Assembly: GCA_036001065.1 (NCBI GenBank)
Contig: DASYUQ010000174.1
Location: 1-64,000, forward strand
From: Candidatus Methylomirabilota bacterium
Lineage (GTDB): Bacteria > Methylomirabilota > Methylomirabilia > Rokubacteriales > CSP1-6
Direction of reading: 5' to 3'
DNA: 64,000 nucleotides
Position numbers and translations under genes: made by a program. Positions 1 through 64,000 of this stretch are shown here, piece by piece. The first letter of the stretch is position 1. Each line of letters opens with the position of its first letter. The notes under the pieces were generated by a model that did no database searches, had not been told where the DNA came from, and saw only the letters and a program-made list of their open reading frames with translations.

Positions 1-1376
1 AAGCAGCCGGGCGGCGATCCCTGTTCCAGTGCTGGCCGAGGTCCCGGTCTCGAGGCCAGGGGATGCAGGACGTCGATCGCCCAGACCAGATCGAGGCGTT
101 CCCCGAGCCAGCCGGGGCACGTTGTCCGCGCGTCGAGCCGAAGGCCCTGCGCTTCGTGAGACGCCCGCAGAACCTCGATGGGATCAGCGACCACCGGAGC
201 AGACGGCGGCACCTCCGGTAGCGGGTGACCGTCAGGCCGCCTGAACTGGAGCGTTCCGTCGGGCCGCCGAGCGACCTGGTAGCCCTCCTCGTGCACCGCG
301 CGGTGATGCCGGCGACACAGGAGCGCAAGGTTCGAGAGCGTGGTCGGCCCCCCGTGCGCCCAGTGATGCAGGTGATGCCCCTGCGCGAAGCGGACGCCGC
401 AGCCCGGGAAGCGGCAGCCCCGGTCCCGATGCTGGAGCGCTCGCCGCAAGGCGGGCGGAATCGTCCGGGTTCGCGCGCCGATCTCCAACACGTGACCATT
501 CTCGTCGTGGCGCATGACCACGCGGCTGGCATCGCACGCCAGGCGCTGGGACGTCTCCGCGGAAACGTGTGTGCCGTCTTCCAGCACGGACTGGCCCGGC
601 TGATCGGGGTCGGCCAGCGCCGGGGCGTCGACGTGGACCACCACCTGGTAGCGCTCGCCCGGGGCGCCGGGATCGAGCCCATGATGGAGGGCCGTCTCCG
701 CCAGCAGGCCTAGCGCATCCGCCTGCTGCTGGGACGTGGTCGGGGCATCCGCCTCAGCCGGGCGCGGGGCCGCCTCGGCTCGGCTCCGCTGGTACAGCGT
801 CTCACGCGCGGCCGCCAGCGCCTGAATGAGCAGCGCGCCGACTTCGGGCTCGAGCCGTCCCCTCAGGACCACCATGCCGTCCTCGTCCTGGTAGACGTGA
901 AGCGCCCGGCTCGCATGGCGCCGCTTGGTCTCCCGAGCCTCAGCCTGGCGATCCACCTGCCGCCAGCCCCTCACGATCCGCTCGACGTGGGCGGCGGTGC
1001 CGGCCCGCCCCACTCCGAGCAGGCGCTCCTCGGTCTCCGGCGTGGCGACGCGGGTCAGGGCGCGGACCTTGGCGTACGACGGCTCCCCACGGCCGAGAGC
1101 CTCGGCAAGGAGTGGCAGCTCCCCGAGGGCGCGCGCGACCCGGACTCGCTCACGGGCCGTGCCCGGGTCGAGCCCCACTCGCCAGCTCAGCCAGGCGGCG
1201 CAGGAGCGGAAGCCGGTGTTCCATCCGCCTCGGGCATCGAACTGCCGGATCAGGGCGAGGAGGCGCGCGGTGGCGGCGTCCAGGTGAGCGGACAGCTCGG
1301 GGATCTCGTCGCCGAGGCGGTCCAGCTCCAGGACGCGATCGTGAGTGGCAACCAGAGTCGGCCAGTCGTTCGGCAT
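1..1376 (-). CDS. DUF222 / HNH endonuclease family protein (13E12-repeat type), 3' end cut by window edge
   Basis: Reading from the ATG at 1376 gives about 458 residues with no stop before the left edge, so the C-terminus is missing. A Shine-Dalgarno AAGGAG lies 8 bases before the ATG. The N-terminal ~310 residues match the helical DUF222 layout (LDRLGDEIPELSAHLDAATA, then a GTARERVRVARAL block). An HNH metal-finger nuclease motif follows at about residues 316-362, with CRFPGC, the HHLHHWAHGG box and a final CRRHHRAVHE. The family consists of putative nucleases that are often multicopy and associated with mobile DNA. Substrate and partner are unknown. The family call is firm, the biological role is not. 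Confidence 0.85.
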   Translation of the reverse strand, partial: MPNDWPTLVATHDRVLELDRLGDEIPELSAHLDAATARLLALIRQFDARGGWNTGFRSCAAWLSWRVGLDPGTARERVRVARALGELPLLAEALGRGEPSYAKVRALTRVATPETEERLLGVGRAGTAAHVERIVRGWRQVDRQAEARETKRRHASRALHVYQDEDGMVVLRGRLEPEVGALLIQALAAARETLYQRSRAEAAPRPAEADAPTTSQQQADALGLLAETALHHGLDPGAPGERYQVVVHVDAPALADPDQPGQSVLEDGTHVSAETSQRLACDASRVVMRHDENGHVLEIGARTRTIPPALRRALQHRDRGCRFPGCGVRFAQGHHLHHWAHGGPTTLSNLALLCRRHHRAVHEEGYQVARRPDGTLQFRRPDGHPLPEVPPSAPVVADPIEVLRASHEAQGLRLDARTTCPGWLGERLDLVWAIDVLHPLASRPGPRPALEQGSPPGC

Positions 1377-1508
1377 GGCGAGCGCTCCTTGTCGCTGAAG
1401 CGACTCTACACCCTGGTTTTCGAGCGACCGGAGAGCCTCCAGGACGAGCGATCGCGGGACGAGGAATGATTTTTGATTTCCGTCCCAACGAGAACATGCA
1501 GATTGGGC

Positions 1509-1532
1509 ATTGCCGGCCGCTAGGCCGGCAAT
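1509..1532. other. Perfect 24-base palindrome with 10-base arms
   Basis: The arms ATTGCCGGCC and GGCCGGCAAT flank a GCTA loop. It sits in the 261-base gap between the divergently pointing ends of two minus-strand genes, that is, upstream of the HNH gene and downstream of livM-livG. It has no following T-run, so it is either a factor-independent-like hairpin ending the ABC operon or an operator. The rest of 1377-1637 shows no gene. Confidence 0.5.
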
Positions 1533-1637
1533 TGCTAGCGGGCTGCCGCCGCAGACCAACTCGGCCAGCGGAAGCTGTCAAGCGGAAAATGGCGTGATCC
1601 AGCCGCCCCGTGGGGAAGGAGACCCTCGGTGGCTATC

Positions 1638-3479
1638 TCACGGCTGCGCGCGCCGCCGCCCGATCACCGTGTCCACCACCTCGCGGTTCGCCCGGATCTC
1701 GGCGGGCCGGCCGTCGGCCAGCACCTTGCCCTGGTGGAGCGCGATGATCCGGTCCGAGTAGGCGAAGACGATGTCCATGTCGTGCTCGACCTGGATGATG
1801 GCCTTGATCGCGATGCGCTCGGCCGCCGCCACCAGGACCTCCATGATGGCGTGCTTGTCCCGCGTGCTCACGCCGGACGTGGGCTCGTCCAGGAGGATGA
1901 CGTCGGGGTGGAGCGCGAAGGCGCCGGCCACGTCGAGCAGCTTCTTGTCCCCCTGCGGGAGCGTGCCGGCGGGGCGGGACAGCCGGTCGGCGAACCCGAA
2001 GAGCGCCGCTACGTCGCCGACCTGCGCCCGGACCTCCGCGTCGCGCGCCAGCGAAGCCAGGAGCCGGCGGCCGCGGCCCAGGCGCGAGACGACGGCGACC
2101 GCCAGCGTCTCGGCCACCGTGAGCTCGGGGAAGATGTGGACGAGCTGAAAGCTGCGGGCCAGGCCGAGCCGGGCCAGGCGTACCGGCCCGGTCCCGGCGA
2201 CGTCCTCCCCCTTGAACGTCACGCGGCCGCTCGACGGCTTCGTCACACCGCTGAGCACGTTCACCAGCGTCGTCTTGCCGGCCCCGTTGGGGCCGATGAT
2301 GGACACGAACTCGCCCTCCCGGACCGCCAGCGACACGCCGTCGAGCGCCACCACATCGCCATAGCGCTTCACCACGTCTCGCGCTTCGATCAGCGGACTC
2401 GTCCGAGTGCCGGCACAGCGGGCTGGTGACGGGACGTTTTCGAGCGCCGGCTTCGCCGGCGCCCCCTCTGGGGAGATCCGGAGGGGGCCGTGAGGCTCTC
2501 TCTGACTAGGGAGTCGGAGGGGGCCGTGAGGGGCCGCCGAGGTCCCCTCCGGATCAAAGAAAAGCCCCAGGAGCCCACGGGGGAAGAAGATGACCACGAT
2601 GGCCAAGAGCGCGCCGAAGATGAATCGCCAGTATTGCGTGAGGGACATGACCTGGTCCTGCAGGAAGATGAAGACGAAGGCGCCCAGGATCGGGCCGAAG
2701 AAGTTGGCGAAGCCGCCCAGCAACAGCATGAAGACCAGGTTGCCCGAGTGCGTCCAGTACGCCAGCAGGGGATCGGCCAGCCCGGTGGGCACGGCCAGCA
2801 ACGCTCCGCCGACGCCGCCGAACACGCCGGCGATCACGAAGGCCGCCAGGCGGTAGCGCCGCGCGCTCACGCCCGTCGACGCCGCCTTGTCGGGGTTCTC
2901 GCGGATCGCCCGCAGGCAGAGCCCGAAGGGCGAGCGCACGATACGCCACATAACGACGGTGCCCAGGACCAACAGCGCCAGCGCGTAATAGTAATAGGGG
3001 CCGGTGAGGAACTCGACCTTGTCGAGGGCGTGGAACCCGCGGCCCAGGAGCTTGGGGCGCAGCACGCGCATGCCCTCGTCGCCGCCGGTCAGGTTGTAGA
3101 ACTTGAAGAGGAACGAGTAGAAGAGCATCCCGAACGCCAGCGTCAGCATGCCGAAGTAGATCTTGACGTAACGCACGCACAAGAGACCGGTGGGCACCGC
3201 CCCCACCGCGGCCACCGCGGCGGCGGCGAGCAGGATCGCCTCGAAATGCAGCACGCCGGCGGCGCTCGTCAGGTAGGCCGCGGTGTAGGCGCCCAGCGCC
3301 AGGAAGAGGGCATGGCCGAAGGAGAGCAACCCGGTGTAGCCGAACAATAGATTGAGGCCCAGCAGCGCCAGACCGTAGCCGAAGAACGGCAGCATCAGCG
3401 TGGCGTAGTACGCCCGGCCGGCGAATGGCACCAGCGCCACCGCCAGCAGGGCCAGTCCGAGGGCGCCGCGGCCGATCAC
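1638..3479 (-). CDS. Branched-chain-type ABC transporter, fused permease LivM and ATPase LivG
   Basis: The GTG at 3479 overlaps the livH stop (GTGA), giving 613 residues. Residues 1-308 are a LivM permease (several hydrophobic helices, YTGLLSFGHALFLALGAY). Residues ~362-613 are a LivG ATPase with Walker A GPNGAGKTT near 396, a degenerate signature LPQGDKKLLDVA, Walker B VILLDEPTSG and the switch histidine in VEHDMD. Residues ~309-348 are encoded by a family A repeat, and no ATG, GTG or TTG start exists between the repeat and the ATPase domain, so the ATPase is apparently made only as part of the fusion (a CTG just before LIEARD is the only other option). The role is inner-membrane import of amino acids or other carboxylates; substrate unknown. 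LivF is not next to it. Confidence 0.88.
   Translation of the reverse strand: MIGRGALGLALLAVALVPFAGRAYYATLMLPFFGYGLALLGLNLLFGYTGLLSFGHALFLALGAYTAAYLTSAAGVLHFEAILLAAAAVAAVGAVPTGLLCVRYVKIYFGMLTLAFGMLFYSFLFKFYNLTGGDEGMRVLRPKLLGRGFHALDKVEFLTGPYYYYALALLVLGTVVMWRIVRSPFGLCLRAIRENPDKAASTGVSARRYRLAAFVIAGVFGGVGGALLAVPTGLADPLLAYWTHSGNLVFMLLLGGFANFFGPILGAFVFIFLQDQVMSLTQYWRFIFGALLAIVVIFFPRGLLGLFFDPEGTSAAPHGPLRLPSQREPHGPLRISPEGAPAKPALENVPSPARCAGTRTSPLIEARDVVKRYGDVVALDGVSLAVREGEFVSIIGPNGAGKTTLVNVLSGVTKPSSGRVTFKGEDVAGTGPVRLARLGLARSFQLVHIFPELTVAETLAVAVVSRLGRGRRLLASLARDAEVRAQVGDVAALFGFADRLSRPAGTLPQGDKKLLDVAGAFALHPDVILLDEPTSGVSTRDKHAIMEVLVAAAERIAIKAIIQVEHDMDIVFAYSDRIIALHQGKVLADGRPAEIRANREVVDTVIGRRRAQP
2439..2554. 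repeat. Family A double-hairpin repeat, copy 1 (inside livM-livG reading frame)
   Basis: Starts with the TTCGAGCGCCGGC-TTC-GCCGGCGC hairpin typical of the family, followed by a CTGGGGAG spacer and two GGAGGGGGCCGTGAGG modules. It is translated on the minus strand as a Pro/Gly/Arg-rich linker between the permease and ATPase halves. Confidence 0.8.
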
Positions 3480-4336
3480 GCCGCCGCCCTCGCGAAGAGC
3501 CCGGCCGGGCGCAGGACGAGGACGGCGATGACGATCACGTAGATGGCCAGCATCTCCACCTCGGGGTAGGTCGCGATGGCCACCGCCTTGAGCACGCCCA
3601 CGATGAGCGCGCCGGCGAACGCCCCGCGCATGCTGCCGAGCCCGCCGATGACGACGACGGCGAAGGCCTCGACGATCAGCTCGATGCCCATCTCGTTCAC
3701 CGCCGCCGTGGCCGGGATGACGAGCGCGCCGCCCACCGTGCCCAGGGCGACGCCGAGCGTGAAGACGCGGGAGTAGAGGCGGGCCAGGTCGATGCCCAGC
3801 GCTTCGGCCATGCGCGGGTTCTCGGCGGCGGCGCGAACGAGGCGGCCGAAGCGCGTGCGCGTGAGCAGCCATCCCACCGCGGCGGCGATCGTGGCGCCGG
3901 CGGCGATGACGACCAGGTTGTAGACGGGAATGGTGAGGGCGCCGACCTTGAGCTGGCCGTAGAGCAGGTAGACGGAGCCGAGCTGGTGGGGGGCGGTGCC
4001 CCAGAGGAACCGGATCACGTCCTCGAACATGAGCACGAGCGCGAAGGTGAGCAGGAGCTGGAAGCTCTCGTCGCGGTCGGAGATGGTCCGGAGCAGCCGC
4101 TCGACCGGGGGGCCGATCACGGCCAGGAGGACGCCGCCGAGGATCAGGACGCCCAGAAAGAGGGATGGCGGGACGCCCGCCCCCAGAGCCCAGGTGACGA
4201 GCGACACGCCGAAGTAGGCGCCCAGCGCGTAGAACGAGCCGCAGGCGAGGTTGAGGATCTTCTGGACGCCGAAGACGAGCTGCAGCCCGGCCGCCGCGAG
4301 AAAGAGCACGGCGGCGTGGAACACGCCGCCGAGCAC
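3476..4336 (-). CDS. livH: Branched-chain-type ABC transporter permease LivH
   Basis: 286 residues from a GTG at 4336. It is a polytopic inner-membrane permease with the LivH features VFGVQKILNLACGSFYALGA near the N-terminus, a RAAAENPRMAEALGID cytoplasmic loop that should contact the ATPase, and AVVVIGGLGSMRGAFAGAL. The family usually has a short N-terminal helix with a QQ-VN motif. Here LIQQSVNIV is encoded just upstream in frame, preceded by a possible CTG start at 4360 and GTGAGGA, so the true N-terminus may be eight residues longer. The stop overlaps the start of the fused livM-livG gene, implying translational coupling. It works with the binding protein 37 bases upstream. Confidence 0.88.
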   Translation of the reverse strand: MLGGVFHAAVLFLAAAGLQLVFGVQKILNLACGSFYALGAYFGVSLVTWALGAGVPPSLFLGVLILGGVLLAVIGPPVERLLRTISDRDESFQLLLTFALVLMFEDVIRFLWGTAPHQLGSVYLLYGQLKVGALTIPVYNLVVIAAGATIAAAVGWLLTRTRFGRLVRAAAENPRMAEALGIDLARLYSRVFTLGVALGTVGGALVIPATAAVNEMGIELIVEAFAVVVIGGLGSMRGAFAGALIVGVLKAVAIATYPEVEMLAIYVIVIAVLVLRPAGLFARAAA

Positions 4337-4373
4337 GATGTTGACGCTCTGCTGGATCAGGGACCCGGAATCC

Positions 4374-5645
4374 TCACGCCTTCCAGCTGTTGATCCACTC
4401 GTAGAGGCCCAGGCCCGAGGGTTTCTGGATCTGCCTGGTGGACATCACCTCGAGGGGGTCGACGGTGACGAAGTCGTGCTTGTTCCGGTAGGTGCTGAGG
4501 CCCTGGAAGAAGCTGCACTCCATGATGTGGTCGGCCCGGTAGCTACGCTTGCCCGACAGCGACTCGACCTCCATGCCCTCCAGCGCCTCGATGATCTGGT
4601 CGGGAGACGGCCACTTGCCGCCCGCGGCCCTGGCGGCCTTCTCCACCGCCGCCCGGTAGGCTGCCAGCGTGAAGTAGGCGTGGTCCGATTCGTAGTTCGG
4701 CCACTCCTTGAACCGCTCCTGGTGCCAGCGGACGAACTCGCGGAGGAGCGGGCTCGCGTTCGGCGCCTCGAAGTACATCGAGTTGTAGCCGAGGATCATC
4801 CCCTCGGGCGTGAATGCCTTCTTGAGCGACTCGTGCACGCCGCCGGCCGTGGTCATGACAAATCTGATGGTGGCCGTCAGCCCGGCTGCGTGAGCCTGCT
4901 TCATCAAAATCGGGGCGTCGCCCGACCAGAACGAGCAGAAGATCAGGTCGGGCCGGGCCTGCCCCAGCGCGGCCACGTGCGAAGTGAAGTTGGTCTCGCC
5001 CAGCTTGGGCCAGAGGTCCACCACCGGCGTGACGCCCATCCCCAGCTTCTTCATGATGGCCAGGAACGCCGCCCAGTTGTCGCGCCCGTACGAATAATCG
5101 TTGTTGATGCCGGCGACCGTCTTGATCTTCCCCTTGAAGTGCTTGGCGGTCAGGATCGACGCCATCACGGCTTCCGCCTCGTTATCGACGCTGCGGAACG
5201 AGTACCGGGGCTTGGGCATGGTCTCCTCCACGCCCTTCTGGGTCGTGGCGTCCCAGGCCAGCCACAGCGTCTTGAGCTCCTCGGCGACGGGACCGATGGC
5301 CAGGCCCACCCCCGTGGAGACGACGCCGGTGATGACATCCACCCGGGTCTGCAGCGCGAGCTTCCGGAACCGCTCCACCGTGTCTTTGGGGTTCGACTCT
5401 TCCTCGACGACCAGCTCGATCCGGCGGCCGAGGATGCCGCCGGCCGCGTTGATGCGGTCCACGGCGAACTGCGTGCCCCGGAGCCCGGACTCCCCCACCG
5501 GCGCCGTGACTCCGGCCTTGGCGGCCAGCACCCCGATCTTGACCGGACCCGCCTGCGCGAACGCGGGCGGCCCGTCCAGCCGCGCCGCCAGCGCGGCCGA
5601 GGCGCCGCCGAGCAGTCTCAGAAAGTTGCGCCGTGTCGTGGCCAT
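4374..5645 (-). CDS. ABC transporter periplasmic substrate-binding protein (Leu/Ile/Val-binding type, Tat signal)
   Basis: 423 residues from an ATG preceded by GGGAGG at 6 bases. A twin-arginine signal is visible at residues 4-20 (TRRNFLRLLGG) followed by an Ala-rich stretch and AFAQA cleavage site, so it is probably exported folded through Tat. The mature part is a periplasmic-binding type 1 fold (KIGVLAAKAGVTAPVGESGL, then AVDRINAAGGILGRRIELVV). It heads the operon followed by LivH and LivM-LivG and would deliver the ligand. Ligand identity cannot be read; relatives bind branched-chain amino acids, amides, urea or aromatic acids. Confidence 0.9.
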   Translation of the reverse strand: MATTRRNFLRLLGGASAALAARLDGPPAFAQAGPVKIGVLAAKAGVTAPVGESGLRGTQFAVDRINAAGGILGRRIELVVEEESNPKDTVERFRKLALQTRVDVITGVVSTGVGLAIGPVAEELKTLWLAWDATTQKGVEETMPKPRYSFRSVDNEAEAVMASILTAKHFKGKIKTVAGINNDYSYGRDNWAAFLAIMKKLGMGVTPVVDLWPKLGETNFTSHVAALGQARPDLIFCSFWSGDAPILMKQAHAAGLTATIRFVMTTAGGVHESLKKAFTPEGMILGYNSMYFEAPNASPLLREFVRWHQERFKEWPNYESDHAYFTLAAYRAAVEKAARAAGGKWPSPDQIIEALEGMEVESLSGKRSYRADHIMECSFFQGLSTYRNKHDFVTVDPLEVMSTRQIQKPSGLGLYEWINSWKA

Positions 5646-5787
5646 GCGGACCTCCCTCGGTGTCCGGAGCGTTCGTGCCGCCCGCGGGGCGCCTCATTCT
5701 AGCGCGCTTGATCGCCGGCGGCCACGGCCAGCATGCTAGAATTCGTGACGCCGGCGTTGGAGATTCTGGCCGACCGATGGAGGGCTC
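5646..5787. promoter_or_regulatory. Divergent promoter region with mirrored GCTAGAAT motifs
   Basis: The 142 bases separate the divergent ABC operon and signalling gene. The 8-mer GCTAGAAT occurs at 5735-5742 on the plus strand and its exact inverse at 5695-5702, 32 bases apart, each oriented toward its own gene and resembling a -10 box (TAGAAT). No clear -35 is visible at 17 bases. It could be paired promoters or a dyad operator. Confidence 0.35.
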
Positions 5788-8028
5788 GTGCACGTACGCT
5801 TCTGGGGAACGCGCGGCTCCATCGCCGCTCCGGGTCCGGACACGGCGCGGTACGGCGGCAACACCTCGTGCGTCGAGGTGCGGAGTGACGACGGTACGCT
5901 GATCGTGCTCGACTGCGGCACCGGCGCGCGGGCGCTCGGCCTGCACCTGGCGCGCTCGGAGGCCCAGCCCCTCCGGCTCAACCTCTTCATCGGACACACC
6001 CACTGGGATCACATCCAAGGCTTTCCCTTCTTCGTCCCGGCGTTCATGCCGGGCGTCGAGCTGAACATCTATGCCCCCGTCGGCTTCCAGCGCAGCCTGG
6101 AGGAGGCGATGGCGGGGCAGATGGAGTACGCCTACTTCCCGGTGACGCTCCGTGATCTGCGGAGCCGCATCCACTTCACCGAGCTGGACGAGGGTTTCTT
6201 CCGCCTGGGCGACGTGCTGGTCGAGACGCAGTACCTCAACCACACCGCGCCCACCATCGCCTACCGGATGTCGGCGGGCGGCGCCACCATCGCCTACACG
6301 ACCGACCACGAGCCGTTCTGGAAGCCCGGGGGCGGGGTCTCCGACCATCCGGGCGACCAGAACCACATCACGTTCCTGCGCGGCGCCGACCTCGTCATTC
6401 ACGACGCGCAGTACAGCGACGAGGAGTACCAGGGCAAGATCGGGTGGGGCCACAGCCCCGTCGAGTACGCCACCGACGTCGCCCTGGCCGCCGGCGTGCG
6501 CCGGCTCGCGCTCTTCCACCACGACCCCACCCACGACGACGCCATGATCGAGCGGATGGAAACGTGGGCCCGTGACCGCGCCGCCCGCGCCGGGGGAGGC
6601 CTGGAGGTCTTCGCGGCCGCCGAGGGGCTCGCGCTGCGGGTGGACGGGCGGGGCGCCGTCAAGCCGGTGGCGGCGATCTCGGCTCTCCACCGCCGTCCGG
6701 TGGCCGGCGGGCGCGTGCTGCTGGTCAGCTCCAACGGCGACGAGATCGCGGCCATCGAGGAGATTCTGGCGGCGGACGACCTGTCGGTGGTCGCGGTGCC
6801 GGACATGCGCGCCGCGCTGACGCGCGGCCCCGAGGTCGCCCCCGACCTGGCGATCGTCGACGCGCGCCTGCCCGACGGCGACGGCGCCGCCCTGATCCGT
6901 TCCCTGGTCGAGCGCATGGGGCGCCGCAGCTTCCCGATGCTGCTCCTCACCGAGGAGCCGAGCGCGGCGCAGGCGGCCGAGAAGGCCGGCGCGCCCTTCT
7001 GCGATTATCTGGCCAAGCCCTTCAGTCCGCCGATGCTCCATGCGCGGGTGCGGGCGTGGCTGGCGCGGGCGCTGGCCACCGCGGAGGCGGCCAGCCCCGA
7101 GCACGTCGAGACTCGCCAGGCCGACGAGCCCCGCGATTTCGCCGGCATCCTCGCCCAGTTCCCCCTGTTCCAGCCGCTGGGGGGCGAGCGGCTGCGACAT
7201 CTGATCCAGGGCGCCACCGAGCACGCCTATCCGGCCGGCCACGTCATCGTCAGCGAGGGCGAGCTCGATGAGCGCGTCTTCGTCATCCTTTCCGGGCGCG
7301 TCCGCGTGGTCGAGGCGATGGCCGACGCGATGACCGAAGCCGTCCTCGGCGGGCTCGGGGAAGGGGAGATCTTCGGCGAGCTGAGCACGCTGACCAGTCG
7401 GCCGCGCTCGGCGACCGTCATCGCCATGGAGCGGACCCGCTGCCTGGCGCTGCGTCACGAGCGCTTCCTCCAGGCGCTCGAGGGCTCTTCCGAAGTGGCG
7501 CTGGCGCTCCTGCGGCTGCTCGCGCGGCGGCTGCTCGAGGCCGACCGCCGACTGGCCCGCTATGCGCCCGACACCCTGACGGGTCTGGCCAGCCGCCGCG
7601 CGTTCCACGACCAGTACCGGCGGCTCGCCGCCGGCGCCCGGCGCCGGAAGAGCGGCGTGTTGCTGCTGCTCTTCGACGTCCTGCGTCTGAGGACGATCAA
7701 CGACCGCTTCGGCTACACGGTCGGCGACGAGGTGCTGCGCACCGTCGCCGACGCGCTCACCAGCACCACCAGGGCGACCGACCTCGTCGCCCGCTACGGC
7801 GCCGACGAGTTCGCCCTGCTCCTGCTGGACACGCATGCCCGCGACGTCGAGCGGGTGCTGCACCGCGTGGCGGAGAAGCTCTCGGAGCTGTCGGGCCGCC
7901 GGGGGCTGTCGCTCACCGTGCAGTGCAGCGTCGGCGTCTCCTTCCGCGAGGTGCCGCCGGACGTCGCCGACGAGCTGGTGCGGGAGGCGGACGGGGACAT
8001 GCGCCGCGGCCGCCTGGTGCCCGCCTGA
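5788..8028 (+). CDS. MBL-fold hydrolase / receiver / cyclic-nucleotide-binding / GGDEF four-domain signalling protein
   Basis: 746 residues from a GTG with GGAG 5 bases upstream. Residues 1-~280 form a metallo-beta-lactamase fold with the metal motif H70-T-H72-W-D74-H75 and further His/Asp ligands (NHTAPT, TTDHEP, FHHDPTHDD). Residues ~305-420 are a receiver domain with phospho-acceptor D358 and K410. Residues ~455-585 are a cyclic-nucleotide-binding fold (GEGEIFGELSTLTSRPRSAT). Residues ~590-746 are a diguanylate cyclase domain with GADEF at 671-675 and an allosteric I-site RATD at 662-665. GADEF is a tolerated variant, so c-di-GMP synthesis is possible but unproven. No membrane segment or signal peptide is seen. 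It is a single-gene unit; downstream is a repeat in a convergent gap. The MBL substrate is unknown. Confidence 0.9.
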   Translation: MHVRFWGTRGSIAAPGPDTARYGGNTSCVEVRSDDGTLIVLDCGTGARALGLHLARSEAQPLRLNLFIGHTHWDHIQGFPFFVPAFMPGVELNIYAPVGFQRSLEEAMAGQMEYAYFPVTLRDLRSRIHFTELDEGFFRLGDVLVETQYLNHTAPTIAYRMSAGGATIAYTTDHEPFWKPGGGVSDHPGDQNHITFLRGADLVIHDAQYSDEEYQGKIGWGHSPVEYATDVALAAGVRRLALFHHDPTHDDAMIERMETWARDRAARAGGGLEVFAAAEGLALRVDGRGAVKPVAAISALHRRPVAGGRVLLVSSNGDEIAAIEEILAADDLSVVAVPDMRAALTRGPEVAPDLAIVDARLPDGDGAALIRSLVERMGRRSFPMLLLTEEPSAAQAAEKAGAPFCDYLAKPFSPPMLHARVRAWLARALATAEAASPEHVETRQADEPRDFAGILAQFPLFQPLGGERLRHLIQGATEHAYPAGHVIVSEGELDERVFVILSGRVRVVEAMADAMTEAVLGGLGEGEIFGELSTLTSRPRSATVIAMERTRCLALRHERFLQALEGSSEVALALLRLLARRLLEADRRLARYAPDTLTGLASRRAFHDQYRRLAAGARRRKSGVLLLLFDVLRLRTINDRFGYTVGDEVLRTVADALTSTTRATDLVARYGADEFALLLLDTHARDVERVLHRVAEKLSELSGRRGLSLTVQCSVGVSFREVPPDVADELVREADGDMRRGRLVPA

Positions 8029-8042
8029 ACGCGGGCTAACGG

Positions 8043-8200
8043 CCTGTCGGCGTATGCCGCGAGCTCGCTGCGACCACTCCTCGCCGTTTCGAGCGCCGGC
8101 TCCGCCGGCGCAATCTCCCCTGGGGAGGTTCGGAGGGGGCCGTGAGGCCCCCTCCGACTATGAATCTCGGAGGGGGCCGTAACGTCCGCCCCCTTCGATG
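8043..8200. repeat. Family A repeat, copy 2 (convergent gap)
   Basis: Contains the CGAGCGCCGGCTCCGCCGGCGC hairpin, then GGAGGGGGCC-GTGA-GGCCCCCTCC (8130-8156) and a second half-module with the loop GTAACGTC. About 45 bases upstream of the first hairpin are also shared with copy 4 (CGAGCTC, CTGCG, CCACT blocks), so the full unit is about 150 bases. It lies between two convergent genes, where it could act as a two-way terminator. Confidence 0.8.
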
Positions 8201-8202
8201 AC

Positions 8203-8946
8203 CTAGCGGCGTCTCTTGCGGTTGACGAACGCCTCGATCAGCTCCCGGGCGGCCGGACTCGTCCTCAGCGCCGCCCCGTAGGCCTCGGGCTCCGGGCCGC
8301 GCCCGCCGCCCCGCAGCGTGGCCACGATCGCCTTCGTCGCCGCCAGCCCCACCCGCGGCGAGCGCGCGATGTCGGTCGCCCACGCCTCGGCGGCGGCCTC
8401 CAGCGTCGGCGCCGCCACCACGCGGTTGACGAGTCCCATCCGGAGCGCCTCACTGGCGTGGATGGTGCGCCCGGTCAGCAGCAAGTCGCGGCCGTGGGTG
8501 CCGCCGGCGACGTCCAGCAGCCGGGCGATCCCGTAGGCGGGGTTGAAGCCGAGCGTCACCTCGGGCAGGCCGAAGCGGGCGCGGTCCGACGCGATCCGCA
8601 AGTCCTGGGCCACCGCCAGCATCAGCCCGCCCCCCAGGGCGTAGCCGTCGACCGCCGCCAGCGTCACCTGCGGCAGGCGCGCGAAGCGCTCCAGGAGCGC
8701 CGCCTGACGCCGGGCCAGCGCCTCGGCCTCCTCCGCGCTGAGCGTGGCCATCTCGGTGATGTCGTTACCCGCGCAGAAGGCGCGGCCGCGCCCGACGACG
8801 ACGAGGACGCTGACGTCCTCCATCGCGCTGACGCGGTCGAGCGCCCCCTCCAGCGCTGCCGTGAGCGCACGGTTCAGCGCGTTCAGCGCCTCGGGACGGC
8901 TCAGCCGGAGCCAGGCCACGCCGCGCCCGGTCTCCAGATCGAGCAT
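8203..8946 (-). CDS. Enoyl-CoA hydratase/isomerase family protein
   Basis: 247 residues if translation starts at the ATG at 8946, which overlaps the stop of the upstream creatininase gene (TGATG); a GTG at 8973 would add nine residues. This is a crotonase fold with the oxyanion-hole segments RAFCAGNDITEM and DGYALGGGLMLAVAQDLR, followed by FGLPEVTLGFNPAYG. The usual catalytic acid position reads PEV, as in active hydratases. It probably hydrates or isomerises an acyl-CoA in the cytoplasm; chain length and true substrate are not deducible. It is last in a seven-gene minus-strand run. Confidence 0.88.
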   Translation of the reverse strand: MLDLETGRGVAWLRLSRPEALNALNRALTAALEGALDRVSAMEDVSVLVVVGRGRAFCAGNDITEMATLSAEEAEALARRQAALLERFARLPQVTLAAVDGYALGGGLMLAVAQDLRIASDRARFGLPEVTLGFNPAYGIARLLDVAGGTHGRDLLLTGRTIHASEALRMGLVNRVVAAPTLEAAAEAWATDIARSPRVGLAATKAIVATLRGGGRGPEPEAYGAALRTSPAARELIEAFVNRKRRR

Positions 8947-9866
8947 CAGGCGCGGGGGCGCGGACGGAGCCACCCGAGCGCGGCGAGGGCGAGGCCCGCG
9001 GCGGCGGCCAGCGGCCAGAAGTTGGTGCGGAAGAACGGGAGCGAGAACAGCAGCGAAGGGCGATCGCCGGGGCCGAGCCGCCCGTCCAGCAACGCGTCCA
9101 CGAGCGCCATCGCCTCGCTCACCAGCACCTCGGTCGTGGCTTTCGCGAAGGCCGGGTCGGCCAGCGCCGGGTGGCCGACGTAGCCTTCACCGCCGCCCTT
9201 GAGCGGATAGTTGGGGATCAGGCGCTCGGGGAGCGAGTAGGTGGCGGGAGGCAGGGTGCGGTAGGCCTCGTCGACCAGCTCGGGCCGCAGCATCAGCATC
9301 ATCGAGGTCTCCCACCAGCCCGCGTGCGCGTCCTCCGCGAAGGCCCGCTGCTCGGCATCGCTGAGCGGGCGGCCCAGAGCCGCCTCGACCTTGTCGAGGA
9401 AACGGCCGGAGCGGAAGGCCCAGGCCAGCCGGCCGCTCAGAGAGGCCATTCGTACCCCGCGGCGCCGCGAGACGAGGGTCGCCGCCTCGTCCAGCGCGAC
9501 GAGATGGGTGGGGCCGGCGTGGCCATTGGCCACGAGGATGTGCCGGAAGCCGGCGCGGGCGAGGGCGTCGCCCCAGTCCACCAGCGCATCCCGCACCACG
9601 CGTTGGCGCACGGCGACGGTGCCGGCGGCGTCGAAAGCGCACGAGCCGAGGTGGAGGGTCGGGGCCAGGACGACCGCCCATCCCGGTCGCTCGGCGACCA
9701 GGCGCGCGGCGATCTCGCGCGCGAAGTGGCGCGCGGTGAACGCATCGACACCCAACGGCAGGTGGGGCCCGTGCTCTTCGAGCGGGCTGACGGTGAGGAT
9801 GATGACGGTGCGCTGCCGGTCGAGCGCGTCCAGCGCCCGCGTGGACATCTCTTCGAGTCGATGCAC
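8946..9866 (-). CDS. Creatininase-family amidohydrolase with C-terminal membrane helix
   Basis: 306 residues from a GTG at 9866, two bases after the upstream stop. The family metal-binding segment PLEEHGPHLPLGVDAF (E30, H32, D41) is intact, as are NGHAGP (usually NGHGGN) and HAGWWETS. The family includes creatininase and Fe(II)-dependent formamide hydrolases of cofactor pathways. Unlike most members, the last ~35 residues form a hydrophobic helix (NFWPLAAAAGLALAALGWL) ending in Arg/Pro, suggesting anchoring at the membrane. Neighbours are a membrane acyltransferase and an enoyl-CoA hydratase, so a lipid-linked or acyl-amide substrate is possible, but that is inference. Confidence 0.83.
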   Translation of the reverse strand: MHRLEEMSTRALDALDRQRTVIILTVSPLEEHGPHLPLGVDAFTARHFAREIAARLVAERPGWAVVLAPTLHLGSCAFDAAGTVAVRQRVVRDALVDWGDALARAGFRHILVANGHAGPTHLVALDEAATLVSRRRGVRMASLSGRLAWAFRSGRFLDKVEAALGRPLSDAEQRAFAEDAHAGWWETSMMLMLRPELVDEAYRTLPPATYSLPERLIPNYPLKGGGEGYVGHPALADPAFAKATTEVLVSEAMALVDALLDGRLGPGDRPSLLFSLPFFRTNFWPLAAAAGLALAALGWLRPRPRA

Positions 9867-9868
9867 GC

Positions 9869-11401
9869 TCAAAAGGAGGACCCCCGGGTGGCCGTGAGGT
9901 AGTCGGTCTTGGCGCGGTCCAGCTCCGCGATGACGGCGCCGCGCTCGGCGATCAGCTCGCGCGCGACCTGGTCGCGCGTGAGCGCCAGCACACCGAAGCG
10001 CAGCGCGCGCCGGAGCCGGCCCAGCCCGCGGAAGTAGTGGTAGGCCACCACGCCGGTGAGGGGCAGTGAGAGCGTGAAGAGGGCGGCCCAGCCCCGACCG
10101 GCTAGGCGCGCCACCAGCCAGACCTCGAGCCCCCAAAAGAGGGGAAAGGCGACGATGCTCGCCAGCAGCCGCGTCGTCGCGTAGTCGGTTTCCTTGCGCG
10201 CGGTGGCCCGAGCGAGCCAGCGGGGGACGAAGTAGGGCAGCGCGTTGACGGCGGCGCCATAGAGGAAGATGGGGAAGCCCGCGATCGCGCCCCCGGTGCG
10301 CCGGAGGCGCCTCCGGGTCGGCGGGTGTCCCAGCCGCGCCTGCACGGCCTCGTCCTTCACCCGATAGGCACGGAGGAGGGCGCGATAGCCCTGGATCCGC
10401 TGCCAGATCCGCTCGACCCGCTCCGGCTCGCGCGCCTTGAAGTGCTGCACCGCGTCCACGATCGTGCGCGACAGGCGGAAGAGATCGATCTGCGTGTCAG
10501 CGAGCCCGCGCTCCTCCCGCAGCTCGCGGATCAGGTCGCCCCGATAGAGCTCCTCCACGGCCCGGACGACCTCGGCGGCCTCGATCCGGTCCACGTGGAC
10601 TACCTGGGCCTCCATGGCCCACTGGATCGCGGTGGTCAGCGCCTCCACGGCCTTGGCGGCGTCGGCGCGGTAGGCCGCGACGTACGCGGCGATCGGGATC
10701 GGCTCGCCGAAGGAGACGAGCACCCGCCCCTTGAAGGACTTGCGCGCTTCGAAGGACAGGCCGACCGGAATGACCCGCAGCGCTCCAGGGTGGTCCACCT
10801 CGTAGCCCAGCGCGATACGGGCGGCGCCGGTCCTGATGCGCTGGACGCGGGCCTCGGCGTGCGTGGTGCCCTCGGGATAGATCGCGATGAGCCGGCCCTC
10901 AGCGAAGGCGCGGTGACAGGCCGCGAAGACGTCGGCGTTGCGGTCGGCTCGTGGGCTCGCCTCGGACGCGTGGGGCGAGTTTGATTCGCTCGCCTCGCGC
11001 GCGGTGGCCCCAGCCCCCGGCCGCGCTGCGGCTCGCCCTGCGGCCCACGTCCGTCCTGCGGCTGGCACTGCCATCTTGTCCGGGTCGTCCTGCCTCCGGT
11101 AGACGGGCATGGCGCCGCAGGCGGCGAGGAAGCGCGCCAAGAGCGGATTGCGGAAGAGCGCGGCGGTGGCCAGGTAGTGGGCCTTCCGGGTGAGGACGGC
11201 ACCGACCAGCAGGGAGTCGATGAGGTTGTTGGGATGGTTGATGCAGAGCAGGACCGGTCCCCGCTCCGGCACCCGCTCGGAGTGCCGCGCGTCCACGCGC
11301 TTGAAGAAGAACCAGAGCCAGAACCGCGCGATCAGCCGGACGGCGGCGTAGAAGCGATCGCTCCCAGATGCGGGTGGAGCCTCGGCGACCGCCGTCGTCA
11401 T
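9869..11401 (-). CDS. PlsC-like 1-acyl-glycerol-phosphate acyltransferase family protein
   Basis: 510 residues from an ATG at 11401 that overlaps the upstream stop (ATGA). The acyltransferase motif I NHPNNLID (H56, D62) and motif III YPEGTTHAEARVQ (near 177) are present. The C-terminal part carries two or three hydrophobic segments (AIAGFPIFLYGAAVNALPYF and LASIVAFPLFWGLEVWLVA), a long form seen in soil bacteria. Residues ~110-152, between motifs I and III, are an Ala/Arg/Ser-rich insert encoded by a family B repeat; the normal sequence appears to be YRRQDDP... joined to DRNADVFAAC. It is probably a membrane enzyme transferring acyl groups to a lipid precursor; exact acceptor unknown. Confidence 0.87.
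   Translation of the reverse strand: MTTAVAEAPPASGSDRFYAAVRLIARFWLWFFFKRVDARHSERVPERGPVLLCINHPNNLIDSLLVGAVLTRKAHYLATAALFRNPLLARFLAACGAMPVYRRQDDPDKMAVPAAGRTWAAGRAAARPGAGATAREASESNSPHASEASPRADRNADVFAACHRAFAEGRLIAIYPEGTTHAEARVQRIRTGAARIALGYEVDHPGALRVIPVGLSFEARKSFKGRVLVSFGEPIPIAAYVAAYRADAAKAVEALTTAIQWAMEAQVVHVDRIEAAEVVRAVEELYRGDLIRELREERGLADTQIDLFRLSRTIVDAVQHFKAREPERVERIWQRIQGYRALLRAYRVKDEAVQARLGHPPTRRRLRRTGGAIAGFPIFLYGAAVNALPYFVPRWLARATARKETDYATTRLLASIVAFPLFWGLEVWLVARLAGRGWAALFTLSLPLTGVVAYHYFRGLGRLRRALRFGVLALTRDQVARELIAERGAVIAELDRAKTDYLTATRGSSF
10947..11075 (-). repeat. Family B repeat unit inserted in frame in the acyltransferase gene
   Basis: On the minus strand it contains GGGCGAGCCGCAGCGCGGCC, then GGGGCTGGGGCC and GAGGCGAGCGAA, closely matching 47529-47582. 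Its position between two conserved acyltransferase motifs and its preserved reading frame argue for an insertion tolerated by the protein. Confidence 0.7.
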
Positions 11402-11940
11402 TTGCCGGCGTGGCGCTTGAGCAGGCTGTCGAAGTCCTCCACCGTCAGGCTCTCCGCCCATTCCACCGCCTCGGAGTCGTGGCCGTAGGACTCGGCCATG
11501 TAGGCCTGCGCTTCCCGCTTCGTCGAGAAGAGCCGCCAGAGATGGCCGGGGCCGCCGCCCCGCCGCCGCAGGTGGAAGACGGGATCGGTGGGCGCCTGCG
11601 GCTGATACGCGGTGCGCTGGCCGCCGCGATCCAGGGTGATCCAGGCCACCGCGATGCCGTGCGCGGAGAGCGCCCGCGCCCTCAGCGAGCCCTCGGGCGG
11701 GAGCGATTCGATGTCGCGGAGCTGGGGCCCGTAGTAGACGGGGACACCTTCGCCGGGCAGCGCGAGCCGCGCGCTCAGCGGCTCGCCGACCGAGTCGAGC
11801 AGCATCTTGGACTCTTCGCCCACCCAGACGAGCCCGGGCGTGTAGAGGTCGGCCCACGCCTCGATCACGCTGCCGGCGGGCAGCAGGGGCCGCCGCCTCG
11901 TGATCTCGTCTCCGCCGGCGATGAGATAGAGGCGGCTCAC
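11398..11940 (-). CDS. Hypothetical protein of the gltA-acn-prpF operon
   Basis: 180 residues from a GTG at 11940 that overlaps the prpF stop (GTGA); a longer in-frame extension to 12006 exists but would overlap prpF more deeply. No signal peptide or membrane helix is visible. Sequence features are LYLIAGGDEITRRR at the start, a central PVYYGPQLRDIESLP, and a C-terminal helical segment WAESLTVEDFDSLLKRHAGK. I do not recognise a family. Tight coupling on both sides (its stop overlaps the acyltransferase start) indicates a real expressed gene. Confidence 0.7.
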   Translation of the reverse strand: MSRLYLIAGGDEITRRRPLLPAGSVIEAWADLYTPGLVWVGEESKMLLDSVGEPLSARLALPGEGVPVYYGPQLRDIESLPPEGSLRARALSAHGIAVAWITLDRGGQRTAYQPQAPTDPVFHLRRRGGGPGHLWRLFSTKREAQAYMAESYGHDSEAVEWAESLTVEDFDSLLKRHAGK

Positions 11941-13037
11941 AGAACCCTCACGAACCCTTCCATCAGGCGGCGCGCCGTTCGGTAGACGGTGACGCGCTCC
12001 GCCCACGGTTCGCCGTCGCGAATGGTCACCGTGGCCGCGATGGGCAGCACCCCCGACGGGTGGCCGAGCCTGACGTCACCGTCCTTGTCGCCGGGCGCGC
12101 ATTCGTGGACCACCGTCCCTTCGATGCGGGCGGCCACCGCCAGGCACATGGCGGCGGTCAGTGCGAAGGCCCGGTGGCAGTGGCCCATCGACATGACGCG
12201 CGCCAGCAGGTCGACCTGGTCGGAGGCGTAGGGTTTTCCGTCGAGCGCCCGGAAGGGCGCGGCCCCAGCGACGACCGCGATCTTGGGGACGGCGGCACTT
12301 CCGGGAACGCCCATCCGGCCGGCGGCCTCCACCCGGACCGCCTCCAGGCGGGCTCCGAGCGCGCGATCGGCGTCGATCGCCTCCGGCGTCTCGGCGCCCG
12401 TGAGCCCGAGGTCCCGGGCCCGGACGAAGACCACGGGGTTGGTGGCGTCCACCAGCGAGGCCTCCACGCCGCCGACCGCTTCGCGCGGCCGGCCCGTGGG
12501 CAGCAGCCCCCCGGTGGCCGCGCCGCCGGGGTCGATGAAGTCGAGCGCGATCTTGGCGCCGCGGCCGGGCACGCCGGCCAGCTCGAAGTCACCTTCCACC
12601 GCCGCCTCGCCGTCCTTCACCGGCACGTGGGCCACGATGATCTTCCTGGTGTTCGTATTGTGGATCCGCACGATCTTCTCGTCGGCGACGGCGGGTACGA
12701 TCTTCTCGTCGATGGCGAACGGGCCGACGGCGGCCGAGCAGTTGCCACAGTTGCCGGCGTAGTCCACGACGGGGGTCCTCACGTCGACCTGGGCGAACGT
12801 GTAGTTCACGTCGGCGTCCGAATGGGTGGGCGGGCCGATGATGCACGCCTTGGAGAGCGACGAGATGCCGCCGCCGAGACCGTCGAGCTGGCGCCCGTAA
12901 GGGTCGGGGCTGCCCAGCGCGGCGAGCAGGATGCGATCGCGCGCCGGCCCCGGATGCGGCAGGTCCTCCTCGTGGAAGAAGATCGCGCGGCTCGTCCCGC
13001 CGCGCATGAAGACCGCCCGGATGCGCCGCTGCGTCAT
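11937..13037 (-). CDS. prpF: PrpF-family isomerase (aconitate / 4-oxalomesaconate type)
   Basis: 366 residues. It opens with the PrpF signature FMRGGTSRAIFFHEEDLP and contains LGGGISSLSKACII and the NCGNCSAAVGPFA segment, whose cysteine matches the active-site region of this diaminopimelate-epimerase-like fold. PrpF relatives move double bonds in 2-methylaconitate or 4-oxalomesaconate. The ATG follows the aconitase stop directly (TAAATG), so both are likely co-translated; its ribosome-binding region lies inside a family A repeat, with no ordinary Shine-Dalgarno. The gene order citrate synthase, aconitase, PrpF recalls methylcitrate-cycle loci, but PrpB and a true AcnD are absent from the window. 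Confidence 0.87.
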   Translation of the reverse strand: MTQRRIRAVFMRGGTSRAIFFHEEDLPHPGPARDRILLAALGSPDPYGRQLDGLGGGISSLSKACIIGPPTHSDADVNYTFAQVDVRTPVVDYAGNCGNCSAAVGPFAIDEKIVPAVADEKIVRIHNTNTRKIIVAHVPVKDGEAAVEGDFELAGVPGRGAKIALDFIDPGGAATGGLLPTGRPREAVGGVEASLVDATNPVVFVRARDLGLTGAETPEAIDADRALGARLEAVRVEAAGRMGVPGSAAVPKIAVVAGAAPFRALDGKPYASDQVDLLARVMSMGHCHRAFALTAAMCLAVAARIEGTVVHECAPGDKDGDVRLGHPSGVLPIAATVTIRDGEPWAERVTVYRTARRLMEGFVRVL

Positions 13038-15056
13038 TTATTCGGAGGGGGCGGACGTTACGACCCCCTCCGAGGCCTCCCCCAGGACCGATGGCGCCGG
13101 CGAAGCCGGCGCTCGAACCGTGGAATCATTTTGGCGCGCCGCCCGCGCGGACCGGGTGTGAGCGAGCAGCCCGCCGGCCAGGAGGATCTCGCGCTCGCGC
13201 GGTGTCAGCACGCAGGAGGCCGCGAAGTGCCCGCCCGTGCGCGTGTTGACGACGGTCACGCGCGCGCCCGCCGCCAGGGCCGCGCGCAGCCCCTCGATCC
13301 GGAGCCGGTCGTCGCGCTCCAGATCGTCCCAACCGCCGGAGTCGTCGCAGGTGAGGGGGACGATGCCCCAGTTGATGAGGTTGGCGCGGTGGATGCGCGC
13401 GAACGACTTCGCGATCACGGCGCGGACGCCCAGGTACATCGGCGCCATGGCGGCCACCTCGCGGGAGGATCCCTGGCCATACGCTTCCCCCGCCACGATC
13501 ACTCCCCGGCCGGCGGCCTTGGCGCGGGCCACGAACTCCTGATCGACGTGCTTGAAGCAGAACTCGGCGATCGCGGGGACGTTCGAGCGGAAGATCAGGA
13601 TGCCGGCCCCCGACGGAGAGATGTCGTCGGTGGAGACCTCGTCGCCGAGCTTCAGCAGCACAGGCGCTTCCAGCGTCTCGGCCACGGGCTCGCCGAGCGG
13701 GACCGGCTTGATGTTCGGGCCGCGCGCGACCTCGCCCTGGAGGTCGGGCTCGACCAGCCCGGCCGTCGACGCCGCGAAGCTCGCCGGCAGGCGCAGCGGC
13801 GGCTCGGGGCCGAGCGTGCGCGGATCGGTGATGACGCCGCTCAGCGCCGAGGCGGCGGCGACCACCGACGAGCAGAGATAGACCTGATCGTCCTTGACGC
13901 CGCTGCGGCCGGGGAAGTTGCGGTTGAAGGCGCGCAGGCTCTTGGCCCCGCTGGCCGGCACGTGGCCGAGGCCCGGGCAGGCGCCGCAGGTCGACTCGGA
14001 GACGGTGACGCCGGCCTCGAGAAGATCGGTGAGCAAACCCTCGCGGGCCATCGTCTCGAGGACGCGGTGGCTGCCGGGGAAGAGGACGAATGACACCGAC
14101 GGATGCACGCGGCGGCCCCGCAGTACCGCGGTGACCGACGCCATGTCGTGCCACGAGCCGTTCGTGCACGAGCCCACCATCACCTGCTCGACCGCTGTCC
14201 CCGCCACCTCCTCCACCGGCACCACGCGGTCGGGCGAGCCGGGCAGGGCGACCAGTGGCCCGATGGCGCCGAGGTCCAGCTCGAGCTGATCGTCGTAGGG
14301 CGCGTCGTCGTCGGGCGCGGCCGGTCGCCAGTCGGCGCCGCGGCCGAGCCGCGACAGGTACGAGCGCGTGACCTCGTCGCTGGGAAAGACGCTCGTCGTG
14401 AGCCCCAGCTCGGCGCCCATGTTGGCGATGGTCATGCGCTGGGCGACGAGCAGGCTGGCCAGGCCCGGGCCGGCGTACTCGAAGATCTTGCCGCTCCCGC
14501 CGCGGACGCTCAGCCGGCGCAGCAGCTCGAGGATCACGTCCTTGGCGGTGACCCACGGGCGCAGGGCGCCGGTCAGCCAGACGCGGACGACGGCCGGCAT
14601 CGTGAGGAAGTAGGGGCCGCCGCCCATCGCCACCGCCACGTCGAGGCTGCCGGCGCCGATGGCGAGCATTCCCACCGCCCCGCAGAGCGGCGTGTGGCTG
14701 TCGCTGCCCAGCAGCGTCTGCCCCGGCACCGAGAAGGTCTCCAGGTGCACTTGATGGCAGATGCCGTTGCCGGGCTTGGAGAACATGGCGCCGTACTTCC
14801 GCGACGCGGTGCCGAGATAGCGGTGGTCGTCGGAGTTCCGCGAGTCGAACTGGTAGACGTTGTGGTCGATGTAGGTGACGACCCGGGGGGCGGCCACGCG
14901 CCGGAAGCCCAGCGCCTCGAACTGGAGAAACGCCATGGTGCCGTTGGTGTCCGTCAGCAGGATCTGGTCCATGCCCAGGCCGATTTCTTCGCCGACGACC
15001 GCCTTGCCCGCGGCCAGGTGGCTCTCGATCAGCTTGTGGGTGAGGCTCCGGCCCAT
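13038..15056 (-). CDS. acn: Aconitate hydratase
   Basis: 672 residues from an ATG two bases after the citrate synthase stop. The [4Fe-4S] ligands are C297 (GSCTNG) and C357/C360 (STCGACPG). The swivel domain follows from about residue 460 (ISPSGAGILIFRSN, then GQGSSREVAAM and SFARIHRANLINWGIVPL). Length fits the short ~650-residue aconitase class rather than AcnA/AcnD of ~870. It would interconvert citrate and isocitrate in the cytoplasm. The last ~26 residues (from about 647, ending VVTSAPSE) are encoded by a family A repeat and have no counterpart in the fold, so the original stop has been replaced by one supplied by or next to the element. Confidence 0.93.
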   Translation of the reverse strand: MGRSLTHKLIESHLAAGKAVVGEEIGLGMDQILLTDTNGTMAFLQFEALGFRRVAAPRVVTYIDHNVYQFDSRNSDDHRYLGTASRKYGAMFSKPGNGICHQVHLETFSVPGQTLLGSDSHTPLCGAVGMLAIGAGSLDVAVAMGGGPYFLTMPAVVRVWLTGALRPWVTAKDVILELLRRLSVRGGSGKIFEYAGPGLASLLVAQRMTIANMGAELGLTTSVFPSDEVTRSYLSRLGRGADWRPAAPDDDAPYDDQLELDLGAIGPLVALPGSPDRVVPVEEVAGTAVEQVMVGSCTNGSWHDMASVTAVLRGRRVHPSVSFVLFPGSHRVLETMAREGLLTDLLEAGVTVSESTCGACPGLGHVPASGAKSLRAFNRNFPGRSGVKDDQVYLCSSVVAAASALSGVITDPRTLGPEPPLRLPASFAASTAGLVEPDLQGEVARGPNIKPVPLGEPVAETLEAPVLLKLGDEVSTDDISPSGAGILIFRSNVPAIAEFCFKHVDQEFVARAKAAGRGVIVAGEAYGQGSSREVAAMAPMYLGVRAVIAKSFARIHRANLINWGIVPLTCDDSGGWDDLERDDRLRIEGLRAALAAGARVTVVNTRTGGHFAASCVLTPREREILLAGGLLAHTRSARAARQNDSTVRAPASPAPSVLGEASEGVVTSAPSE
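13041..13118. repeat. Family A repeat, copy 3 (reverse orientation, overlaps aconitase 3' end)
   Basis: Reading on the minus strand gives GAGCGCCGGCTTCGCCGGCG, a CTGGGGGAGGCCTCGGAGGG spacer and a CGGAGGGGG/CCCCCTCCG stem around GTAACGTC. It is translated as the aconitase tail and ends three bases before the prpF start. Confidence 0.8.
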
Positions 15057-15058
15057 GC

Positions 15059-16189
15059 TCAGCGCCGTTCCAACGGCACGAAGGCGCGCCGGCCGGCCCC
15101 GGTGTACTCGCCGCGCGGCCGGATCAGACGATTGTCGTCGTGCTGCTCGATGATGTTGGCGGTCCAGCCGGCGATGCGGCCGGCCGCGATGACTGGCGTG
15201 AAGAGATCGATGGGGATCCCCAGAGAGTAGAAGAGGGGAGCTGAATAGAAATCGACGTTAGGGATCAGTCCTTTCGCCGCGCTGATCCGCTCGTGGAGCT
15301 TCACCGATATTTGAAACCACTTGAACTGCCCCGACTGTCGGCACGCCTCCTCGGCCATCCCTCTGAGGATGGCCGCCCGCGGGTCGCCGGCCCGGTAAAC
15401 GCGGTGGCCGAAGCCCATGAGCCGGCGCTTGCTCCGGAGCGCTTCTTCGGTGAAGCGGTCCACGTTGGCGACCTCACCGATCTCCATGAGCGTGCGCATG
15501 ACCGCTTCACCCGCCCCGCCGTGGAGAGGCCCCTTGAGAGCGCCCACGCCGCCGGCCACCGCCGAGTGCATGTCCGACTGCGTCGAGGTGATGACGCGCG
15601 TGGTGAAGGTGGACGCGTTCATCTCGTGCTCGGCGTAGAGCGTGAGGCTCGCGTCGAAGGCCTTGGCCGCCGTGGCCGAGGGGCGCCCGCCGGTCAGCAT
15701 GTAGAGGAAGTTGGCGGCGTGGGGGAGATCGGCCGCGGGCGCGACGGGCTCCTGGCCGCTGCGGACGCGATGGTGGGCGCAGATCGCGGTCGCGAGCTGG
15801 CTGGCCAGACGCGCCGCCTTGCGGCGGTTGGCGTCGTGCGAGCTGTCGGTGGCGTCGGGGTCGTCCATGCCCAGGATGGCCACGGCCGCCTGCAGCGCGC
15901 GCATGGGGTCGGTGGACTGCGGCATCAGCCGGAAGGCCTCGATCAGCTCGCGGGGGATCGACCGCGCCGAGATCAGCTCGGTGACGAAGCGGTCGAGCTG
16001 CGGCTTGCCCGGCAGCTCGCCCTGCCAGAGGAGGTAGGCGACCTCCTCGAAGGTCGCCCGGCTCGCGAGGTCCTCGATGTCGTACCCGCAATAGGCGAGC
16101 CGGCCGTTCTTGCCGTCGAGGTCGCACAGCCGCGTCTCGGCGGCGACGACGCCCTCGAGCCCGCGGATCAACGAAGTCCCTTCGCTCAT
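15059..16189 (-). CDS. gltA: Citrate synthase (short dimeric type, citrate or 2-methylcitrate)
   Basis: 376 residues from the ATG at 16189, which has AGGAG 6 bases upstream; the open frame upstream of this ATG has no family similarity. Catalytic regions are YAEHEMNAST (His), GFGHRVYRAGDPRA (His) and DFYSAPLFYSLGIP (Asp). The start SLIRGLEGVVAAETRLCDLD is typical of the short Gram-positive/archaeal-type enzymes, many of which also use propionyl-CoA. It condenses acyl-CoA with oxaloacetate and leads the operon with aconitase and PrpF. Citrate versus methylcitrate activity cannot be decided from sequence alone. Confidence 0.92.
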   Translation of the reverse strand: MSEGTSLIRGLEGVVAAETRLCDLDGKNGRLAYCGYDIEDLASRATFEEVAYLLWQGELPGKPQLDRFVTELISARSIPRELIEAFRLMPQSTDPMRALQAAVAILGMDDPDATDSSHDANRRKAARLASQLATAICAHHRVRSGQEPVAPAADLPHAANFLYMLTGGRPSATAAKAFDASLTLYAEHEMNASTFTTRVITSTQSDMHSAVAGGVGALKGPLHGGAGEAVMRTLMEIGEVANVDRFTEEALRSKRRLMGFGHRVYRAGDPRAAILRGMAEEACRQSGQFKWFQISVKLHERISAAKGLIPNVDFYSAPLFYSLGIPIDLFTPVIAAGRIAGWTANIIEQHDDNRLIRPRGEYTGAGRRAFVPLERR

Positions 16190-16270
16190 GGCTGGCTCCT
16201 TTGAGGGCTCTACGGTAGACCGCGGCTCCGCCTCGCGCAAGACCGGGCGGTCGCGTGTATCCTGGGCGCG

Positions 16271-16693
16271 GTGCGGCCGCCGACACTCGTCGCTCATGCC
16301 GACTGGGGATCGAGCCCCAGCAAGCGATGGATCGCGCTCGCGGGGTGGCGCGACGGCCGCTACCGCGCCGAGGCGCCACGCCTCGTGGGCCCCCCTGAAG
16401 CGCGATCTGCCGCTGAGAAGCAGGCGCTGCTGGAAGCCATTCACAGGGCCATGAGGGAGGCGCTGAAGATCCCGGAGTGGGACAAGGTGCTGTTCCTCCA
16501 CCAGATGTTCCGCGGCCGCTCGCTCGACGCGAAGCGGCGGCTCTACCAGGCGCTCGTGAAGAACCTGGGCGGGCTCGGCGTCCCGCCCGCCGACTCCAAG
16601 ATCATCCTGCTGGAGCCGCCCATGGAGAACTGGGGCATCCGGGGGGGCCAGATGGCCACCGAGGTGGACCTGGGCTACGAGGTCAAGGTGTAG
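16271..16693 (+). CDS. Tautomerase-superfamily protein with unrelated N-terminal segment
   Basis: 140 residues from a GTG at 16271. Residues ~45-140 look like two beta-alpha-beta units of the 4-oxalocrotonate tautomerase superfamily (LLEAIHRAMREALKIPEWDK, then RRLYQALVKNLGGLGVPPAD and LEPPMENWGIRGG). Residues 1-~42, with ADWGSSPSKRWIAL, do not belong to that fold and look like the beginning of another protein, perhaps of RNase H-like fold. The usual N-terminal catalytic proline right after Met is therefore absent, so classical tautomerase chemistry is doubtful. Its 3' end overlaps the convergent LLM gene by 11 bases. This may be a deletion chimera. Confidence 0.65.
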   Translation: MRPPTLVAHADWGSSPSKRWIALAGWRDGRYRAEAPRLVGPPEARSAAEKQALLEAIHRAMREALKIPEWDKVLFLHQMFRGRSLDAKRRLYQALVKNLGGLGVPPADSKIILLEPPMENWGIRGGQMATEVDLGYEVKV

Positions 16694-17633
16694 ATCGCGT
16701 CGGGACCAGCACCTCTTCCACGAAGGCCTGCAGCGCCTCCCAGTCGTACGGCCCCTGGCGGAAGGCGATGTTCATGCGCGCGGCCCCGGCATCGCGGTAG
16801 GCGGCGGCCAGCTCCATCGCCTGCTTGGGCGTGCCGCGCACGAAACCGGTGCGGCCCTGCGGGTCCTTCCCGAAGTGCCTTTGGAAGAGCGCCTCGCCCC
16901 GCGCCGCGCCCTTGGCGTCGGCGCCCATGTAGAAGCCGACATTGGCGGACTTCAAGATAGTCTTCGGGTCCCGCCCCTCCTTCTCGCACCACTGGTCGAG
17001 CACCTGGCTCTTCCTCTTCCACTGGTCGGGGCCGAGATAGGGCGCGTTCCAGCCGTCGCCGTAGCGGGCGGCGGCGCGCAACGTGCGCTTCTCGCCGCCG
17101 CCGCCGATCCAGATCGGGAGCTTCGGCTGGAGCGGCTTGGGATTGTTGGGCGCGTTGTGGAGCTGGAAGTGCTTGCCGGTGAAGTTCGCGCGCGTGACCG
17201 CGGGGTCGAAGAGCTGGCGGAGGGCCTGGGCGAACTCCTCCAGCATGTCCTCGCGCACGCCGATGGAGGGAAAGGGGATGCCGAAGGCGCGGGCCTCGAG
17301 CTCGTGCCAGCCGGCGCCGATGCCGCACTCCACGCGGCCATTGGAGAGGTGGTCGATGGAGGTCAGGGCGGAGGCCAACACCCCCGGGTTGCGGTACAGG
17401 TTGCAGTAGACCAGCGAGCCGATGCGCACGCGCTTCGTCTCCAGCGCGGCCGCCGTCATGATCGCGATGGACTCGAAGCAGTCGAGGTCGCCGCCCTGAG
17501 GCGGGGACTCCTGGAAGTGATCCGACACGGAGAACCAGTCGAAGCCGCCGTCGTCGGCGAACTTCCAGAGCCGTCGCATCTCGGCCAGCGGCCCCCCCAT
17601 GTGGCCCACGTGGATCCCGACGGTCATCGCCAT
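16683..17633 (-). CDS. LLM-class flavin/F420-dependent oxidoreductase
   Basis: 316 residues from an ATG with GAGGAG 7 bases upstream. This is a luciferase-like TIM barrel: GFDWFSVSDHFQ near residue 31, ALTSIDHLSNGRVECGIGAGWHELE near 90-115, and PKLPIWIGGGGEKRTLRAAARYGDGWN near 170-200. These are the hallmarks of F420- or FMN-dependent LLM enzymes that oxidise or reduce alcohols, imines or ketones. The cofactor cannot be fixed from sequence alone. It is followed after 11 bases upstream by an SDR gene and then the TPP enzyme, suggesting one catabolic transcript. Confidence 0.88.
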   Translation of the reverse strand: MAMTVGIHVGHMGGPLAEMRRLWKFADDGGFDWFSVSDHFQESPPQGGDLDCFESIAIMTAAALETKRVRIGSLVYCNLYRNPGVLASALTSIDHLSNGRVECGIGAGWHELEARAFGIPFPSIGVREDMLEEFAQALRQLFDPAVTRANFTGKHFQLHNAPNNPKPLQPKLPIWIGGGGEKRTLRAAARYGDGWNAPYLGPDQWKRKSQVLDQWCEKEGRDPKTILKSANVGFYMGADAKGAARGEALFQRHFGKDPQGRTGFVRGTPKQAMELAAAYRDAGAARMNIAFRQGPYDWEALQAFVEEVLVPTRSTP

Positions 17634-17644
17634 CGCTCGGCTCC

Positions 17645-18412
17645 TCAGCGAGTGGTGAGCGTGAGTCCGGCGTCGATGACGAGCGTCTGGCCCGTGACCC
17701 AGCGCGCCTCGTCGCTGGCCAGGTAGACGGCGCCCCAGCCCACGTCCCAGCCCGCGCCCTCGGTGCCGAGGGGGGAGGACTGCCGGCGTCGCTCACGCGC
17801 CTCGGGGCCGAGGCTCTCCACCATCGGCGTCCACACGCGGCCGGGCGCGATGGCGTTGACGCGGATTCCCCGAGGCCCGAGCTGCACGGCGACGCTCCGC
17901 ACGAAGCCGATTACGCCGGCCTTGGCGGCGGCGTACGCCGTGCGCCCGTGACCGCGCAGCGCCGCCACCGACGACACGCAGATGATGCTGCCGGCGCCCC
18001 CGGCGACCAGCGCGGGCACGGCCGCCTGGGTGGCCAGCAGCATGGACTTGAGATCGACGGTCATCACGCGGTCCCACTCCTCTTCCGTCGTCTCCAGGAG
18101 GTCCTTGCGCGACTCGATGCCGACGTTGTTGTGGAGGATGTCGAGGCCGCCCCAGCGCTCGACGGCGGCCTGGACCATCGCCCGGCAGTCGTCGGCGCGG
18201 GTGACGTCGGCGGCGAACGGCTCGGCTTCGCCGCGCTCGGCTCGGATCAGCCCCACCGTCTCCTCGGCGCGCTCCTTGGCCTGATCCACGCAGAGCACGC
18301 GCGCGCCTTCGCGCGCGAAGAGGATGGCTGCCGCCTTGCCGTTGCCGAGACCGGGACCGCGGGAGCCGGCCCCGGTCACGATGGCAACCTTACCCGCGAG
18401 TCGTCCGGGCAT
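17645..18412 (-). CDS. Short-chain dehydrogenase/reductase (SDR)
   Basis: 255 residues. Rossmann motif TGAGSRGPGLGNG at residues 13-25, NNVG around 92, catalytic Ser in ICVSSVAAL and YAAAK (Tyr-x3-Lys). The glycine motif has extra residues (TGAGSRGPG) compared with the classical TGxxxGIG. It is an NAD(P)H-dependent cytoplasmic oxidoreductase of unknown substrate. The stop of the upstream TPP enzyme is only 15 bases away, and the LLM gene starts 11 bases downstream, so all three are probably co-transcribed. Confidence 0.9.
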   Translation of the reverse strand: MPGRLAGKVAIVTGAGSRGPGLGNGKAAAILFAREGARVLCVDQAKERAEETVGLIRAERGEAEPFAADVTRADDCRAMVQAAVERWGGLDILHNNVGIESRKDLLETTEEEWDRVMTVDLKSMLLATQAAVPALVAGGAGSIICVSSVAALRGHGRTAYAAAKAGVIGFVRSVAVQLGPRGIRVNAIAPGRVWTPMVESLGPEARERRRQSSPLGTEGAGWDVGWGAVYLASDEARWVTGQTLVIDAGLTLTTR

Positions 18413-18427
18413 CAGCCTCTCAGCAGG

Positions 18428-20098
18428 CTACGTGAACGAGGGATCGATGCGGACGTCGATCAGGTACGGGCCCCCGCTGCGAAGGCCCCGCGTCAGCGCC
18501 GCCGGCACCTCGCCGGCCTTCTCGACGTGCTCGCCGGGCACCCCCAGCGAGCGTGCCAGGCCGACCCAGTCGATGGGTGGCCGGTCGAGGTCCATGCCCA
18601 CATAGCGGTCGTCCTCGGCCGAGAAGCCCTTGAGGGCGAGCGTGCGCTGCTTGAGGATCCGGTACGACGCGTTGTTGAAGATGACGTAGACGACGCCGAG
18701 CCCTTCCCGGGCGGCCGTCCACAGCGCCTGGCTCGTGTACATCGCGCTGCCGTCGCCGACCAGCGCGACCACCGGGCGCCGGGGCAGCGCCAGCTTGACG
18801 CCGAGCGCCGCCGGGAGCCCCCAGCCGATCCCGCCGCCCCGGAGGCCGAAGAAACTCTTGGGGTCGGCGCAGCGGAGGAGCTGGCGCAGGCCGTGGGCGG
18901 ACGAGATCGACTCGTCGATGATGGTGACGTCGTCGGGGACGCTGGCGGCGATCGCGTGGACCAGGCTCAGCGACGACATCGGAATCTGCTGGGCCTCCCG
19001 CTGCGCGCGCTCGGTCAGCTCCGCGCGCATCCTCTCGTGAGCCGCCCGCGCCGCCTCCCGCCGCTTCGGCGCCTGGGGATGCCCGTGCTTCGTCGTGTGG
19101 CGGCGTAGCGCCTCGCCGAGCTCGGGCAGCGTCGCCTTGGGCTCGCCGTGGATGGCGACGGCGGCGGGATAGTTCTTGCCCAGCTCCCAGGGGTTCACGT
19201 CCAGGTGCACGATGTTGAGGCCGGGCGGCATCGGATCGACGTCGTCAGGCAGCGAGAGCGTGAAGAGGTCGCCGCCCACGGAGAAGAGGAGATCGTGACG
19301 CATCAGCAGCGCCCGGATCGGGGGGGCCAGGCGCGGCATGGGGCCGGCGTACTGTGGATGCGTGAACGGGAAGCTGCAGGTGGAAGACACGCACTCGCTG
19401 ACGACCGGACAGCCCACCAGCTCGGCCAGCTCCACGATCTCGCCGAGCGCGTCGCCGTGGGCCACGGCGTCGCCGGCGACCAGCAGGGGCCGCTCGGCTT
19501 TCGCCAGCAGCGCGGCGGCCCGATCGATGGCCTGGCGATCGCCGACGATGCGCGGCGCCACCCGCGTGGGGGCCAGGAGATCGACGTCGCGCTCGGCGTT
19601 GAGGACGTCGACCGGCAGTGACAGGAAGACCGGGCTCGTCGGGTGGGCCAGCGCGGTTTTGGTGGCGCGCCGGACGATCCGGGGCAGGTCCTCCAGGCGG
19701 CGCACCTCGGTGGACCACTTGACGAAGGGCTCGGCGACCGGCGGCAGCTCGGCCCAGAGGATCGGCTCCGTGGCCGTGAAGGACTGGTCGTGCTGGCCGG
19801 CGGTCAGCAGCATGGGCGCGCCCGACTTGCGCGCGTTGTACAGCATCCCCATCGCGTTGCCGAGACCCGGCGCGATGTGCACGTTCACCGCGGCCAGCCC
19901 GCCGCTGGCCTGGGCGTAGCCGTCGGCCATCGCGATGGCCACGGCCTCCTGCAGCGCCAGCACGTAGCGGATCCGCGGCTCGCGGGCCAGCCCGTCCATC
20001 AGCGGCAGCTCGGTCGTCCCCGGGTTGCCGAACATGACGGTGACGCCTTCTTCGGCGAGGATCTCGAGGAACGCCTGCTTGCCGGAGACCAGTGGCAT
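18428..20098 (-). CDS. Thiamine pyrophosphate-dependent enzyme (benzoylformate decarboxylase / acetolactate synthase-like)
   Basis: 556 residues from the ATG at 20098; an upstream TTG at 20137 is possible but unlikely. The catalytic Glu is in LALQEAVAIAMADGYA (about residue 50). The TPP/Mg motif is GDGSAMYTSQALWTAARE ending at FNN. The three PYR, central and PP domains are all present. The N-terminal FGNPGTTELPLMD and lack of an FAD-specific insert favour a benzoylformate-decarboxylase-like 2-oxoacid decarboxylase over a biosynthetic acetolactate synthase, but the substrate is unproven. It is divergent from hemE. Confidence 0.87.
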   Translation of the reverse strand: MPLVSGKQAFLEILAEEGVTVMFGNPGTTELPLMDGLAREPRIRYVLALQEAVAIAMADGYAQASGGLAAVNVHIAPGLGNAMGMLYNARKSGAPMLLTAGQHDQSFTATEPILWAELPPVAEPFVKWSTEVRRLEDLPRIVRRATKTALAHPTSPVFLSLPVDVLNAERDVDLLAPTRVAPRIVGDRQAIDRAAALLAKAERPLLVAGDAVAHGDALGEIVELAELVGCPVVSECVSSTCSFPFTHPQYAGPMPRLAPPIRALLMRHDLLFSVGGDLFTLSLPDDVDPMPPGLNIVHLDVNPWELGKNYPAAVAIHGEPKATLPELGEALRRHTTKHGHPQAPKRREAARAAHERMRAELTERAQREAQQIPMSSLSLVHAIAASVPDDVTIIDESISSAHGLRQLLRCADPKSFFGLRGGGIGWGLPAALGVKLALPRRPVVALVGDGSAMYTSQALWTAAREGLGVVYVIFNNASYRILKQRTLALKGFSAEDDRYVGMDLDRPPIDWVGLARSLGVPGEHVEKAGEVPAALTRGLRSGGPYLIDVRIDPSFT

Positions 20099-20163
20099 GG
20101 GGTCCCGATCATAAACCCCCGGCGCGCTTGATTCCAAGGGGGGTGCCCGGTACGCTCTCAGGC

Positions 20164-21201
20164 GTGCCGGCCACGGATGTTTCCTTCCTCCGCGCGGCGC
20201 GCCGCGAACCGACTCCCTACACGCCGGTGTGGCTCATGCGTCAGGCCGGGCGTTATCTGCCGGAGTACCGTGCGATGCGGGCGCGGTATGGCTTCCTCGA
20301 GCTGTGCCGCAACCCGGAGGCGGCGGCGGAGGTGACGCTGCAGCCCGTCGAGCGCCTCGGGGTCGACGCGGCGATCCTCTTCGCTGACATCTTGCTGATC
20401 GTGGAGCCGCTCGGCGTCGGCCTGGAGTTCTCCAGAGGCGAGGGGCCGGTCATCCCGCGCCCCATCCGGCGGGAGGCGGACGTGGGCCGCCTCGAGCCCA
20501 TCGACGTGGCGAGCGGGGTGCCGTTCGTCTTCGAGACGGTGCGGAACGTCGTTCGCGCGCTGGGCGGCCGCGTGCCCCTCATCGGCTTCGCGGGCGCGCC
20601 GTTCACCGTCGCCTCGTACCTGGTGGAGGGAGGGCCGTCGCGCGACTACCTGCACACGAAGCGTCTCATGTACGAGGAGGGGGAGGCCTGGCACCGCCTG
20701 ATGGAGCTGCTCGCCGAGGCGACCGCGCGCTATCTGAACGGGCAGATCGCGGCGGGCGCCCAGGCCGTCCAGCTCTTCGACTCCTGGGTGGGCGTGCTGA
20801 GCCCCGCCGACTACCGCGCGTTCGTGCTGCCGCACGTGCGATCGCTGCTCAAGGCGCTGACGCCGGGCGCCCCCGTCATCCACTTCGGCACCGGCACCGC
20901 CGCATTGCTCCCGCTCATGCGCGAGGCGGGAGGCGACGTCATCGGCCTCGACTGGCGCGTGGACCTCGACGCCGCCTGGGCCACGGTCGGGCACGACATC
21001 GCGATCCAGGGCAATCTCGATCCCGCCGTGTTGCTGGCCAAGCCGTCCTATATAAGGGAGCGGGCCAAGGAGGTCCTGGCCCGGGCCGGGGGGCGGCCGG
21101 GCCACATCTTCAACCTCGGCCACGGCGTGCTCCCTGACACGCCCGTCGAGCACGTGAAGGCGCTCGTCGACATCGTCCACGAGCTCTCCGACCGTCGATG
21201 A
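20164..21201 (+). CDS. hemE: Uroporphyrinogen decarboxylase
   Basis: 345 residues from a GTG at 20164, giving the usual N-terminal length before MRQAGRYLPEYR (residues 25-36). Conserved FADIL with its catalytic Asp, GFAGAPFTVASYLVEGG, DSWVG, HFGTGT and FNLGHGVLPDTPVEHV are all present. It decarboxylates the four acetates of uroporphyrinogen III in haem synthesis. First of a three-gene overlapping operon (hemE, hemH, hemY), so haem from this branch point is made by the protoporphyrin-dependent route. Confidence 0.96.
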   Translation: MPATDVSFLRAARREPTPYTPVWLMRQAGRYLPEYRAMRARYGFLELCRNPEAAAEVTLQPVERLGVDAAILFADILLIVEPLGVGLEFSRGEGPVIPRPIRREADVGRLEPIDVASGVPFVFETVRNVVRALGGRVPLIGFAGAPFTVASYLVEGGPSRDYLHTKRLMYEEGEAWHRLMELLAEATARYLNGQIAAGAQAVQLFDSWVGVLSPADYRAFVLPHVRSLLKALTPGAPVIHFGTGTAALLPLMREAGGDVIGLDWRVDLDAAWATVGHDIAIQGNLDPAVLLAKPSYIRERAKEVLARAGGRPGHIFNLGHGVLPDTPVEHVKALVDIVHELSDRR

Positions 21202-22316
21202 TCCAGGCGGTGCTGCTGATCGCCTTCGGTGGGCCCACGGCGCCCGACGAGATTCGGCCGTTCCTCCAGAACGTGGCGCGCGGCCGCGCCATCCCGCCGG
21301 CGCGACTGGAGGAGGTGGCGCATCACTACGAGCGGATGCCCGGTGGCCGCTCGCCGCTCAACGAGCTGACGGTCCGCCAGGCCCGCGCTCTCGCCGAGAC
21401 GCTCGCCGCTGACGGCTCCGCGCTTCCGGTCTTCGTCGGCATGCGCAACTGGCACCCGTACCTGCACGAGACGCTGGCCGAGATGGCCGGCCAGGGGGCC
21501 CGGCGGGCGCTGGGCCTCATCCTGTCACCGCTCCGCACGGAGGCGTCGTGGGAGCGCTACATGCGGGACGTCGCCGAGGCTCGCGCCCGGACGCCCGCCG
21601 CGCCGGAGGTCGTCTTCGCGCCGGCCTGGTTCGAGCACCCGCGGTTCGTCGCCGCCGCCGCCGATCGCTGCCGGCGCGCGCTGGACGAGGTGCCGACCGG
21701 CGAGCGCGCGGCGACGCCGCTCGTCTTCACCGCCCACAGCGTTCCGGTGCCGATGGCCGAGGCGTCGCCGTACGCGGCCGACTTTGCGGCAGCCGCCGGC
21801 GCCGTCGCGGCGGCGCTCGGCCACGGGCGCTGGTCCCTCGCCTACCAGAGCCGGAGCGGGAGCCCGCGCGACCGGTGGCTGGAGCCCGACGTCAACGATG
21901 TCCTGAAGGCGCTCGGGCGGCAGGGCGCGCGGCACGTCGTCGTCGTCCCCCTCGGCTTCGTGTGCGATCACGTCGAGGTGCTCTACGATCTCGATGTCGA
22001 AGCGCGCGCGACCGCCGCCGCGGCGGGGCTCGCGCTCCACCGCGCGGCCGCCGTGAACGACCACCCCGACTTCATCGCGGCCCTCGCCGATCTCGTGCGC
22101 TCCCACGTCGCCGGTGACCCCGACGCGGCGGGGGCCAGCCGGGCCGGAGCGCCCTCCTCGACCACGCAATCCACACCGGGACCGGCGCCTTCCCCCAGCG
22201 CCAGCTTCCCTCGACCCCCTGAGACACGGGTCTCGGAGGGCGCCTCCGGCCCGCCCGGCCCGCGCTCGCCGTCCACCGGCGACGCCGGCCCCTCGCGTCG
22301 GCGAGGGCGGCGATGA
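21198..22316 (+). CDS. hemH: Ferrochelatase with long low-complexity C-terminal tail
   Basis: 372 residues; the ATG overlaps the hemE stop (ATGA). It opens with AVLLIAFGGPTAPDEIRPFL. The metal-site histidine lies in FTAHSVPVP (usual SAHGLP) and the partner Glu in VCDHVEVLYDLD. The fold ends near residue 312 (LVRSHVAG). The remaining ~57 residues are Pro/Ser/Ala/Arg-rich, without structure, and run to the overlap with hemY. The DNA coding this tail is GC-rich and contains inverted segments, so it may be repeat-derived. It inserts ferrous iron (or another metal) into a porphyrin. The next gene encodes the oxidase supplying protoporphyrin. Confidence 0.93.
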   Translation: MIQAVLLIAFGGPTAPDEIRPFLQNVARGRAIPPARLEEVAHHYERMPGGRSPLNELTVRQARALAETLAADGSALPVFVGMRNWHPYLHETLAEMAGQGARRALGLILSPLRTEASWERYMRDVAEARARTPAAPEVVFAPAWFEHPRFVAAAADRCRRALDEVPTGERAATPLVFTAHSVPVPMAEASPYAADFAAAAGAVAAALGHGRWSLAYQSRSGSPRDRWLEPDVNDVLKALGRQGARHVVVVPLGFVCDHVEVLYDLDVEARATAAAAGLALHRAAAVNDHPDFIAALADLVRSHVAGDPDAAGASRAGAPSSTTQSTPGPAPSPSASFPRPPETRVSEGASGPPGPRSPSTGDAGPSRRRGRR

Positions 22317-23731
22317 GGATGGTGGTCGTCGGAGGCGGCATCACCGGACTGGCCTGCGCCCACCGTGCGGTGGAGATCGCGCGGGAACGCGGCATCGAGC
22401 TCGACCTCACGCTGCTCGAGGCGCGCGATCGGCTCGGAGGGACGATCGAGACCGAACGGACCGGCGGCTTCCTGATCGAGGCCGGCCCCGATTCGTTCCT
22501 GTCCGAGAAGCCGTGGGCGCTGGCGCTCTGCCGGCGCCTGGGGGTGGTGGATCGGCTCGTCCCAACGGACGATCGGTTCAGGAAGACGTTCGTGTGGTTC
22601 CGCGGGCGCCTGCATCCGCTACCCGAGGGCTTCCAGCTCCTGGCCCCGGCCCGCTTCGGCCCCTTCATCACCTCCGGCCTCTTCTCCTGGCCGGGCAAGC
22701 TGCGCATGGCGCTCGATCTGCTGCTGCCGCGCGGGATCCCGGGCGACGACGAGAGCCTGGGATCGTTCGTGCGGCGGCGGCTCGGACGGGAGGCGCTCGA
22801 GCGCGTCGCCCAGCCGCTGGTGGCGGGCATTTACACGGCCGATCCGGACGAGCTGAGTCTCGCCGCCACCATGCCGCGCTTCCTCGAGCTGGAGCGCCGG
22901 GAACGGAGCGTGATCCTCGCCCTCTGGCGCGCGCGCCGCCGCGCGCCCGAGACAGCGGAGGGGACGAGCGGAGCGCGCTTCAGCCTCTTCGTCACCTTTG
23001 CCAGCGGGATGGGTGAGCTGGTGGAGGCGCTCGCCGCACGCTTGCCGCCGGGAGCCGCGCATCTCAAGCACCGCGTGGGTGGGATCGAGCGTGGCGACGG
23101 TCGCTGGCGGGTCGATCTCGCGGCCGGCGGCGCGCTCGAAGCCGATCGCGTGGTCGTCGCCACCGAGGCCCACGCGGCCGCTCGGCTGCTCCGGTACGTC
23201 GATCCGCCGCTGGCGACGATGCTCCAGGTGATTCCGTACGCCTCCTCGGCGACGGTGTCGCTCGGCTATCGACGCGCCGACATCCCCCATCCGCTTGACG
23301 GCTTCGGCTTCGTGGTGCCGCGCGTGGAGGGCCGGCAGCTGCTGGCCTGCACCTTCGCGAGCGTCAAGTACCCGGGGCGCGCGCCGGAGGGCGGGGCGCT
23401 CCTGCGCTGCTTCCTCGGCGGCGCCCTGAACGCCGCGGTGCTGGAGCGGGATGACGGGGATCTCATCCAGCGGGCCAGGGAGGAGCTGAGCGCGGCGCTC
23501 GGCGTCGCCGCCGAGCCGGTGCTCGCCCGGGTGGCACGCCATCCCTTCGCGATGCCGCAGTACGGTGTGGGCCACCGCAGGAGCGTCGAGGCGGTCGAGC
23601 GCCGGCTCGAGACGGCGCCCGGCCTCGCGCTGGCCGGGGCGGCCTACGGGGGCGTGGGCATCGCCGACTGCGTGAGGTCGGGCGAGAGCGCCGCCGAGCG
23701 CGCCCTGCTGAGCCGAGCGCCCGGGGGCTGA
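22313..23731 (+). CDS. hemY: Protoporphyrinogen oxidase, HemY type (oxygen-dependent flavoprotein)
   Basis: 472 residues, start overlapping the hemH stop (ATGA). FAD dinucleotide motif VVVGGGITGLACAH at residues 3-16 followed by LLEARDRLGGTIETER. The family landmarks GPDSFLSEKP and, near the C-terminus, GLALAGAAYGGVGIADCV (FAD site) are present. It removes six electrons from protoporphyrinogen IX using oxygen, so its presence suggests aerobic haem synthesis. HemY relatives in Gram-positives act on coproporphyrinogen instead (then with HemQ); no HemQ is seen here. Confidence 0.93.
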   Translation: MRMVVVGGGITGLACAHRAVEIARERGIELDLTLLEARDRLGGTIETERTGGFLIEAGPDSFLSEKPWALALCRRLGVVDRLVPTDDRFRKTFVWFRGRLHPLPEGFQLLAPARFGPFITSGLFSWPGKLRMALDLLLPRGIPGDDESLGSFVRRRLGREALERVAQPLVAGIYTADPDELSLAATMPRFLELERRERSVILALWRARRRAPETAEGTSGARFSLFVTFASGMGELVEALAARLPPGAAHLKHRVGGIERGDGRWRVDLAAGGALEADRVVVATEAHAAARLLRYVDPPLATMLQVIPYASSATVSLGYRRADIPHPLDGFGFVVPRVEGRQLLACTFASVKYPGRAPEGGALLRCFLGGALNAAVLERDDGDLIQRAREELSAALGVAAEPVLARVARHPFAMPQYGVGHRRSVEAVERRLETAPGLALAGAAYGGVGIADCVRSGESAAERALLSRAPGG

Positions 23732-23764
23732 CGGCGAGGGGATGAGCGATGTCGGTGGACCGCG

Positions 23765-24114
23765 CTACGCGCGGTGCCGGAGCCTCCGCTCCTCGGGGTG
23801 CGGGTCGAGGTAGGCCTGGTCGGCGAGACGCGCGACGCCGCCCCGTCGGACGTGGTGCCCGATGAGCATCAGCGGCACGCCCAGCGGGCGGGCGCCGCGG
23901 CGGTAGGCGTCGATGACCTCGCCCAGCTCGGCCGCTCGTCGGCCCCCAGCGCTGGCTCGAGAGAGCCCGCCGCGTGCCGGAGGGCGCTGGCGTGGCGGGC
24001 GGGGGTGGCGCGGACCGCCAGGGCCTTCATCAGGAGCGCGCCGGAGCGCACGCGCTCGCCCAGCAGGCACGCCGAGATTCCGAGGCGGGGCTTTTCGGAC
24101 TCGATTTTCGCCAT
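23765..24114 (-). pseudogene. YbgA-like (DUF523-DUF1722) gene remnant: internal deletion plus frameshift
   Basis: From the ATG at 24114 the frame gives a DUF523 start (PRLGISACLLGERVR) that jumps directly to the middle of a DUF1722 domain (LLMKALAVRATPARHASALR); about the whole DUF523 core is missing. Near 23936 one G appears lost (GAGCGGCCGAG where GAGCGGGCCGAG would keep frame), and DUF1722 continues in the other frame as ELGEVIDAYRRGARPLGVPL to LDPHPEERRLRH and a TAG at 23765. It is divergent from the deacylase gene. Confidence 0.75.
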
Positions 24115-24136
24115 CGGCTCGCATAGTGTAGCAATC

Positions 24137-24616
24137 GTGTCGGAGCCGCTGAGCCCGAGCGCCCAGAAGGTGCAGGAGGCGCTGACCGCGCTGGGCTTCA
24201 CGTACCAGGTCGTCGAGGCGCCGCGACCCACGCGCACGGCCGCCGAGGCCGCCCAGCTCGTGGGTTGCCAGATCGGTCAGATCGCCAAGTCTCTCGTCTT
24301 CAGGGCGGCGCCGAGCGGCCGGCCGATTCTGGTGATCGCCAGCGGCGCGAACCAGGTGAACGAGTGGCGGATCGGCGCGCTGCTCAAGGAAACGCTCGAG
24401 AAGGCCAAGGCCGCCCTCGTGCGCGAGCACACCGGCTTCGCCATCGGCGGGGTGCCTCCCCTCGGTCACGCCAAGCCGCTCGAGACCTTCATCGATCAGG
24501 ACCTCATGAGACACTCCGAGATCTGGGCCGCGGCCGGCACGCCGAACGCGCTCTTCCGGCTGGTCCCCGCCGACCTGGTCAAGATGACGGGGGGCCGCGT
24601 GGTCAAGGTCACCTAG
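24137..24616 (+). CDS. YbaK/EbsC-family aminoacyl-tRNA deacylase
   Basis: 159 residues from a GTG at 24137. The fold markers are QLVGCQIGQIAKSLVFR with the conserved Lys, GANQVNEWRIGALL, GFAIGGVPPLGHAKPLETFID and a final WAAAGTPNALFRLVPADL. YbaK/ProX-type enzymes hydrolyse mischarged Cys- or Ala-tRNA(Pro). The stand-alone form has no synthetase fused. An open frame upstream exists but is antisense to the pseudogene, so the GTG start is preferred. Confidence 0.9.
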   Translation: MSEPLSPSAQKVQEALTALGFTYQVVEAPRPTRTAAEAAQLVGCQIGQIAKSLVFRAAPSGRPILVIASGANQVNEWRIGALLKETLEKAKAALVREHTGFAIGGVPPLGHAKPLETFIDQDLMRHSEIWAAAGTPNALFRLVPADLVKMTGGRVVKVT

Positions 24617-24619
24617 GAG

Positions 24620-24747
24620 TCTGTCGGCCATGGCACGAGCTCACTGCGGCCACTGCTTGCCGTCTCGGGCGCCGGCTCCGTCGGTGCAATACCTTTGGGG
24701 TGGTTCGGAGGGGGCCGTGAGGCCTCGTAACGTCCGCCCCCTCCGAC
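24620..24747. repeat. Family A repeat, copy 4
   Basis: Shares with copy 2 the ~45-base upstream block (CTGTCGGCCATG, CGAGCTCACTGCGGCCACT) and a degenerate first hairpin (GGCGCCGGCTCCGTCGGTGC), then GGAGGGGGCC and GTAACGTCCGCCCCCTCCGA. It fills the space between two same-strand genes, just before the start of the Ldh-family gene. Confidence 0.75.
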
Positions 24748-24767
24748 AGAGCTAGCCGGAGCCCCGG

Positions 24768-25802
24768 ATGCCGACGGTCGACCCCGCCAAGCTCGAGCAG
24801 GTAACGCGCGACATCTTCGTAGCCCGCGGCGTGCCTCCCGGCGACGCGGCGTGGATCGCAACGCTGCTCGTCCGCGCGAACCTCCGGGGCCACGACTCGC
24901 ACGGGGTCATCCGCATCCCCCATTACGTACGCGCGATGAAGGCGGGCGAGGTCAACCCCGAGCCGCACATCACCGTGCAATCGGAGACACCGACGATCGC
25001 CCTGATCGACGGCGATCAGGGCTTCGGGCAGGTCGTCGCCCGGCGGGGGATCGCGCTGGCGGTCGCGAAGGCCAGGGCCCAGGGGCTATCGGCGGTGACG
25101 CTCAAGCGCACCAATCACATCGGGCGCCTGGCCGACTACGCGGAGATGGCCGCCAGCCAGGGGCTGATCGGCATGCTCTGGGTGAACGCGCCCATGGCGC
25201 TCAACGTGGCGCCCTGGGGCGGCGCCGGGCGACGGCTGGGGACCAACCCCCATGCCATCGCCATCCCCGGGCCGAACGGCAGCGTCGCCATGTCTCTCGA
25301 CTTCGCGAGCAGCGTCATCGCCGAGGGCAAGCTGAAGGTGAAGTTCAACCGGGACGAGCCGGTCGCGCCCGGGATCATGCTGAACGGCGCCGGGCAGCCC
25401 TCGACCGATCCCCGCGAGTTCTACGCCGACCCCCCGGGCTCCCTGCTGACCGCGGGCGAGCACAAGGGCTACGGGCTCTCGCTGGCGATCGAGATCCTGG
25501 GTGGGATCCTCTCGGGCACCGGGGCCGCGCGGCCGACGCCTGGCCCCGTCCAGAACGGCACGCTCATGATCTGCCTCGACCCGAGCCGTTTCCTGCCTCT
25601 AGCGGACCTCCACGCCCAGGTGGAGGCTCTCTTTGGCTTTACGCGCTCGGCGCCGCTCGCTGCCGGCGCCAGGGAGATCCTGATCCCCGGCGAGCCGGAG
25701 GCTCGTATCGAGCGCGAGCGCCGCGCGCACGGCATTCCCGTGGACGACGAGACCTGGCGGCAGATCGCGAAGTGCGCGGCCGAAGTCGACGTGAGCGCCT
25801 GA
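24768..25802 (+). CDS. Ldh-family (malate/L-lactate/ureidoglycolate type) NAD(P)-dependent dehydrogenase
   Basis: 344 residues. Family motifs are LRGHDSHGVIRIPHYV with H42 and H45, LKRTNHIGRLADYAEMAA with the catalytic His, and MLWVNAPMALNVAPWGG plus LGTNPHAIAIP for the unusual NAD(P) fold of this family, which lacks a Rossmann domain. GEHKGYGLSLAIEILGGILSG is also conserved. Members reduce 2-oxoacids to 2-hydroxyacids; the substrate is open. It is followed by a small protein and a permease, maybe a transport-plus-oxidation unit. Confidence 0.9.
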   Translation: MPTVDPAKLEQVTRDIFVARGVPPGDAAWIATLLVRANLRGHDSHGVIRIPHYVRAMKAGEVNPEPHITVQSETPTIALIDGDQGFGQVVARRGIALAVAKARAQGLSAVTLKRTNHIGRLADYAEMAASQGLIGMLWVNAPMALNVAPWGGAGRRLGTNPHAIAIPGPNGSVAMSLDFASSVIAEGKLKVKFNRDEPVAPGIMLNGAGQPSTDPREFYADPPGSLLTAGEHKGYGLSLAIEILGGILSGTGAARPTPGPVQNGTLMICLDPSRFLPLADLHAQVEALFGFTRSAPLAAGAREILIPGEPEARIERERRAHGIPVDDETWRQIAKCAAEVDVSA

Positions 25803-25825
25803 CGGGCTCCAAGGCAGGAGTGCCC

Positions 25826-26050
25826 ATGCTCGAAGTGGTCACGATGAAAGAGATCGACGCCATCTTTGCCGTCACCGACGCGCTCGGCATCCACCGGGAG
25901 AAACTGGTCATCCCGCTCGGCCCGGCCTCGCCGGGACGCGTGAGACGGCTGCCCAACGACAAGCTCGAGATCACCGTCGACGCCGTGCGTCCGATCGAGG
26001 AGTGGGTGAAGGAACTGCCCGCGCTGATCGCGGCCGCCCCGGGGAAGTGA
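25826..26050 (+). CDS. Small hypothetical protein between dehydrogenase and permease
   Basis: 74 residues from an ATG at 25826 with AGGAG 6 bases upstream. No signal peptide or membrane helix; the sequence looks like a compact alpha/beta protein (KEIDAIFAVTDALGIHREKL, then LPNDKLEITVDAVRPIEEW). The stop overlaps the GTG of the permease gene (GTGA), so it is probably translated with it. Family unknown to me. Confidence 0.7.
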   Translation: MLEVVTMKEIDAIFAVTDALGIHREKLVIPLGPASPGRVRRLPNDKLEITVDAVRPIEEWVKELPALIAAAPGK

Positions 26051-27363
26051 CGGCCGGGCTTCGGCGCGACCTCGGGCTGCTCCCCCTCGCCGCCGTCGTC
26101 TTCTTCAACGTCAGCGGCGGCCCCTATGGCGTCGAGGACATGGTGCCGTCGTTCGGACCCGGCCTGACCCTCCTCCTGCTGCTCCTCACGCCGCTGCTCT
26201 GGAGCCTCCCGGTCTCGCTGGCCATGTCCGAGCTGGCCTCGGCGATGCCCGACGAGGGCGGCTACGTGACCTGGACCACCAGGGCCTTCGGGACCTTCTG
26301 GGGCTTCCAGGTCGGGTGGTGGTCCTGGGTGGACAGCTTCGTGGACGTCGCCGTCTACCCCGCGCTCTTCGTCGAGTACGCGAAGTTCTGGTATCCGGCG
26401 ATGACCTCGCTGGAGCGCTGGCTGCTGGCCCTCTCCTTCATCGTCGCCCTGACGGCGCTGAACGTGCTCGGAGTGCGTCCGGTCGGCCGGGCCGCCGTCG
26501 CCCTGGCCGTGACCGCGCTCCTGCCGGTCGCCGCGCTCGTCGTAGCCGGGCTCGCCTCCGCGCGCCAGTGGCCGTGGACACCGTTCCTGGGCGAGGGCGG
26601 CACGCTGGGGCCGAGCCTGGGTCTGGGACTGGCCGTGGTCATGTGGAACTACTCGGGGTGGGACACGCCCTCGACCTGCCTCGGCGAGACGCGCGCGCCG
26701 GAGCGCGCGTTCCGGACCGCGCTGTTCATGGTCCTGCCCGTGATCGCCGCCGGCTATCTCCTGCCGATGACGGCGGCGCTCGCCAGCGGCGCCGACTGGA
26801 CGACGTGGACGACCGGCGAGCTGCCCAAGATCGCGCGCGCGGTAGGCGGCGAATGGCTGGGCCACGCGGTAGGCGCCGGCGCGGTCGTCAGCACGGCGGG
26901 ACTCTTCATGTCGCTGCTCCTGACCAACTCGCGCCTGCCCTACGTGCTGGCACGGGACGGCCTGATGCCGGCCTCCCTGGCGGCCGTCCACCCGCGGTTC
27001 GGCACGCCGTGGGTGGCCGTGGTGCTCTCGGCCGCGTTCTACGCCGCCTTCACCGTCTTTTCGTTCAAGGAGCTGATCGTCCTCAACGTCTGGCTCTACT
27101 CGCTGAGCCTGCTCGTGGAACTGGCGGCGTTCGTCCGGCTGCGCGTGGCCGAACCGGCGATGGCGCGCCCGTGGCGGGTGCCGGGTGGTCGGGCCGGGGC
27201 GCTGGCGGTGGCGATCGTCCCCGCGCTCTTCGCCCTGGGGGCCATGGCCACGGCCGGGTGGCTCAACACGGCGGCTGGCGTCATGGCGGCGCTGACCGGC
27301 CCCATCACGTACGTGCTCTTGCGGCGGCGGCGGTACTCTCTAGGGCAGGAGGGGCGGCCATGA
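26047..27363 (+). CDS. APC-superfamily amino acid permease
   Basis: 438 residues from the GTG at 26047, which overlaps the stop of the preceding small gene; an in-frame ATG at 26002 lies inside that gene. About 12 hydrophobic segments. Helix 1 has the broken-helix motif VVFFNVSGGPYGVEDMVPSF that lines the substrate site in LeuT-fold APC transporters. WNYSGWDTPSTCLGETRAPERAFR in helix 6 is also typical. Probably a proton-coupled amino-acid or polyamine transporter of the inner membrane. Substrate not assignable. Confidence 0.9.
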   Translation: MTAGLRRDLGLLPLAAVVFFNVSGGPYGVEDMVPSFGPGLTLLLLLLTPLLWSLPVSLAMSELASAMPDEGGYVTWTTRAFGTFWGFQVGWWSWVDSFVDVAVYPALFVEYAKFWYPAMTSLERWLLALSFIVALTALNVLGVRPVGRAAVALAVTALLPVAALVVAGLASARQWPWTPFLGEGGTLGPSLGLGLAVVMWNYSGWDTPSTCLGETRAPERAFRTALFMVLPVIAAGYLLPMTAALASGADWTTWTTGELPKIARAVGGEWLGHAVGAGAVVSTAGLFMSLLLTNSRLPYVLARDGLMPASLAAVHPRFGTPWVAVVLSAAFYAAFTVFSFKELIVLNVWLYSLSLLVELAAFVRLRVAEPAMARPWRVPGGRAGALAVAIVPALFALGAMATAGWLNTAAGVMAALTGPITYVLLRRRRYSLGQEGRP

Positions 27364-27397
27364 GACATCCTGTGTCAACTCGACAGTCGAACGCGCT

Positions 27398-27499
27398 TTC
27401 TCGAGCGCCGGCTTCGCAGGCGCAACCTGTGCTGGGGGAGGCCTCGGAGGGGGCCGTCGCGCCCTGTGGGCGCGCCTGTGAAGGCGCCCCCTCCGACCT
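27398..27499. repeat. Family A repeat, copy 5 (forms corA leader)
   Basis: CGAGCGCCGGCTTCGCAGGCGC hairpin, GCTGGGGGAGGCCTCGGAGG spacer, then a GGAGGGGGC/GCCCCCTCC outer stem whose loop is enlarged by an inner GCGCCCTGTGGGCGC hairpin. It ends at the base before the corA ATG, leaving no room for a normal Shine-Dalgarno. Confidence 0.75.
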
Positions 27500-28477
27500 A
27501 TGAGTGGAGTGGTCAACTGCGCTGCCTACGCCGAGGGCCGGCGCGTCGCCGACCTCAAGATCGAGGGCATCAGCGAGGCCCTCAAGCGGGATGACCGCTT
27601 CGTATGGATCGGGCTGCACGAGCCGGAGGAGGCCCTGCTCAAGCAGGTGCAGGCGGAGTTCGGGCTCCACGACCTCGCCGTCGAGGATGCGCTGCGCGCC
27701 CACCAGCGGCCCAAGCTCGAGCGCTACGACGACTCGCTCTTCGTGGTCATGCGCACCGCCCGCATGAACGCCGCCGCGAAGCGCATCGAGTTCGGCGAGA
27801 CCCACATCTTCGTGGGGCCGCGCTACGTCGTCTCCGTCCGCCACGGCTCCTCGCTCTCCTACGCCGAGGTGCGCGCGCGCTGCGAGTCGACGCCGGCGCT
27901 GCTCAGCCAGGGATCGGGGTTCGTGCTTTACGCCCTGATGGACTTCATCGTCGACCAGTACTTCCCCATCGTCGATGGGCTGGAGGACGAGCTGGAGGGG
28001 CTGGAGGGCGAGATCTTCGGCGAGGCGTTCAGCCGCGAGACGACCACGCGCATCTACCAGCTCAAGCGCGACCTGCTGGAGCTCAAGCGGGCCGTCTCCC
28101 CGCTGGTGGACGTCTGCAACCGGCTCACGCGCTACGACGCGGACCTGATCCCTGAGGACACCCGGCCGTACTTCCGCGACATCTACGACCACGTTATCCG
28201 CATCAACGAGATGGTGGACATGCTGCGCGAGCTGCTGACGACGGCGCTGGAGGCGAACCTCTCGCTCATCTCCGTCTCCCAGAACGAAGCGATGAAGCGG
28301 CTGACCGGGTGGGCGGCCATTATCGCGGTGCCGACGATGGTCGCCGGGATCTACGGGATGAACTTCAAAATGATGCCCGAGCTGGAGTGGCCGTGGGGCT
28401 ACCCGGTGGTGATGGCGGTGATGGTCGGCGCCTGCGGGTTCCTCTACTACCGCTTCAAGCGCGCCGGGTGGCTCTAG
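27500..28477 (+). CDS. corA: CorA-family magnesium/cobalt transporter
   Basis: 325 residues. Large N-terminal cytoplasmic domain with QRPKLERYDDSLFVVM, a long coiled helix (RIYQLKRDLLELKRAVSPL), then two C-terminal transmembrane helices. The selectivity motif is YGMNF at the end of helix 1 (about residue 285), followed by ELEWPWGYP. The C-terminus YYRFKRAGWL is typical. It forms a pentameric Mg2+ channel in the inner membrane. The gene has no visible Shine-Dalgarno; the ATG abuts a family A repeat whose RNA hairpin could affect translation. Confidence 0.94.
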   Translation: MSGVVNCAAYAEGRRVADLKIEGISEALKRDDRFVWIGLHEPEEALLKQVQAEFGLHDLAVEDALRAHQRPKLERYDDSLFVVMRTARMNAAAKRIEFGETHIFVGPRYVVSVRHGSSLSYAEVRARCESTPALLSQGSGFVLYALMDFIVDQYFPIVDGLEDELEGLEGEIFGEAFSRETTTRIYQLKRDLLELKRAVSPLVDVCNRLTRYDADLIPEDTRPYFRDIYDHVIRINEMVDMLRELLTTALEANLSLISVSQNEAMKRLTGWAAIIAVPTMVAGIYGMNFKMMPELEWPWGYPVVMAVMVGACGFLYYRFKRAGWL

Positions 28478-28481
28478 TTTC

Positions 28482-28622
28482 CTCGGAGGGGGGCTTCGCC
28501 CCCCTTCCGATACCTCCCCCCTAGGATTCGGTTGCGCCGGCGGAGCCGGCGCTCGAAAGCAGCGCCTGCGTAATCCTTTCAGGGGGAGGCCTCGGAGGGG
28601 GCCGTCGAGGCCCCCTCCGACT
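28482..28622. repeat. Family A repeat, copy 6 (reverse copy followed by partial forward copy, convergent gap)
   Basis: A reverse-oriented element (CGGAGGGGGGCTTCGCCCCC hairpin, then GCGCCGGCGGAGCCGGCGCTCG) is followed by a second forward partial copy with GGAGGGGGCC-GTCGA-GGCCCCCTCC. Together they fill the gap between corA and the convergent ferredoxin-like gene and can form three stem-loops. Confidence 0.8.
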
Positions 28623-28624
28623 GG

Positions 28625-29017
28625 CTAGCGCGAGACCAGGTTTTCGTCGATGACCGCGGCCAGACAGTCCAGGGCGCCGAGCGAGTAGACGTAGGTCTTC
28701 CAGCCGATCGCCACGTGGTCCGTGCGCTCGCCCGGCCGGGGGGCGGGGTGAATCGTCACACCGACGTTGGGCCCCGTCCCCGTGCAGCCACCGGCGCAGC
28801 CCTCCCGCACGCGTACGCAGTCCGCGAGCTTGCGGTCGGCGACGAGGGCCTGGAGATGACGCGCGATCGCCCGGGCGTCCATCCGTACGGGCCGGCCGCC
28901 CCGCCGGAGCGGCAGCGTCACGGCCCCGGGCTCAATCGGACACACGGTCACGACCAGTCGTCGCTTCAAGGTCGCTCGCGCCCGTCGCCCCACGGGTTCT
29001 CCGCCCACGCCAGGCAC
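28625..29017 (-). CDS. Small cysteine-rich, thioredoxin-like [2Fe-2S] ferredoxin-like protein
   Basis: 130 residues from a GTG at 29017; a TTG about 50 bases further in (LKRRLVVTVCP) may be the real start. Four cysteines besides the C-terminal one: VTVCP early, then CVRVREGCAGGC. The GCxxxCxxxGPxVxV arrangement resembles the second half of thioredoxin-like [2Fe-2S] ferredoxins, which is the basis of the call. The fold ends with GWKTYVYSLGALDCLAAVID. Partner unknown. Convergent with corA across a double repeat. Confidence 0.5.
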   Translation of the reverse strand: MPGVGGEPVGRRARATLKRRLVVTVCPIEPGAVTLPLRRGGRPVRMDARAIARHLQALVADRKLADCVRVREGCAGGCTGTGPNVGVTIHPAPRPGERTDHVAIGWKTYVYSLGALDCLAAVIDENLVSR

Positions 29018-29087
29018 ATCCCACCTCGTCGACGATCGTCTTGAGCGTGAGGAGGGCGGGGAGCGAGGCTCTCCATCTCTCGCGGCG

Positions 29088-29969
29088 TCATCGCAGCTTT
29101 ATTCTAGTCGGTGTGGCGGCGGGAGGCGCCAATCGTCCAGCCAGTCGCGCCGCGGCGACGACGGGCTCCGCGGCGGGCGCGACCCAGCGCGCGCGCACGC
29201 CGGCCCGCGCGACCGCCCGTCTGAGGCCCGCGCGGAACCACTTGTCCCTCAGCACGCTCCCGGCCCAGCTGATCGCGACCGGCGGCGGAAGCCGGAGGCG
29301 CCGCGCGACGTCCGCCGCGAGCGCGGCCAGATGGGCCTGGCCGGCCGTGACGATGGCCCGCGCCCGGCGGTGGCCGCGCCGGGCCCGCCGGACCACCGCG
29401 GGAGCGAGCGTAGCGATTCGTGCCACGGGGTTCCGAGCGTGCACGAGCCGGCGTATCGGCGTGAAGTCCTCGCCCCGGCTCGTGGCCCGCAGCCACTCCC
29501 GCCCGAGCCAGAAGGCCGATCCTTCGTCACCGAATAACGGGCCGAGTCCACCCGCCCGCTCCCATCGTCCCCTCGCGTCCCGTCCGACCACGATCGAGCC
29601 CGTACCGGACAGGACCAGCACGCCCGGCCGCGTTCCCAGCGCTCCCAGCAGCGCCGCCTGAGCGTCCGAGAGCACGACGACCCGCCGCGCCATGCCCTGG
29701 AGGCGGTGCACCAGCGCGCGGCGCTCGCGCGCCGTCCAGACGCCGCGGGAGGCGACGACGAGCGTGGCGACGTCGCGACGAGTCCAGCCGCGGGACTTCC
29801 AGACGGTAGGAAAAAATTTCTCCAGTTCGCGCAGGCCAGTGGCCGGCACCGCAACACGGGCGGCGCGACGACCACCTCGGAGCGCCAGCAGTCGAATCCA
29901 CGTTCCACCGACGTCAGCCCCGACTCCGAGGGGGAGCCGGTCGGGTCCTCTGTGTCGATTCGCGGACAT
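29088..29969 (-). CDS. BadF/BadG-type ATPase, N-acetylglucosamine/N-acetylmuramic acid kinase-like
   Basis: 293 residues from an ATG at 29969 with GGGAG 7 bases upstream. ASKHA/actin-like ATP fold: phosphate-1 loop GVGADVGGTWIRLLAL, connect segment VVLSDAQAALLGALG, phosphate-2 LVLSGTGSIVVG, and GGLGPLFGDEGSAFWLG, which is the sugar-binding signature of BadF-type amino-sugar kinases. In the company of NagZ, NamZ, MurQ and a sodium:solute symporter nearby, MurNAc (MurK-like) is the likely substrate, but GlcNAc or glucosamine is possible. It is divergent from the MlaC gene. Confidence 0.82.
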   Translation of the reverse strand: MSANRHRGPDRLPLGVGADVGGTWIRLLALRGGRRAARVAVPATGLRELEKFFPTVWKSRGWTRRDVATLVVASRGVWTARERRALVHRLQGMARRVVVLSDAQAALLGALGTRPGVLVLSGTGSIVVGRDARGRWERAGGLGPLFGDEGSAFWLGREWLRATSRGEDFTPIRRLVHARNPVARIATLAPAVVRRARRGHRRARAIVTAGQAHLAALAADVARRLRLPPPVAISWAGSVLRDKWFRAGLRRAVARAGVRARWVAPAAEPVVAAARLAGRLAPPAATPTRIKLR

Positions 29970-30097
29970 GGCGTGACTCCCTGTCCTGTATTGTCTGTCA
30001 GTCACACCAGCCGGAGTCTCCCGAAATCACGTGGTTAAGGGGGATGTCCTGGATGGCATGGTAGATGCTGACAGTTCCGCCGAAAGGGGTGCGGGCG

Positions 30098-30718
30098 ATG
30101 GGCAAGACATTGGCGGCTTGGCTCTTGATGGCGGTCGCCGCGGCGGCGCCGACAATGACGCCGCGCGACGTCGTGCAGTCGGCCGTCATGCGCGTGCTCC
30201 AGACGATCGAAGACACGCAGCCGACGCCGCAGTCCGCGCGGCCGAGCCCCGAGAAGGCGCGGCTCGAGATCCGGCGCATCGCCACGGATCTCTTCGACTT
30301 CGACGAAGTGTCGCGGCGCGCGCTGTCGCGCCACTGGGCCGCGCGGTCCAGTCAGGAGCAGGCCGAGTTCATCTCGCTCTTCACCGACCTCCTCGAGCGC
30401 TCCTACGTGGGCAAGATCGAGTCGTACTCGGGCGAGAAGATCGTGTACACGGGCGAGCTCGTGGACGGCGACTACGCCACCGTCCGCTCCCGCGTCGTCA
30501 GCAAGCGGCGCACCGAGACCGCCCTCGACTATCGCCTGCACCGCACGGGCGGCCGGTGGAAGGTGTACGACGTCCTCATCGACGGCGTGAGCTTCGTCTC
30601 GACCTACCGCAGCGAGTTCAACCGGATCATCCAGTCGTCGTCGTGGGACGACCTGATGGACCGGCTGCGCAAGAAGCGGATCGAAATCCGGACCGTCGTG
30701 GACCGTAAAGCGAGCTAA
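30098..30718 (+). CDS. MlaC/Ttg2D-family periplasmic phospholipid-binding protein
   Basis: 206 residues from the ATG at 30098 (AAGGGG upstream); N-terminal signal peptide KTLAAWLLMAVAAAA. The Ttg2/MlaC fold is recognisable in DFDEVSRRALSRHWAARSSQEQ, FISLFTDLLERSYVGKIESY and GRWKVYDVLIDGVSFVSTYRSEF. MlaC shuttles phospholipids (or hopanoids) between outer and inner membrane; its presence implies a diderm envelope. No MlaABDEF genes are adjacent, so it is an orphan here. The sodium symporter starts 20 bases downstream. Confidence 0.9.
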   Translation: MGKTLAAWLLMAVAAAAPTMTPRDVVQSAVMRVLQTIEDTQPTPQSARPSPEKARLEIRRIATDLFDFDEVSRRALSRHWAARSSQEQAEFISLFTDLLERSYVGKIESYSGEKIVYTGELVDGDYATVRSRVVSKRRTETALDYRLHRTGGRWKVYDVLIDGVSFVSTYRSEFNRIIQSSSWDDLMDRLRKKRIEIRTVVDRKAS

Positions 30719-30738
30719 CCCGCAGAGTATGATGGGGC

Positions 30739-32220
30739 GTGCCCGGCACGCCCTCCGGTCTCACCTGGCCCGATTACGCGGTCCTGGCCGTCTCCCTCGC
30801 GCTCCTCCTGGCCATTGGGGTCGGCTTCACCCGGCAGCAGCGCGACACGGTCGACTTCTTCCTGGCCCGCCGCCGCGTCCCCTGGTGGGCGGCCTGTTTG
30901 TCGTTCCTGGCCACCGAGATCAGCGCGGTCACCATCATCTCCGTGCCAGCCACCGCCTACAGCGAAAATTGGGAGTACGTGCAGTTCTTCGTCGGCGCCA
31001 CCCTGGCCAAGTTCGCCGTCGCCTACCTGTTCATCCCCGCCTTCTACCGGCACGACGTGACCACGATCTACGAGTTCCTGCATCACCGCTTCGGGCGCGC
31101 CAGCCAGGTGACCGCCTCCATCTTCTTCTTCGTCACGCGCCTGCTGGGCTCGGGCGTGCGCCTGATGGCGGCCGCGCTGGCCGTGTCCATTCTCCTGGGG
31201 TGGCCGCTGGGGCCGACCATCGCCGTGTTCATCGCGGTGTGCATCCTCTACATCGGCGCCGGCGGGGTGAAAGCGGTCGTCTGGGCCAACGTCCTGCAGG
31301 CCGTCGTGTTCCTCACGGCCGGGGCCGTGGCCCTCGGCTACGCCATCTCGCTCGTCGACGGCGGGCCAGCGGCCGTCCTCACCGTGGCCGGCCGCGCCGG
31401 CCGCCTGAACGTGGTCAACTGGGGGCCGGCCCCCGGCGCGTCCGACTTCTGGCCCCGCGTCTTCAGCGAGCCCAACATCGTCTGGGTCGCCGTCCTCAAC
31501 GGGTTCGTCGGCTCGATGGCGGCCTTCGGGACCGATCACGACTTGATGCAGCGCCTGCTCACGGTCGAGACACGCCGGGAGAGCCAGAGGACCCTGGCGC
31601 TGACCCCGCTGGGGACGCTCCTGACGCTGGCCATCTACCTCGGCCTGGGCGCGACCCTCTATACCTTCTATGCCCAGCATCCGGCGCTCCCCGTCTCCCG
31701 ACCCGACGAGATCCTCCCGCACTTCGTCCAGCAGACGATGCCGGCGGTGCTGCGTGGGCTCGTCTTGAGCGCGATCGTGCTGGCCTCGATCGACTCGCCG
31801 CTGGGTTCGCTGGCCGCGTCGTTCGTCACCGACATCTACCGGCCCCTCCTGGCCCGCGGGCGCCCCGAGCGCCACTACCTCTTCGTCTCTCGGGTCAGCG
31901 TGGTCGGATTCGGCCTAGTCCTCGGTCTGCTCGCCCACGCATTCTCGCGGTTCGACCAGATCCTCTGGCTCGCCTTCAAGATTGCGGGCGTCACCTTCGG
32001 CTCGCTGCTGGGCGTGTTCCTGCTGGGGCTCCTCTGGCCCCGCCGGGTGAATGACCGGGCCAACGTGGCGGCCATGATCGTGATGGCTCTGGTGAACCTG
32101 GCCTTGCTGGTCCTGTCGGAAACGAAGATCCTCGTCTTCGCGTGGTCGTGGCTGGTCATCCTGGGCACCGCGGGGACCATGCTGGTGGCCGTGGCGCTGT
32201 CGCCGCTGGCGAAGAAGTGA
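30739..32220 (+). CDS. Sodium:solute symporter (SSS family)
   Basis: 493 residues from a GTG. About 13 hydrophobic segments; N-terminal FFLARRRVPWWAACLSFLATEISAVTIISVP covers the first helices and the sodium-site region, and GTDHDLMQRLLTVETRRESQRT matches the cytoplasmic loop of sugar-transporting SSS members (SglT-like, rather than proline PutP). A sugar or amino-sugar is the best guess. Given the MurNAc salvage genes around it, a MurNAc or GlcNAc importer is plausible (inference). It follows the MlaC gene by 20 bases. Confidence 0.88.
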   Translation: MPGTPSGLTWPDYAVLAVSLALLLAIGVGFTRQQRDTVDFFLARRRVPWWAACLSFLATEISAVTIISVPATAYSENWEYVQFFVGATLAKFAVAYLFIPAFYRHDVTTIYEFLHHRFGRASQVTASIFFFVTRLLGSGVRLMAAALAVSILLGWPLGPTIAVFIAVCILYIGAGGVKAVVWANVLQAVVFLTAGAVALGYAISLVDGGPAAVLTVAGRAGRLNVVNWGPAPGASDFWPRVFSEPNIVWVAVLNGFVGSMAAFGTDHDLMQRLLTVETRRESQRTLALTPLGTLLTLAIYLGLGATLYTFYAQHPALPVSRPDEILPHFVQQTMPAVLRGLVLSAIVLASIDSPLGSLAASFVTDIYRPLLARGRPERHYLFVSRVSVVGFGLVLGLLAHAFSRFDQILWLAFKIAGVTFGSLLGVFLLGLLWPRRVNDRANVAAMIVMALVNLALLVLSETKILVFAWSWLVILGTAGTMLVAVALSPLAKK

Positions 32221-32395
32221 TGGGGAGGGGCCCGTGTCACGGGCCTCGGAATTGCGTGATGCTGGGGCGCCGCCCGCCGGTGCCCGTGCAGACGAGATCT
32301 GAGTGAGGACAAGGCGCAGACGCTTTCCAACGACCCGGTCTTGAGGTAAAAACGAGAGAAGTCCTCCGAAGATAACAAACAGCGCAACTGAGTGA

Positions 32396-32424
32396 TCGGC
32401 GCGGGGCTCGCAGAGCCCGCGCCG
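32396..32424. terminator. GC-rich hairpin downstream of the symporter gene
   Basis: CGGCGCGGGGCTC and GAGCCCGCGCCG pair almost perfectly around a GCA loop, with one bulged G. There is no following T-run. It lies 175 bases after the symporter stop and 50 bases before the DnaJ gene. The remainder of 32221-32476 shows an A/T-richer stretch (32340-32395) but no gene. Confidence 0.45.
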
Positions 32425-32476
32425 AGGAGGCCTGCTGGCCGCTCACGGCCGACGCGAGGCACAAGGCGACGGAGGA

Positions 32477-32893
32477 ATGTTGGGCTCCAGCAGGGACTAC
32501 TACAAGATCCTTGGTGTGGACCGCCACGCCGATCAGGCGGCCATCAAGCGGGCCTATCGCCGGCTCGCGCTGCAGTACCACCCGGACGTCGCCCGGACCC
32601 GGCGCTCGCCGGCACGCTTTCTGGAGATCCAGGAGGCGTACGCTGTCCTGTCGGACCCCGAAAAGCGCCGGCAGTACGACGGCCTCCGCCCGGAGGGCGG
32701 GCGGGGGAAGGTTTCGCCTTCGGGACCCAGGCCCCGCGCCCCACGGGCCTCCGCTCCCCCCCGCTCGGCGCTGTTCCGGCTCCTGTTGGAGGTGCCAGGC
32801 CTCAGCCTGGGTGTCAGTGTGGGGCGCTTCGGTTCATCCGACGACCGGGAGCCGCGGCGGATGAAGCCGCGGCGGAGACCCGGGCCACGATGA
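32477..32893 (+). CDS. J-domain protein (DnaJ-like)
   Basis: 138 residues. Residues 5-70 form a J domain: [20 protein letters not shown], the HPD tripeptide in [10 protein letters not shown], and [18 protein letters not shown]. No Gly/Phe, zinc-finger or CTD regions follow; the rest is Arg/Pro/Ser-rich and ends in a basic tail ([12 protein letters not shown]). It probably recruits an Hsp70 for a specific client. GGAGG is only one base from the ATG, an unusually tight spacing. A broken PAS gene follows. Confidence 0.85.
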
Positions 32894-32920
32894 GACGTGG
32901 CCAGGCCGAGGAGCTTGGCA

Positions 32921-33272
32921 ATGGGCGGTGATGCGGGAGCGCCCAGAATGGACCTTGACGCCGCGACGATCATCGCCAATGCCCCGGATCCCGTGTTCGT
33001 CTCCGACCTCCACGGCAAAATCTTGCAGGTCAACGACGTCGTCCCAGCTCCTGGGCTTCCGCCCCGACGAGCTGATCGAGCAGTCGCTCTCGCGCTTCAT
33101 CAGTCCCCAGGAGACCCGCGAGTTCACCGCCGCCCTGCGCGAGGTCGTCGAGTGTGGGGTGAGCCGGGACGCTCAGCTGAACCCTCACACCGCTTCGGGT
33201 GAGGTCATTCCCACGAGGTTGAACGCTTCGGCGCTGCGCGACGCCAACCGGAGGGTGATCGGCGCCGCCTGA
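32921..33272 (+). pseudogene. PAS-domain sensor remnant with frameshift
   Basis: The ATG at 32921 has GAGGAG 8 bases upstream and starts a PAS domain (IIANAPDPVFVSDLHGKILQ). At about 33045 the homology moves to the next frame (SQLLGFRPDELIEQSLSRFI to PTRLNASALRD), consistent with one inserted base in GACGTCGTCCC. The second frame stops at 33272 with no output domain, so the kinase or cyclase half is missing. A sequencing error could explain the shift but not the missing C-terminus. Confidence 0.7.
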
Positions 33273-33299
33273 GGGCTGCCCGCCGTCGCGATCGTCGGT

Positions 33300-34814
33300 T
33301 CAGTAGGCCAGGCGGGCGATCACCGCGTCGAGCTGGCACTTGCGGAAGCCGTAGGCGGTGAGGCCCAGCACGCCGGGCGCCAGGAGGGCGGCGTCGTAGG
33401 GATCGCGGAGGAGGACGACCGCCAGGGTGCGCGCCCAGGCCTGGACGGCGTCGAGCAGCGCGCGGTTGGACGGGTAGAGATGGGCGTCGAAGAGGAACAG
33501 CACCGTCGCGTCGGCGCCGCCCGCCCGCTCGGCCGCCTCGGCGGTCTCCGCCGGCGACGGCTCGATGCCCACCAGCGCGGTCTCCGGGCTGACGCCGGCG
33601 GTGGCGAACGCGCGCGCGACATAGCCTTTCTCGTCGGTCAGCTCCGGCTCGACGGTGATGCGCGGGGCCAGGTCCGAAAAGCGAGGGAAGATGACCACGA
33701 CGCGCCGGTTGAGCCCCCGCTTGAAGTCGGGTCGGCCCGGAGCGACGACGGTCACCGCGCGCGTCGCCATGGCCATGGCCAGCGGCGCCCCATCGGGCTC
33801 GGCGGCGGGCGGGCCGCCCTCGAAGCGGGCCGGGCGCGACTCCCGCAGGCGCCGCACCCGCTGCGCGCTGGCCTCCAGCTCGCGCAGGGGCCGCGCGCCC
33901 GACCGGTAGGCGTCGACCAGCGCCTGGGCCGCCGCGCGCTGCGCGCGCTCCGTGTGACACACGAGGAGCAGGTCGTGACCCGCCGCCGCGGCGCGAACGG
34001 CCGCCTGGGCGATAGGGCATGTCTCCGCGATCGCGCCCATCTCGAGATCGTCCGAGACGATGACGCCACGGAAGCCCACCTGACCGCGCAGGTACTCCTC
34101 GACGATCAGGCGCGAGAAGGTGGCGGGCACGCCAGAGGGATCGAGGTTGGGATACACGGGATGGGACGTCATCACGCAGTCGATGCCGGCCGCGATCGCC
34201 TCCAAGAACGGCACGAGATGGATGGCGTGCATCTCGTCCCAGGTCGAGTCGATCCGCGGCAGCCGCAGGTGCGCGTCGAGCGGGGAATGGCCCTTGCCGG
34301 GGAAATGCTTGGCGCACGCCGACAGGCCGCCCCGGGCCATCCCCCTGATCCGGGCGGCGCCGTAGCGGGCGACAATCGACGGGTCCTTGCCGTATGACCG
34401 GATGCCGATGTTGGGACTGTAGCGCTCGGTGAGGACGTCGAGCACTGGTGCCAGGTTCAGGTCCACGCCGAGCCGGCGCAGCTCGCGCGCCTCGATGAGG
34501 CCCTGGCGGGATGCGAACGCTTCCTCGCCCGCCGCGCCCACGGCGAGATTGTCCGGAAAGATCGTCACGCCGCGGCCGAGCATGATGACGCGGCCCCCCT
34601 CGTGGTCCGTGGCGACGAGCAGTCGGCGGCCGAGTGACGTCTCGAGTCGCGTGATCAGCCTCGCCAGCTGCTCGGGGCTTTCGAAGTTGCGCCGGTAGAG
34701 GATCAGGCCCGTCGCGCGCGTGTCGCGGAAGAGCGCGATGTCTTCGTCCCGGAGCACAGCGCCTGGCAGGCCAAGCATCAACCGCTCGCCGACGAGGTCT
34801 TCAAAGTCGCTCAC
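33300..34814 (-). CDS. nagZ: Beta-N-acetylhexosaminidase, glycoside hydrolase family 3 (NagZ-like)
   Basis: 504 residues from a GTG. GH3 barrel with D70 in LLVATDHEGGRV, KHFPGKGHSPLD (K169, H170, H176, D180, the NagZ acid/base His-Asp dyad) and nucleophile region VSDDLEMGAI (about 254-262). NagZ removes GlcNAc from anhydro-MurNAc muropeptides. A C-terminal alpha/beta domain (~340-504), missing in Gram-negative NagZ but present in Bacillus-type NagZ, extends the protein. No signal peptide is visible. It belongs with NamZ, MurQ and the kinase in this region. Confidence 0.9.
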   Translation of the reverse strand: MSDFEDLVGERLMLGLPGAVLRDEDIALFRDTRATGLILYRRNFESPEQLARLITRLETSLGRRLLVATDHEGGRVIMLGRGVTIFPDNLAVGAAGEEAFASRQGLIEARELRRLGVDLNLAPVLDVLTERYSPNIGIRSYGKDPSIVARYGAARIRGMARGGLSACAKHFPGKGHSPLDAHLRLPRIDSTWDEMHAIHLVPFLEAIAAGIDCVMTSHPVYPNLDPSGVPATFSRLIVEEYLRGQVGFRGVIVSDDLEMGAIAETCPIAQAAVRAAAAGHDLLLVCHTERAQRAAAQALVDAYRSGARPLRELEASAQRVRRLRESRPARFEGGPPAAEPDGAPLAMAMATRAVTVVAPGRPDFKRGLNRRVVVIFPRFSDLAPRITVEPELTDEKGYVARAFATAGVSPETALVGIEPSPAETAEAAERAGGADATVLFLFDAHLYPSNRALLDAVQAWARTLAVVLLRDPYDAALLAPGVLGLTAYGFRKCQLDAVIARLAY

Positions 34815-35093
34815 GTGGCGATTTTAACGGACGCCGGCTCTTTGGCCGCGCTGCGGCGTCCGTAAGAAGTTCACGTAGTTGTCGGCCCGGTGACAGATCG
34901 GCCCCCCATGAGAGTCGGGCGTGGAGCGTAACCTATTCATAAGAATAAGATTTCCAGCTTGGTCCGGGTCTGGCACAGGCGGTGCACGCCCCGCAGACGG
35001 ATGGGAAGATTGCATAGAGAAGCGGTCATGGCGGTGGGCCGGACGGGGCCGATAGGCGAGGGTACGGGGACGAAGCCTCAAGGAGGAAGCGAC
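34815..35093. other. Divergent intergenic region, no gene seen
   Basis: 279 bases between nagZ (minus) and the glycine-zipper gene (plus), notable for A/T-rich patches (ATTTTAACGG near 34822, and TATTCATAAGAATAAGATTT at 34933-34952) in otherwise GC-rich DNA. These are good places for promoters. The AGGAGG at 35081-35086 belongs to the next gene. No confident -35/-10 pair can be named. Confidence 0.4.
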
Positions 35094-35603
35094 ATGGCAG
35101 ACAACAACTGGAACCCGTGGAAGATGACGGCGATCGGGATGGCGCTGGTGATGGTGACCGCGCTCATCACCGGTCTCGTCGTCGCGAACTGGAGCGGCTC
35201 GGACACCGGCGCGAAGATGGTCGCGCCCCCAGCTCCGGCCTCGCGACCTGCCGCGCCGGCGGCGTCACGACCGGGCGCCGCGACGGCGCCCGTGTCCACG
35301 ATGCCGACGCAGGCGGCGATCAACGCGTGTAACCAGTACGCGGCGCAGCAGGCGGGGCAGGGTGACAAGGCCATGGAGGTCGTGAAGGACGCCGCGGTCG
35401 GCGCGGTGGTCGGGGCGGCGGTCGGGGCCGCCGGCGGCGCCATCGCCGACGGTGGCAAGGGCGCCGGTAAGGGCGCAGCGATCGGCGGCGTGGTGGGCGC
35501 CGGGGCTGGCACCCTCTACGGGCTGAATGAGGGCAAGAAGAACGACCAGCGCTACCGTGATGCCTACGCGACCTGTATGCGCTCGAAGGGTTACGCCGGC
35601 TAA
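35094..35603 (+). CDS. Membrane-anchored glycine-zipper protein
   Basis: 169 residues from an ATG with AGGAGG 8 bases upstream. One transmembrane helix at ~10-32 (MTAIGMALVMVTALITGLVV), a Pro/Ala linker, then a glycine-zipper pair (AVGAVVGAAVGAAGGAIADG and GKGAAIGGVVGAGAGTLYG) and a C-terminal CNQY...RYRDAYATCMRSKGY module with two cysteines, as in small Gram-negative envelope proteins of the YMGG/Gly-zipper type. Probably periplasmic face of the inner membrane or outer-membrane associated. Function unknown; often stress-linked. Confidence 0.8.
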   Translation: MADNNWNPWKMTAIGMALVMVTALITGLVVANWSGSDTGAKMVAPPAPASRPAAPAASRPGAATAPVSTMPTQAAINACNQYAAQQAGQGDKAMEVVKDAAVGAVVGAAVGAAGGAIADGGKGAGKGAAIGGVVGAGAGTLYGLNEGKKNDQRYRDAYATCMRSKGYAG

Positions 35604-35620
35604 TCGGCAGCGTTCCCCTC

Positions 35621-35653
35621 GGCCCGCCCCGCGAGGTCTCTGCGGGGCGGGCC
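35621..35653. terminator. Hairpin terminator-like structure with 12-base perfect arms
   Basis: GGCCCGCCCCGC and GCGGGGCGGGCC surround a nine-base loop, 18 bases after the glycine-zipper stop. There is no T-run (CATGTCG follows), so it may act as a stabilising or pause hairpin. Confidence 0.5.
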
Positions 35654-35730
35654 CATGTCGCCGGGTCGATCGATCGCCCGCCGTTGGTAAGATGAATGCA
35701 AGGACTCCAGGCCTATCAGGGAGGTTGGCG

Positions 35731-36069
35731 ATGAGAACGTTCATCATGGCGCTGGCACTGGGCTTGGCCATGCTCTGGGCGCTACCCGGCTGGACCGCCG
35801 ACGACTCGAAGGTGAAGGCGGCGACCAACCAGGTGGAGAGCGGCGCCAAGAAGATCGGCGACGGCAAGATCGGCCAGGGTGTCGAGGATACGGTCAAAGG
35901 TATCGGCAAGACCGTCGTCGAGGGCGCCAAGTTCACCGGGGACAAGCTGAAGGAAGCCGGCAAGGCGGCCGAGCCGAAGGCCAAGACCACCTGGGAGCAC
36001 GTCAAGGACGGGGCCGTTTCCTTCGGCCACAGCGTCAAGAACTTCTTCGCGCGCCTGTTCTCGGGCTGA
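35731..36069 (+). CDS. Small exported amphipathic-helix protein
   Basis: 112 residues from an ATG with AGGGAGG 6 bases upstream. A clear signal peptide (FIMALALGLAMLWALPGWTA) is followed by lysine/glycine-rich repeats likely to form amphipathic helices (QVESGAKKIGDGKIGQGVED, TVVEGAKFTGDKLKEAGKAA). It resembles LEA/apolipoprotein-like small envelope proteins. With the glycine-zipper gene next door it may be part of an envelope-stress pair; function unproven. Confidence 0.75.
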   Translation: MRTFIMALALGLAMLWALPGWTADDSKVKAATNQVESGAKKIGDGKIGQGVEDTVKGIGKTVVEGAKFTGDKLKEAGKAAEPKAKTTWEHVKDGAVSFGHSVKNFFARLFSG

Positions 36070-36078
36070 CGAAGCCGG

Positions 36079-37257
36079 TCACGGGTAGAGGAGGTACGGA
36101 ACGCGCCTTCGCCTCCAACCCTCGAGCGGTCTCCGCCAGCCGCGCTCGATTTCTCCGAGCGCGGTGCCCCGCTCGAGCGCCCGACGGATGACGTCGGTGC
36201 CGCAGAGAATGTCGATGGGCAGGCGCCGGCGCTCGAATTCATAGGGCGGCCGGCGCCAGGCGAAGCGGCGGGGCGCCAAACGCCGCGCCGCGGCCAGCAG
36301 GGCCAGCCCGGTGACGAATGGTCGGAAGCGATCGCGATCGGTGACGTGCACCTGCACGCCGCCGCACAGCCGCCCGGCCCACTTGTGAAAGGTCGGGGCG
36401 AAGCGCGCGGGCCGGAAGAGAACGCCGGGCAGGCGCTCGGCGTTGAGGAGCCGGGCGTACCGATGAGCGTCGAGAAAGGGCGCGCCCACCCACTCGAACG
36501 GGCGCGTCGTGCCCCGTCCCTCTGAGAGATTGCTGCCCTCGATGAGACAGCCGCCCGGATAGACGCGCGTGGTGTCGAGCGTCGGCATGTTCGGTGACGG
36601 CGCCACCCACGGCAGCCCGGCGTCCTCCCACGCCATACCCCGGCGCCAGCCGCTCATCGGTACCACCGTCAGCGCGCAGCCGAGCGCGTGCTCGGAGTTC
36701 AGGTAGCCCGCCAGCTCGCCGATCGTCATCCCGTGGCGCGCCGGCAGGGGGTAGAGGCCCACGAAGGAGGCGAAGGCGGGGTCGGGGACGTTGCCTTCGA
36801 CGGCGACACCGCCGAGCGGGTTCGGCCGGTCGAGCACGATCAGCGGCACCCCGGCCCGCCTGCACGCCCGCATGGTCAGGGCCATCGTCCACACGAAGGT
36901 GTAGTACCGGGCGCCGACGTCCTGCAGGTCCACGACCAGCACGTCAAGGTCGCGCAGCATCGCGGGCGTCGGCGCGCGACGCAGGCCGTAGAGGCTTTCG
37001 ACGGGCAGCCCGGTCGTGGGGTCGCGGGACCTTCCGACTCTCGCGTGGTCCTGGGCCGCGCCCCAGAGCCCGTGCTCGGGGGCGAAGAGTCGGGCCAGGC
37101 GCGCACGAGGCAGGTCGGCCAGGAGCGTGACGGCGTGCTCGAGCCGGCCATCGACGGATGCCTGGTGAGCCAGCAGCGCGAAGCGCTTGCCCCTCAGGAG
37201 CGCGGCGCGGCGGCGCACGAGCACGTCGAGACCGGATGCGACGCGGGGCACGCGCAC
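36079..37257 (-). CDS. namZ: DUF1343 exo-beta-N-acetylmuramidase (NamZ-like)
   Basis: 392 residues from a GTG at 37257; a longer frame reaches an ATG at 37338 but would overlap the murQ start. The DUF1343 landmarks are FAPEHGLWG (E61, H62), DLQDVGARYYTFVWTM, LDRPNPLGG, SPNMPTLDT and EGSNLSEGRGTTRPFEW. NamZ cleaves MurNAc from the non-reducing ends of peptidoglycan strands after NagZ removes GlcNAc. Known NamZ is exported; neither start here gives a clear signal peptide, so either an unusual export route or a cytoplasmic role is possible. It is divergent from murQ. Confidence 0.88.
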   Translation of the reverse strand: MRVPRVASGLDVLVRRRAALLRGKRFALLAHQASVDGRLEHAVTLLADLPRARLARLFAPEHGLWGAAQDHARVGRSRDPTTGLPVESLYGLRRAPTPAMLRDLDVLVVDLQDVGARYYTFVWTMALTMRACRRAGVPLIVLDRPNPLGGVAVEGNVPDPAFASFVGLYPLPARHGMTIGELAGYLNSEHALGCALTVVPMSGWRRGMAWEDAGLPWVAPSPNMPTLDTTRVYPGGCLIEGSNLSEGRGTTRPFEWVGAPFLDAHRYARLLNAERLPGVLFRPARFAPTFHKWAGRLCGGVQVHVTDRDRFRPFVTGLALLAAARRLAPRRFAWRRPPYEFERRRLPIDILCGTDVIRRALERGTALGEIERGWRRPLEGWRRRRVPYLLYP

Positions 37258-37336
37258 GATAGTAGCCCACGGGGCGCTGCCGGCGCGCCGGCGTTCGTCA
37301 CGTCGGGGCGGCGAATCGGGGTACGATGCGAGCGTC

Positions 37337-38248
37337 ATGCCCCGCCCCCGCTACGATCGGCTGCTGACGGAGCGCGCCAATCGCGCGAGTCGCGCGCTCG
37401 ACCGCATGAGCCCGCTGGCGATCGCCCGCCTCATGAACCGCGAGGACCGGCAGGCGCTGTGGGCGGTGGGGCGCGCACTGCCGGCGATCGCGCGCGCCGT
37501 GGACCTCATCGTCGCGTCGCTCCGGCGGGGCGGCCGTCTGTTCTTCGTAGGCGCCGGCACCAGCGGCCGGCTGGGCGTGCTGGAGGCCGCCGAGTGCCCG
37601 CCGACCTTCGGCACCCCGCGCGGGCTCGTGCAGGCGATCATGGCCGGCGGCCGCGCCTCGGTCTTCCGCTCGCGGGAGGGCGCCGAGGACGATGTGACGG
37701 CTGCCGCGCGGGCGGTGGGCGCGCGCGTGCGCCCGGCCGACGTGGTCGTGGGTGTCTCGGCGAGCGGGGTGACGCCGTTCGTGCGCGCGGCGCTGGCGGC
37801 GGCCCGGCGCCGGGGCGCGGCGACCGCGCTCGTCGTCTGTAACCCGACGCGCCGGCGCGGCGGGGCCGCCCCGGCGCTCATCGCACTGCGTCCGGGCCCA
37901 GAAGTCCTGGCGGGATCCACGCGGCTGAAGGCCGGGACGGCCACCAAGCTCGTGCTCAACACGCTCACCACCGCGACCATGGCCCGACTGGGTCGCGTCT
38001 ACGGCAACCGGATGGTCGATCTGCAACCGCGCTCGCGGAAGCTCCGCGCCCGCGCGCTGCGGCTCATTCAGGATGTCGCGGGTGTGCCGCGCCCAGCGGC
38101 GGCTCGTGCGCTCGACGCCGCCAGCAACCGCGTGCGCCTGGCCATCGTCATGGCGCGGCGGGGACTGTCCGCGCCGGCCGCCGCCCGCGTCCTGCGCGCG
38201 GCCGGAGGGTCGCTGAGGACTGTCCTCGGGGGTGACAGCCACCGGTAA
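37337..38248 (+). CDS. murQ: N-acetylmuramic acid 6-phosphate etherase
   Basis: 303 residues. SIS fold with FFVGAGTSGRLGVLEAAECPPTFGTP containing the catalytic Glu of MurQ, SASGVTPFVRAAL, and GSTRLKAGTATKLVLNTLTT, the hallmark phosphate-binding segment. It removes D-lactate from MurNAc-6-phosphate to give GlcNAc-6-phosphate, so a kinase making MurNAc-6-P must exist; the BadF-type kinase at 29088-29969 fits. The ATG overlaps a possible divergent start of namZ (CATG), and they may share a regulatory region. Confidence 0.94.
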   Translation: MPRPRYDRLLTERANRASRALDRMSPLAIARLMNREDRQALWAVGRALPAIARAVDLIVASLRRGGRLFFVGAGTSGRLGVLEAAECPPTFGTPRGLVQAIMAGGRASVFRSREGAEDDVTAAARAVGARVRPADVVVGVSASGVTPFVRAALAAARRRGAATALVVCNPTRRRGGAAPALIALRPGPEVLAGSTRLKAGTATKLVLNTLTTATMARLGRVYGNRMVDLQPRSRKLRARALRLIQDVAGVPRPAAARALDAASNRVRLAIVMARRGLSAPAAARVLRAAGGSLRTVLGGDSHR

Positions 38249-38318
38249 CGGCCTTCACACCCGAGCCTCCCGGAGGCGCCCCGAAAATGCCGGCCACGCA
38301 TGGCTGGCATCGCGGCAC

Positions 38319-38933
38319 ATGTTTTGCTCCGCTCGCTCTGCGATGGTGGTCCGGCGTTGCGCCTGGCATCGCAAGTATCACGGGTACCCCCTCGTGTACG
38401 GCGTCGCCTCGTGGCGCGATCTGGGGATCGTCTTCAGCGAGGGCATCTGCCGCCGGTGCACCACCCGCCTGCGGGAGGACCTTCGCTTTCCCCCTCACGT
38501 GGTGGACTCGGCGCCGGAGGCGCCGGCGTGGGAGCTGCTGGTGCCGGGGACCGCGGTCGCGCTCGCCGTCATCGCGACGCTGCTGGTCTTCACACAGCCA
38601 CTCGACGTGCCCCCGCCGGCGCCGATCGTGAGCTCCGAGCCCCCGCGTTCCGCTGTCGAAGCGACCACCGGCCGCGCGGTCCGGGTCGAGCCGCGGGAGG
38701 TGGGCCGGCTGGCCCCGCCCCCGACCGTCACCCCGAAGTCCCAGGCAGCCGAATCGGCGCTGCCGAGAGCCGCGCTGGCGATGCGTCCAGGGGGGCGCCG
38801 TGACTTCCGATCATCCGCGGAGTTCCTCGCGTCGGCAACGGCGGCACGCCTGGAGGGCGCGAGCCCGCCCGGAGTGATCGCGCTCAACGACCGCGCGGCC
38901 GCGGGCGCCGGGCTGGGGGTGCAGGCCCCCTAG
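38319..38933 (+). CDS. Zinc-ribbon and single-helix membrane protein of unknown function
   Basis: 204 residues from the ATG at 38319; an ATG at 38343 is an equally good start. CAWH...GICRRC forms a probable metal-binding ribbon like the CxWC...HGICPxC segments attached to PAS sensors. A transmembrane helix follows (LLVPGTAVALAVIATLLVF), then a Pro/Arg-rich tail. The TAG stop lies inside the terminal inverted repeat of the family C element, so the reading frame may have been shortened or altered by that insertion. Role unknown. Confidence 0.6.
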   Translation: MFCSARSAMVVRRCAWHRKYHGYPLVYGVASWRDLGIVFSEGICRRCTTRLREDLRFPPHVVDSAPEAPAWELLVPGTAVALAVIATLLVFTQPLDVPPPAPIVSSEPPRSAVEATTGRAVRVEPREVGRLAPPPTVTPKSQAAESALPRAALAMRPGGRRDFRSSAEFLASATAARLEGASPPGVIALNDRAAAGAGLGVQAP

Positions 38934-39019
38934 TGCCGTTCCAACTTGTTGATACTAAATCTGTCCACGAACGACGTACACGGTGCCTTCCTAGGCGCGA
39001 ATAGTTGGAACGGCACTAG
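38930..39019. mobile_element. Family C: 90-bp MITE-like element with 17-base perfect terminal inverted repeats
   Basis: CTAGTGCCGTTCCAACT at 38930-38946 and its exact reverse complement at 39003-39019 bound 56 bases of non-coding, less GC-rich DNA. Both ends begin or end with CTAG, which may include a target duplication. It has no coding capacity, so it would need a transposase from elsewhere. A 16/17 match to the left arm occurs at 56610. Confidence 0.75.
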
Positions 39020-39052
39020 GTCGTCGGAGGGGGTCTCGGGCGCGCCGCCGTC

Positions 39053-40786
39053 TCAGGAGTGCGAAGGGCCGGCGGTGTCCTCGGCGCGCGCCGGCGTCCG
39101 GCCACGCAGGAAGTCGAAGTCGCAGCCCTCGTTGGCTTGCAGCACGTGATCGAGGAAGAGCCGGCCGTAGCCGCGGGTGAAGTGGGGCGGCCGCGGCTTC
39201 CAGGCCGCCTGGCGACGGGCCAGCTCCTCATCGCCCACGCGGAGCGTCAGCGTGCGCTTCGGCACGTTCAGCTCGATCTCGTCGCCCTCGCGTACGAGCG
39301 CCAGGGGACCCCCGATGGCCGACTCCGGCGCCACGTGGAGCACCACCGTGCCGTACGACGTCCCGCTCATCCGCGCGTCGGAGATCCGCACCATGTCCTT
39401 GAGGCCCTTCTTCAGCAGGCGCGCCGGAATCGGGGCCGCGCCCCATTCCGGCATGCCGGGAGCCCCCTTGGGGCCGGCGTGCTTGAGGACGAGCACGGAC
39501 GCGTCGTCGATCGACAACGCGGGGTCGTCGATCCGCCGGTGCAGATCGTCGTGGTCCTCGAAGACGACCGCCTTCCCCCGATGGGTGAGCAGGTGCGGCG
39601 AGGCCGCCGACTGCTTGAGCACGGCGCCGTCGGGGCAGAGGTTGCCGGAGAGGATCACGGTTCCGCCCTCGGACCCCAGTGGCATCGCGAGCGGACGGAT
39701 GACGTCTTCGTTGTAGCACTGCGCCTCGCGGACGTTGTCGGCCATCGAGGCGCTGTTCACGGTGAGCGCGTCGCCGTGGAGTAGCGGTAACAGCTCCTTG
39801 AGCACCGCCGGCAGCCCGCCGGCGTAGAAGAAGTCCTCCATCAGATATTTCCCCGACGGGCGCAGGTTGGCCAGGAGGGGCGTGGTCTTGGACAGTTCGT
39901 CGAAGCGGGAGAGCGGGAGCCGCACGCCCAGCCGGCCGGCGATCGCCACCAGGTGGATGATGGCGTTGGTGGAGCCGCCGATGGCCATGTCGGCGCGGAT
40001 GGCGTTGTCGAACGCCATCGCCGTCATGATCTCGGAGGGCTTGGGACCGCCGGCCAGCGCCAGCGCGACCGCGCGGCGGCCGGACAGCTCGGCCAGCGCC
40101 AGGCGCCGCGAGTCCGGCGCGGGAATGGCGGCGTTGCCCGGCAGGGTCATGCCCAGCGCCTCCGCCATCGAGGCCATCGTGGACGCCGTGCCCATGACCA
40201 TGCAGTGACCGGCCGAGCGGGACATGCAGGATTCCGCCTCGCACAGCTCCTCGTCCGTGAGACGTCCGGCCCGGCGCTCCGCCCACAGGCGCCAGACGTC
40301 GGTGCCCGAGCCCAGCTCCTCCATGCGCCACTTGCCCCGGAGCATCGGGCCGCCGGTGACCATGAGCGCAGGGATGTCCGCCGAGGCCGCGCCCATGAGC
40401 ATGGCGGGGGTGGTCTTGTCGCAGCCCGAGAGCAGCACGACCGCGTCCAGCGGATAGGCGCGGATGCACTCCTCGACGTCCATCGCCATCAAGTTGCGGA
40501 AGAGCATCGTGGTGGGCTTCATCAGCACTTCCCCGAGCGAGATCGTCGGGAACTCGAGCGGGAAGCCGCCGGCGGACCACACGCCGCGCTTGACCGCGTC
40601 GGCGACCTGGCGCAGATGGGCGTTGCAGTTGGTCAGCTCGGACCAGGAGTTGGCGATGCCGACCACCGGACGGCCGTCGAAGACGAGATCGCTGAACCCC
40701 TCGGTCTTGAGCCACGAGCGATGGACGAACCCGTCCAGGTCCCGTCGCCCGAACCAGTTGCGGCTGCGGAGATGCTGTGTTGTCAT
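39053..40786 (-). CDS. IlvD/Edd-family dehydratase (sugar-acid or dihydroxy-acid)
   Basis: 577 residues from an ATG with GGGAGG 5 bases upstream. Iron-sulphur ligand cysteines lie in LTNCNAHLRQ, GCDKTTPAMLMG and CMSRSAGHCMVMGTAS. Catalytic-region ADMAIGGSTNAIIHL and DARMSGTSYGTVVLHVAPES are intact. The length and the MSGTSYG motif are closer to aldonate dehydratases (arabonate/xylonate/galactonate) than to IlvD proper (SGxTxG), so sugar-acid catabolism is favoured but not certain. It is divergent from an SDR gene that could work with it. Confidence 0.88.
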   Translation of the reverse strand: MTTQHLRSRNWFGRRDLDGFVHRSWLKTEGFSDLVFDGRPVVGIANSWSELTNCNAHLRQVADAVKRGVWSAGGFPLEFPTISLGEVLMKPTTMLFRNLMAMDVEECIRAYPLDAVVLLSGCDKTTPAMLMGAASADIPALMVTGGPMLRGKWRMEELGSGTDVWRLWAERRAGRLTDEELCEAESCMSRSAGHCMVMGTASTMASMAEALGMTLPGNAAIPAPDSRRLALAELSGRRAVALALAGGPKPSEIMTAMAFDNAIRADMAIGGSTNAIIHLVAIAGRLGVRLPLSRFDELSKTTPLLANLRPSGKYLMEDFFYAGGLPAVLKELLPLLHGDALTVNSASMADNVREAQCYNEDVIRPLAMPLGSEGGTVILSGNLCPDGAVLKQSAASPHLLTHRGKAVVFEDHDDLHRRIDDPALSIDDASVLVLKHAGPKGAPGMPEWGAAPIPARLLKKGLKDMVRISDARMSGTSYGTVVLHVAPESAIGGPLALVREGDEIELNVPKRTLTLRVGDEELARRQAAWKPRPPHFTRGYGRLFLDHVLQANEGCDFDFLRGRTPARAEDTAGPSHS

Positions 40787-40833
40787 GAGTGCCTCCCGGA
40801 GCCCTCGATTATAGAGGAGATCGGAGGAAGCGA

Positions 40834-41631
40834 ATGCGGCTGGCGGGCAAAGTCGCGATCGTAACGGGTGGGGGCAGCGGCATCGGACGTGGGATCGCCC
40901 TGGCCATGGCCCGCGAGGGCGCGGACGTCGCCATTTCCGACATCCAGGTCCTGAACGCCGAAAAGGTGGCGTCCGAGATCAAGGCGTTAGGGCGGCGGGT
41001 GGCCGCCATGAAGACGGACGTGACGAGCGCCGCCGACGCCAAAGCCATGATCGACCGCACGCGGGAGACCCTCGGCAAGATCGACGTCCTCGTCAACAAC
41101 GCCGGCGCGGCGGCCTCTCCCGGGATGCCCTTCACCAACAACACCGAGGAGGATTGGGACCGCGCGTTCGCGGTGAACACCAAGTCGGTGTTTCTCACCT
41201 GCAAGGCGATCGCGCCGTACCTGATCGAGCGGAAGAGCGGGCGCATCATCAACATCGCGTCCATCGCCGGCCCCATCGCCGCGCTCACGATGCCGCCGTA
41301 CAGCGTGGCCAAGATGGGCGTCATCACGTTTACCAGGATCGTCGCCAAGGAGCTGGCGCCCTACGGCGTCACCGTGAACGCGATCTGCCCGGGGGTGCTC
41401 TACACCGCGTTCTGGGAGAAGCTGGCCGCGCACATCGCCACGACCAACCCGGCCTTCGCGGGAATGACGCCCCGCCAGGTGTTCGAAAGGCGCGTGGCCG
41501 ACCTCGTGCCCATGAAGCGCGAGCAGACTCCCGACGACATCGCCTGGGCCGCGGTCTTCCTGGCCTCCGACGAGGCGCGGAACATCACCGGGCAGGCTCT
41601 CAACGTCGACGGCGGGGTGGTGATGCACTGA
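40834..41631 (+). CDS. Short-chain dehydrogenase/reductase (SDR)
   Basis: 265 residues from an ATG with GGAGGAAG upstream. Classical motif TGGGSGIGRGIALA, D60-region DVTS, NNAG, catalytic Ser in INIASIAGP and YSVAK. C-terminal FLASDEARNITGQALNVDGG typical of FabG-like enzymes. An extended loop (EKLAAHIATTNPAFAGMTPR) matches sugar/acyl dehydrogenases. It overlaps the acyl-CoA dehydrogenase start (TGATG), forming an SDR-ACAD-ECH operon likely for acyl-CoA breakdown. Confidence 0.92.
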   Translation: MRLAGKVAIVTGGGSGIGRGIALAMAREGADVAISDIQVLNAEKVASEIKALGRRVAAMKTDVTSAADAKAMIDRTRETLGKIDVLVNNAGAAASPGMPFTNNTEEDWDRAFAVNTKSVFLTCKAIAPYLIERKSGRIINIASIAGPIAALTMPPYSVAKMGVITFTRIVAKELAPYGVTVNAICPGVLYTAFWEKLAAHIATTNPAFAGMTPRQVFERRVADLVPMKREQTPDDIAWAAVFLASDEARNITGQALNVDGGVVMH

Positions 41632-42809
41632 TGGATTTCGATTTCACGCCCGAGCAGGAGGCATTCCGCAAGGAGGTCCAGCGGTGGCTGGAGCAGAACC
41701 TGCCAGACGACCTGCGCGGTCGCGCCTTCGCCGCCTCCCGGGCCGACCGCGAAGAGGTCCGAAAGCTCCGGGGCTGGCAGAAGCGGATGTACGAGGCCGG
41801 TTACGTCGGCATGGACTGGCCGCGCGAGTTCGGGGGCCGCGGCGCCACCCTGGTCGAGCAGGTCATCCTCTACCAGGAGCTGGCGCGCGCGGAATCGCCG
41901 CAGTTCGTCAACCGCGGCGGCCTCTCGATGCTGGGGCCGACCCTCATGAAGCACGGCACGCCGGCCCAGCAGAAGCGCTTCCTTCCCGGGATCCTCACCG
42001 CCGACGAGATCTGGTGTCAGGGATTCTCCGAGCCCAACGCGGGCTCGGATCTCGCCAATCTCCAGACGCGCGCCGCGCTCGTGGACGATCACTTCGTCGT
42101 CAACGGCCAGAAGGTGTGGACGAGCATGGCCCACGTCGCCGACTGGTGCTTCCTGCTGGTCCGCACCGATCCCGCGGCCCCCAAGCACAAGGGCATCACC
42201 TTCCTGCTGGTCGACATGAAATCGCCCGGCATCACGGTCCGGCCCCTCCGCCAGATCACGGGCGAGGCGGAGTTCAACGAGGTCTTCTTCGACACCGTCC
42301 GGGTGCCCGTGGACCACCTCGTGGGCAAGCCGAACGAGGGGTGGAGCGTCGCCCTCACGACGCTGGCCTACGAGCGCGACCTCTTGACCTTCATCCGGCA
42401 CATCTCGCTGCGCAACGCGGTGCACCGCCTGGTCAAGCTCGCGGGGGAGCGCGGACGGGCCCGCGATCCGGTCGTGCGGCAGAAGATCGCCAACATCTGG
42501 ATCGGCGAGCAGGCGCTCCAGCTCAACGCCTATCGGAGCCTCACGAACATTCTCCGGGGCGGTCAGCCGGGGCCCGAAGGCTCGACCTCCAAGCTCTTCT
42601 GGAGCCAGGTGGACCAGGAGCTGGCGCAGGTCGCCGCCGAGGTGATCGGCCCATATGCACAGGTCGCCCACGGCTCGGCGTGGGCGCCGGACGAGGGCCA
42701 GTGGGAGTTCTATGCGCTGCTCGCCCAGGCCAGCGGGATCCGCGCGGGAACGTCGGAAATATTGAGAAACATCCTGGGGGAGCGCGTGCTCGGGCTGCCC
42801 AAAGACTGA
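41631..42809 (+). CDS. Acyl-CoA dehydrogenase
   Basis: 392 residues. N-terminal helical domain DFTPEQEAFRKEVQRWLEQN, FAD-binding middle SEPNAGSDLANLQTRA and C-terminal helices ending in GTSEILRNILGERVLGLPKD. The catalytic Glu equivalent is not obvious in the usual position, as in many actinobacterial-type ACADs. It introduces a double bond into an acyl-CoA, feeding the adjacent hydratase. Start overlaps the SDR stop. The long-chain or steroid side-chain class is possible; substrate unknown. Confidence 0.93.
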   Translation: MDFDFTPEQEAFRKEVQRWLEQNLPDDLRGRAFAASRADREEVRKLRGWQKRMYEAGYVGMDWPREFGGRGATLVEQVILYQELARAESPQFVNRGGLSMLGPTLMKHGTPAQQKRFLPGILTADEIWCQGFSEPNAGSDLANLQTRAALVDDHFVVNGQKVWTSMAHVADWCFLLVRTDPAAPKHKGITFLLVDMKSPGITVRPLRQITGEAEFNEVFFDTVRVPVDHLVGKPNEGWSVALTTLAYERDLLTFIRHISLRNAVHRLVKLAGERGRARDPVVRQKIANIWIGEQALQLNAYRSLTNILRGGQPGPEGSTSKLFWSQVDQELAQVAAEVIGPYAQVAHGSAWAPDEGQWEFYALLAQASGIRAGTSEILRNILGERVLGLPKD

Positions 42810-42815
42810 TGGGTC

Positions 42816-43598
42816 ATGAGTGAGCTGCTCTACGAGGTGAAGGACCGGATCGCCACCATCACCTTGAACCGTCCCGACAAGCTCAACGCCTTCACGGGGC
42901 CGATGGTCGACGCCTGGGCCGCCTCCCTGGGCGAAGCCCAGCGGGACGACCGCGTCCACGTGGTCGTCGTCACCGGAAGCGGCCGCGCCTTCTGCGCCGG
43001 CGGCGACGTGGGGCGCATGGGCGAGGGCAAGCCCAGCGGGCTCGACCACAAGAACCAGCTCTGGGAGCACATCCACCGGATCCCCAAGACGCTGGAGGCC
43101 ATGGACAAGCCGGTGATCGCGATGGTCAACGGCCTGGCGGTGGGGGCGGGCATGGGGATGTGCCTCATGTGCGACGTGCGCATCGCCTCCGAGGAGGCGC
43201 GCTTTTCGACGGGCTACGTGAAGGTGGGGCTGGTCCCCGGCGACGGCGACACCTACTTCCTGCCGCGCCTGGTGGGCGTCGCCAAGGCGCTGGAGCTCTT
43301 GTGGACGGCGGACTTCGTCGAGGCGGCCGAGGCGCTCCGCTTGGGGATCGTCAACCGCGTGGTCCCCGCCGCCCAGCTCAGGGACGCCACCTGCGCGCTG
43401 GCCGAACAAATCGCGAGCGGGCCCCAGATCCCCGTCCGCATGATCAAGCGGCTGGTCTATCAGAGCCTGCGGCTCGACCTCCGCACGCACCTCGACCTCG
43501 TGTCGTCCCACATGGCGATCGTCCGTGAGACGGCCGACCACGCCGAGGGCGTCGCCGCCTTCAAGGAGAAGCGCGCGCCGAAGTTCCAGGGGCGGTGA
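42816..43598 (+). CDS. Enoyl-CoA hydratase/isomerase family protein
   Basis: 260 residues. Crotonase motifs: ITLNRPDKLNAFTGPMV, GRAFCAGGDVGRM for the oxyanion hole and VNGLAVGAGMGMCLMCDVRI, then FSTGYVKVGLVPGDGDTYFLPRLVG with the glycine/aspartate-rich stretch instead of the usual acid Glu. It starts six bases after the acyl-CoA dehydrogenase stop, so the two catalyse consecutive steps of acyl-CoA degradation. Substrate not assignable. Confidence 0.92.
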   Translation: MSELLYEVKDRIATITLNRPDKLNAFTGPMVDAWAASLGEAQRDDRVHVVVVTGSGRAFCAGGDVGRMGEGKPSGLDHKNQLWEHIHRIPKTLEAMDKPVIAMVNGLAVGAGMGMCLMCDVRIASEEARFSTGYVKVGLVPGDGDTYFLPRLVGVAKALELLWTADFVEAAEALRLGIVNRVVPAAQLRDATCALAEQIASGPQIPVRMIKRLVYQSLRLDLRTHLDLVSSHMAIVRETADHAEGVAAFKEKRAPKFQGR

Positions 43599-43701
43599 CG
43601 GGCTGTCCGCTTCCTGGTCACTGTCTGTCAGGCTGACACCCCGCCCGGCCGCCGAACGATCGGAACCCCTCGAAAGATCACGTCGGCGACGGCGTGACGG
43701 C

Positions 43702-44250
43702 GTGGCCCCGGTCTTGCTCTACCGGCGGGCCGTGGATCTTCATGAGACGAAAGACCGGATCGCCGTCGCCTTGGTGGAGTCGATCTTCCGCCGGGCCCGC
43801 TACCGCGTGCGCCCCTTCGACGCGGATGGCAGCAAGCCCCGATTCGTCCGCGAGGACTTCGCGCCGAGCTTCTTCGTCTTCGTCCCGGGGCCGGAGGGCG
43901 CCGAGCGCGAGTTCCTGATCGACGTCACCTATCGGCCCTTCGTCGAGCAGTTCATCGCGCTCGAGAACAAGCGCCGGGACTCCTCGATCTTCGTCCTGGC
44001 CCGACGTCACTGGCCGGCGCTGCACTTCGTGCTCGTCACCGATCATCCCGGACCCGGCCGCTCGTGCTTCCAGGCCGTCACGCTGGGTGAGCGCGGCGCC
44101 GAGGTCAGGCTCCGCACGGTCGACCTCGTCGATCTCGCCGAGTTCGGAGTCTTCCCGCACAACGTCGCGGATCACGAGGAGTTGTTGCTCCGGATCTTCG
44201 CGATGCTCTCGGCCGACCGGCACCGTCGCGAGCAGCCCCACGCCGGCTAG
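43702..44250 (+). CDS. Hypothetical protein
   Basis: 182 residues from a GTG; a GTG at 43732 is an alternative start. Soluble alpha/beta protein with an N-terminal helix (ETKDRIAVALVESIFRRARY), a strand FFVFVPG, FLIDVTYRPFVEQFIALENK and LHFVLVTDHPGPGRSCFQAV. The acidic strand-loop pattern looks faintly nuclease-like (PD-(D/E)XK style) but the catalytic signature is not convincing, so no family is claimed. It stands alone between the enoyl-CoA hydratase and a tiny reading frame. Confidence 0.65.
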   Translation: MAPVLLYRRAVDLHETKDRIAVALVESIFRRARYRVRPFDADGSKPRFVREDFAPSFFVFVPGPEGAEREFLIDVTYRPFVEQFIALENKRRDSSIFVLARRHWPALHFVLVTDHPGPGRSCFQAVTLGERGAEVRLRTVDLVDLAEFGVFPHNVADHEELLLRIFAMLSADRHRREQPHAG

Positions 44251-44278
44251 GCGCGCTAGCCGGTGGGGGGAGCGCACG

Positions 44279-44401
44279 ATGGATCGGCGTGGTGTCAAGC
44301 CGGGACCGCTTCGATCGCTCCGCCAGATCTTGGAGGAGTGGCTCGAGCAGTTCGTGAAGCCGCTGTGGCCGGTGAGAGGCTACAGGAGCGCGTCGGAGTA
44401 A
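44279..44401 (+). CDS. Possible 40-residue small protein
   Basis: ATG with GGGGGGAG 6 bases upstream, ending in TAA. The sequence has an amphipathic helix, LRSLRQILEEWLEQFVKPLW, with a tryptophan/leucine face suitable for membrane or protein binding. No homology recognised. It ends just before a family A repeat. It could also be chance. Confidence 0.35.
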   Translation: MDRRGVKPGPLRSLRQILEEWLEQFVKPLWPVRGYRSASE

Positions 44402-44406
44402 CCACC

Positions 44407-44482
44407 GTTCGAGCGCGGGCTTCGCCCGCGCAATCCTTGCTGGGGGAGGTTTCGGAGGGGGCCGTCGAGGCCCCCTCCGACT
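44407..44482. repeat. Family A repeat, copy 7 (convergent gap)
   Basis: Clean short copy with GAGCGCGGGC-TTC-GCCCGCGC, CTTGCTGGGGGAGGTTTCGG and GGAGGGGGCC-GTCGA-GGCCCCCTCC. Here the first hairpin has CGGGC arms instead of CCGGC, a paired change that keeps the stem. It abuts the stop of the DJ-1/PfpI gene. Confidence 0.85.
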
Positions 44483-44485
44483 GGA

Positions 44486-45067
44486 TCACACCGCCGAGTA
44501 GCCGCGGTACTCCATCTGGGCGGCGATCTCCTCCCGGGCGGAGGTGCCCCAGAACCTCTCGACCAGGTAGAGCCCGAGGTCGAGCGCGGAGGCCACGCCC
44601 CCCGCGGTGACCACCTGGCCCTCGTCGACGATGCGCCGGTCGCTGACGACCTCGCGACAGTAGGGTCGGAGAAGGTCGTAGGCCCGGTGGTGCGTGGTCG
44701 CCCGCCGGCCGGCCAGATAGCCGGCCTTGCCGAGCAGCAGCGCGCCCGTGCAGACCGACGCCAACGGGCGCTCGGTCCCCCACGATTTCAGATAATCGAT
44801 CAGGCGCGCGTCGTTGACGAGCGCGCGCGTGCCGAAGCCGCCCGGGACGTAGAGGAGGTCGAAGGCGGCCAGGTCCTCGTAGACCGCGTCGGGCCTGATC
44901 AGGAGCCCGGTCTCGTCCCCGATCTCGGCGTCCGTCCCGATGACTCGGTGGGTCACGGCGGGATCGACCCCCATGGTGGCCACGCGTCGCAGGGCGTCGT
45001 AGCCGCCGATGAAGTCGAGGAGGGTCAGGCGCGGGAACACGAGGAACGCGATGCGCTTGATGGGCAT
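44486..45067 (-). CDS. DJ-1/PfpI-family protein (class I glutamine amidotransferase-like)
   Basis: 193 residues. FLVFPRLTLLDFIGGYDALR at the start, LYVPGGFGTR, and the nucleophile elbow ASVCTGALLLGKAGYLAGRRATTHH with its conserved Cys and His nearby. This subgroup includes isonitrile hydratase-like and chaperone-like members; the specific activity is uncertain. It starts six bases after the VIT1 stop, so it is likely co-transcribed with VIT1 and gamma-carbonic anhydrase. Confidence 0.88.
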   Translation of the reverse strand: MPIKRIAFLVFPRLTLLDFIGGYDALRRVATMGVDPAVTHRVIGTDAEIGDETGLLIRPDAVYEDLAAFDLLYVPGGFGTRALVNDARLIDYLKSWGTERPLASVCTGALLLGKAGYLAGRRATTHHRAYDLLRPYCREVVSDRRIVDEGQVVTAGGVASALDLGLYLVERFWGTSAREEIAAQMEYRGYSAV

Positions 45068-45072
45068 GGCCG

Positions 45073-45768
45073 TCAGGCGATCGCGCGGGCGATGGCGAAG
45101 GCGGCGCCGGCGGCCAGCCCGCCGATCAGCGCCGTCTGGAGCGCGCTCCGCACGGGCGGCGCTCCGGTGAAGCGCCCCTTGATGTAACCGAAGACCAGCA
45201 GGGCCACGATGGTGACGACGGTCGAGACCGTCAGGGCGCTGGTCGCCTGGGGGAAGACCATGTAGGGCCACAGCGGGATGAGCCCGCCCATGACGTAGGC
45301 GCCGCCGATCGTCAGCGCGCTCGCCAGCGCCCGGCCCGGATCGGGCCGCTCGAGGCCCAGCTCGAAACGCATCATGAAGTCCACCCAGCCCTCCGGGTGC
45401 CGTTTCAAGGCGTCGACGAGGGGCCGGGCCTCTTCCGCCTTGACGCCGTACGTCTCCAGGACCTCGACCACTTCCGCCGCCTCCGCCTCGGGCTTCTCGC
45501 GGACCTCGCGCTGCTCGCGCCGGCGCTCGCTCTCATAGTGCTCGGCGTCGCTCCTGGCCGCCAGGTAGCCGCCCAGGCCCATGGCCAGGGCGCCGGCGGC
45601 GACCTCGGCGAGCCCGGCCACTACGATGATCCACGTCGTGTCGATGGCTCCGGTGAGCCCGGCCGCCAGCGCGAAGGGCACGGTCAGCCCGTCCGCCATG
45701 CCGAGCACGAGGTCGCGCACGGCCCGGTTGCCCGTGAAGTGCCGCTCGGGGTGCGCCGCCGGAATCAT
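45073..45768 (-). CDS. VIT1/CCC1-family transporter
   Basis: 231 residues with five hydrophobic segments. VLGMADGLTVPFALAAGLTG at the first helix and GALAMGLGGYLAARSDAEHYESERRREQREV, the characteristic charged region that binds metals in VIT1, are present. A C-terminal triad of helices follows (ALASALTIGGAYVMGGLIPL and onward). It would export Fe2+ or Mn2+ to protect the cytoplasm from metal excess. The ATG overlaps the gamma-carbonic anhydrase stop. Confidence 0.9.
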   Translation of the reverse strand: MIPAAHPERHFTGNRAVRDLVLGMADGLTVPFALAAGLTGAIDTTWIIVVAGLAEVAAGALAMGLGGYLAARSDAEHYESERRREQREVREKPEAEAAEVVEVLETYGVKAEEARPLVDALKRHPEGWVDFMMRFELGLERPDPGRALASALTIGGAYVMGGLIPLWPYMVFPQATSALTVSTVVTIVALLVFGYIKGRFTGAPPVRSALQTALIGGLAAGAAFAIARAIA

Positions 45769-46295
45769 CCCCCGATGGCCACGATGCCGTGCTTGTGGCG
45801 CTGGGCCAGGGCCTGGTAGCCGGTGGGATTGGCGCGCACCCAGAACTCGGCCGGGGTCCCGGCCAGGGGTCCTTTGATCTTGGCGGGCGCGCCGAGGGCG
45901 AGCATGCCCTCGGGAATCTCGGTGCCCGGGGTGACCAGCGCGCCGGCGCCGATCATGGCGCGCGCTCCGATGCGGGCGCCGTCGAGGACGGTCGCCCCGT
46001 TGCCGACGAGCGCCTCCTCACCGAGGGTGGCGCCGTGGACGACGCAGGTGTGACCGATCGTCGCGCCGGGGCCTACCTCCACCGGATTGACGGGCGTCAC
46101 GTGGACGACGGCGCAGTCCTGGACGTTGGCGCCCCGCCGGATGACGATCGGACCGAAGTCAGCACGGATGACGGCGTTGTACCAGATGGAGGCGTTCTCC
46201 TCGACCGTGACGTCGCCGATCAGGACCGCGGTCGGCGCGATGAACGCCGACGGGTGCACGTGGGGGCGCTTTCCCTCGAAGCTGAACAGTGGCAT
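45765..46295 (-). CDS. Gamma-carbonic anhydrase family protein (left-handed beta-helix)
   Basis: 176 residues. Hexapeptide repeats such as IGDVTVEENASIWYNAVIRA, with zinc-site histidines in DCAVVHVTPVNP and IGHTCVVHGATLG, and GMLALGAPAKIKGPL at the end. It forms a trimer. Members range from true carbonic anhydrases to Complex I-linked or acyl-carrier-linked proteins. It leads the operon with VIT1 and PfpI and is divergent from the polyketide synthase gene. Confidence 0.9.
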   Translation of the reverse strand: MPLFSFEGKRPHVHPSAFIAPTAVLIGDVTVEENASIWYNAVIRADFGPIVIRRGANVQDCAVVHVTPVNPVEVGPGATIGHTCVVHGATLGEEALVGNGATVLDGARIGARAMIGAGALVTPGTEIPEGMLALGAPAKIKGPLAGTPAEFWVRANPTGYQALAQRHKHGIVAIGG

Positions 46296-46368
46296 GAGGC
46301 GGGCCCTCGCAGTATGCTCGGAATCGGCTCCTATCTTACGCGAAGTCCTTCGGGCGATGGAGGGTGGA

Positions 46369-47394
46369 ATGCCGATGCCGAGGATCGCCGCCGTGGCGAC
46401 GGCGACGCCCCCCTACCGGTTCACGCAGGCCGAGCTGCTGGCGCTTTCCGGCTACACGGACGGGCAGCGCCGCGGCTTCTTCGAGCGCAGCCAGATCGAG
46501 AGCCGCTTCCTCTACATCGACCCCCGCCGCTTCCGTCCCGACGAGAGTGTGGACGAGCTGCAGGATCGCTTCCGGCGAGGCGCGCTGGAGCTCTCGGAGG
46601 CAGCGGCGCGGCGGGCGCTGGCGCTGGCCGGCTGGACAGCCGGCGACGTGGACTTCGTCGCCACCACCACCTGCACCGGGCGCCTCACCCCGAGCCTGGA
46701 CGCTCACCTGATCGGGCGCCTCGGCTGTCGGGCCGACGTCCAGCGCGCGCACGTGGGCGACACCGGCTGCGCCTCCGCGATGGTGGCGCTGCAGCAGGCG
46801 TGGAATCATCTCCACGCGTTCCCGGAGCACCGCGCGCTGGTGGTGGCGGTGGAGATCTGCTCGGCCGCGTACTTCCTCGATCAGCGCCTGGAGTCGGCGG
46901 TCGCCCACGCCATCTTCGCCGACGGCGCCGGAGCCCTGGCGCTGTCGGCCACCGACAATGGCCCCGCCATCGTGGCCCACCGCACGCTCTTCAGACCCGA
47001 GCATCTCGACGCGATGGGCTTCGAGTATCCCGGCGGCCGCCTCCGGGTGGTCCTCTCGAAGGACGTGCGCCGCATCGGCGCCGCCATGCTCGGGGAGATG
47101 GCGAAGGCGTTGATGGACGTCCAGGGACTCAAGCGCGAGGATATCCGCCACTGGATCCTGCACTCGGCGGGGCGGCGCGTGCTCGATCGCGCGCGCGGGC
47201 TGCTCGGGCTCACCGACGAGCAGATGGCGCACGCGCGGGGGGTGCTGAGAAGGTACGGCAACATGTCGTCGGCGACGATCCTCTTCGTGCTCGAGGAGAC
47301 GCTACGCGCCGGGTCGCCGGTGCCGGGCGATTGGGGGCTCATGATCGGCCTCGGCCCCGGCTTCGCGGCCGAAGGCGCCTTGCTTAGATGGTAG
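46369..47394 (+). CDS. Type III polyketide synthase (chalcone/stilbene synthase-like)
   Basis: 341 residues from an ATG with GGAGGG upstream. Thiolase-fold catalytic triad: C134 (GDTGCASAM), H265 (LHSAGRRVLD) and N298 (YGNMSSAT), the three residues of type III PKS enzymes. The family CTG segment (TTCTGRLTPSLD) and GFAAEGALLRW end are present. It would extend an acyl-CoA with malonyl units to a pyrone or resorcinol. The next genes are a methyltransferase and a flavoprotein hydroxylase, as in srsABC. Promoter is in 46296-46368. The stop TAG abuts a family B repeat. Confidence 0.9.
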   Translation: MPMPRIAAVATATPPYRFTQAELLALSGYTDGQRRGFFERSQIESRFLYIDPRRFRPDESVDELQDRFRRGALELSEAAARRALALAGWTAGDVDFVATTTCTGRLTPSLDAHLIGRLGCRADVQRAHVGDTGCASAMVALQQAWNHLHAFPEHRALVVAVEICSAAYFLDQRLESAVAHAIFADGAGALALSATDNGPAIVAHRTLFRPEHLDAMGFEYPGGRLRVVLSKDVRRIGAAMLGEMAKALMDVQGLKREDIRHWILHSAGRRVLDRARGLLGLTDEQMAHARGVLRRYGNMSSATILFVLEETLRAGSPVPGDWGLMIGLGPGFAAEGALLRW

Positions 47395-47619
47395 TGCGAG
47401 CCGCAGGCCGGCCCGCGGCCGAGGCGAGCCTGGGTCGCAGTGCGAGCCGTAGGGCGGCGGCGGGCTGGGCCCCGCCCGTCCGAGGCGAGCGATGAACAAG
47501 GACGTGCGAGCCGCAGGCCGGCCCGCGGGGCGAGCCGCAGGGCGGCCAGGGGCTGGGGCCCCTGCGCCCGAGGCGAGCGAACATAGAAGGTCCCGCGCGG
47601 CCGAGGCGAGCGGTGTCCC
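47394..47619. repeat. Family B: four near-tandem GC-rich units between polyketide synthase and methyltransferase
   Basis: Units begin GTGCGAGCCG at 47394, 47440 and 47504, and GGCGAGCCGCAGG at 47529, with GAGGCGAGC at their ends; spacing is 25-64 bases. The first base of unit 1 is the last base of the polyketide synthase stop codon. A close relative lies inside the acyltransferase gene at 10947-11075. No reading frame of its own. Confidence 0.75.
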
Positions 47620-48294
47620 ATGGTGATGCCGCGAGTGGAGGGAGCGATCGAGTATCTGGACCGGCCCGTGCCGCGGGCGGATCGCGACGCCTCGCTCGAC
47701 GACATCGATCGGCTCAATGCCTGGTTCGGCGGCTACTGGCTGACGCTGCGCGAGATCCGCCGCCTGGCCGGGGCGGCGGCCGGGGGGCGGGCGCTGCTGG
47801 TCGTCGACGTCGGCGGCGGCCGCGGGGACTTCGCCCACCGGCTGATCGGCTGGGCCCGGCGCGGGGGACGCGCGGTCCGCGTCGTCGTGGTCGACCGGGA
47901 GTGCGCGGGCGCCGGCGCCGGCATCCTCCGGGTGAGGGCGGACGCCACGGCGCTGCCCTTCCGGGAGGGCGCGGCCGACGTCGTCACGGCGTCGCTGACG
48001 CTCCACCACCTCGAGCCCGATGCCGCGGTCGCGTCTCTCCGGGAGATGGGGGCGACCGCGCGCGGGGGGGTGGTGGTCAACGACCTGCTGCGCTCGCGGC
48101 TCACGCTGGGCCTGGTGTGGCTGGTGACGCGGCTCTTCTGCCGCCACCGCTTCTCGCGCCACGACGGGCCGCTCTCGGTCCGCCGCGCCTACGCGGCGGA
48201 GGAGCTGCGGGTGCTGGCCGACAAGGCCGGCCTCGCGCGCGTTGCGATTCGTCGCTATCCGTGGCTCGGCCGGATCGTGGCGGTGCTGGCATGA
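47620..48294 (+). CDS. Class I SAM-dependent methyltransferase
   Basis: 224 residues. AdoMet motif I LLVVDVGGGRGDFAHRLIGW at ~60-78, DRECAGAGAG as motif II, and SLTLHHLE as motif IV. C-terminal RSRLTLGLVWLVTRL and RRAYAAEELRVLADKAGLAR. The ubiquinone/menaquinone or phenolic-lipid O/C-methyltransferase group is the best match, consistent with methylation of an alkylresorcinol or quinol made by the upstream polyketide synthase. The stop overlaps the start of the flavoprotein gene (ATGA). Confidence 0.88.
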   Translation: MVMPRVEGAIEYLDRPVPRADRDASLDDIDRLNAWFGGYWLTLREIRRLAGAAAGGRALLVVDVGGGRGDFAHRLIGWARRGGRAVRVVVVDRECAGAGAGILRVRADATALPFREGAADVVTASLTLHHLEPDAAVASLREMGATARGGVVVNDLLRSRLTLGLVWLVTRLFCRHRFSRHDGPLSVRRAYAAEELRVLADKAGLARVAIRRYPWLGRIVAVLA

Positions 48295-49493
48295 GGTCGG
48301 AGGCGGACGCCATCGTCGTCGGCGCCGGCCCGGCCGGCGCGGCGACCGCCATCCTCCTGGCGGAGCGGGGCCTCGAGGTCCTCGTGCTCGACCGGGCGAA
48401 GTTCCCCCGCCCGAAGGTTTGTGGCGAGTACCTGAGCCCCGAGGCGGTGCGCATCCTCGACGGCCTCGGCGTGCTCAAGGCCCTCGACGCGGCCGGCGCG
48501 GCGCTGGTGACGGGCATGCGGATCACCGCGCCCGACGGCACGGTCGTCGCCGGCACCTATCGTACGGTGGGGCCCTGGCAGCCCTATCGGGGGCACGCGA
48601 TGGGTCTCGCGCGCTCGAGGCTGGACGCCGCGCTGGTCGATCGGCTCCGCGCCCTGCCCGTGGACTTCCGCGAGCAGGTGCGCGTGACCGACGTCCTCGG
48701 CGAGGGTGACCGGATCGTCGGCGTGGAGGCGATCGACGCCGAGGGCCGGCGGCGCGCTTTTCGCGCGCCGCTGGTGGTCGGCGCCGATGGCCGCGCCTCG
48801 GTGATCGCCCAGCGGCTGGGGTGCCGCCGCCCCCACCGCCTGCGGCGCATGGCCCTCGTCACCTACGTGGCGGGGCTGCCGGACTGCCGCGACGCCGGCG
48901 AGATCTTCGTGGACCCGCCCGACTACGCGATCTTGAACCCGCTGGCGCCCGACCGCGTGAACATGAGCATCGTCGTCCCGCTCGAGCACGTGACGCCGTG
49001 GAGCGATCGGCTGGACGTCTTCTTCGCCGCGCGTGTCAGGCAGCTGCCGCATCTGGCCCGGCGCGTGAGCGGCGCCGAGCGGGTGGCGCCGGTGCAGGCG
49101 ATGGGGCCACTCGCCTACCGGGTGCGGCCGCCGCGGGTGGGGGGCGTGTTGCTGGTCGGCGACGCCGCGGGCTTCTACGACCCGCTGACGGGCGAGGGTG
49201 TCTTCAGCGCCCTGCGCGCGGCCGAGCTGGCGGCGGAGACGGCCGCGCAGGCGTTCCGGGCGGGTGACTGGTCGGCGGCGACGCTGGCCGCCTACGAGCG
49301 GGCCCGGCGCGCCTGCTTCGGCGACAAGGAGCGTTTCGTCCGCGCGCTGCAGGCCGTCATCCGGCGCCGCTGGCTGGCGAACTTGGCGGCGCGCGTCCTG
49401 GCGCGCCGCCCGGCACTCCTCGACCTCCTGCTCGGCGTCGCCGGCGACTACGTCCCGCCCCGCGCGCTACTGGCCGGTCTCCGGACGCGTTGA
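48291..49493 (+). CDS. FAD-dependent monooxygenase/oxidoreductase (geranylgeranyl-reductase-like)
   Basis: 400 residues. FAD dinucleotide motif AIVVGAGPAGAATAILLAER at residues 8-27, KFPRPKVCGEYLSPEAV near 42, DG motif VVGADGRASVIAQRLG, and GVLLVGDAAGFYDPLTGEGV as the FAD/pyrophosphate GD motif. The KVCGE signature is shared with geranylgeranyl reductases and with aromatic hydroxylases of alkylquinone pathways. With the polyketide synthase and methyltransferase it probably hydroxylates a resorcinol to a quinol; this is inference from order. Confidence 0.87.
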   Translation: MRSEADAIVVGAGPAGAATAILLAERGLEVLVLDRAKFPRPKVCGEYLSPEAVRILDGLGVLKALDAAGAALVTGMRITAPDGTVVAGTYRTVGPWQPYRGHAMGLARSRLDAALVDRLRALPVDFREQVRVTDVLGEGDRIVGVEAIDAEGRRRAFRAPLVVGADGRASVIAQRLGCRRPHRLRRMALVTYVAGLPDCRDAGEIFVDPPDYAILNPLAPDRVNMSIVVPLEHVTPWSDRLDVFFAARVRQLPHLARRVSGAERVAPVQAMGPLAYRVRPPRVGGVLLVGDAAGFYDPLTGEGVFSALRAAELAAETAAQAFRAGDWSAATLAAYERARRACFGDKERFVRALQAVIRRRWLANLAARVLARRPALLDLLLGVAGDYVPPRALLAGLRTR

Positions 49494-49567
49494 AGCTTCG
49501 CGCGGGCGGCACTCACGGCCTGAGCTAGCGCTGGTGCCGCTCGCGAACCTCTTGCGAGGAGCCGACG

Positions 49568-50233
49568 ATGGCGAGGTCTGCTGACAACCTGCCGCGGCGA
49601 TTCGGGAAGCTCCCCACTCCCGCCGTCACCGACGTCATGGACGAGATGGGGCTGTCGCGTCAGACCCTGCCGTCCACGATCCAGCCGCTCACCGCCGACA
49701 TGCGGCTGGCCGGTTACGCGTTCACCGCGCGCGGCCGCCCGCATCGAGGGTCGGCGCGCGAGCGCGATCAGACGCTGCGGCAGTTCTTGAAGATGCTGGG
49801 GACGGTGCCCGGCAACTCGGTCCTGGTGCTGGCGGCTAACGACAACACGGCCGCACACTTCGGCGAACTGTCCGCGCACTGGTTCCGCACGCGGCGCGTG
49901 CGGGGGGCCGTGATCGACGGCGCCACGCGGGACGCCGCCGCCATCGGCCGGCTCCGCTTCCCGACCTTCGTGCGCTACCGCACGCCTCAGGACTCGGTGC
50001 CGCGCTGGCGGGTGACCGACTGGGGGCTGCCACTGACCATCGGGGGGGTGCGCGTGAGCCTCGGCGACGTCATCGTCGCCGACATCGACGGCGTCGTCGT
50101 CGTCCCGCGCCGCGTCGCCCACGAGGTGCTGATCCGCTCCGAGAGGCTCGTGGGGACCGAGAACAAGGTGCGCTCCGCCGTGCGCCGGGGGATGACGCCG
50201 CTGCAGGCGTACGAGAAGTTCGGGAGTTTCTAG
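49568..50233 (+). CDS. RraA-like / 4-hydroxy-4-methyl-2-oxoglutarate aldolase family protein
   Basis: 221 residues from an ATG with GAGGAG upstream. RraA-fold: LPTPAVTDVMDEMG at the start, GDVIVADIDGVVVVPRRVAH with the DxxG-type metal/phosphate site, RGAVIDGATRDAAA, and PLTIGGVRVSLGD. The family holds RNase E regulators and divalent-metal aldolases of aromatic degradation, which cannot be separated here. It starts 74 bases after the flavoprotein gene with no visible coupling. An aldolase role in aromatic meta-cleavage is possible. Confidence 0.87.
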   Translation: MARSADNLPRRFGKLPTPAVTDVMDEMGLSRQTLPSTIQPLTADMRLAGYAFTARGRPHRGSARERDQTLRQFLKMLGTVPGNSVLVLAANDNTAAHFGELSAHWFRTRRVRGAVIDGATRDAAAIGRLRFPTFVRYRTPQDSVPRWRVTDWGLPLTIGGVRVSLGDVIVADIDGVVVVPRRVAHEVLIRSERLVGTENKVRSAVRRGMTPLQAYEKFGSF

Positions 50234-50302
50234 CAGCGTGTCGGCGCCACCTGTTCCTGGGGGGAGGTTTCGGAAGGGGGGCGAAGCCCCCCGCCGAGGC
50301 TT
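50234..50302. repeat. Family A repeat, copy 8 (convergent gap, partial)
   Basis: Lacks the first hairpin but keeps the CTGGGGGGAGGTTTCGGAAG spacer and a GGGGGGC-GAA-GCCCCCC stem. It directly abuts the stop codon of the M23 gene. Confidence 0.7.
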
Positions 50303-51715
50303 CTAGCGGGTCCGGCGGGGACCGGGACGCGCCGGGACGGCCGCCGGCCGCGGCGCCGGGTCGCGTGACTCGGGACTCTTGATCGGGGCCAGGCCCGCCG
50401 CCGCCAGCGGCTCGCTGATCCGGTCCCGAATCCACTTCGCGTCCCACCATTCCAGCGGCGTCACCGAGACGCCGTGCACCAGCACCTCGTAGTGCAGGTG
50501 ATCGCCGATGGCCAGGCCGGTGGTGCCCGTCCGCCCGATCTCCTGGCCCTTGACCACGTGGTCGCCGGCGTTGACGGCGATCGTCGAGAGATGGCTGTAG
50601 AGGGTCATGAGGCCGAGACCGTGATCGAGGATGATCGTGCTGCCGTAGATCGTCAGGGGCCCCGTGAAGAGGACGGTGCCCGTGTTCGCGGCCGGCACCG
50701 GCGCCTGCCTGGTCGAGGCCAGGTCGTAGCCGAAGTGCACCTGCGTGTCGACGTCGCGCCCGGCGTAGACGTACGTGCGCGTCTCGGCGAAGTTCGAGAA
50801 GACCTTGGTGTTCCGGGGCTGCAGGAACGGGCCATCCCAGAGCGGCCGATCGGCGGTCTTGACGGCCAAGCGCCGCTTTTCCGCCTCGGCCTGGCGGCGC
50901 TGGTCACGATTGATGACCAGGAAGGCGTCGAGGAGCGGGCGCGTGGCCGGATGCTGCGGCAGCAGCTCCGGGATCTTGGCCTGGAGGAAGGCGTCCTTGA
51001 TCTCGATCCGGTCCCGACGGAAACGACGGGGCAGCACCTCGGCGCTGATCCCGCGGGACGTGCTGTTGCCGGCCTCATCCTCGGCGGTGACCGTGATGGG
51101 CGTCCCCGCGGCGTAGTCGTAGGGCAGCGCGAAGAAGCCCACGCGCGTGCCCGGCGCCCCCAGCGGAAAGGTCGGGAACGCGAGCGCGCCCACGCGCGTC
51201 TCGGCGCGGGCGGCGTCGCCGGCGCGGACGACGACCAGCGCGGCCCCGCCCGGCGCCAGATAGCGCGTGGCGGCCACGACGTCGAGCTTGGGTGGCGTGA
51301 GGTCGATGGTGACGGGATAGCTGGCGGCGGCGCGCTCGCGGGCGGGGAGCGGACGCCAGAAGTCGTCACGCCCCCACACCTCGATGGTGGCCTCGCCCTC
51401 GCGAAGGCCCCTGGCCGCCGGTTCCAGCGTCACCGCGATCTCGGCGCGGGGGCCCAGCGGGCCCTCCGGCCTGGCGGCGACCACGGGCTGATCGCCCTGC
51501 ACGACGCGCACCTCGACGCGCGCGACGTTGCCGCGGGCCGCCTCGACGACGAAGGTGAGCGGCGTCTTCTGGCCGACGAAGCGCGGCGGCGCCGCCGTCA
51601 CGCGCACGTCCGGCACCGACTGGCGCCAGACCAGATACGACACGGCACCCGCCAGGACGAGGACGAGAAGCACGACGAGGGGAGTCCGGGACCGCCGAGG
51701 CACGAGGCGCATCAT
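50303..51715 (-). CDS. M23-family metallopeptidase (LytM-like) with N-terminal membrane anchor
   Basis: 470 residues from the first of two adjacent ATGs (51715/51712); a GTG at 51736 would add seven residues. N-terminal membrane helix (LVVLLVLVLAGAVSYLVW), a long beta-rich extracellular part, and a C-terminal M23 domain: QVHFGYDLA gives the His/Asp metal ligands and GDHLHYEVLVHG the HxH. The catalytic set is complete, so it may cleave peptidoglycan cross-bridges or activate amidases. A proline/arginine tail ends the protein. It is divergent from nuoL. Confidence 0.9.
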   Translation of the reverse strand: MMRLVPRRSRTPLVVLLVLVLAGAVSYLVWRQSVPDVRVTAAPPRFVGQKTPLTFVVEAARGNVARVEVRVVQGDQPVVAARPEGPLGPRAEIAVTLEPAARGLREGEATIEVWGRDDFWRPLPARERAAASYPVTIDLTPPKLDVVAATRYLAPGGAALVVVRAGDAARAETRVGALAFPTFPLGAPGTRVGFFALPYDYAAGTPITVTAEDEAGNSTSRGISAEVLPRRFRRDRIEIKDAFLQAKIPELLPQHPATRPLLDAFLVINRDQRRQAEAEKRRLAVKTADRPLWDGPFLQPRNTKVFSNFAETRTYVYAGRDVDTQVHFGYDLASTRQAPVPAANTGTVLFTGPLTIYGSTIILDHGLGLMTLYSHLSTIAVNAGDHVVKGQEIGRTGTTGLAIGDHLHYEVLVHGVSVTPLEWWDAKWIRDRISEPLAAAGLAPIKSPESRDPAPRPAAVPARPGPRRTR

Positions 51716-51764
51716 ACCACGGCGGTTGCTTGACACCCCTCCGGGCCCTGGCTAGATTGGCGCG

Positions 51765-53639
51765 GTGTCCACCGCCGTCTGGTTGATCCCCGCCTTTCCG
51801 CTCGCCGGCGCGCTCGTCAACATGCTCGGGGGGCGCGTCATCCGCTCGCGCGCTCACTGGATCGCGGTGCCTGCGCTGGCCGGGTCGTTCCTCGCCGCCT
51901 GCGCGGTCTTGGCGGGGATCTGGAGCGGCCGCACCGTCGCCCCCCGGCTCTTCCCCTGGATCGTCGCCGGCGACTTCGAAACGTCGGTGGCGGCGCAGGT
52001 CGATCCGCTCGCCGGCGTCATGCTGCTGGTCGTCACCGGCGTCGGGTTCCTCATCCACCTCTACTCGGTGGGCTACATGCACGGCGACCCCGGGTACGCC
52101 CGCTACTTCGCCTACCTGAACCTCTTCGTCTTCTCCATGACGATGCTGGTCCTGGCCGGCAACTTCCTGCTCCTCTACGTGTTCTGGGAAGCGGTGGGCC
52201 TCTGCTCCTACCTCTTGATCGGCTTCTGGTACACGCGCCCGGCGGCCGCGCAGGCGGGCAAGAAGGCGTTCATCGTCAACCGTGTCGGCGACTTCGGTTT
52301 CGGCCTCGGCGTCATGTGGCTCTGGACCGCGCTGGGCACGCTGGACTACGCCGACGTCTTCGCCAGGGTCAACCAGCTCTCGCCGGCGGTGGCCACCGGT
52401 ATCGCGCTCCTGCTCTTCATGGGCGCGTGCGGCAAGTCGGCCCAGCTGCCGCTCCACACCTGGCTGCCGGACGCGATGGAGGGCCCGACGCCGGTTTCCG
52501 CGCTCATTCACGCCGCCACCATGGTCACCGCGGGCGTCTACATGGTCGCGCGGAGCCACGCCCTCTTCGAGCGCTCGGGCCTGGCGCTGGAGGTGGTGGC
52601 GTGGGTCGGCGTGGCCACCGCGTTGTTCGCCGCCACCGTCGCGCTCGTCCAGACCGACATCAAGCGGGTGCTGGCCTACTCGACGATCAGCCAGCTCGGA
52701 TACATGTTCGCTGCCGTCGGGCTCGGGGCCTACGCGGCCGGCATCTTCCACCTGGTGACGCACGCCTTCTTCAAGGCGCTCCTCTTCCTGGGCGCCGGCA
52801 GCGTCATCCACGCGCTCGGCGGCGAGCAGGACCTCCGGAAGATGGGCGGGCTGGCCCCCAAGATGGTCACGACGGCGCTCACCATGGCCATCGGCGCGGC
52901 CGGGCTGGCCGGCCTGCCCGGCCTGGCCGGCTTCTTCTCGAAGGACGAGATTCTGGCCTCCGCGTTCGCGGGCGGGCACCGCCTGCTGTGGGCGCTGCTG
53001 CTGTTGGGCGCGTTCCTCACCGCCTTCTATTCGTTCCGCCTGCTCTTCCTGGCCTTCTTCGGCGGCCCCCGCATGCCGCGCGAGGTGGCCCATCATGTCC
53101 ACGAATCGCCGGCGGTGATGACGGTGCCGCTGGCCGTCCTGGCGCTCCTCACCGTGACGGCCGGCTGGGCCCTGGGCGTGCCGTCCGAGCAGGGAACGCG
53201 CTTCGCGCGGTTCCTGGCCCCCGTCTTCCCGCTCCCCGAGGCCGCGCACAGCGGCTTCGTCACCTTCGTCCTGCTGATGCTCAACGTGGTCGTGGCGACG
53301 GCGGGCATCGTGCTGGCGTGGTTCATGTATATGTCGGCCCCGGTGCGGCCGGAGAGGATCGGCCGCCCGCGCCCGCCGATCCAGGCCCTGCTGCTGAACG
53401 CCTACTACGTCGACGCGCTGTACGACCGCGCCATCGTGCGGCCGCTGCTGGCGCTGTCGACGTACATGGCCCGCGTCGTCGACCTCGGCGTGGTCGACGG
53501 TCTCGTGAACCTGGCCGGGCGCGCCATCCTGGCCGGGGCGGCGGGGTTCCGGCGCGCCCAGACGGGGTACGTCGTCAACTACGCGCTGGCGATGCTGGTG
53601 GGCGCGGTGGCGCTGCTCGGCTTCATGCTCACCCGATGA
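51765..53639 (+). CDS. nuoL: NADH-quinone oxidoreductase subunit L
   Basis: 624 residues from a GTG. Antiporter-like Complex I subunit with many membrane helices: FWEAVGLCSYLLIGFW with the key Glu, MGACGKSAQLPLHTWLPDAM with the Lys and the HTWLPDA signature, and LAGFFSKDEILASA. The long lateral helix and a C-terminal anchor are present. Pumps protons with NuoM and NuoN. The genes for subunits A-K are not upstream; a divergent M23 gene is. Confidence 0.95.
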   Translation: MSTAVWLIPAFPLAGALVNMLGGRVIRSRAHWIAVPALAGSFLAACAVLAGIWSGRTVAPRLFPWIVAGDFETSVAAQVDPLAGVMLLVVTGVGFLIHLYSVGYMHGDPGYARYFAYLNLFVFSMTMLVLAGNFLLLYVFWEAVGLCSYLLIGFWYTRPAAAQAGKKAFIVNRVGDFGFGLGVMWLWTALGTLDYADVFARVNQLSPAVATGIALLLFMGACGKSAQLPLHTWLPDAMEGPTPVSALIHAATMVTAGVYMVARSHALFERSGLALEVVAWVGVATALFAATVALVQTDIKRVLAYSTISQLGYMFAAVGLGAYAAGIFHLVTHAFFKALLFLGAGSVIHALGGEQDLRKMGGLAPKMVTTALTMAIGAAGLAGLPGLAGFFSKDEILASAFAGGHRLLWALLLLGAFLTAFYSFRLLFLAFFGGPRMPREVAHHVHESPAVMTVPLAVLALLTVTAGWALGVPSEQGTRFARFLAPVFPLPEAAHSGFVTFVLLMLNVVVATAGIVLAWFMYMSAPVRPERIGRPRPPIQALLLNAYYVDALYDRAIVRPLLALSTYMARVVDLGVVDGLVNLAGRAILAGAAGFRRAQTGYVVNYALAMLVGAVALLGFMLTR

Positions 53640-55162
53640 CGGTGGGGATCCTCTCGGCGGTGACGTTCCTGCCCGCCGCCGGCGGGCTGGCGCTGGCGCT
53701 GGTGCCGCGCCATCGCGCGAACGCCCTGCGGGTAGGCGCGCTCGTCGTCGCCCTGACCACCTTCGCGCTGTCGGTGCCGCTCTACGTCGCCTTCAACGCG
53801 GGGTCGGCCGACTACCAGTTCGAGGAATACGCGCGCTGGATGCCGACGCTCGGCGTGGCCTACCACCTGGGCATCGATGGCATCAGCCTGCTGCTGGTGC
53901 TGCTGACCACGTTCCTGATGCCGATCGCGCTCCTCTCGGCCTGGCACGCGATCGACGATCGCATCAAGGAGTTCGTGGTGACCATGCTCGTCCTCGAGAC
54001 GGGCATGCTCGGCGTCTTCGTGAGCCTCGACCTATTCCTCTTCTACGTCTTCTGGGAGGCGATGCTGATCCCGATGTACTTCATCATCGGGGTCTGGGGC
54101 GGGCCCAGCCGCATCTACGCGGCGGTCAAGTTCGTCCTCTACACGATGGTCGGCTCCGTGCTGATGCTGGTGGCCATCCTGGCCCTCTACTACCAGCACG
54201 GGGCTGCCACCGGGACGTTCACCTTCGATCTGCCGACGCTGGCCCGCTGGGTGGTGCCGGCCGGGCTCGGGCAGGACCTCATGTTCCTGGCCTTCGCGCT
54301 GGCCTTCGCCATCAAGGTGCCTCTCTTTCCCTTCCACACCTGGCTGCCGGACGCGCACGTGGAAGCGCCCACGGCCGGCTCCGTCATCCTGGCCGGCGTC
54401 CTGCTCAAGATGGGCACCTACGGCTTCCTGCGCTTCTGCCTGCCGCTCTTCCCCGACGCCAGCCTGGACTTCGGCCCCCTGATCTTCGCGCTGGCCGTGA
54501 TCGGGGTCGTCTACGGCGCCTGGGTGTCGACCGTCCAGCCCGACCTCAAGAAGCTCGTCGCCTACTCGAGCGTGAGCCACCTCGGCTTCGTCATGCTGGG
54601 GATCTTCACACTGAACACCCAGGGGCTCGTGGGCGGGCTCATCCAGATGGTCAATCACGGGCTCTCGACGGGTGCGCTCTTTCTCCTGGTCGGCATGATC
54701 TACGAGCGCCGGCACACGCGCCTCATCGCCGACTTCGGGGGCCTCTGGAAGGTCGTGCCGGCCTTCTCGGCGGTGCTGCTGCTCGTCTCGCTCTCGTCCC
54801 TGGGACTGCCCGGGTTGAACGGATTCGTGGGCGAGTTCCTGATCCTCGTCGGCGTCTTCCAGGTCAACCGGCTGCTGGCCGCCGCGGCCACCACCGGGAT
54901 CATCTTCGCGGCCGTCTATCTGCTGTGGATGTACCAGCGGGTGATCTTCGGCGAGGTGACGCGCGAGGAGAACCGCCGGCTGCCCGACCTCACGCCCCGC
55001 GAGTGGGTGGTGATCGCGCCGGTGCTGGTGTTCATCGTGTGGATCGGCGTCTACCCGACCGCTTTCACGGGGCCCACCGAGGCCACGATCGATGCGTTGA
55101 TCGCCCAGGTCGAATCGAAGGCCAGCGTGGCCGCCGAGCCGGTGCGGACCTCGCGGCGATGA
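53636..55162 (+). CDS. nuoM: NADH-quinone oxidoreductase subunit M
   Basis: 508 residues, ATG overlapping the nuoL stop (ATGA). YVFWEAMLIPMYFIIGVWGG carries the membrane Glu, IKVPLFPFHTWLPDAHVEAP the Lys and proton path, and LKKLVAYSSVSHLGFVMLG the conserved second half. Typical length and helix pattern for NuoM. The end (AAEPVRTSRR) overlaps nuoN. Confidence 0.95.
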   Translation: MTVGILSAVTFLPAAGGLALALVPRHRANALRVGALVVALTTFALSVPLYVAFNAGSADYQFEEYARWMPTLGVAYHLGIDGISLLLVLLTTFLMPIALLSAWHAIDDRIKEFVVTMLVLETGMLGVFVSLDLFLFYVFWEAMLIPMYFIIGVWGGPSRIYAAVKFVLYTMVGSVLMLVAILALYYQHGAATGTFTFDLPTLARWVVPAGLGQDLMFLAFALAFAIKVPLFPFHTWLPDAHVEAPTAGSVILAGVLLKMGTYGFLRFCLPLFPDASLDFGPLIFALAVIGVVYGAWVSTVQPDLKKLVAYSSVSHLGFVMLGIFTLNTQGLVGGLIQMVNHGLSTGALFLLVGMIYERRHTRLIADFGGLWKVVPAFSAVLLLVSLSSLGLPGLNGFVGEFLILVGVFQVNRLLAAAATTGIIFAAVYLLWMYQRVIFGEVTREENRRLPDLTPREWVVIAPVLVFIVWIGVYPTAFTGPTEATIDALIAQVESKASVAAEPVRTSRR

Positions 55163-56613
55163 CGCCGATCCCCGCGCCGCCGGTCGTGCTCGGCACGCTC
55201 CTGCCCTCGTTGATCGTGGTCGGCACCGCCATCGTGGTGCTCCTGCTCGATCTCCTGCCGCCCCGTGCCAGCAAGGCGCACCTGGGCGCGGTCGCGCTGG
55301 CCGGGCTGGTGGGGGCGCTTCTGGCCACCCTGAGGACGTGGGGCGGCGGGGGCCGCGCCTTCCACGACATGATCGTGCTGGACGACTACGCCCTCTTCTT
55401 CCACATCGTCATCTGCTACGCGGCGGCGCTGATCGTGCTCCTCTCGATGGATTACCTGCGTCGGTTCGGCGCCGAGTCGGGCGAGGGCTACAGCCTCATC
55501 CTCTTTTCCACCGCCGGCATGATGGTGCTCGCCTCCGCCAACGACCTGATCGTCGTGTTCCTGGCCATCGAGCTGATGTCGCTTTCGCTCTACGTGCTGG
55601 CGGGGCTGTTCAAGTGGCGCCGGGAGGCGGGCGAGGCCTCGATGAAGTACTTCCTGCTCGGCGTGTTCGCCTCCGCCTTCCTCCTCTACGGCATCGCCCT
55701 GGTCTACGGCGCCACCGGCACCACCAACTTCGACCGCATCGCGGTGGCCGTCGGCGCGGGGCCGCGCGATCGGCTCTTCCTCGTCGGGCTCGGGATGCTC
55801 CTGGTGGGCTTCGGCTTCAAGATCTCGTCCGTGCCCTTCCACATGTGGGCCCCGGACGTCTACCAGGGAGCGCCCACCAGCGTCGCCGCGCTCATCGCTA
55901 CCGGATCGAAGGCGGCGGTCTTCGCGGCGCTCATCCGCCTGCTGGTGGCCGGCCTGCGCACGGTCCAGCCGGACGCCACCACGCTGCTGTGGGCGCTGGC
56001 CGCGCTCACCATGACCGTCGGCAACGTCGTCGCCATCGCCCAGTCGAACCTCAAGCGGATGCTGGCGTACTCCTCCATCGCCCACGTCGGGTACATGCTG
56101 GTCGGGCTGGTGGCCGGCGGCGCGGCGGGCGCCGGCGCCGTTCTCTTCTACCTGCTGGCGTACACCTTCACCACGGTGGGCACCTTCGGGGTGATCGCGC
56201 TCTGCGAGCGGGCGGGGGAAGAGGCGGTCGAGGTGCGCGATTACGCGGGGCTCGGGCGGCGCCATCCGCTGCTGGCCCTGACGCTCGGCCTCTTCCTCCT
56301 GTCGCTGATCGGCATCCCGCCCCTGGCCGGCTTCGTCGGCAAGTTCTACCTCTTCGGCTCCGCGGTGCGCGCCGGCTACATCTGGCTGGCCGTTATCGCC
56401 GTGCTGAACTCCGCCGTCGCCGCCTACTATTACTTGAGGGTGGTCGTCTACATGTACATGCAGGAGCCGGAGGCGCCCTCGGCGTCGCTGGCGCCGTCCT
56501 TCGCCGGGGGCCTGGCGCTCACGATCGCGCTCATCGGCATCGTGCTCCTGGGGGTGATGCCGGCGCCGTTCGCGGACCTCGCGCAGGCCGCCGTCGCCCC
56601 CCTGATCCGCTAG
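55159..56613 (+). CDS. nuoN: NADH-quinone oxidoreductase subunit N
   Basis: 484 residues, ATG overlapping the nuoM stop. Membrane-arm antiporter-like subunit: AIELMSLSLYVLAGLFKW with the Glu, FKISSVPFHMWAPDVYQGAP with the Lys, and LKRMLAYSSIAHVGYMLVG. The TAG stop lies in a CTAGTGCCGGTCCAACT sequence, one base different from the arm of the family C element. It ends the Nuo block; CaiB follows. Confidence 0.95.
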   Translation: MTPIPAPPVVLGTLLPSLIVVGTAIVVLLLDLLPPRASKAHLGAVALAGLVGALLATLRTWGGGGRAFHDMIVLDDYALFFHIVICYAAALIVLLSMDYLRRFGAESGEGYSLILFSTAGMMVLASANDLIVVFLAIELMSLSLYVLAGLFKWRREAGEASMKYFLLGVFASAFLLYGIALVYGATGTTNFDRIAVAVGAGPRDRLFLVGLGMLLVGFGFKISSVPFHMWAPDVYQGAPTSVAALIATGSKAAVFAALIRLLVAGLRTVQPDATTLLWALAALTMTVGNVVAIAQSNLKRMLAYSSIAHVGYMLVGLVAGGAAGAGAVLFYLLAYTFTTVGTFGVIALCERAGEEAVEVRDYAGLGRRHPLLALTLGLFLLSLIGIPPLAGFVGKFYLFGSAVRAGYIWLAVIAVLNSAVAAYYYLRVVVYMYMQEPEAPSASLAPSFAGGLALTIALIGIVLLGVMPAPFADLAQAAVAPLIR

Positions 56614-56626
56614 TGCCGGTCCAACT
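56610..56626. repeat. Single-arm match to the family C terminal inverted repeat
   Basis: CTAGTGCCGGTCCAACT matches the left arm at 38930-38946 in 16 of 17 positions. A further CTAG occurs at 56663-56666, 40 bases on, but no right arm is visible. Its TAG is the nuoN stop codon. Probably a decayed or solo end of the same element. Confidence 0.55.
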
Positions 56627-56672
56627 ACCTTCGCCATACTTCGTTCTCGGACTGGAGGCGCGCTAGCCGCCG

Positions 56673-57869
56673 GTGAAACGGACGCCGCCGCGGCTGCCGC
56701 TCCAGGGGTATCGCGTCGTAGAGATGGCGCATCACCTTGCCGCGCCCCTCGCCGCCATGCACCTCGCCGACTTCGGCGCCGACGTGGTGAAGGTCGAGAC
56801 GCTGGAGGGCGAGGACTGGCGGCGGTGGGGACGCTCCTCGCCGGCGGGCGACAGCCAGCTCTTTCTCGCCATCAATCGCAACAAGCGCAGCCTGTCGCTC
56901 GACTATGCGCGCTCCGATGGCCGCGCCGTGCTCGATCGCCTGCTGGCCCGGGCCGACGTGCTGCTCACGAACTTCGCCCCCCAGATCCTGGTCAAGCTCG
57001 GGCTCGACGGCCGCGCCCTGGCCCGGCGCCACCGGCGGCTGATCGTGTGCGCGCTGTCGGCGTTCGGCCCCCGCGGGCCGGACGCGCACCGCCGGGCCTT
57101 CGACATCGTGGTCGGGGGCGAGACGGGCCTGCTCCTGCCCCATCCCGACGGGCGGAGCGCGCCGCTCGTCAACGCCGCCCCCATCGCCGACACGGGCAGC
57201 GCGCTGCTGCTGGCCTACGGCGTCACGCTGGCGCTGCTGCAGCGCGAGCGGGGCGGCCGGGCCCAGGTCGTCCAGTCCGCGCTCGTCAATGCCTGCGTCG
57301 CGCTCCAGGCCCACCGCTTCATCTGGCTGGAGGGCGAGGCCGCTCCCGAGACCACGCCGCCGCCGATGGCGATGTACCGCGCCTATCCGACCGCGGATGG
57401 GTTCATCACGGTGGCCGCCATCGCCGAGCGGTTGTGGCAGCGGCTCTGCAAGGTGCTGGGGCTGGAGGCGCTGCTGACCGACCCGCGGTACACGCCGTGG
57501 TCGAACCTCCTCGCCCGGCGCGGCGAGCTGATCGAGACGCTGGAGGCGCGCTTCCGCACGCGCCCGACCGAGGAGTGGCTGAAGGTGCTCGTCGCGAGCG
57601 GCGTGCCGGCCGGCCGCGTGAACTCGGGCCGGGAGGTCTTCGAGCACCCGCAGCTCAGGCTCAACGGCGTCGTGATGGACACGCGCCATCCCCGGGCCGG
57701 CCGCCTGCGCATGATGGGCTTCCCGCTGCGACTCACCGGCACGCCGGCGCGCCTGCGCCGTCACGCGCCGGCGCTCGGCGCCGACACGCGCGCGGTGCTG
57801 CGGGACCTCGGCTATCGCCCGGCGGAGATCCGCCGGCTGGTCGGCGAGCGCGTGGTGCGCGCCCGGTGA
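56673..57869 (+). CDS. CaiB/BaiF-family CoA transferase
   Basis: 398 residues from a GTG. Family III CoA-transferase: GYRVVEMAHHLAAPLAAMHL ADFGADVVKVE at the N-terminus, NRNKRSLSLDYA, and the nucleophile region RAFDIVVGGETGLL with the conserved Asp. MAMYRAYPTADGFITVAA and WLKVLVASGVPAGRVNSGREV are typical. It transfers CoA between carboxylic acids. It opens an operon: its stop overlaps the HAD gene (GTGA). A link to lipid or glycerol salvage is unclear; the fatty or dicarboxylic acid substrate is unknown. Confidence 0.9.
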   Translation: MKRTPPRLPLQGYRVVEMAHHLAAPLAAMHLADFGADVVKVETLEGEDWRRWGRSSPAGDSQLFLAINRNKRSLSLDYARSDGRAVLDRLLARADVLLTNFAPQILVKLGLDGRALARRHRRLIVCALSAFGPRGPDAHRRAFDIVVGGETGLLLPHPDGRSAPLVNAAPIADTGSALLLAYGVTLALLQRERGGRAQVVQSALVNACVALQAHRFIWLEGEAAPETTPPPMAMYRAYPTADGFITVAAIAERLWQRLCKVLGLEALLTDPRYTPWSNLLARRGELIETLEARFRTRPTEEWLKVLVASGVPAGRVNSGREVFEHPQLRLNGVVMDTRHPRAGRLRMMGFPLRLTGTPARLRRHAPALGADTRAVLRDLGYRPAEIRRLVGERVVRAR

Positions 57870-58657
57870 GGGCGCCCCGCCTCCGGCTGCCGCACCGCGG
57901 CTGGCTCTTCGATCTCGACGGCACGGTGTATCGCGGCGAGGCGCTGGTCCCTGGCGCGCGCGAGACGATCCTGGCGCTGCGCGCCGCCGGTCGCCGGGTG
58001 GCCTTCCTCTCCAACAAGCCGCTCCAGACCCGCGGGGACTACGCGCTCAAGCTGACCCGCCTGGGGATCCCCACGCGCGTGGACGAGGTGATCAGCTCGT
58101 CGCTGGTGCTGGCTCGCCACCTGGCGGCCCTCGATCCGGGGGCCCCCGTCTTCGTCATCGGCGAGCCGCCACTGATCGCCGAGCTGGGGGCGACCGGGTT
58201 CGAGGTCCGGCGCGACCACCACGTACGGTGGGTCGTCATCGCCTTCGACCGCACCTTCGATTACGCGAAGCTGAACACGGCGCCGCAGGCCGTGCGGGCG
58301 GGGGCCCGGCTGATCGCCACCAATCCCGATCGCACGTGTCCCACCGAGGACGGCGAGATTCCCGACTGCGCTGGCATGATCGCCGCCGTCGAGGCGGTGA
58401 CGGGCCGGGCGGTGGAGATCATCGTCGGCAAGCCGTCGCCGATCATCCTGGAGGTCGCGCTGGCGACGCTGGGGGTGGAGGCGGCCGACTGCGTTGTGGT
58501 CGGCGACCGCCTGGAGACCGACATCGTCATGGGCAAGCGGCGGGGGCTGGCGACCGTGCTCGTGCTGAGCGGCCTCACGCGTCCAGACGATCCGCGCATC
58601 GCCGAGATCGAGCCGGACGCCGTGATAGGATCGATCCGAGAGCTGATCCAGCCATGA
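57866..58657 (+). CDS. HAD-superfamily phosphatase (NagD/phosphoglycolate type)
   Basis: 263 residues from a GTG overlapping the CaiB stop. HAD motif I WLFDLDGTVYRGE (nucleophile Asp and acid Asp), motif II FLSNKPLQTRG, motif III Lys in IIVGKPSP and motif IV VVVGDRLETDIVMGKR. The C2b cap region is between motifs II and III. NagD-like proteins hydrolyse small phosphates such as phosphoglycolate, glycerol-3-phosphate or UMP; here a glycerol-phosphate role is attractive because of the next genes. Stop overlaps glpD (ATGA). Confidence 0.9.
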   Translation: MRAPRLRLPHRGWLFDLDGTVYRGEALVPGARETILALRAAGRRVAFLSNKPLQTRGDYALKLTRLGIPTRVDEVISSSLVLARHLAALDPGAPVFVIGEPPLIAELGATGFEVRRDHHVRWVVIAFDRTFDYAKLNTAPQAVRAGARLIATNPDRTCPTEDGEIPDCAGMIAAVEAVTGRAVEIIVGKPSPIILEVALATLGVEAADCVVVGDRLETDIVMGKRRGLATVLVLSGLTRPDDPRIAEIEPDAVIGSIRELIQP

Positions 58658-60273
58658 CGCGAGCGGCGCTGACCGACGATGACTACGACGTCGTCATCAT
58701 CGGCGGCGGCATGGCGGGCGCCGGCGCCGCCCGCGACCTCGCGCTGCGGGGCGTGGCGGTGGCGCTGCTGGACAAGGGCGACTTCGCCTCCGGCACCACT
58801 TCCCGCTCGTCGAAGCTGATCCACGGCGGGTTGCGCTACCTCGAGCTCTTCGACGTCGCCCTGGTCCGCGAGTCGCTGCGCGAGCGGGAGACCCTCCGGC
58901 GGCTGGCCCCGCACCTCGTCCGACCGCTGCCCTTCCTGGTGCCCGTCTACCGTGATTCGTCACGGAGCCTCATCAGGGTCCGGATCGGCCTCAAGCTCTA
59001 CGACTGGCTGACGCCCGGGCGGGACCGCGAACGCTACCGCGTCCTGCGCCCCGTCGACGCGCTGAGCCTGGAGCCGGGGATCCGCGCGGAGGACCTCAAG
59101 GGGGCCGGCTACTACTTCGACGACCTGCTGGTGTTCCCCGAGCGGCTCTGCCTGGAGAACGTGCTCTCGGCCTGCCGCCACGGCGCCCGCGCCTTCAACT
59201 ACGCCGACGTCGAAGAGGTCGTTCGGGACCCGCGCGGGCGCATCCGGGGCGTGCGGGCCCGCGACCTCCTCACCGGCCGCGTGGTGACGTTCGGCGCCCA
59301 GGTCATCGTCAACGCGACGGGGCCGTGGGTCGATCTGATCCGCGAGCGGGCGCGCATCGCCGACCGGGGACGGCGGATCGTGCGGCGGACCAAGGGCGTC
59401 CACTGCCTGCTGCCACGACTCACGGACCGCGCCGTCTATCACGGCACCAGCGACGACCGGATGATCTTCGTGATCCCGTGGCGCGACTTCTCCCTGGTGG
59501 GCACTACCGACACCGACTTCGACGGCGACCTCGATCGCCTCTACGCCACGCGCCAGGAGGTCACGTATCTTCTCCACGAGGTCCGCAAGGCGGTGCCCGA
59601 TCGGCGCGTGGTGCCGGAGGAGGTGGCGTACACGTACGCCGGCGTGCGACCGCTCTCGTTCGAGGAGGGCAAGCGCGCGTCGGACGTGTCGCGGGCGCAC
59701 CGGGTGGTGGCCGAGGCGGGCGGCGACTTCCTCTCCATCACGGGGACGAAGCTGACCTGCTACCGCAGCCTGGCCGCCGCGCTGGGGGATCGCGTGATGC
59801 AGAGGCTGGGGCGCCGCGCGCCCAGCCGCACCGACCGCCTGACGCTCGACGGCGTCGACGAGGAGACGGGGCGCGTCGAGGCGCGGGCGTGGCTCGACGT
59901 CTCGCCGGAGATGGCGGCCTCCGGGCTCAGCCGCGAGGCGCTGGAGACGCTCGTCGCCACCTATGGCCGCGCCTACCGCCGGGTGATCGAGCTGGCGGGC
60001 AAGGTTCCGGGCGGCGCCGAGCGGCTCTGTCCGCAGAACCCGGAGATCGTCGCCCAGATCCACCACGCGATGCAGGAGGAGCTGGCGGTGTCGCTCCAGG
60101 ACGTGCTCCTGCGCCGCACCGGCATCGGCACCAGCCGGTGTCAGGGGCTGGACTGCGCCGAAGCCATGGGCCGGCGGATGGCGCAGCTCGCCGGCTGGAC
60201 CCCGCGCCGGCTGCAGGCCGAGCTGGACGCCTGGGACGCGCACGTCGCGCGCTCCCAGCGCTTCAAGCTCTGA
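58654..60273 (+). CDS. glpD: Glycerol-3-phosphate dehydrogenase (FAD, aerobic)
   Basis: 539 residues. FAD motif VIIGGGMAGAGAARDLALRG at 14-33, SSKLIHGGLRYLE, DDLLVFPERLCLENV, and ATGPWVDLI, with GTTDTDFDGDLD and TYAGVRPL. Membrane-peripheral enzyme passing electrons to quinone. The C-terminal Arg/Cys-containing domain (GTSRCQGLDCAEAMGRRMAQ) is the GlpA/GlpD-type end with CxxxxxC. Oxidises glycerol-3-P to dihydroxyacetone-P. 82 bases later two GDPD genes and glpK follow. Confidence 0.94.
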   Translation: MTRAALTDDDYDVVIIGGGMAGAGAARDLALRGVAVALLDKGDFASGTTSRSSKLIHGGLRYLELFDVALVRESLRERETLRRLAPHLVRPLPFLVPVYRDSSRSLIRVRIGLKLYDWLTPGRDRERYRVLRPVDALSLEPGIRAEDLKGAGYYFDDLLVFPERLCLENVLSACRHGARAFNYADVEEVVRDPRGRIRGVRARDLLTGRVVTFGAQVIVNATGPWVDLIRERARIADRGRRIVRRTKGVHCLLPRLTDRAVYHGTSDDRMIFVIPWRDFSLVGTTDTDFDGDLDRLYATRQEVTYLLHEVRKAVPDRRVVPEEVAYTYAGVRPLSFEEGKRASDVSRAHRVVAEAGGDFLSITGTKLTCYRSLAAALGDRVMQRLGRRAPSRTDRLTLDGVDEETGRVEARAWLDVSPEMAASGLSREALETLVATYGRAYRRVIELAGKVPGGAERLCPQNPEIVAQIHHAMQEELAVSLQDVLLRRTGIGTSRCQGLDCAEAMGRRMAQLAGWTPRRLQAELDAWDAHVARSQRFKL

Positions 60274-60355
60274 CCTCCCGCCGCGCCGCCGGCTCCGGAG
60301 GATACGCGGGGTGATCCTCTTGTTCGTGAAGGGCCTCGTCGAGAGCGAGAAGTAG

Positions 60356-61156
60356 ATGCCCCGATTCGTCGTCCACCGGGGCGGGGCGGCCCTCTGGCCC
60401 GAGAACAGCCTGCTGGCCTTCGGCAACGCCATCGCGCTCGGGGCCCGGCTCCTGGAGTTCGACGTCCACGGCACGGCCGACGGCGAGGCCGTGGTGATCC
60501 ACGACCCGACGCTGGAGCGGACGACGGACGCCTCCGGCCCGGTGGCGGCGCGCACGGCGGCCGAGCTGCGCGGCGTGCGCCTCAAGGGGCTCGACGGCAC
60601 GCTGACCGACCAGTGGGTACCGACGATCGGCGAGGTGCTGGCGCTGACCGCGCCGGCGGACCTCACGCTCCTGATCGAGATCAAGACGCCGGGGACGGCC
60701 GTGCGCTACGAGCGCCAGGGCCACCGCGTGAGGGCCGTTCCGGGCCCGCGCTACGAAGGACTGGAAAGGAAGGTCGTCGAAGCGGTCGGGACGGCGGGCG
60801 TCGCCGACCACGCCTACATCATGGCCTTCAACCCCGCGGTGCTCGCGGAGATCCGCGCGCTGGCGCCGCGGCAGTCGACCGCGCTGCTGGTGGACCGCCA
60901 GCACCTCGAGGGAGCGGGGGCGCCGGCGGTGGAGGCGGTGGCCTGGGCGGCGGCGGCGCGCGCCAACTTCCTGGGCCTGCACTACACGCTCTGCGACGAG
61001 GGCGTCGTCGAAGCGGCGCGTCGGGCGGGGATCGCCCTCGGCGTGTTCACGGTCAACGACGAGGCGGCCATGCGCCGGCTGGCGGACCTCGGTGCGGACG
61101 TCATCATCACCGACCGGGCGGATCTGGCCGTGCGCATGGCGGCGGTGGCGCCGTGA
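60356..61156 (+). CDS. Glycerophosphodiester phosphodiesterase, cytoplasmic-type
   Basis: 266 residues. [19 protein letters not shown] with the HRG and EN residues, EFDVHGTADGEAVVIHDPTL with the metal-binding E-D-H and IHD, and LLIEIKTPG for the second metal-site Glu. No signal peptide, so it is probably cytoplasmic, acting on imported glycerophosphodiesters to give glycerol-3-P. The ATG follows a 14-codon frame that ends TAG immediately before it (60311-60355). The next gene encodes a second, exported-looking copy. Confidence 0.92.
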   Translation: MPRFVVHRGGAALWPENSLLAFGNAIALGARLLEFDVHGTADGEAVVIHDPTLERTTDASGPVAARTAAELRGVRLKGLDGTLTDQWVPTIGEVLALTAPADLTLLIEIKTPGTAVRYERQGHRVRAVPGPRYEGLERKVVEAVGTAGVADHAYIMAFNPAVLAEIRALAPRQSTALLVDRQHLEGAGAPAVEAVAWAAAARANFLGLHYTLCDEGVVEAARRAGIALGVFTVNDEAAMRRLADLGADVIITDRADLAVRMAAVAP

Positions 61157-61976
61157 GATCCGCCGGCCCCTGGGTGACCCTGGTCGTGCTGGCCGCGGCC
61201 GGCATCGGCGCGTCGTTCGGCGTGGCGCCCCGTCCGCTGGTGGCGGCGCACCGGGGCGGCGCGCTCCTCTGGCCGGAGAACAGCCTCCTGGCGTTCCGCA
61301 CCGCGCTGGCGCTCGACGTGGACTATCTCGAGTGTGACGTGCACCTCACCGCCGACGGCGAGGTGATCGTGCTGCACGATCCGACGCTCGACCGCGCGAC
61401 GACGGGCCGGGGGGCCGTGCGCGAGGCCCGGCTCGCCGACCTGGCGCGGCTGAGGCTCAAGGCGCGCGACGGCAGCGTCACCGGCGAGCCGATTCCCACG
61501 CTGGCCGCGCTGCTCGATCTGCTCAAGCCCGGGCGGGCCGAGCTGCTGCTGGAGATCAAGGTCGGCGCCGACCGCCGGCGGTACCCCGGGATCGAGGAGC
61601 ATGTGCTCGCGCTCGTGCGCGCCCGCGGCCTCGAGTCCCGCGTCCTGGTCATGGCCTTCGAGGGCGAGACGGTCCGCCGCATCCGCGAGCTGCACCCGGC
61701 GATCCGGACCGTGCGGCTGCTCGGCCGGGCCGAGGTCCAGCACGAGCGCGTGGGGCCGGCCGCCAGCGTGACCCGGGCCGGCCAGCTCGGCGCCGCCGCC
61801 GTCGGCATCGACCACCGGTTGGTCGACGCCGACGTCGTCGCGGCGGCGCGCCGGGCGGGCCTGCGGCTGGCGGCGTGGACGGTGAACGACGAGGCGGACA
61901 TCCGCCGCATGATCGACCTCGGCGTGGACGTCGTCATCAGCGACCGCCCCAACCTCGCCTTGCGGCTGGTGGGGAG

Positions 61977-61980
<4 letters not shown>
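61153..61980 (+). CDS. Glycerophosphodiester phosphodiesterase with N-terminal export signal
   Basis: 275 residues from a GTG overlapping the previous stop. N-terminal hydrophobic stretch ([19 protein letters not shown]) consistent with a signal or anchor helix, then the same catalytic set: [39 protein letters not shown] and LLLEIKVG. Paralogue of the upstream gene; probably acts outside the inner membrane. Its stop overlaps glpK (ATGA), so the three genes form one translationally coupled series. Confidence 0.92.
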
Positions 61981-63482
<1,502 letters not shown>

Positions 63483-63509
63483 GCCGCGGCCCCGACAAGG
63501 AGAGCCCGC

Positions 63510-64000
63510 ATGCGACGACTTGGAATCCTCACGGTGGCAGTGCTGCTGGCGCTCGGCGGGGCGCGGCCCGCGCCGGCCCAGGCCCCGATCGAGAGTGAGC
63601 TGGTGGTGATCACGCCGGTGTCGAAGTTCATTCACGACGCGGCGCTGAAGGCCTTCGCCGACTACGCCAAGGAGAAGTACGGCGTCACCGTGAAGACGAG
63701 CGGCCTTCCCGCCGGCACCCCGGTCGCCTACGGTCGCATCGTCGAGTGGAAGGGCAAGCCGGAGGCCGACATCTTCTGGGGCGGGGAGTCGGCGCTCTTC
63801 GAGAAGCTCGCCGACCAGAAGCTCCTCCAGAAGGTGGAGATCTCGAAGGAGGCGTGGGACTCCGTGCCCGCGTCGATCGGCAAGCCCAAGCCCATCCCGC
63901 TCAAGGACAAGGACGGCTTCTGGGTGGGCACCGCGCTCGAGCCGTACGGGCTGGTCTACCATCCCAAGCGCGTGCAGCGGCTCGGGGCCCCCGCGCCCAA
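63510..64000 (+). CDS. ABC transporter periplasmic substrate-binding protein, family 1-like (cut by right edge)
   Basis: At least 163 residues from an ATG with AAGGAG upstream. Signal peptide RLGILTVAVLLALGGARPAPAQA, then ESELVVITPVSKFIHDAALK, FADYAKEKYGVTVKTSG, YGRIVEWKGKPEADIFWGGE and EPYGLVYHPKRV, the pattern of iron- or sugar-phosphate-type extracellular binding proteins. It follows glpK by 27 bases, so a glycerol-phosphodiester (Ugp-like) or iron transporter are both possible; the ligand cannot be told from this part. Confidence 0.85.
   Translation, partial: MRRLGILTVAVLLALGGARPAPAQAPIESELVVITPVSKFIHDAALKAFADYAKEKYGVTVKTSGLPAGTPVAYGRIVEWKGKPEADIFWGGESALFEKLADQKLLQKVEISKEAWDSVPASIGKPKPIPLKDKDGFWVGTALEPYGLVYHPKRVQRLGAPAP

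Follow-up and report, generated by a model that had tools for sequence, protein, structure and literature searches.

A recurrent MBL-receiver-cNMP-GGDEF protein of Rokubacteria that may link cyclic-mononucleotide and c-di-GMP signalling

How might a metallo-hydrolase, a receiver, a cyclic-nucleotide-binding (cNMP) domain and a GGDEF domain work together in one polypeptide? The question is raised by a locus in a stretch of 64,000 nucleotides (the window) from a Candidatus Methylomirabilota bacterium (GCA_036001065.1, contig DASYUQ010000174.1). The preliminary description of this DNA had claimed one 746-residue protein with four domains, and this was borne out: window positions 5788..8028 on the + strand hold a single open reading frame (stop at 8026-8028) encoding a 746-amino-acid MBL-REC-cNMP-GGDEF protein, P0001. 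Translation begins at a GTG codon just downstream of a probable ribosome-binding site, GGAGGG, read from the sequence at 5779..5784 (+), and alignment of ortholog starts shows that relatives begin at the same residue, with the start region MxVRFWGTRGS. Pfam places Lactamase_B_2 (PF12706) at residues 39-245 (55.9 bits, cut-off 27), Response_reg (PF00072) at 310-422 (46.7 bits, cut-off 30.2), cNMP_binding (PF00027) at 479-565 (74.3 bits, cut-off 27.5) and GGDEF (PF00990) at 595-740 (107.7 bits, cut-off 23.8), in that order and all above cut-off. When the gene is compared with its nearest relative, which is 96% identical, third codon positions hold 93 of the 129 differences, and dN (0.024) is about one-seventh of dS (0.17). 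The reading frame is therefore coding and under purifying selection. The opposite strand over this GC-rich region is also open, with no sign of a gene there. A chance reading frame or a chimera is ruled out by the purifying selection together with the presence of the same architecture in many species.

The combination of domains had been called unfamiliar. This holds insofar as no published description of it was found in the papers searched, but many proteins share it. A phylum-wide search of 95 genomes recovered full-length four-domain matches in 27 of the 57 genomes of the source family and none outside that family in the same phylum. Among named relatives the closest is Candidatus Rokubacteria bacterium 13_1_40CM_69_27, and named contigs with the architecture also come from Nitrospirota, two Acidobacteriota and one Chloroflexi-labelled MAG. 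The four-domain proteins form one clade, lying on one side of a single branch of the MBL tree (support 98), where their neighbours are MBL-receiver-cNMP proteins that lack GGDEF (L055 and L021; the receiver of L055 scores below the Pfam threshold). This clade is nested in a much larger MBL-receiver family, spread over many phyla and with the metal site preserved, that appears to be uncharacterised in the papers searched; Pfam scans of 55 of its members found MBL in all 55, a receiver in 43, GAF in 22, cNMP in 18 and GGDEF in 17. Two paralogues are present in the window's own genome, one of two domains (L003) and one MBL-receiver-GAF protein (L002). The four-domain protein is thus recurrent and not an oddity of one genome.

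Three loci met in this survey deserve separate mention. A whole-length four-domain match in a Lake Baikal Nitrospiraceae MAG (L053:4986-7272) has its frame broken after 87 codons, through either decay or sequencing error. Two contigs bear the titles Klebsiella pneumoniae and Halobacteria archaeon (L088 and L073), but the extended MBL-receiver genes on them cluster with those of Verrucomicrobia and gammaproteobacteria; both are probably mislabelled or misbinned MAGs. A search of plasmids returned distant MBL domains only.

We give a roughly even chance to the reading that P0001 is a node linking cyclic-mononucleotide and c-di-GMP signalling, and its domains are considered below against this reading and its rivals. 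The GGDEF (diguanylate cyclase) domain spans residues 595-740 (7570..8007, +), and the best PDB sequence match of P0001 is PleD. Translation and clade alignment place the motif GADEF at residues 671-675 (7798..7812, +) and an I-site, RATD, at residues 662-665 (7771-7782, +). Both elements had been noted beforehand and are present; the former, however, departs from the GG[D/E]EF signature. The residues for metal, guanine binding and the I-site (D630, N638, D647, D673, E674, R662 and D665) are kept in 23/23 four-domain proteins, while the second position of the signature is glycine in 14/23 relatives and alanine, serine or threonine in the other 9/23. In Vibrio fischeri, four cyclases lost much of their function through the same glycine-to-alanine change (PMC11575326). 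Proteins with a natural GADEF have been termed degenerate, although in one case, XOC_2335, function depended on the motif (PMC4823724). Since GADEF is the change that has been used to inactivate cyclases, cyclase activity may be weak or lost in P0001. The earlier proposal of a diguanylate cyclase output thus stands as far as its metal, guanine and I-site residues go but is called into question by the signature: judged from these residues, activity is likely in the four-domain family and uncertain in P0001 itself.

The same evidence bears on a reverse flow of information, in which the GGDEF domain of P0001 is catalytically dead and serves through its I-site as a c-di-GMP receptor, so that c-di-GMP controls the MBL hydrolase. 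The inactivating nature of the substitution would fit such a receptor, as would the retention of the I-site throughout a clade in which nine members lack the glycine. The clade does not, however, look like one with a decaying site: most members have the glycine, and D, E, F and the residues for metal and guanine do not vary. We regard reverse flow as somewhat unlikely.

For the preferred reading, in which a cyclic mononucleotide is the incoming signal, the cNMP domain is the obvious candidate sensor. It covers residues 466-566 (7183..7485, +; PF00027) and contains a phosphate-binding cassette, FGELSTLTSRPRSATV (7372..7419, +), with the Gly-Glu pair and arginine of a cyclic-nucleotide-binding domain at G530, E531 and R540. 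Within the four-domain clade the glycine and glutamate are conserved in 23/23 proteins and the arginine in 22/23, and the cyclic-nucleotide fold proposed at the outset is confirmed by the Pfam domain and the intact cassette. In an AlphaFold2 model of the full-length protein, a helix at residues 568-592 (7489..7563, +) runs from the cNMP to the GGDEF domain and is a candidate signal-transmitting helix. PADLOC gave no sign of a defence role, its matches involving the cNMP domain alone.

The N-terminal metallo-beta-lactamase-fold (MBL) hydrolase domain spans residues 1-290 (5788..6657, +), on the evidence of PF12706, PDB matches and an AlphaFold2 model with a mean pLDDT of 86. The intact HxHxDH metal site of the preliminary description is there, as HTHWDH at residues 70-75 (5995..6012, +), and further metal ligands lie at H152 (6241-6243), D173 (6304-6306) and H244/H245 (6517-6522), all on the + strand. 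These ligands are invariant in alignments of 38 and 55 sequences and in 23/23 four-domain proteins. H205, D206, Q208, W220, G221 and H222 are likewise invariant in the two alignments, which suits catalysis. The model matches the structures of RNase Z (1y44), a B. anthracis homologue (1zkp), YhfI (6kns), PhnP, yeast PDE1 and Apyc1; scored by target length, YhfI fits best (TM 0.78), while its sequence similarity to the domain is weak (profile match, E 4e-4).

Atypical class II phosphodiesterases belong to the PF12706 family (PMC9293780), and their complete metal site (HxHxDH, H, D, H) is found in P0001. The threonine or serine that they carry before the motif is not: this residue is glycine (G69) in P0001 and in all 25 four-domain proteins, and over 95 relatives it is serine in 40, threonine in 22 and glycine in 33. 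Cyclic mononucleotides are substrates of YhfI, Rv1339 and Apyc1 (PMC9117128, PMC9293780), and our leading hypothesis, by analogy with these enzymes, is that the MBL domain hydrolyses them too. The earlier suggestion that the hydrolase removes a second messenger is accordingly plausible: the domain is of the phosphodiesterase/RNase Z branch and its metal site does not vary.

Of the solved structures RNase Z gives the highest-scoring sequence match, so RNA or another phosphodiester is also possible as substrate, and the domain could be an RNase Z-like nuclease or some other phosphodiesterase or phosphatase whose activity is tied to c-di-GMP. The RNase Z model TIGR02651 does score 76.8 bits on P0001, but this is far under its curated cut-off of 292.95. 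The stretch between the two halves of the domain is only ~31 residues long by profile alignment, against ~66 in RNase Z, so the tRNA-binding (exosite) arm is missing, and the structural fit favours YhfI. On the score and the missing arm RNase Z proper is rejected, and the broader alternative appears unlikely.

Sensors are found among MBL-fold proteins that are fused to signalling domains. The domain might then sense metal, redox state or a ligand and provide another input to the GGDEF domain, with no signalling substrate of its own. A sensor of this kind would suit a family in which the MBL domain is conserved and the parts C-terminal to it differ. Against it, the invariance of the six residues beyond the metal ligands speaks for an enzyme, and the MBL oxygen sensors that are known carry HxExDH at the metal site; we consider a pure sensor improbable. 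Hydrolysis of a cyclic mononucleotide remains the preferred activity.

The receiver lies at residues 308-425 (6709..7062, +; PF00072). The phospho-acceptor named beforehand, D358 (6859-6861, +), is kept, as are T388 and K410, but residue alignment shows that the acidic Mg2+-binding pair is replaced by S314-S315 (6727..6732, +). The full acid pair is present in 29/32 two-domain MBL-receiver proteins and in 0/62 fused forms (35 extended, 2 cNMP and 25 four-domain). Among the 25 four-domain forms, D358 stays aspartate in 22 and K410 is kept in 19. On these residues the domain is most likely a degenerate pseudo-receiver.

No kinase gene adjoins the P0001 locus. Upstream and divergent is a gene for a branched-chain amino-acid transporter binding protein (window 4374-5645, -), and downstream and convergent is an enoyl-CoA hydratase gene (window 8203-8973, -) that is apparently conserved as a neighbour at ~13 Rokubacteria loci; neither offers a functional clue. 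Because the receiver is degenerate and an adjacent kinase gene is lacking, phosphorylation is unlikely, and the two working inputs of the preliminary description are not supported. That an orphan kinase still phosphorylates the receiver is highly improbable. In its favour are D358, T388 and K410; against it, S314/S315 stand in for the acid pair, both acids occur together in none of the four-domain relatives, three relatives have asparagine or serine in place of D358, and the neighbours encode a transporter component and a hydratase. Elsewhere in the family, five two-domain genes with canonical receivers (L059, L067, L081, L087 and L089) directly adjoin histidine-kinase-like open reading frames, recognised by pattern search only, and each pair is likely to form a two-component system with a hydrolase output.

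The window's genome has nine class III cyclase matches, six GGDEF proteins (seven matches), and six HD-GYP-type and two PilZ domains; no EAL domains were found in it. Class III cyclases occur in 57/57 genomes of the family, with up to 39 per genome. With class III cyclases, GGDEF, HD-GYP-type and PilZ domains in the genome, both a cyclic mononucleotide and c-di-GMP are likely to be made and read in this organism. The same genome encodes a CHASE2-class III cyclase-PilZ protein (L118:265-2367; C116, ~60.97-61.82 kb), possibly a link in the other direction, with a domain of the c-di-GMP-binding type on a cyclase.

No cyclase gene was found near the P0001 locus. Both MBL-receiver paralogues of the window's genome lie ~3-5 kb from a cyclase, and in another genome (G079, L142:2446-7358) a cyclase-AAA-TPR gene and a canonical MBL-receiver gene share a strand, the former ending ~12 bases before the start of the latter; another cyclase of that kind lies <2 kb further on. 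Linkage to a cyclase was seen at only 3/21 family loci, plus two of the other loci examined. Since there are up to 39 cyclases per genome, a rough estimate gives one or two such linkages by chance, and the association of MBL-receiver genes with class III cyclases is suggestive only.

Several known systems share parts of this arrangement. Dictyostelium GbpA and GbpB, compared here by description only, have an MBL phosphodiesterase on the N-terminal side that is activated by downstream cNMP domains; they are eukaryotic, with two cNMP domains and no receiver or GGDEF mentioned. Bd1971 of Bdellovibrio, a cAMP-sensing c-di-GMP phosphodiesterase, also links two messengers directly by fusing a cNMP domain to a c-di-GMP enzyme (PMC6717892), but it has an EAL domain (degradation) where P0001 has GGDEF (synthesis), and neither an MBL domain nor a receiver. 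Leptospira Lcd1, as far as it is cited in PMC6717892, places a GGDEF domain under cAMP control; there cAMP is sensed by a GAF domain and an MBL domain is not mentioned. The atypical class II phosphodiesterases YhfI, Rv1339, CpdA and Apyc1 share PF12706 and HxHxDH with P0001 (PMC9293780, PMC9117128), and the YhfI and Apyc1 structures match its MBL model; they differ in being stand-alone enzymes and in the threonine or serine, instead of glycine, before the motif. Regulators of the PleD/WspR type resemble P0001 in having a receiver upstream of GGDEF, whereas the P0001 receiver lacks the acid pair and is separated from GGDEF by the cNMP domain. P0001 is neither an RNase Z nor a canonical response regulator, and our working likeness, by analogy, is a GbpA/GbpB-like MBL-cNMP unit joined to a GGDEF domain.

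For P0001 the domains, conserved residues, clade, acid-pair loss and fold similarity are established. We infer the MBL substrate, the cNMP ligand and the direction of control as follows. cAMP or cGMP produced by the genome's class III cyclases would bind the cNMP domain, and binding would shift helix 568-592 and so set GGDEF activity. The N-terminal MBL domain, perhaps stimulated by the same binding, would hydrolyse the cyclic mononucleotide and end the signal. The pseudo-receiver would act as a spacer or dimerisation element and receive no phosphorylation input. With its GADEF motif, P0001 could make c-di-GMP weakly or, through the kept I-site, act as an effector that binds it, while the GGDEF domain of most relatives looks catalytic. 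A one-polypeptide converter, which senses and destroys a cyclic mononucleotide through its MBL and cNMP domains and makes c-di-GMP through its C-terminal domain, replacing one signal by the other, with the pseudo-receiver as mechanical coupling, is a distinctly tentative proposal.

The link from cyclic nucleotide to c-di-GMP is attractive for P0001, and the reading with phosphorylation as a second input is weakened. Systematic loss of the acid pair whenever domains are added would fit a receiver that has become a connector, which can be put to the test. The lineages concerned, Rokubacteria and Nitrospirota, are known largely from metagenomes, and learning what one MBL-receiver protein does would inform the many whose annotation stops at 'MBL fold metallo-hydrolase'. 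Should cAMP or cGMP prove to be cleaved by the MBL domain, and GGDEF to be under the control of the cNMP domain, then in this soil or groundwater bacterium of the Rokubacteria the breakdown of a cyclic mononucleotide and the synthesis of c-di-GMP would be directly linked in one bacterial protein.
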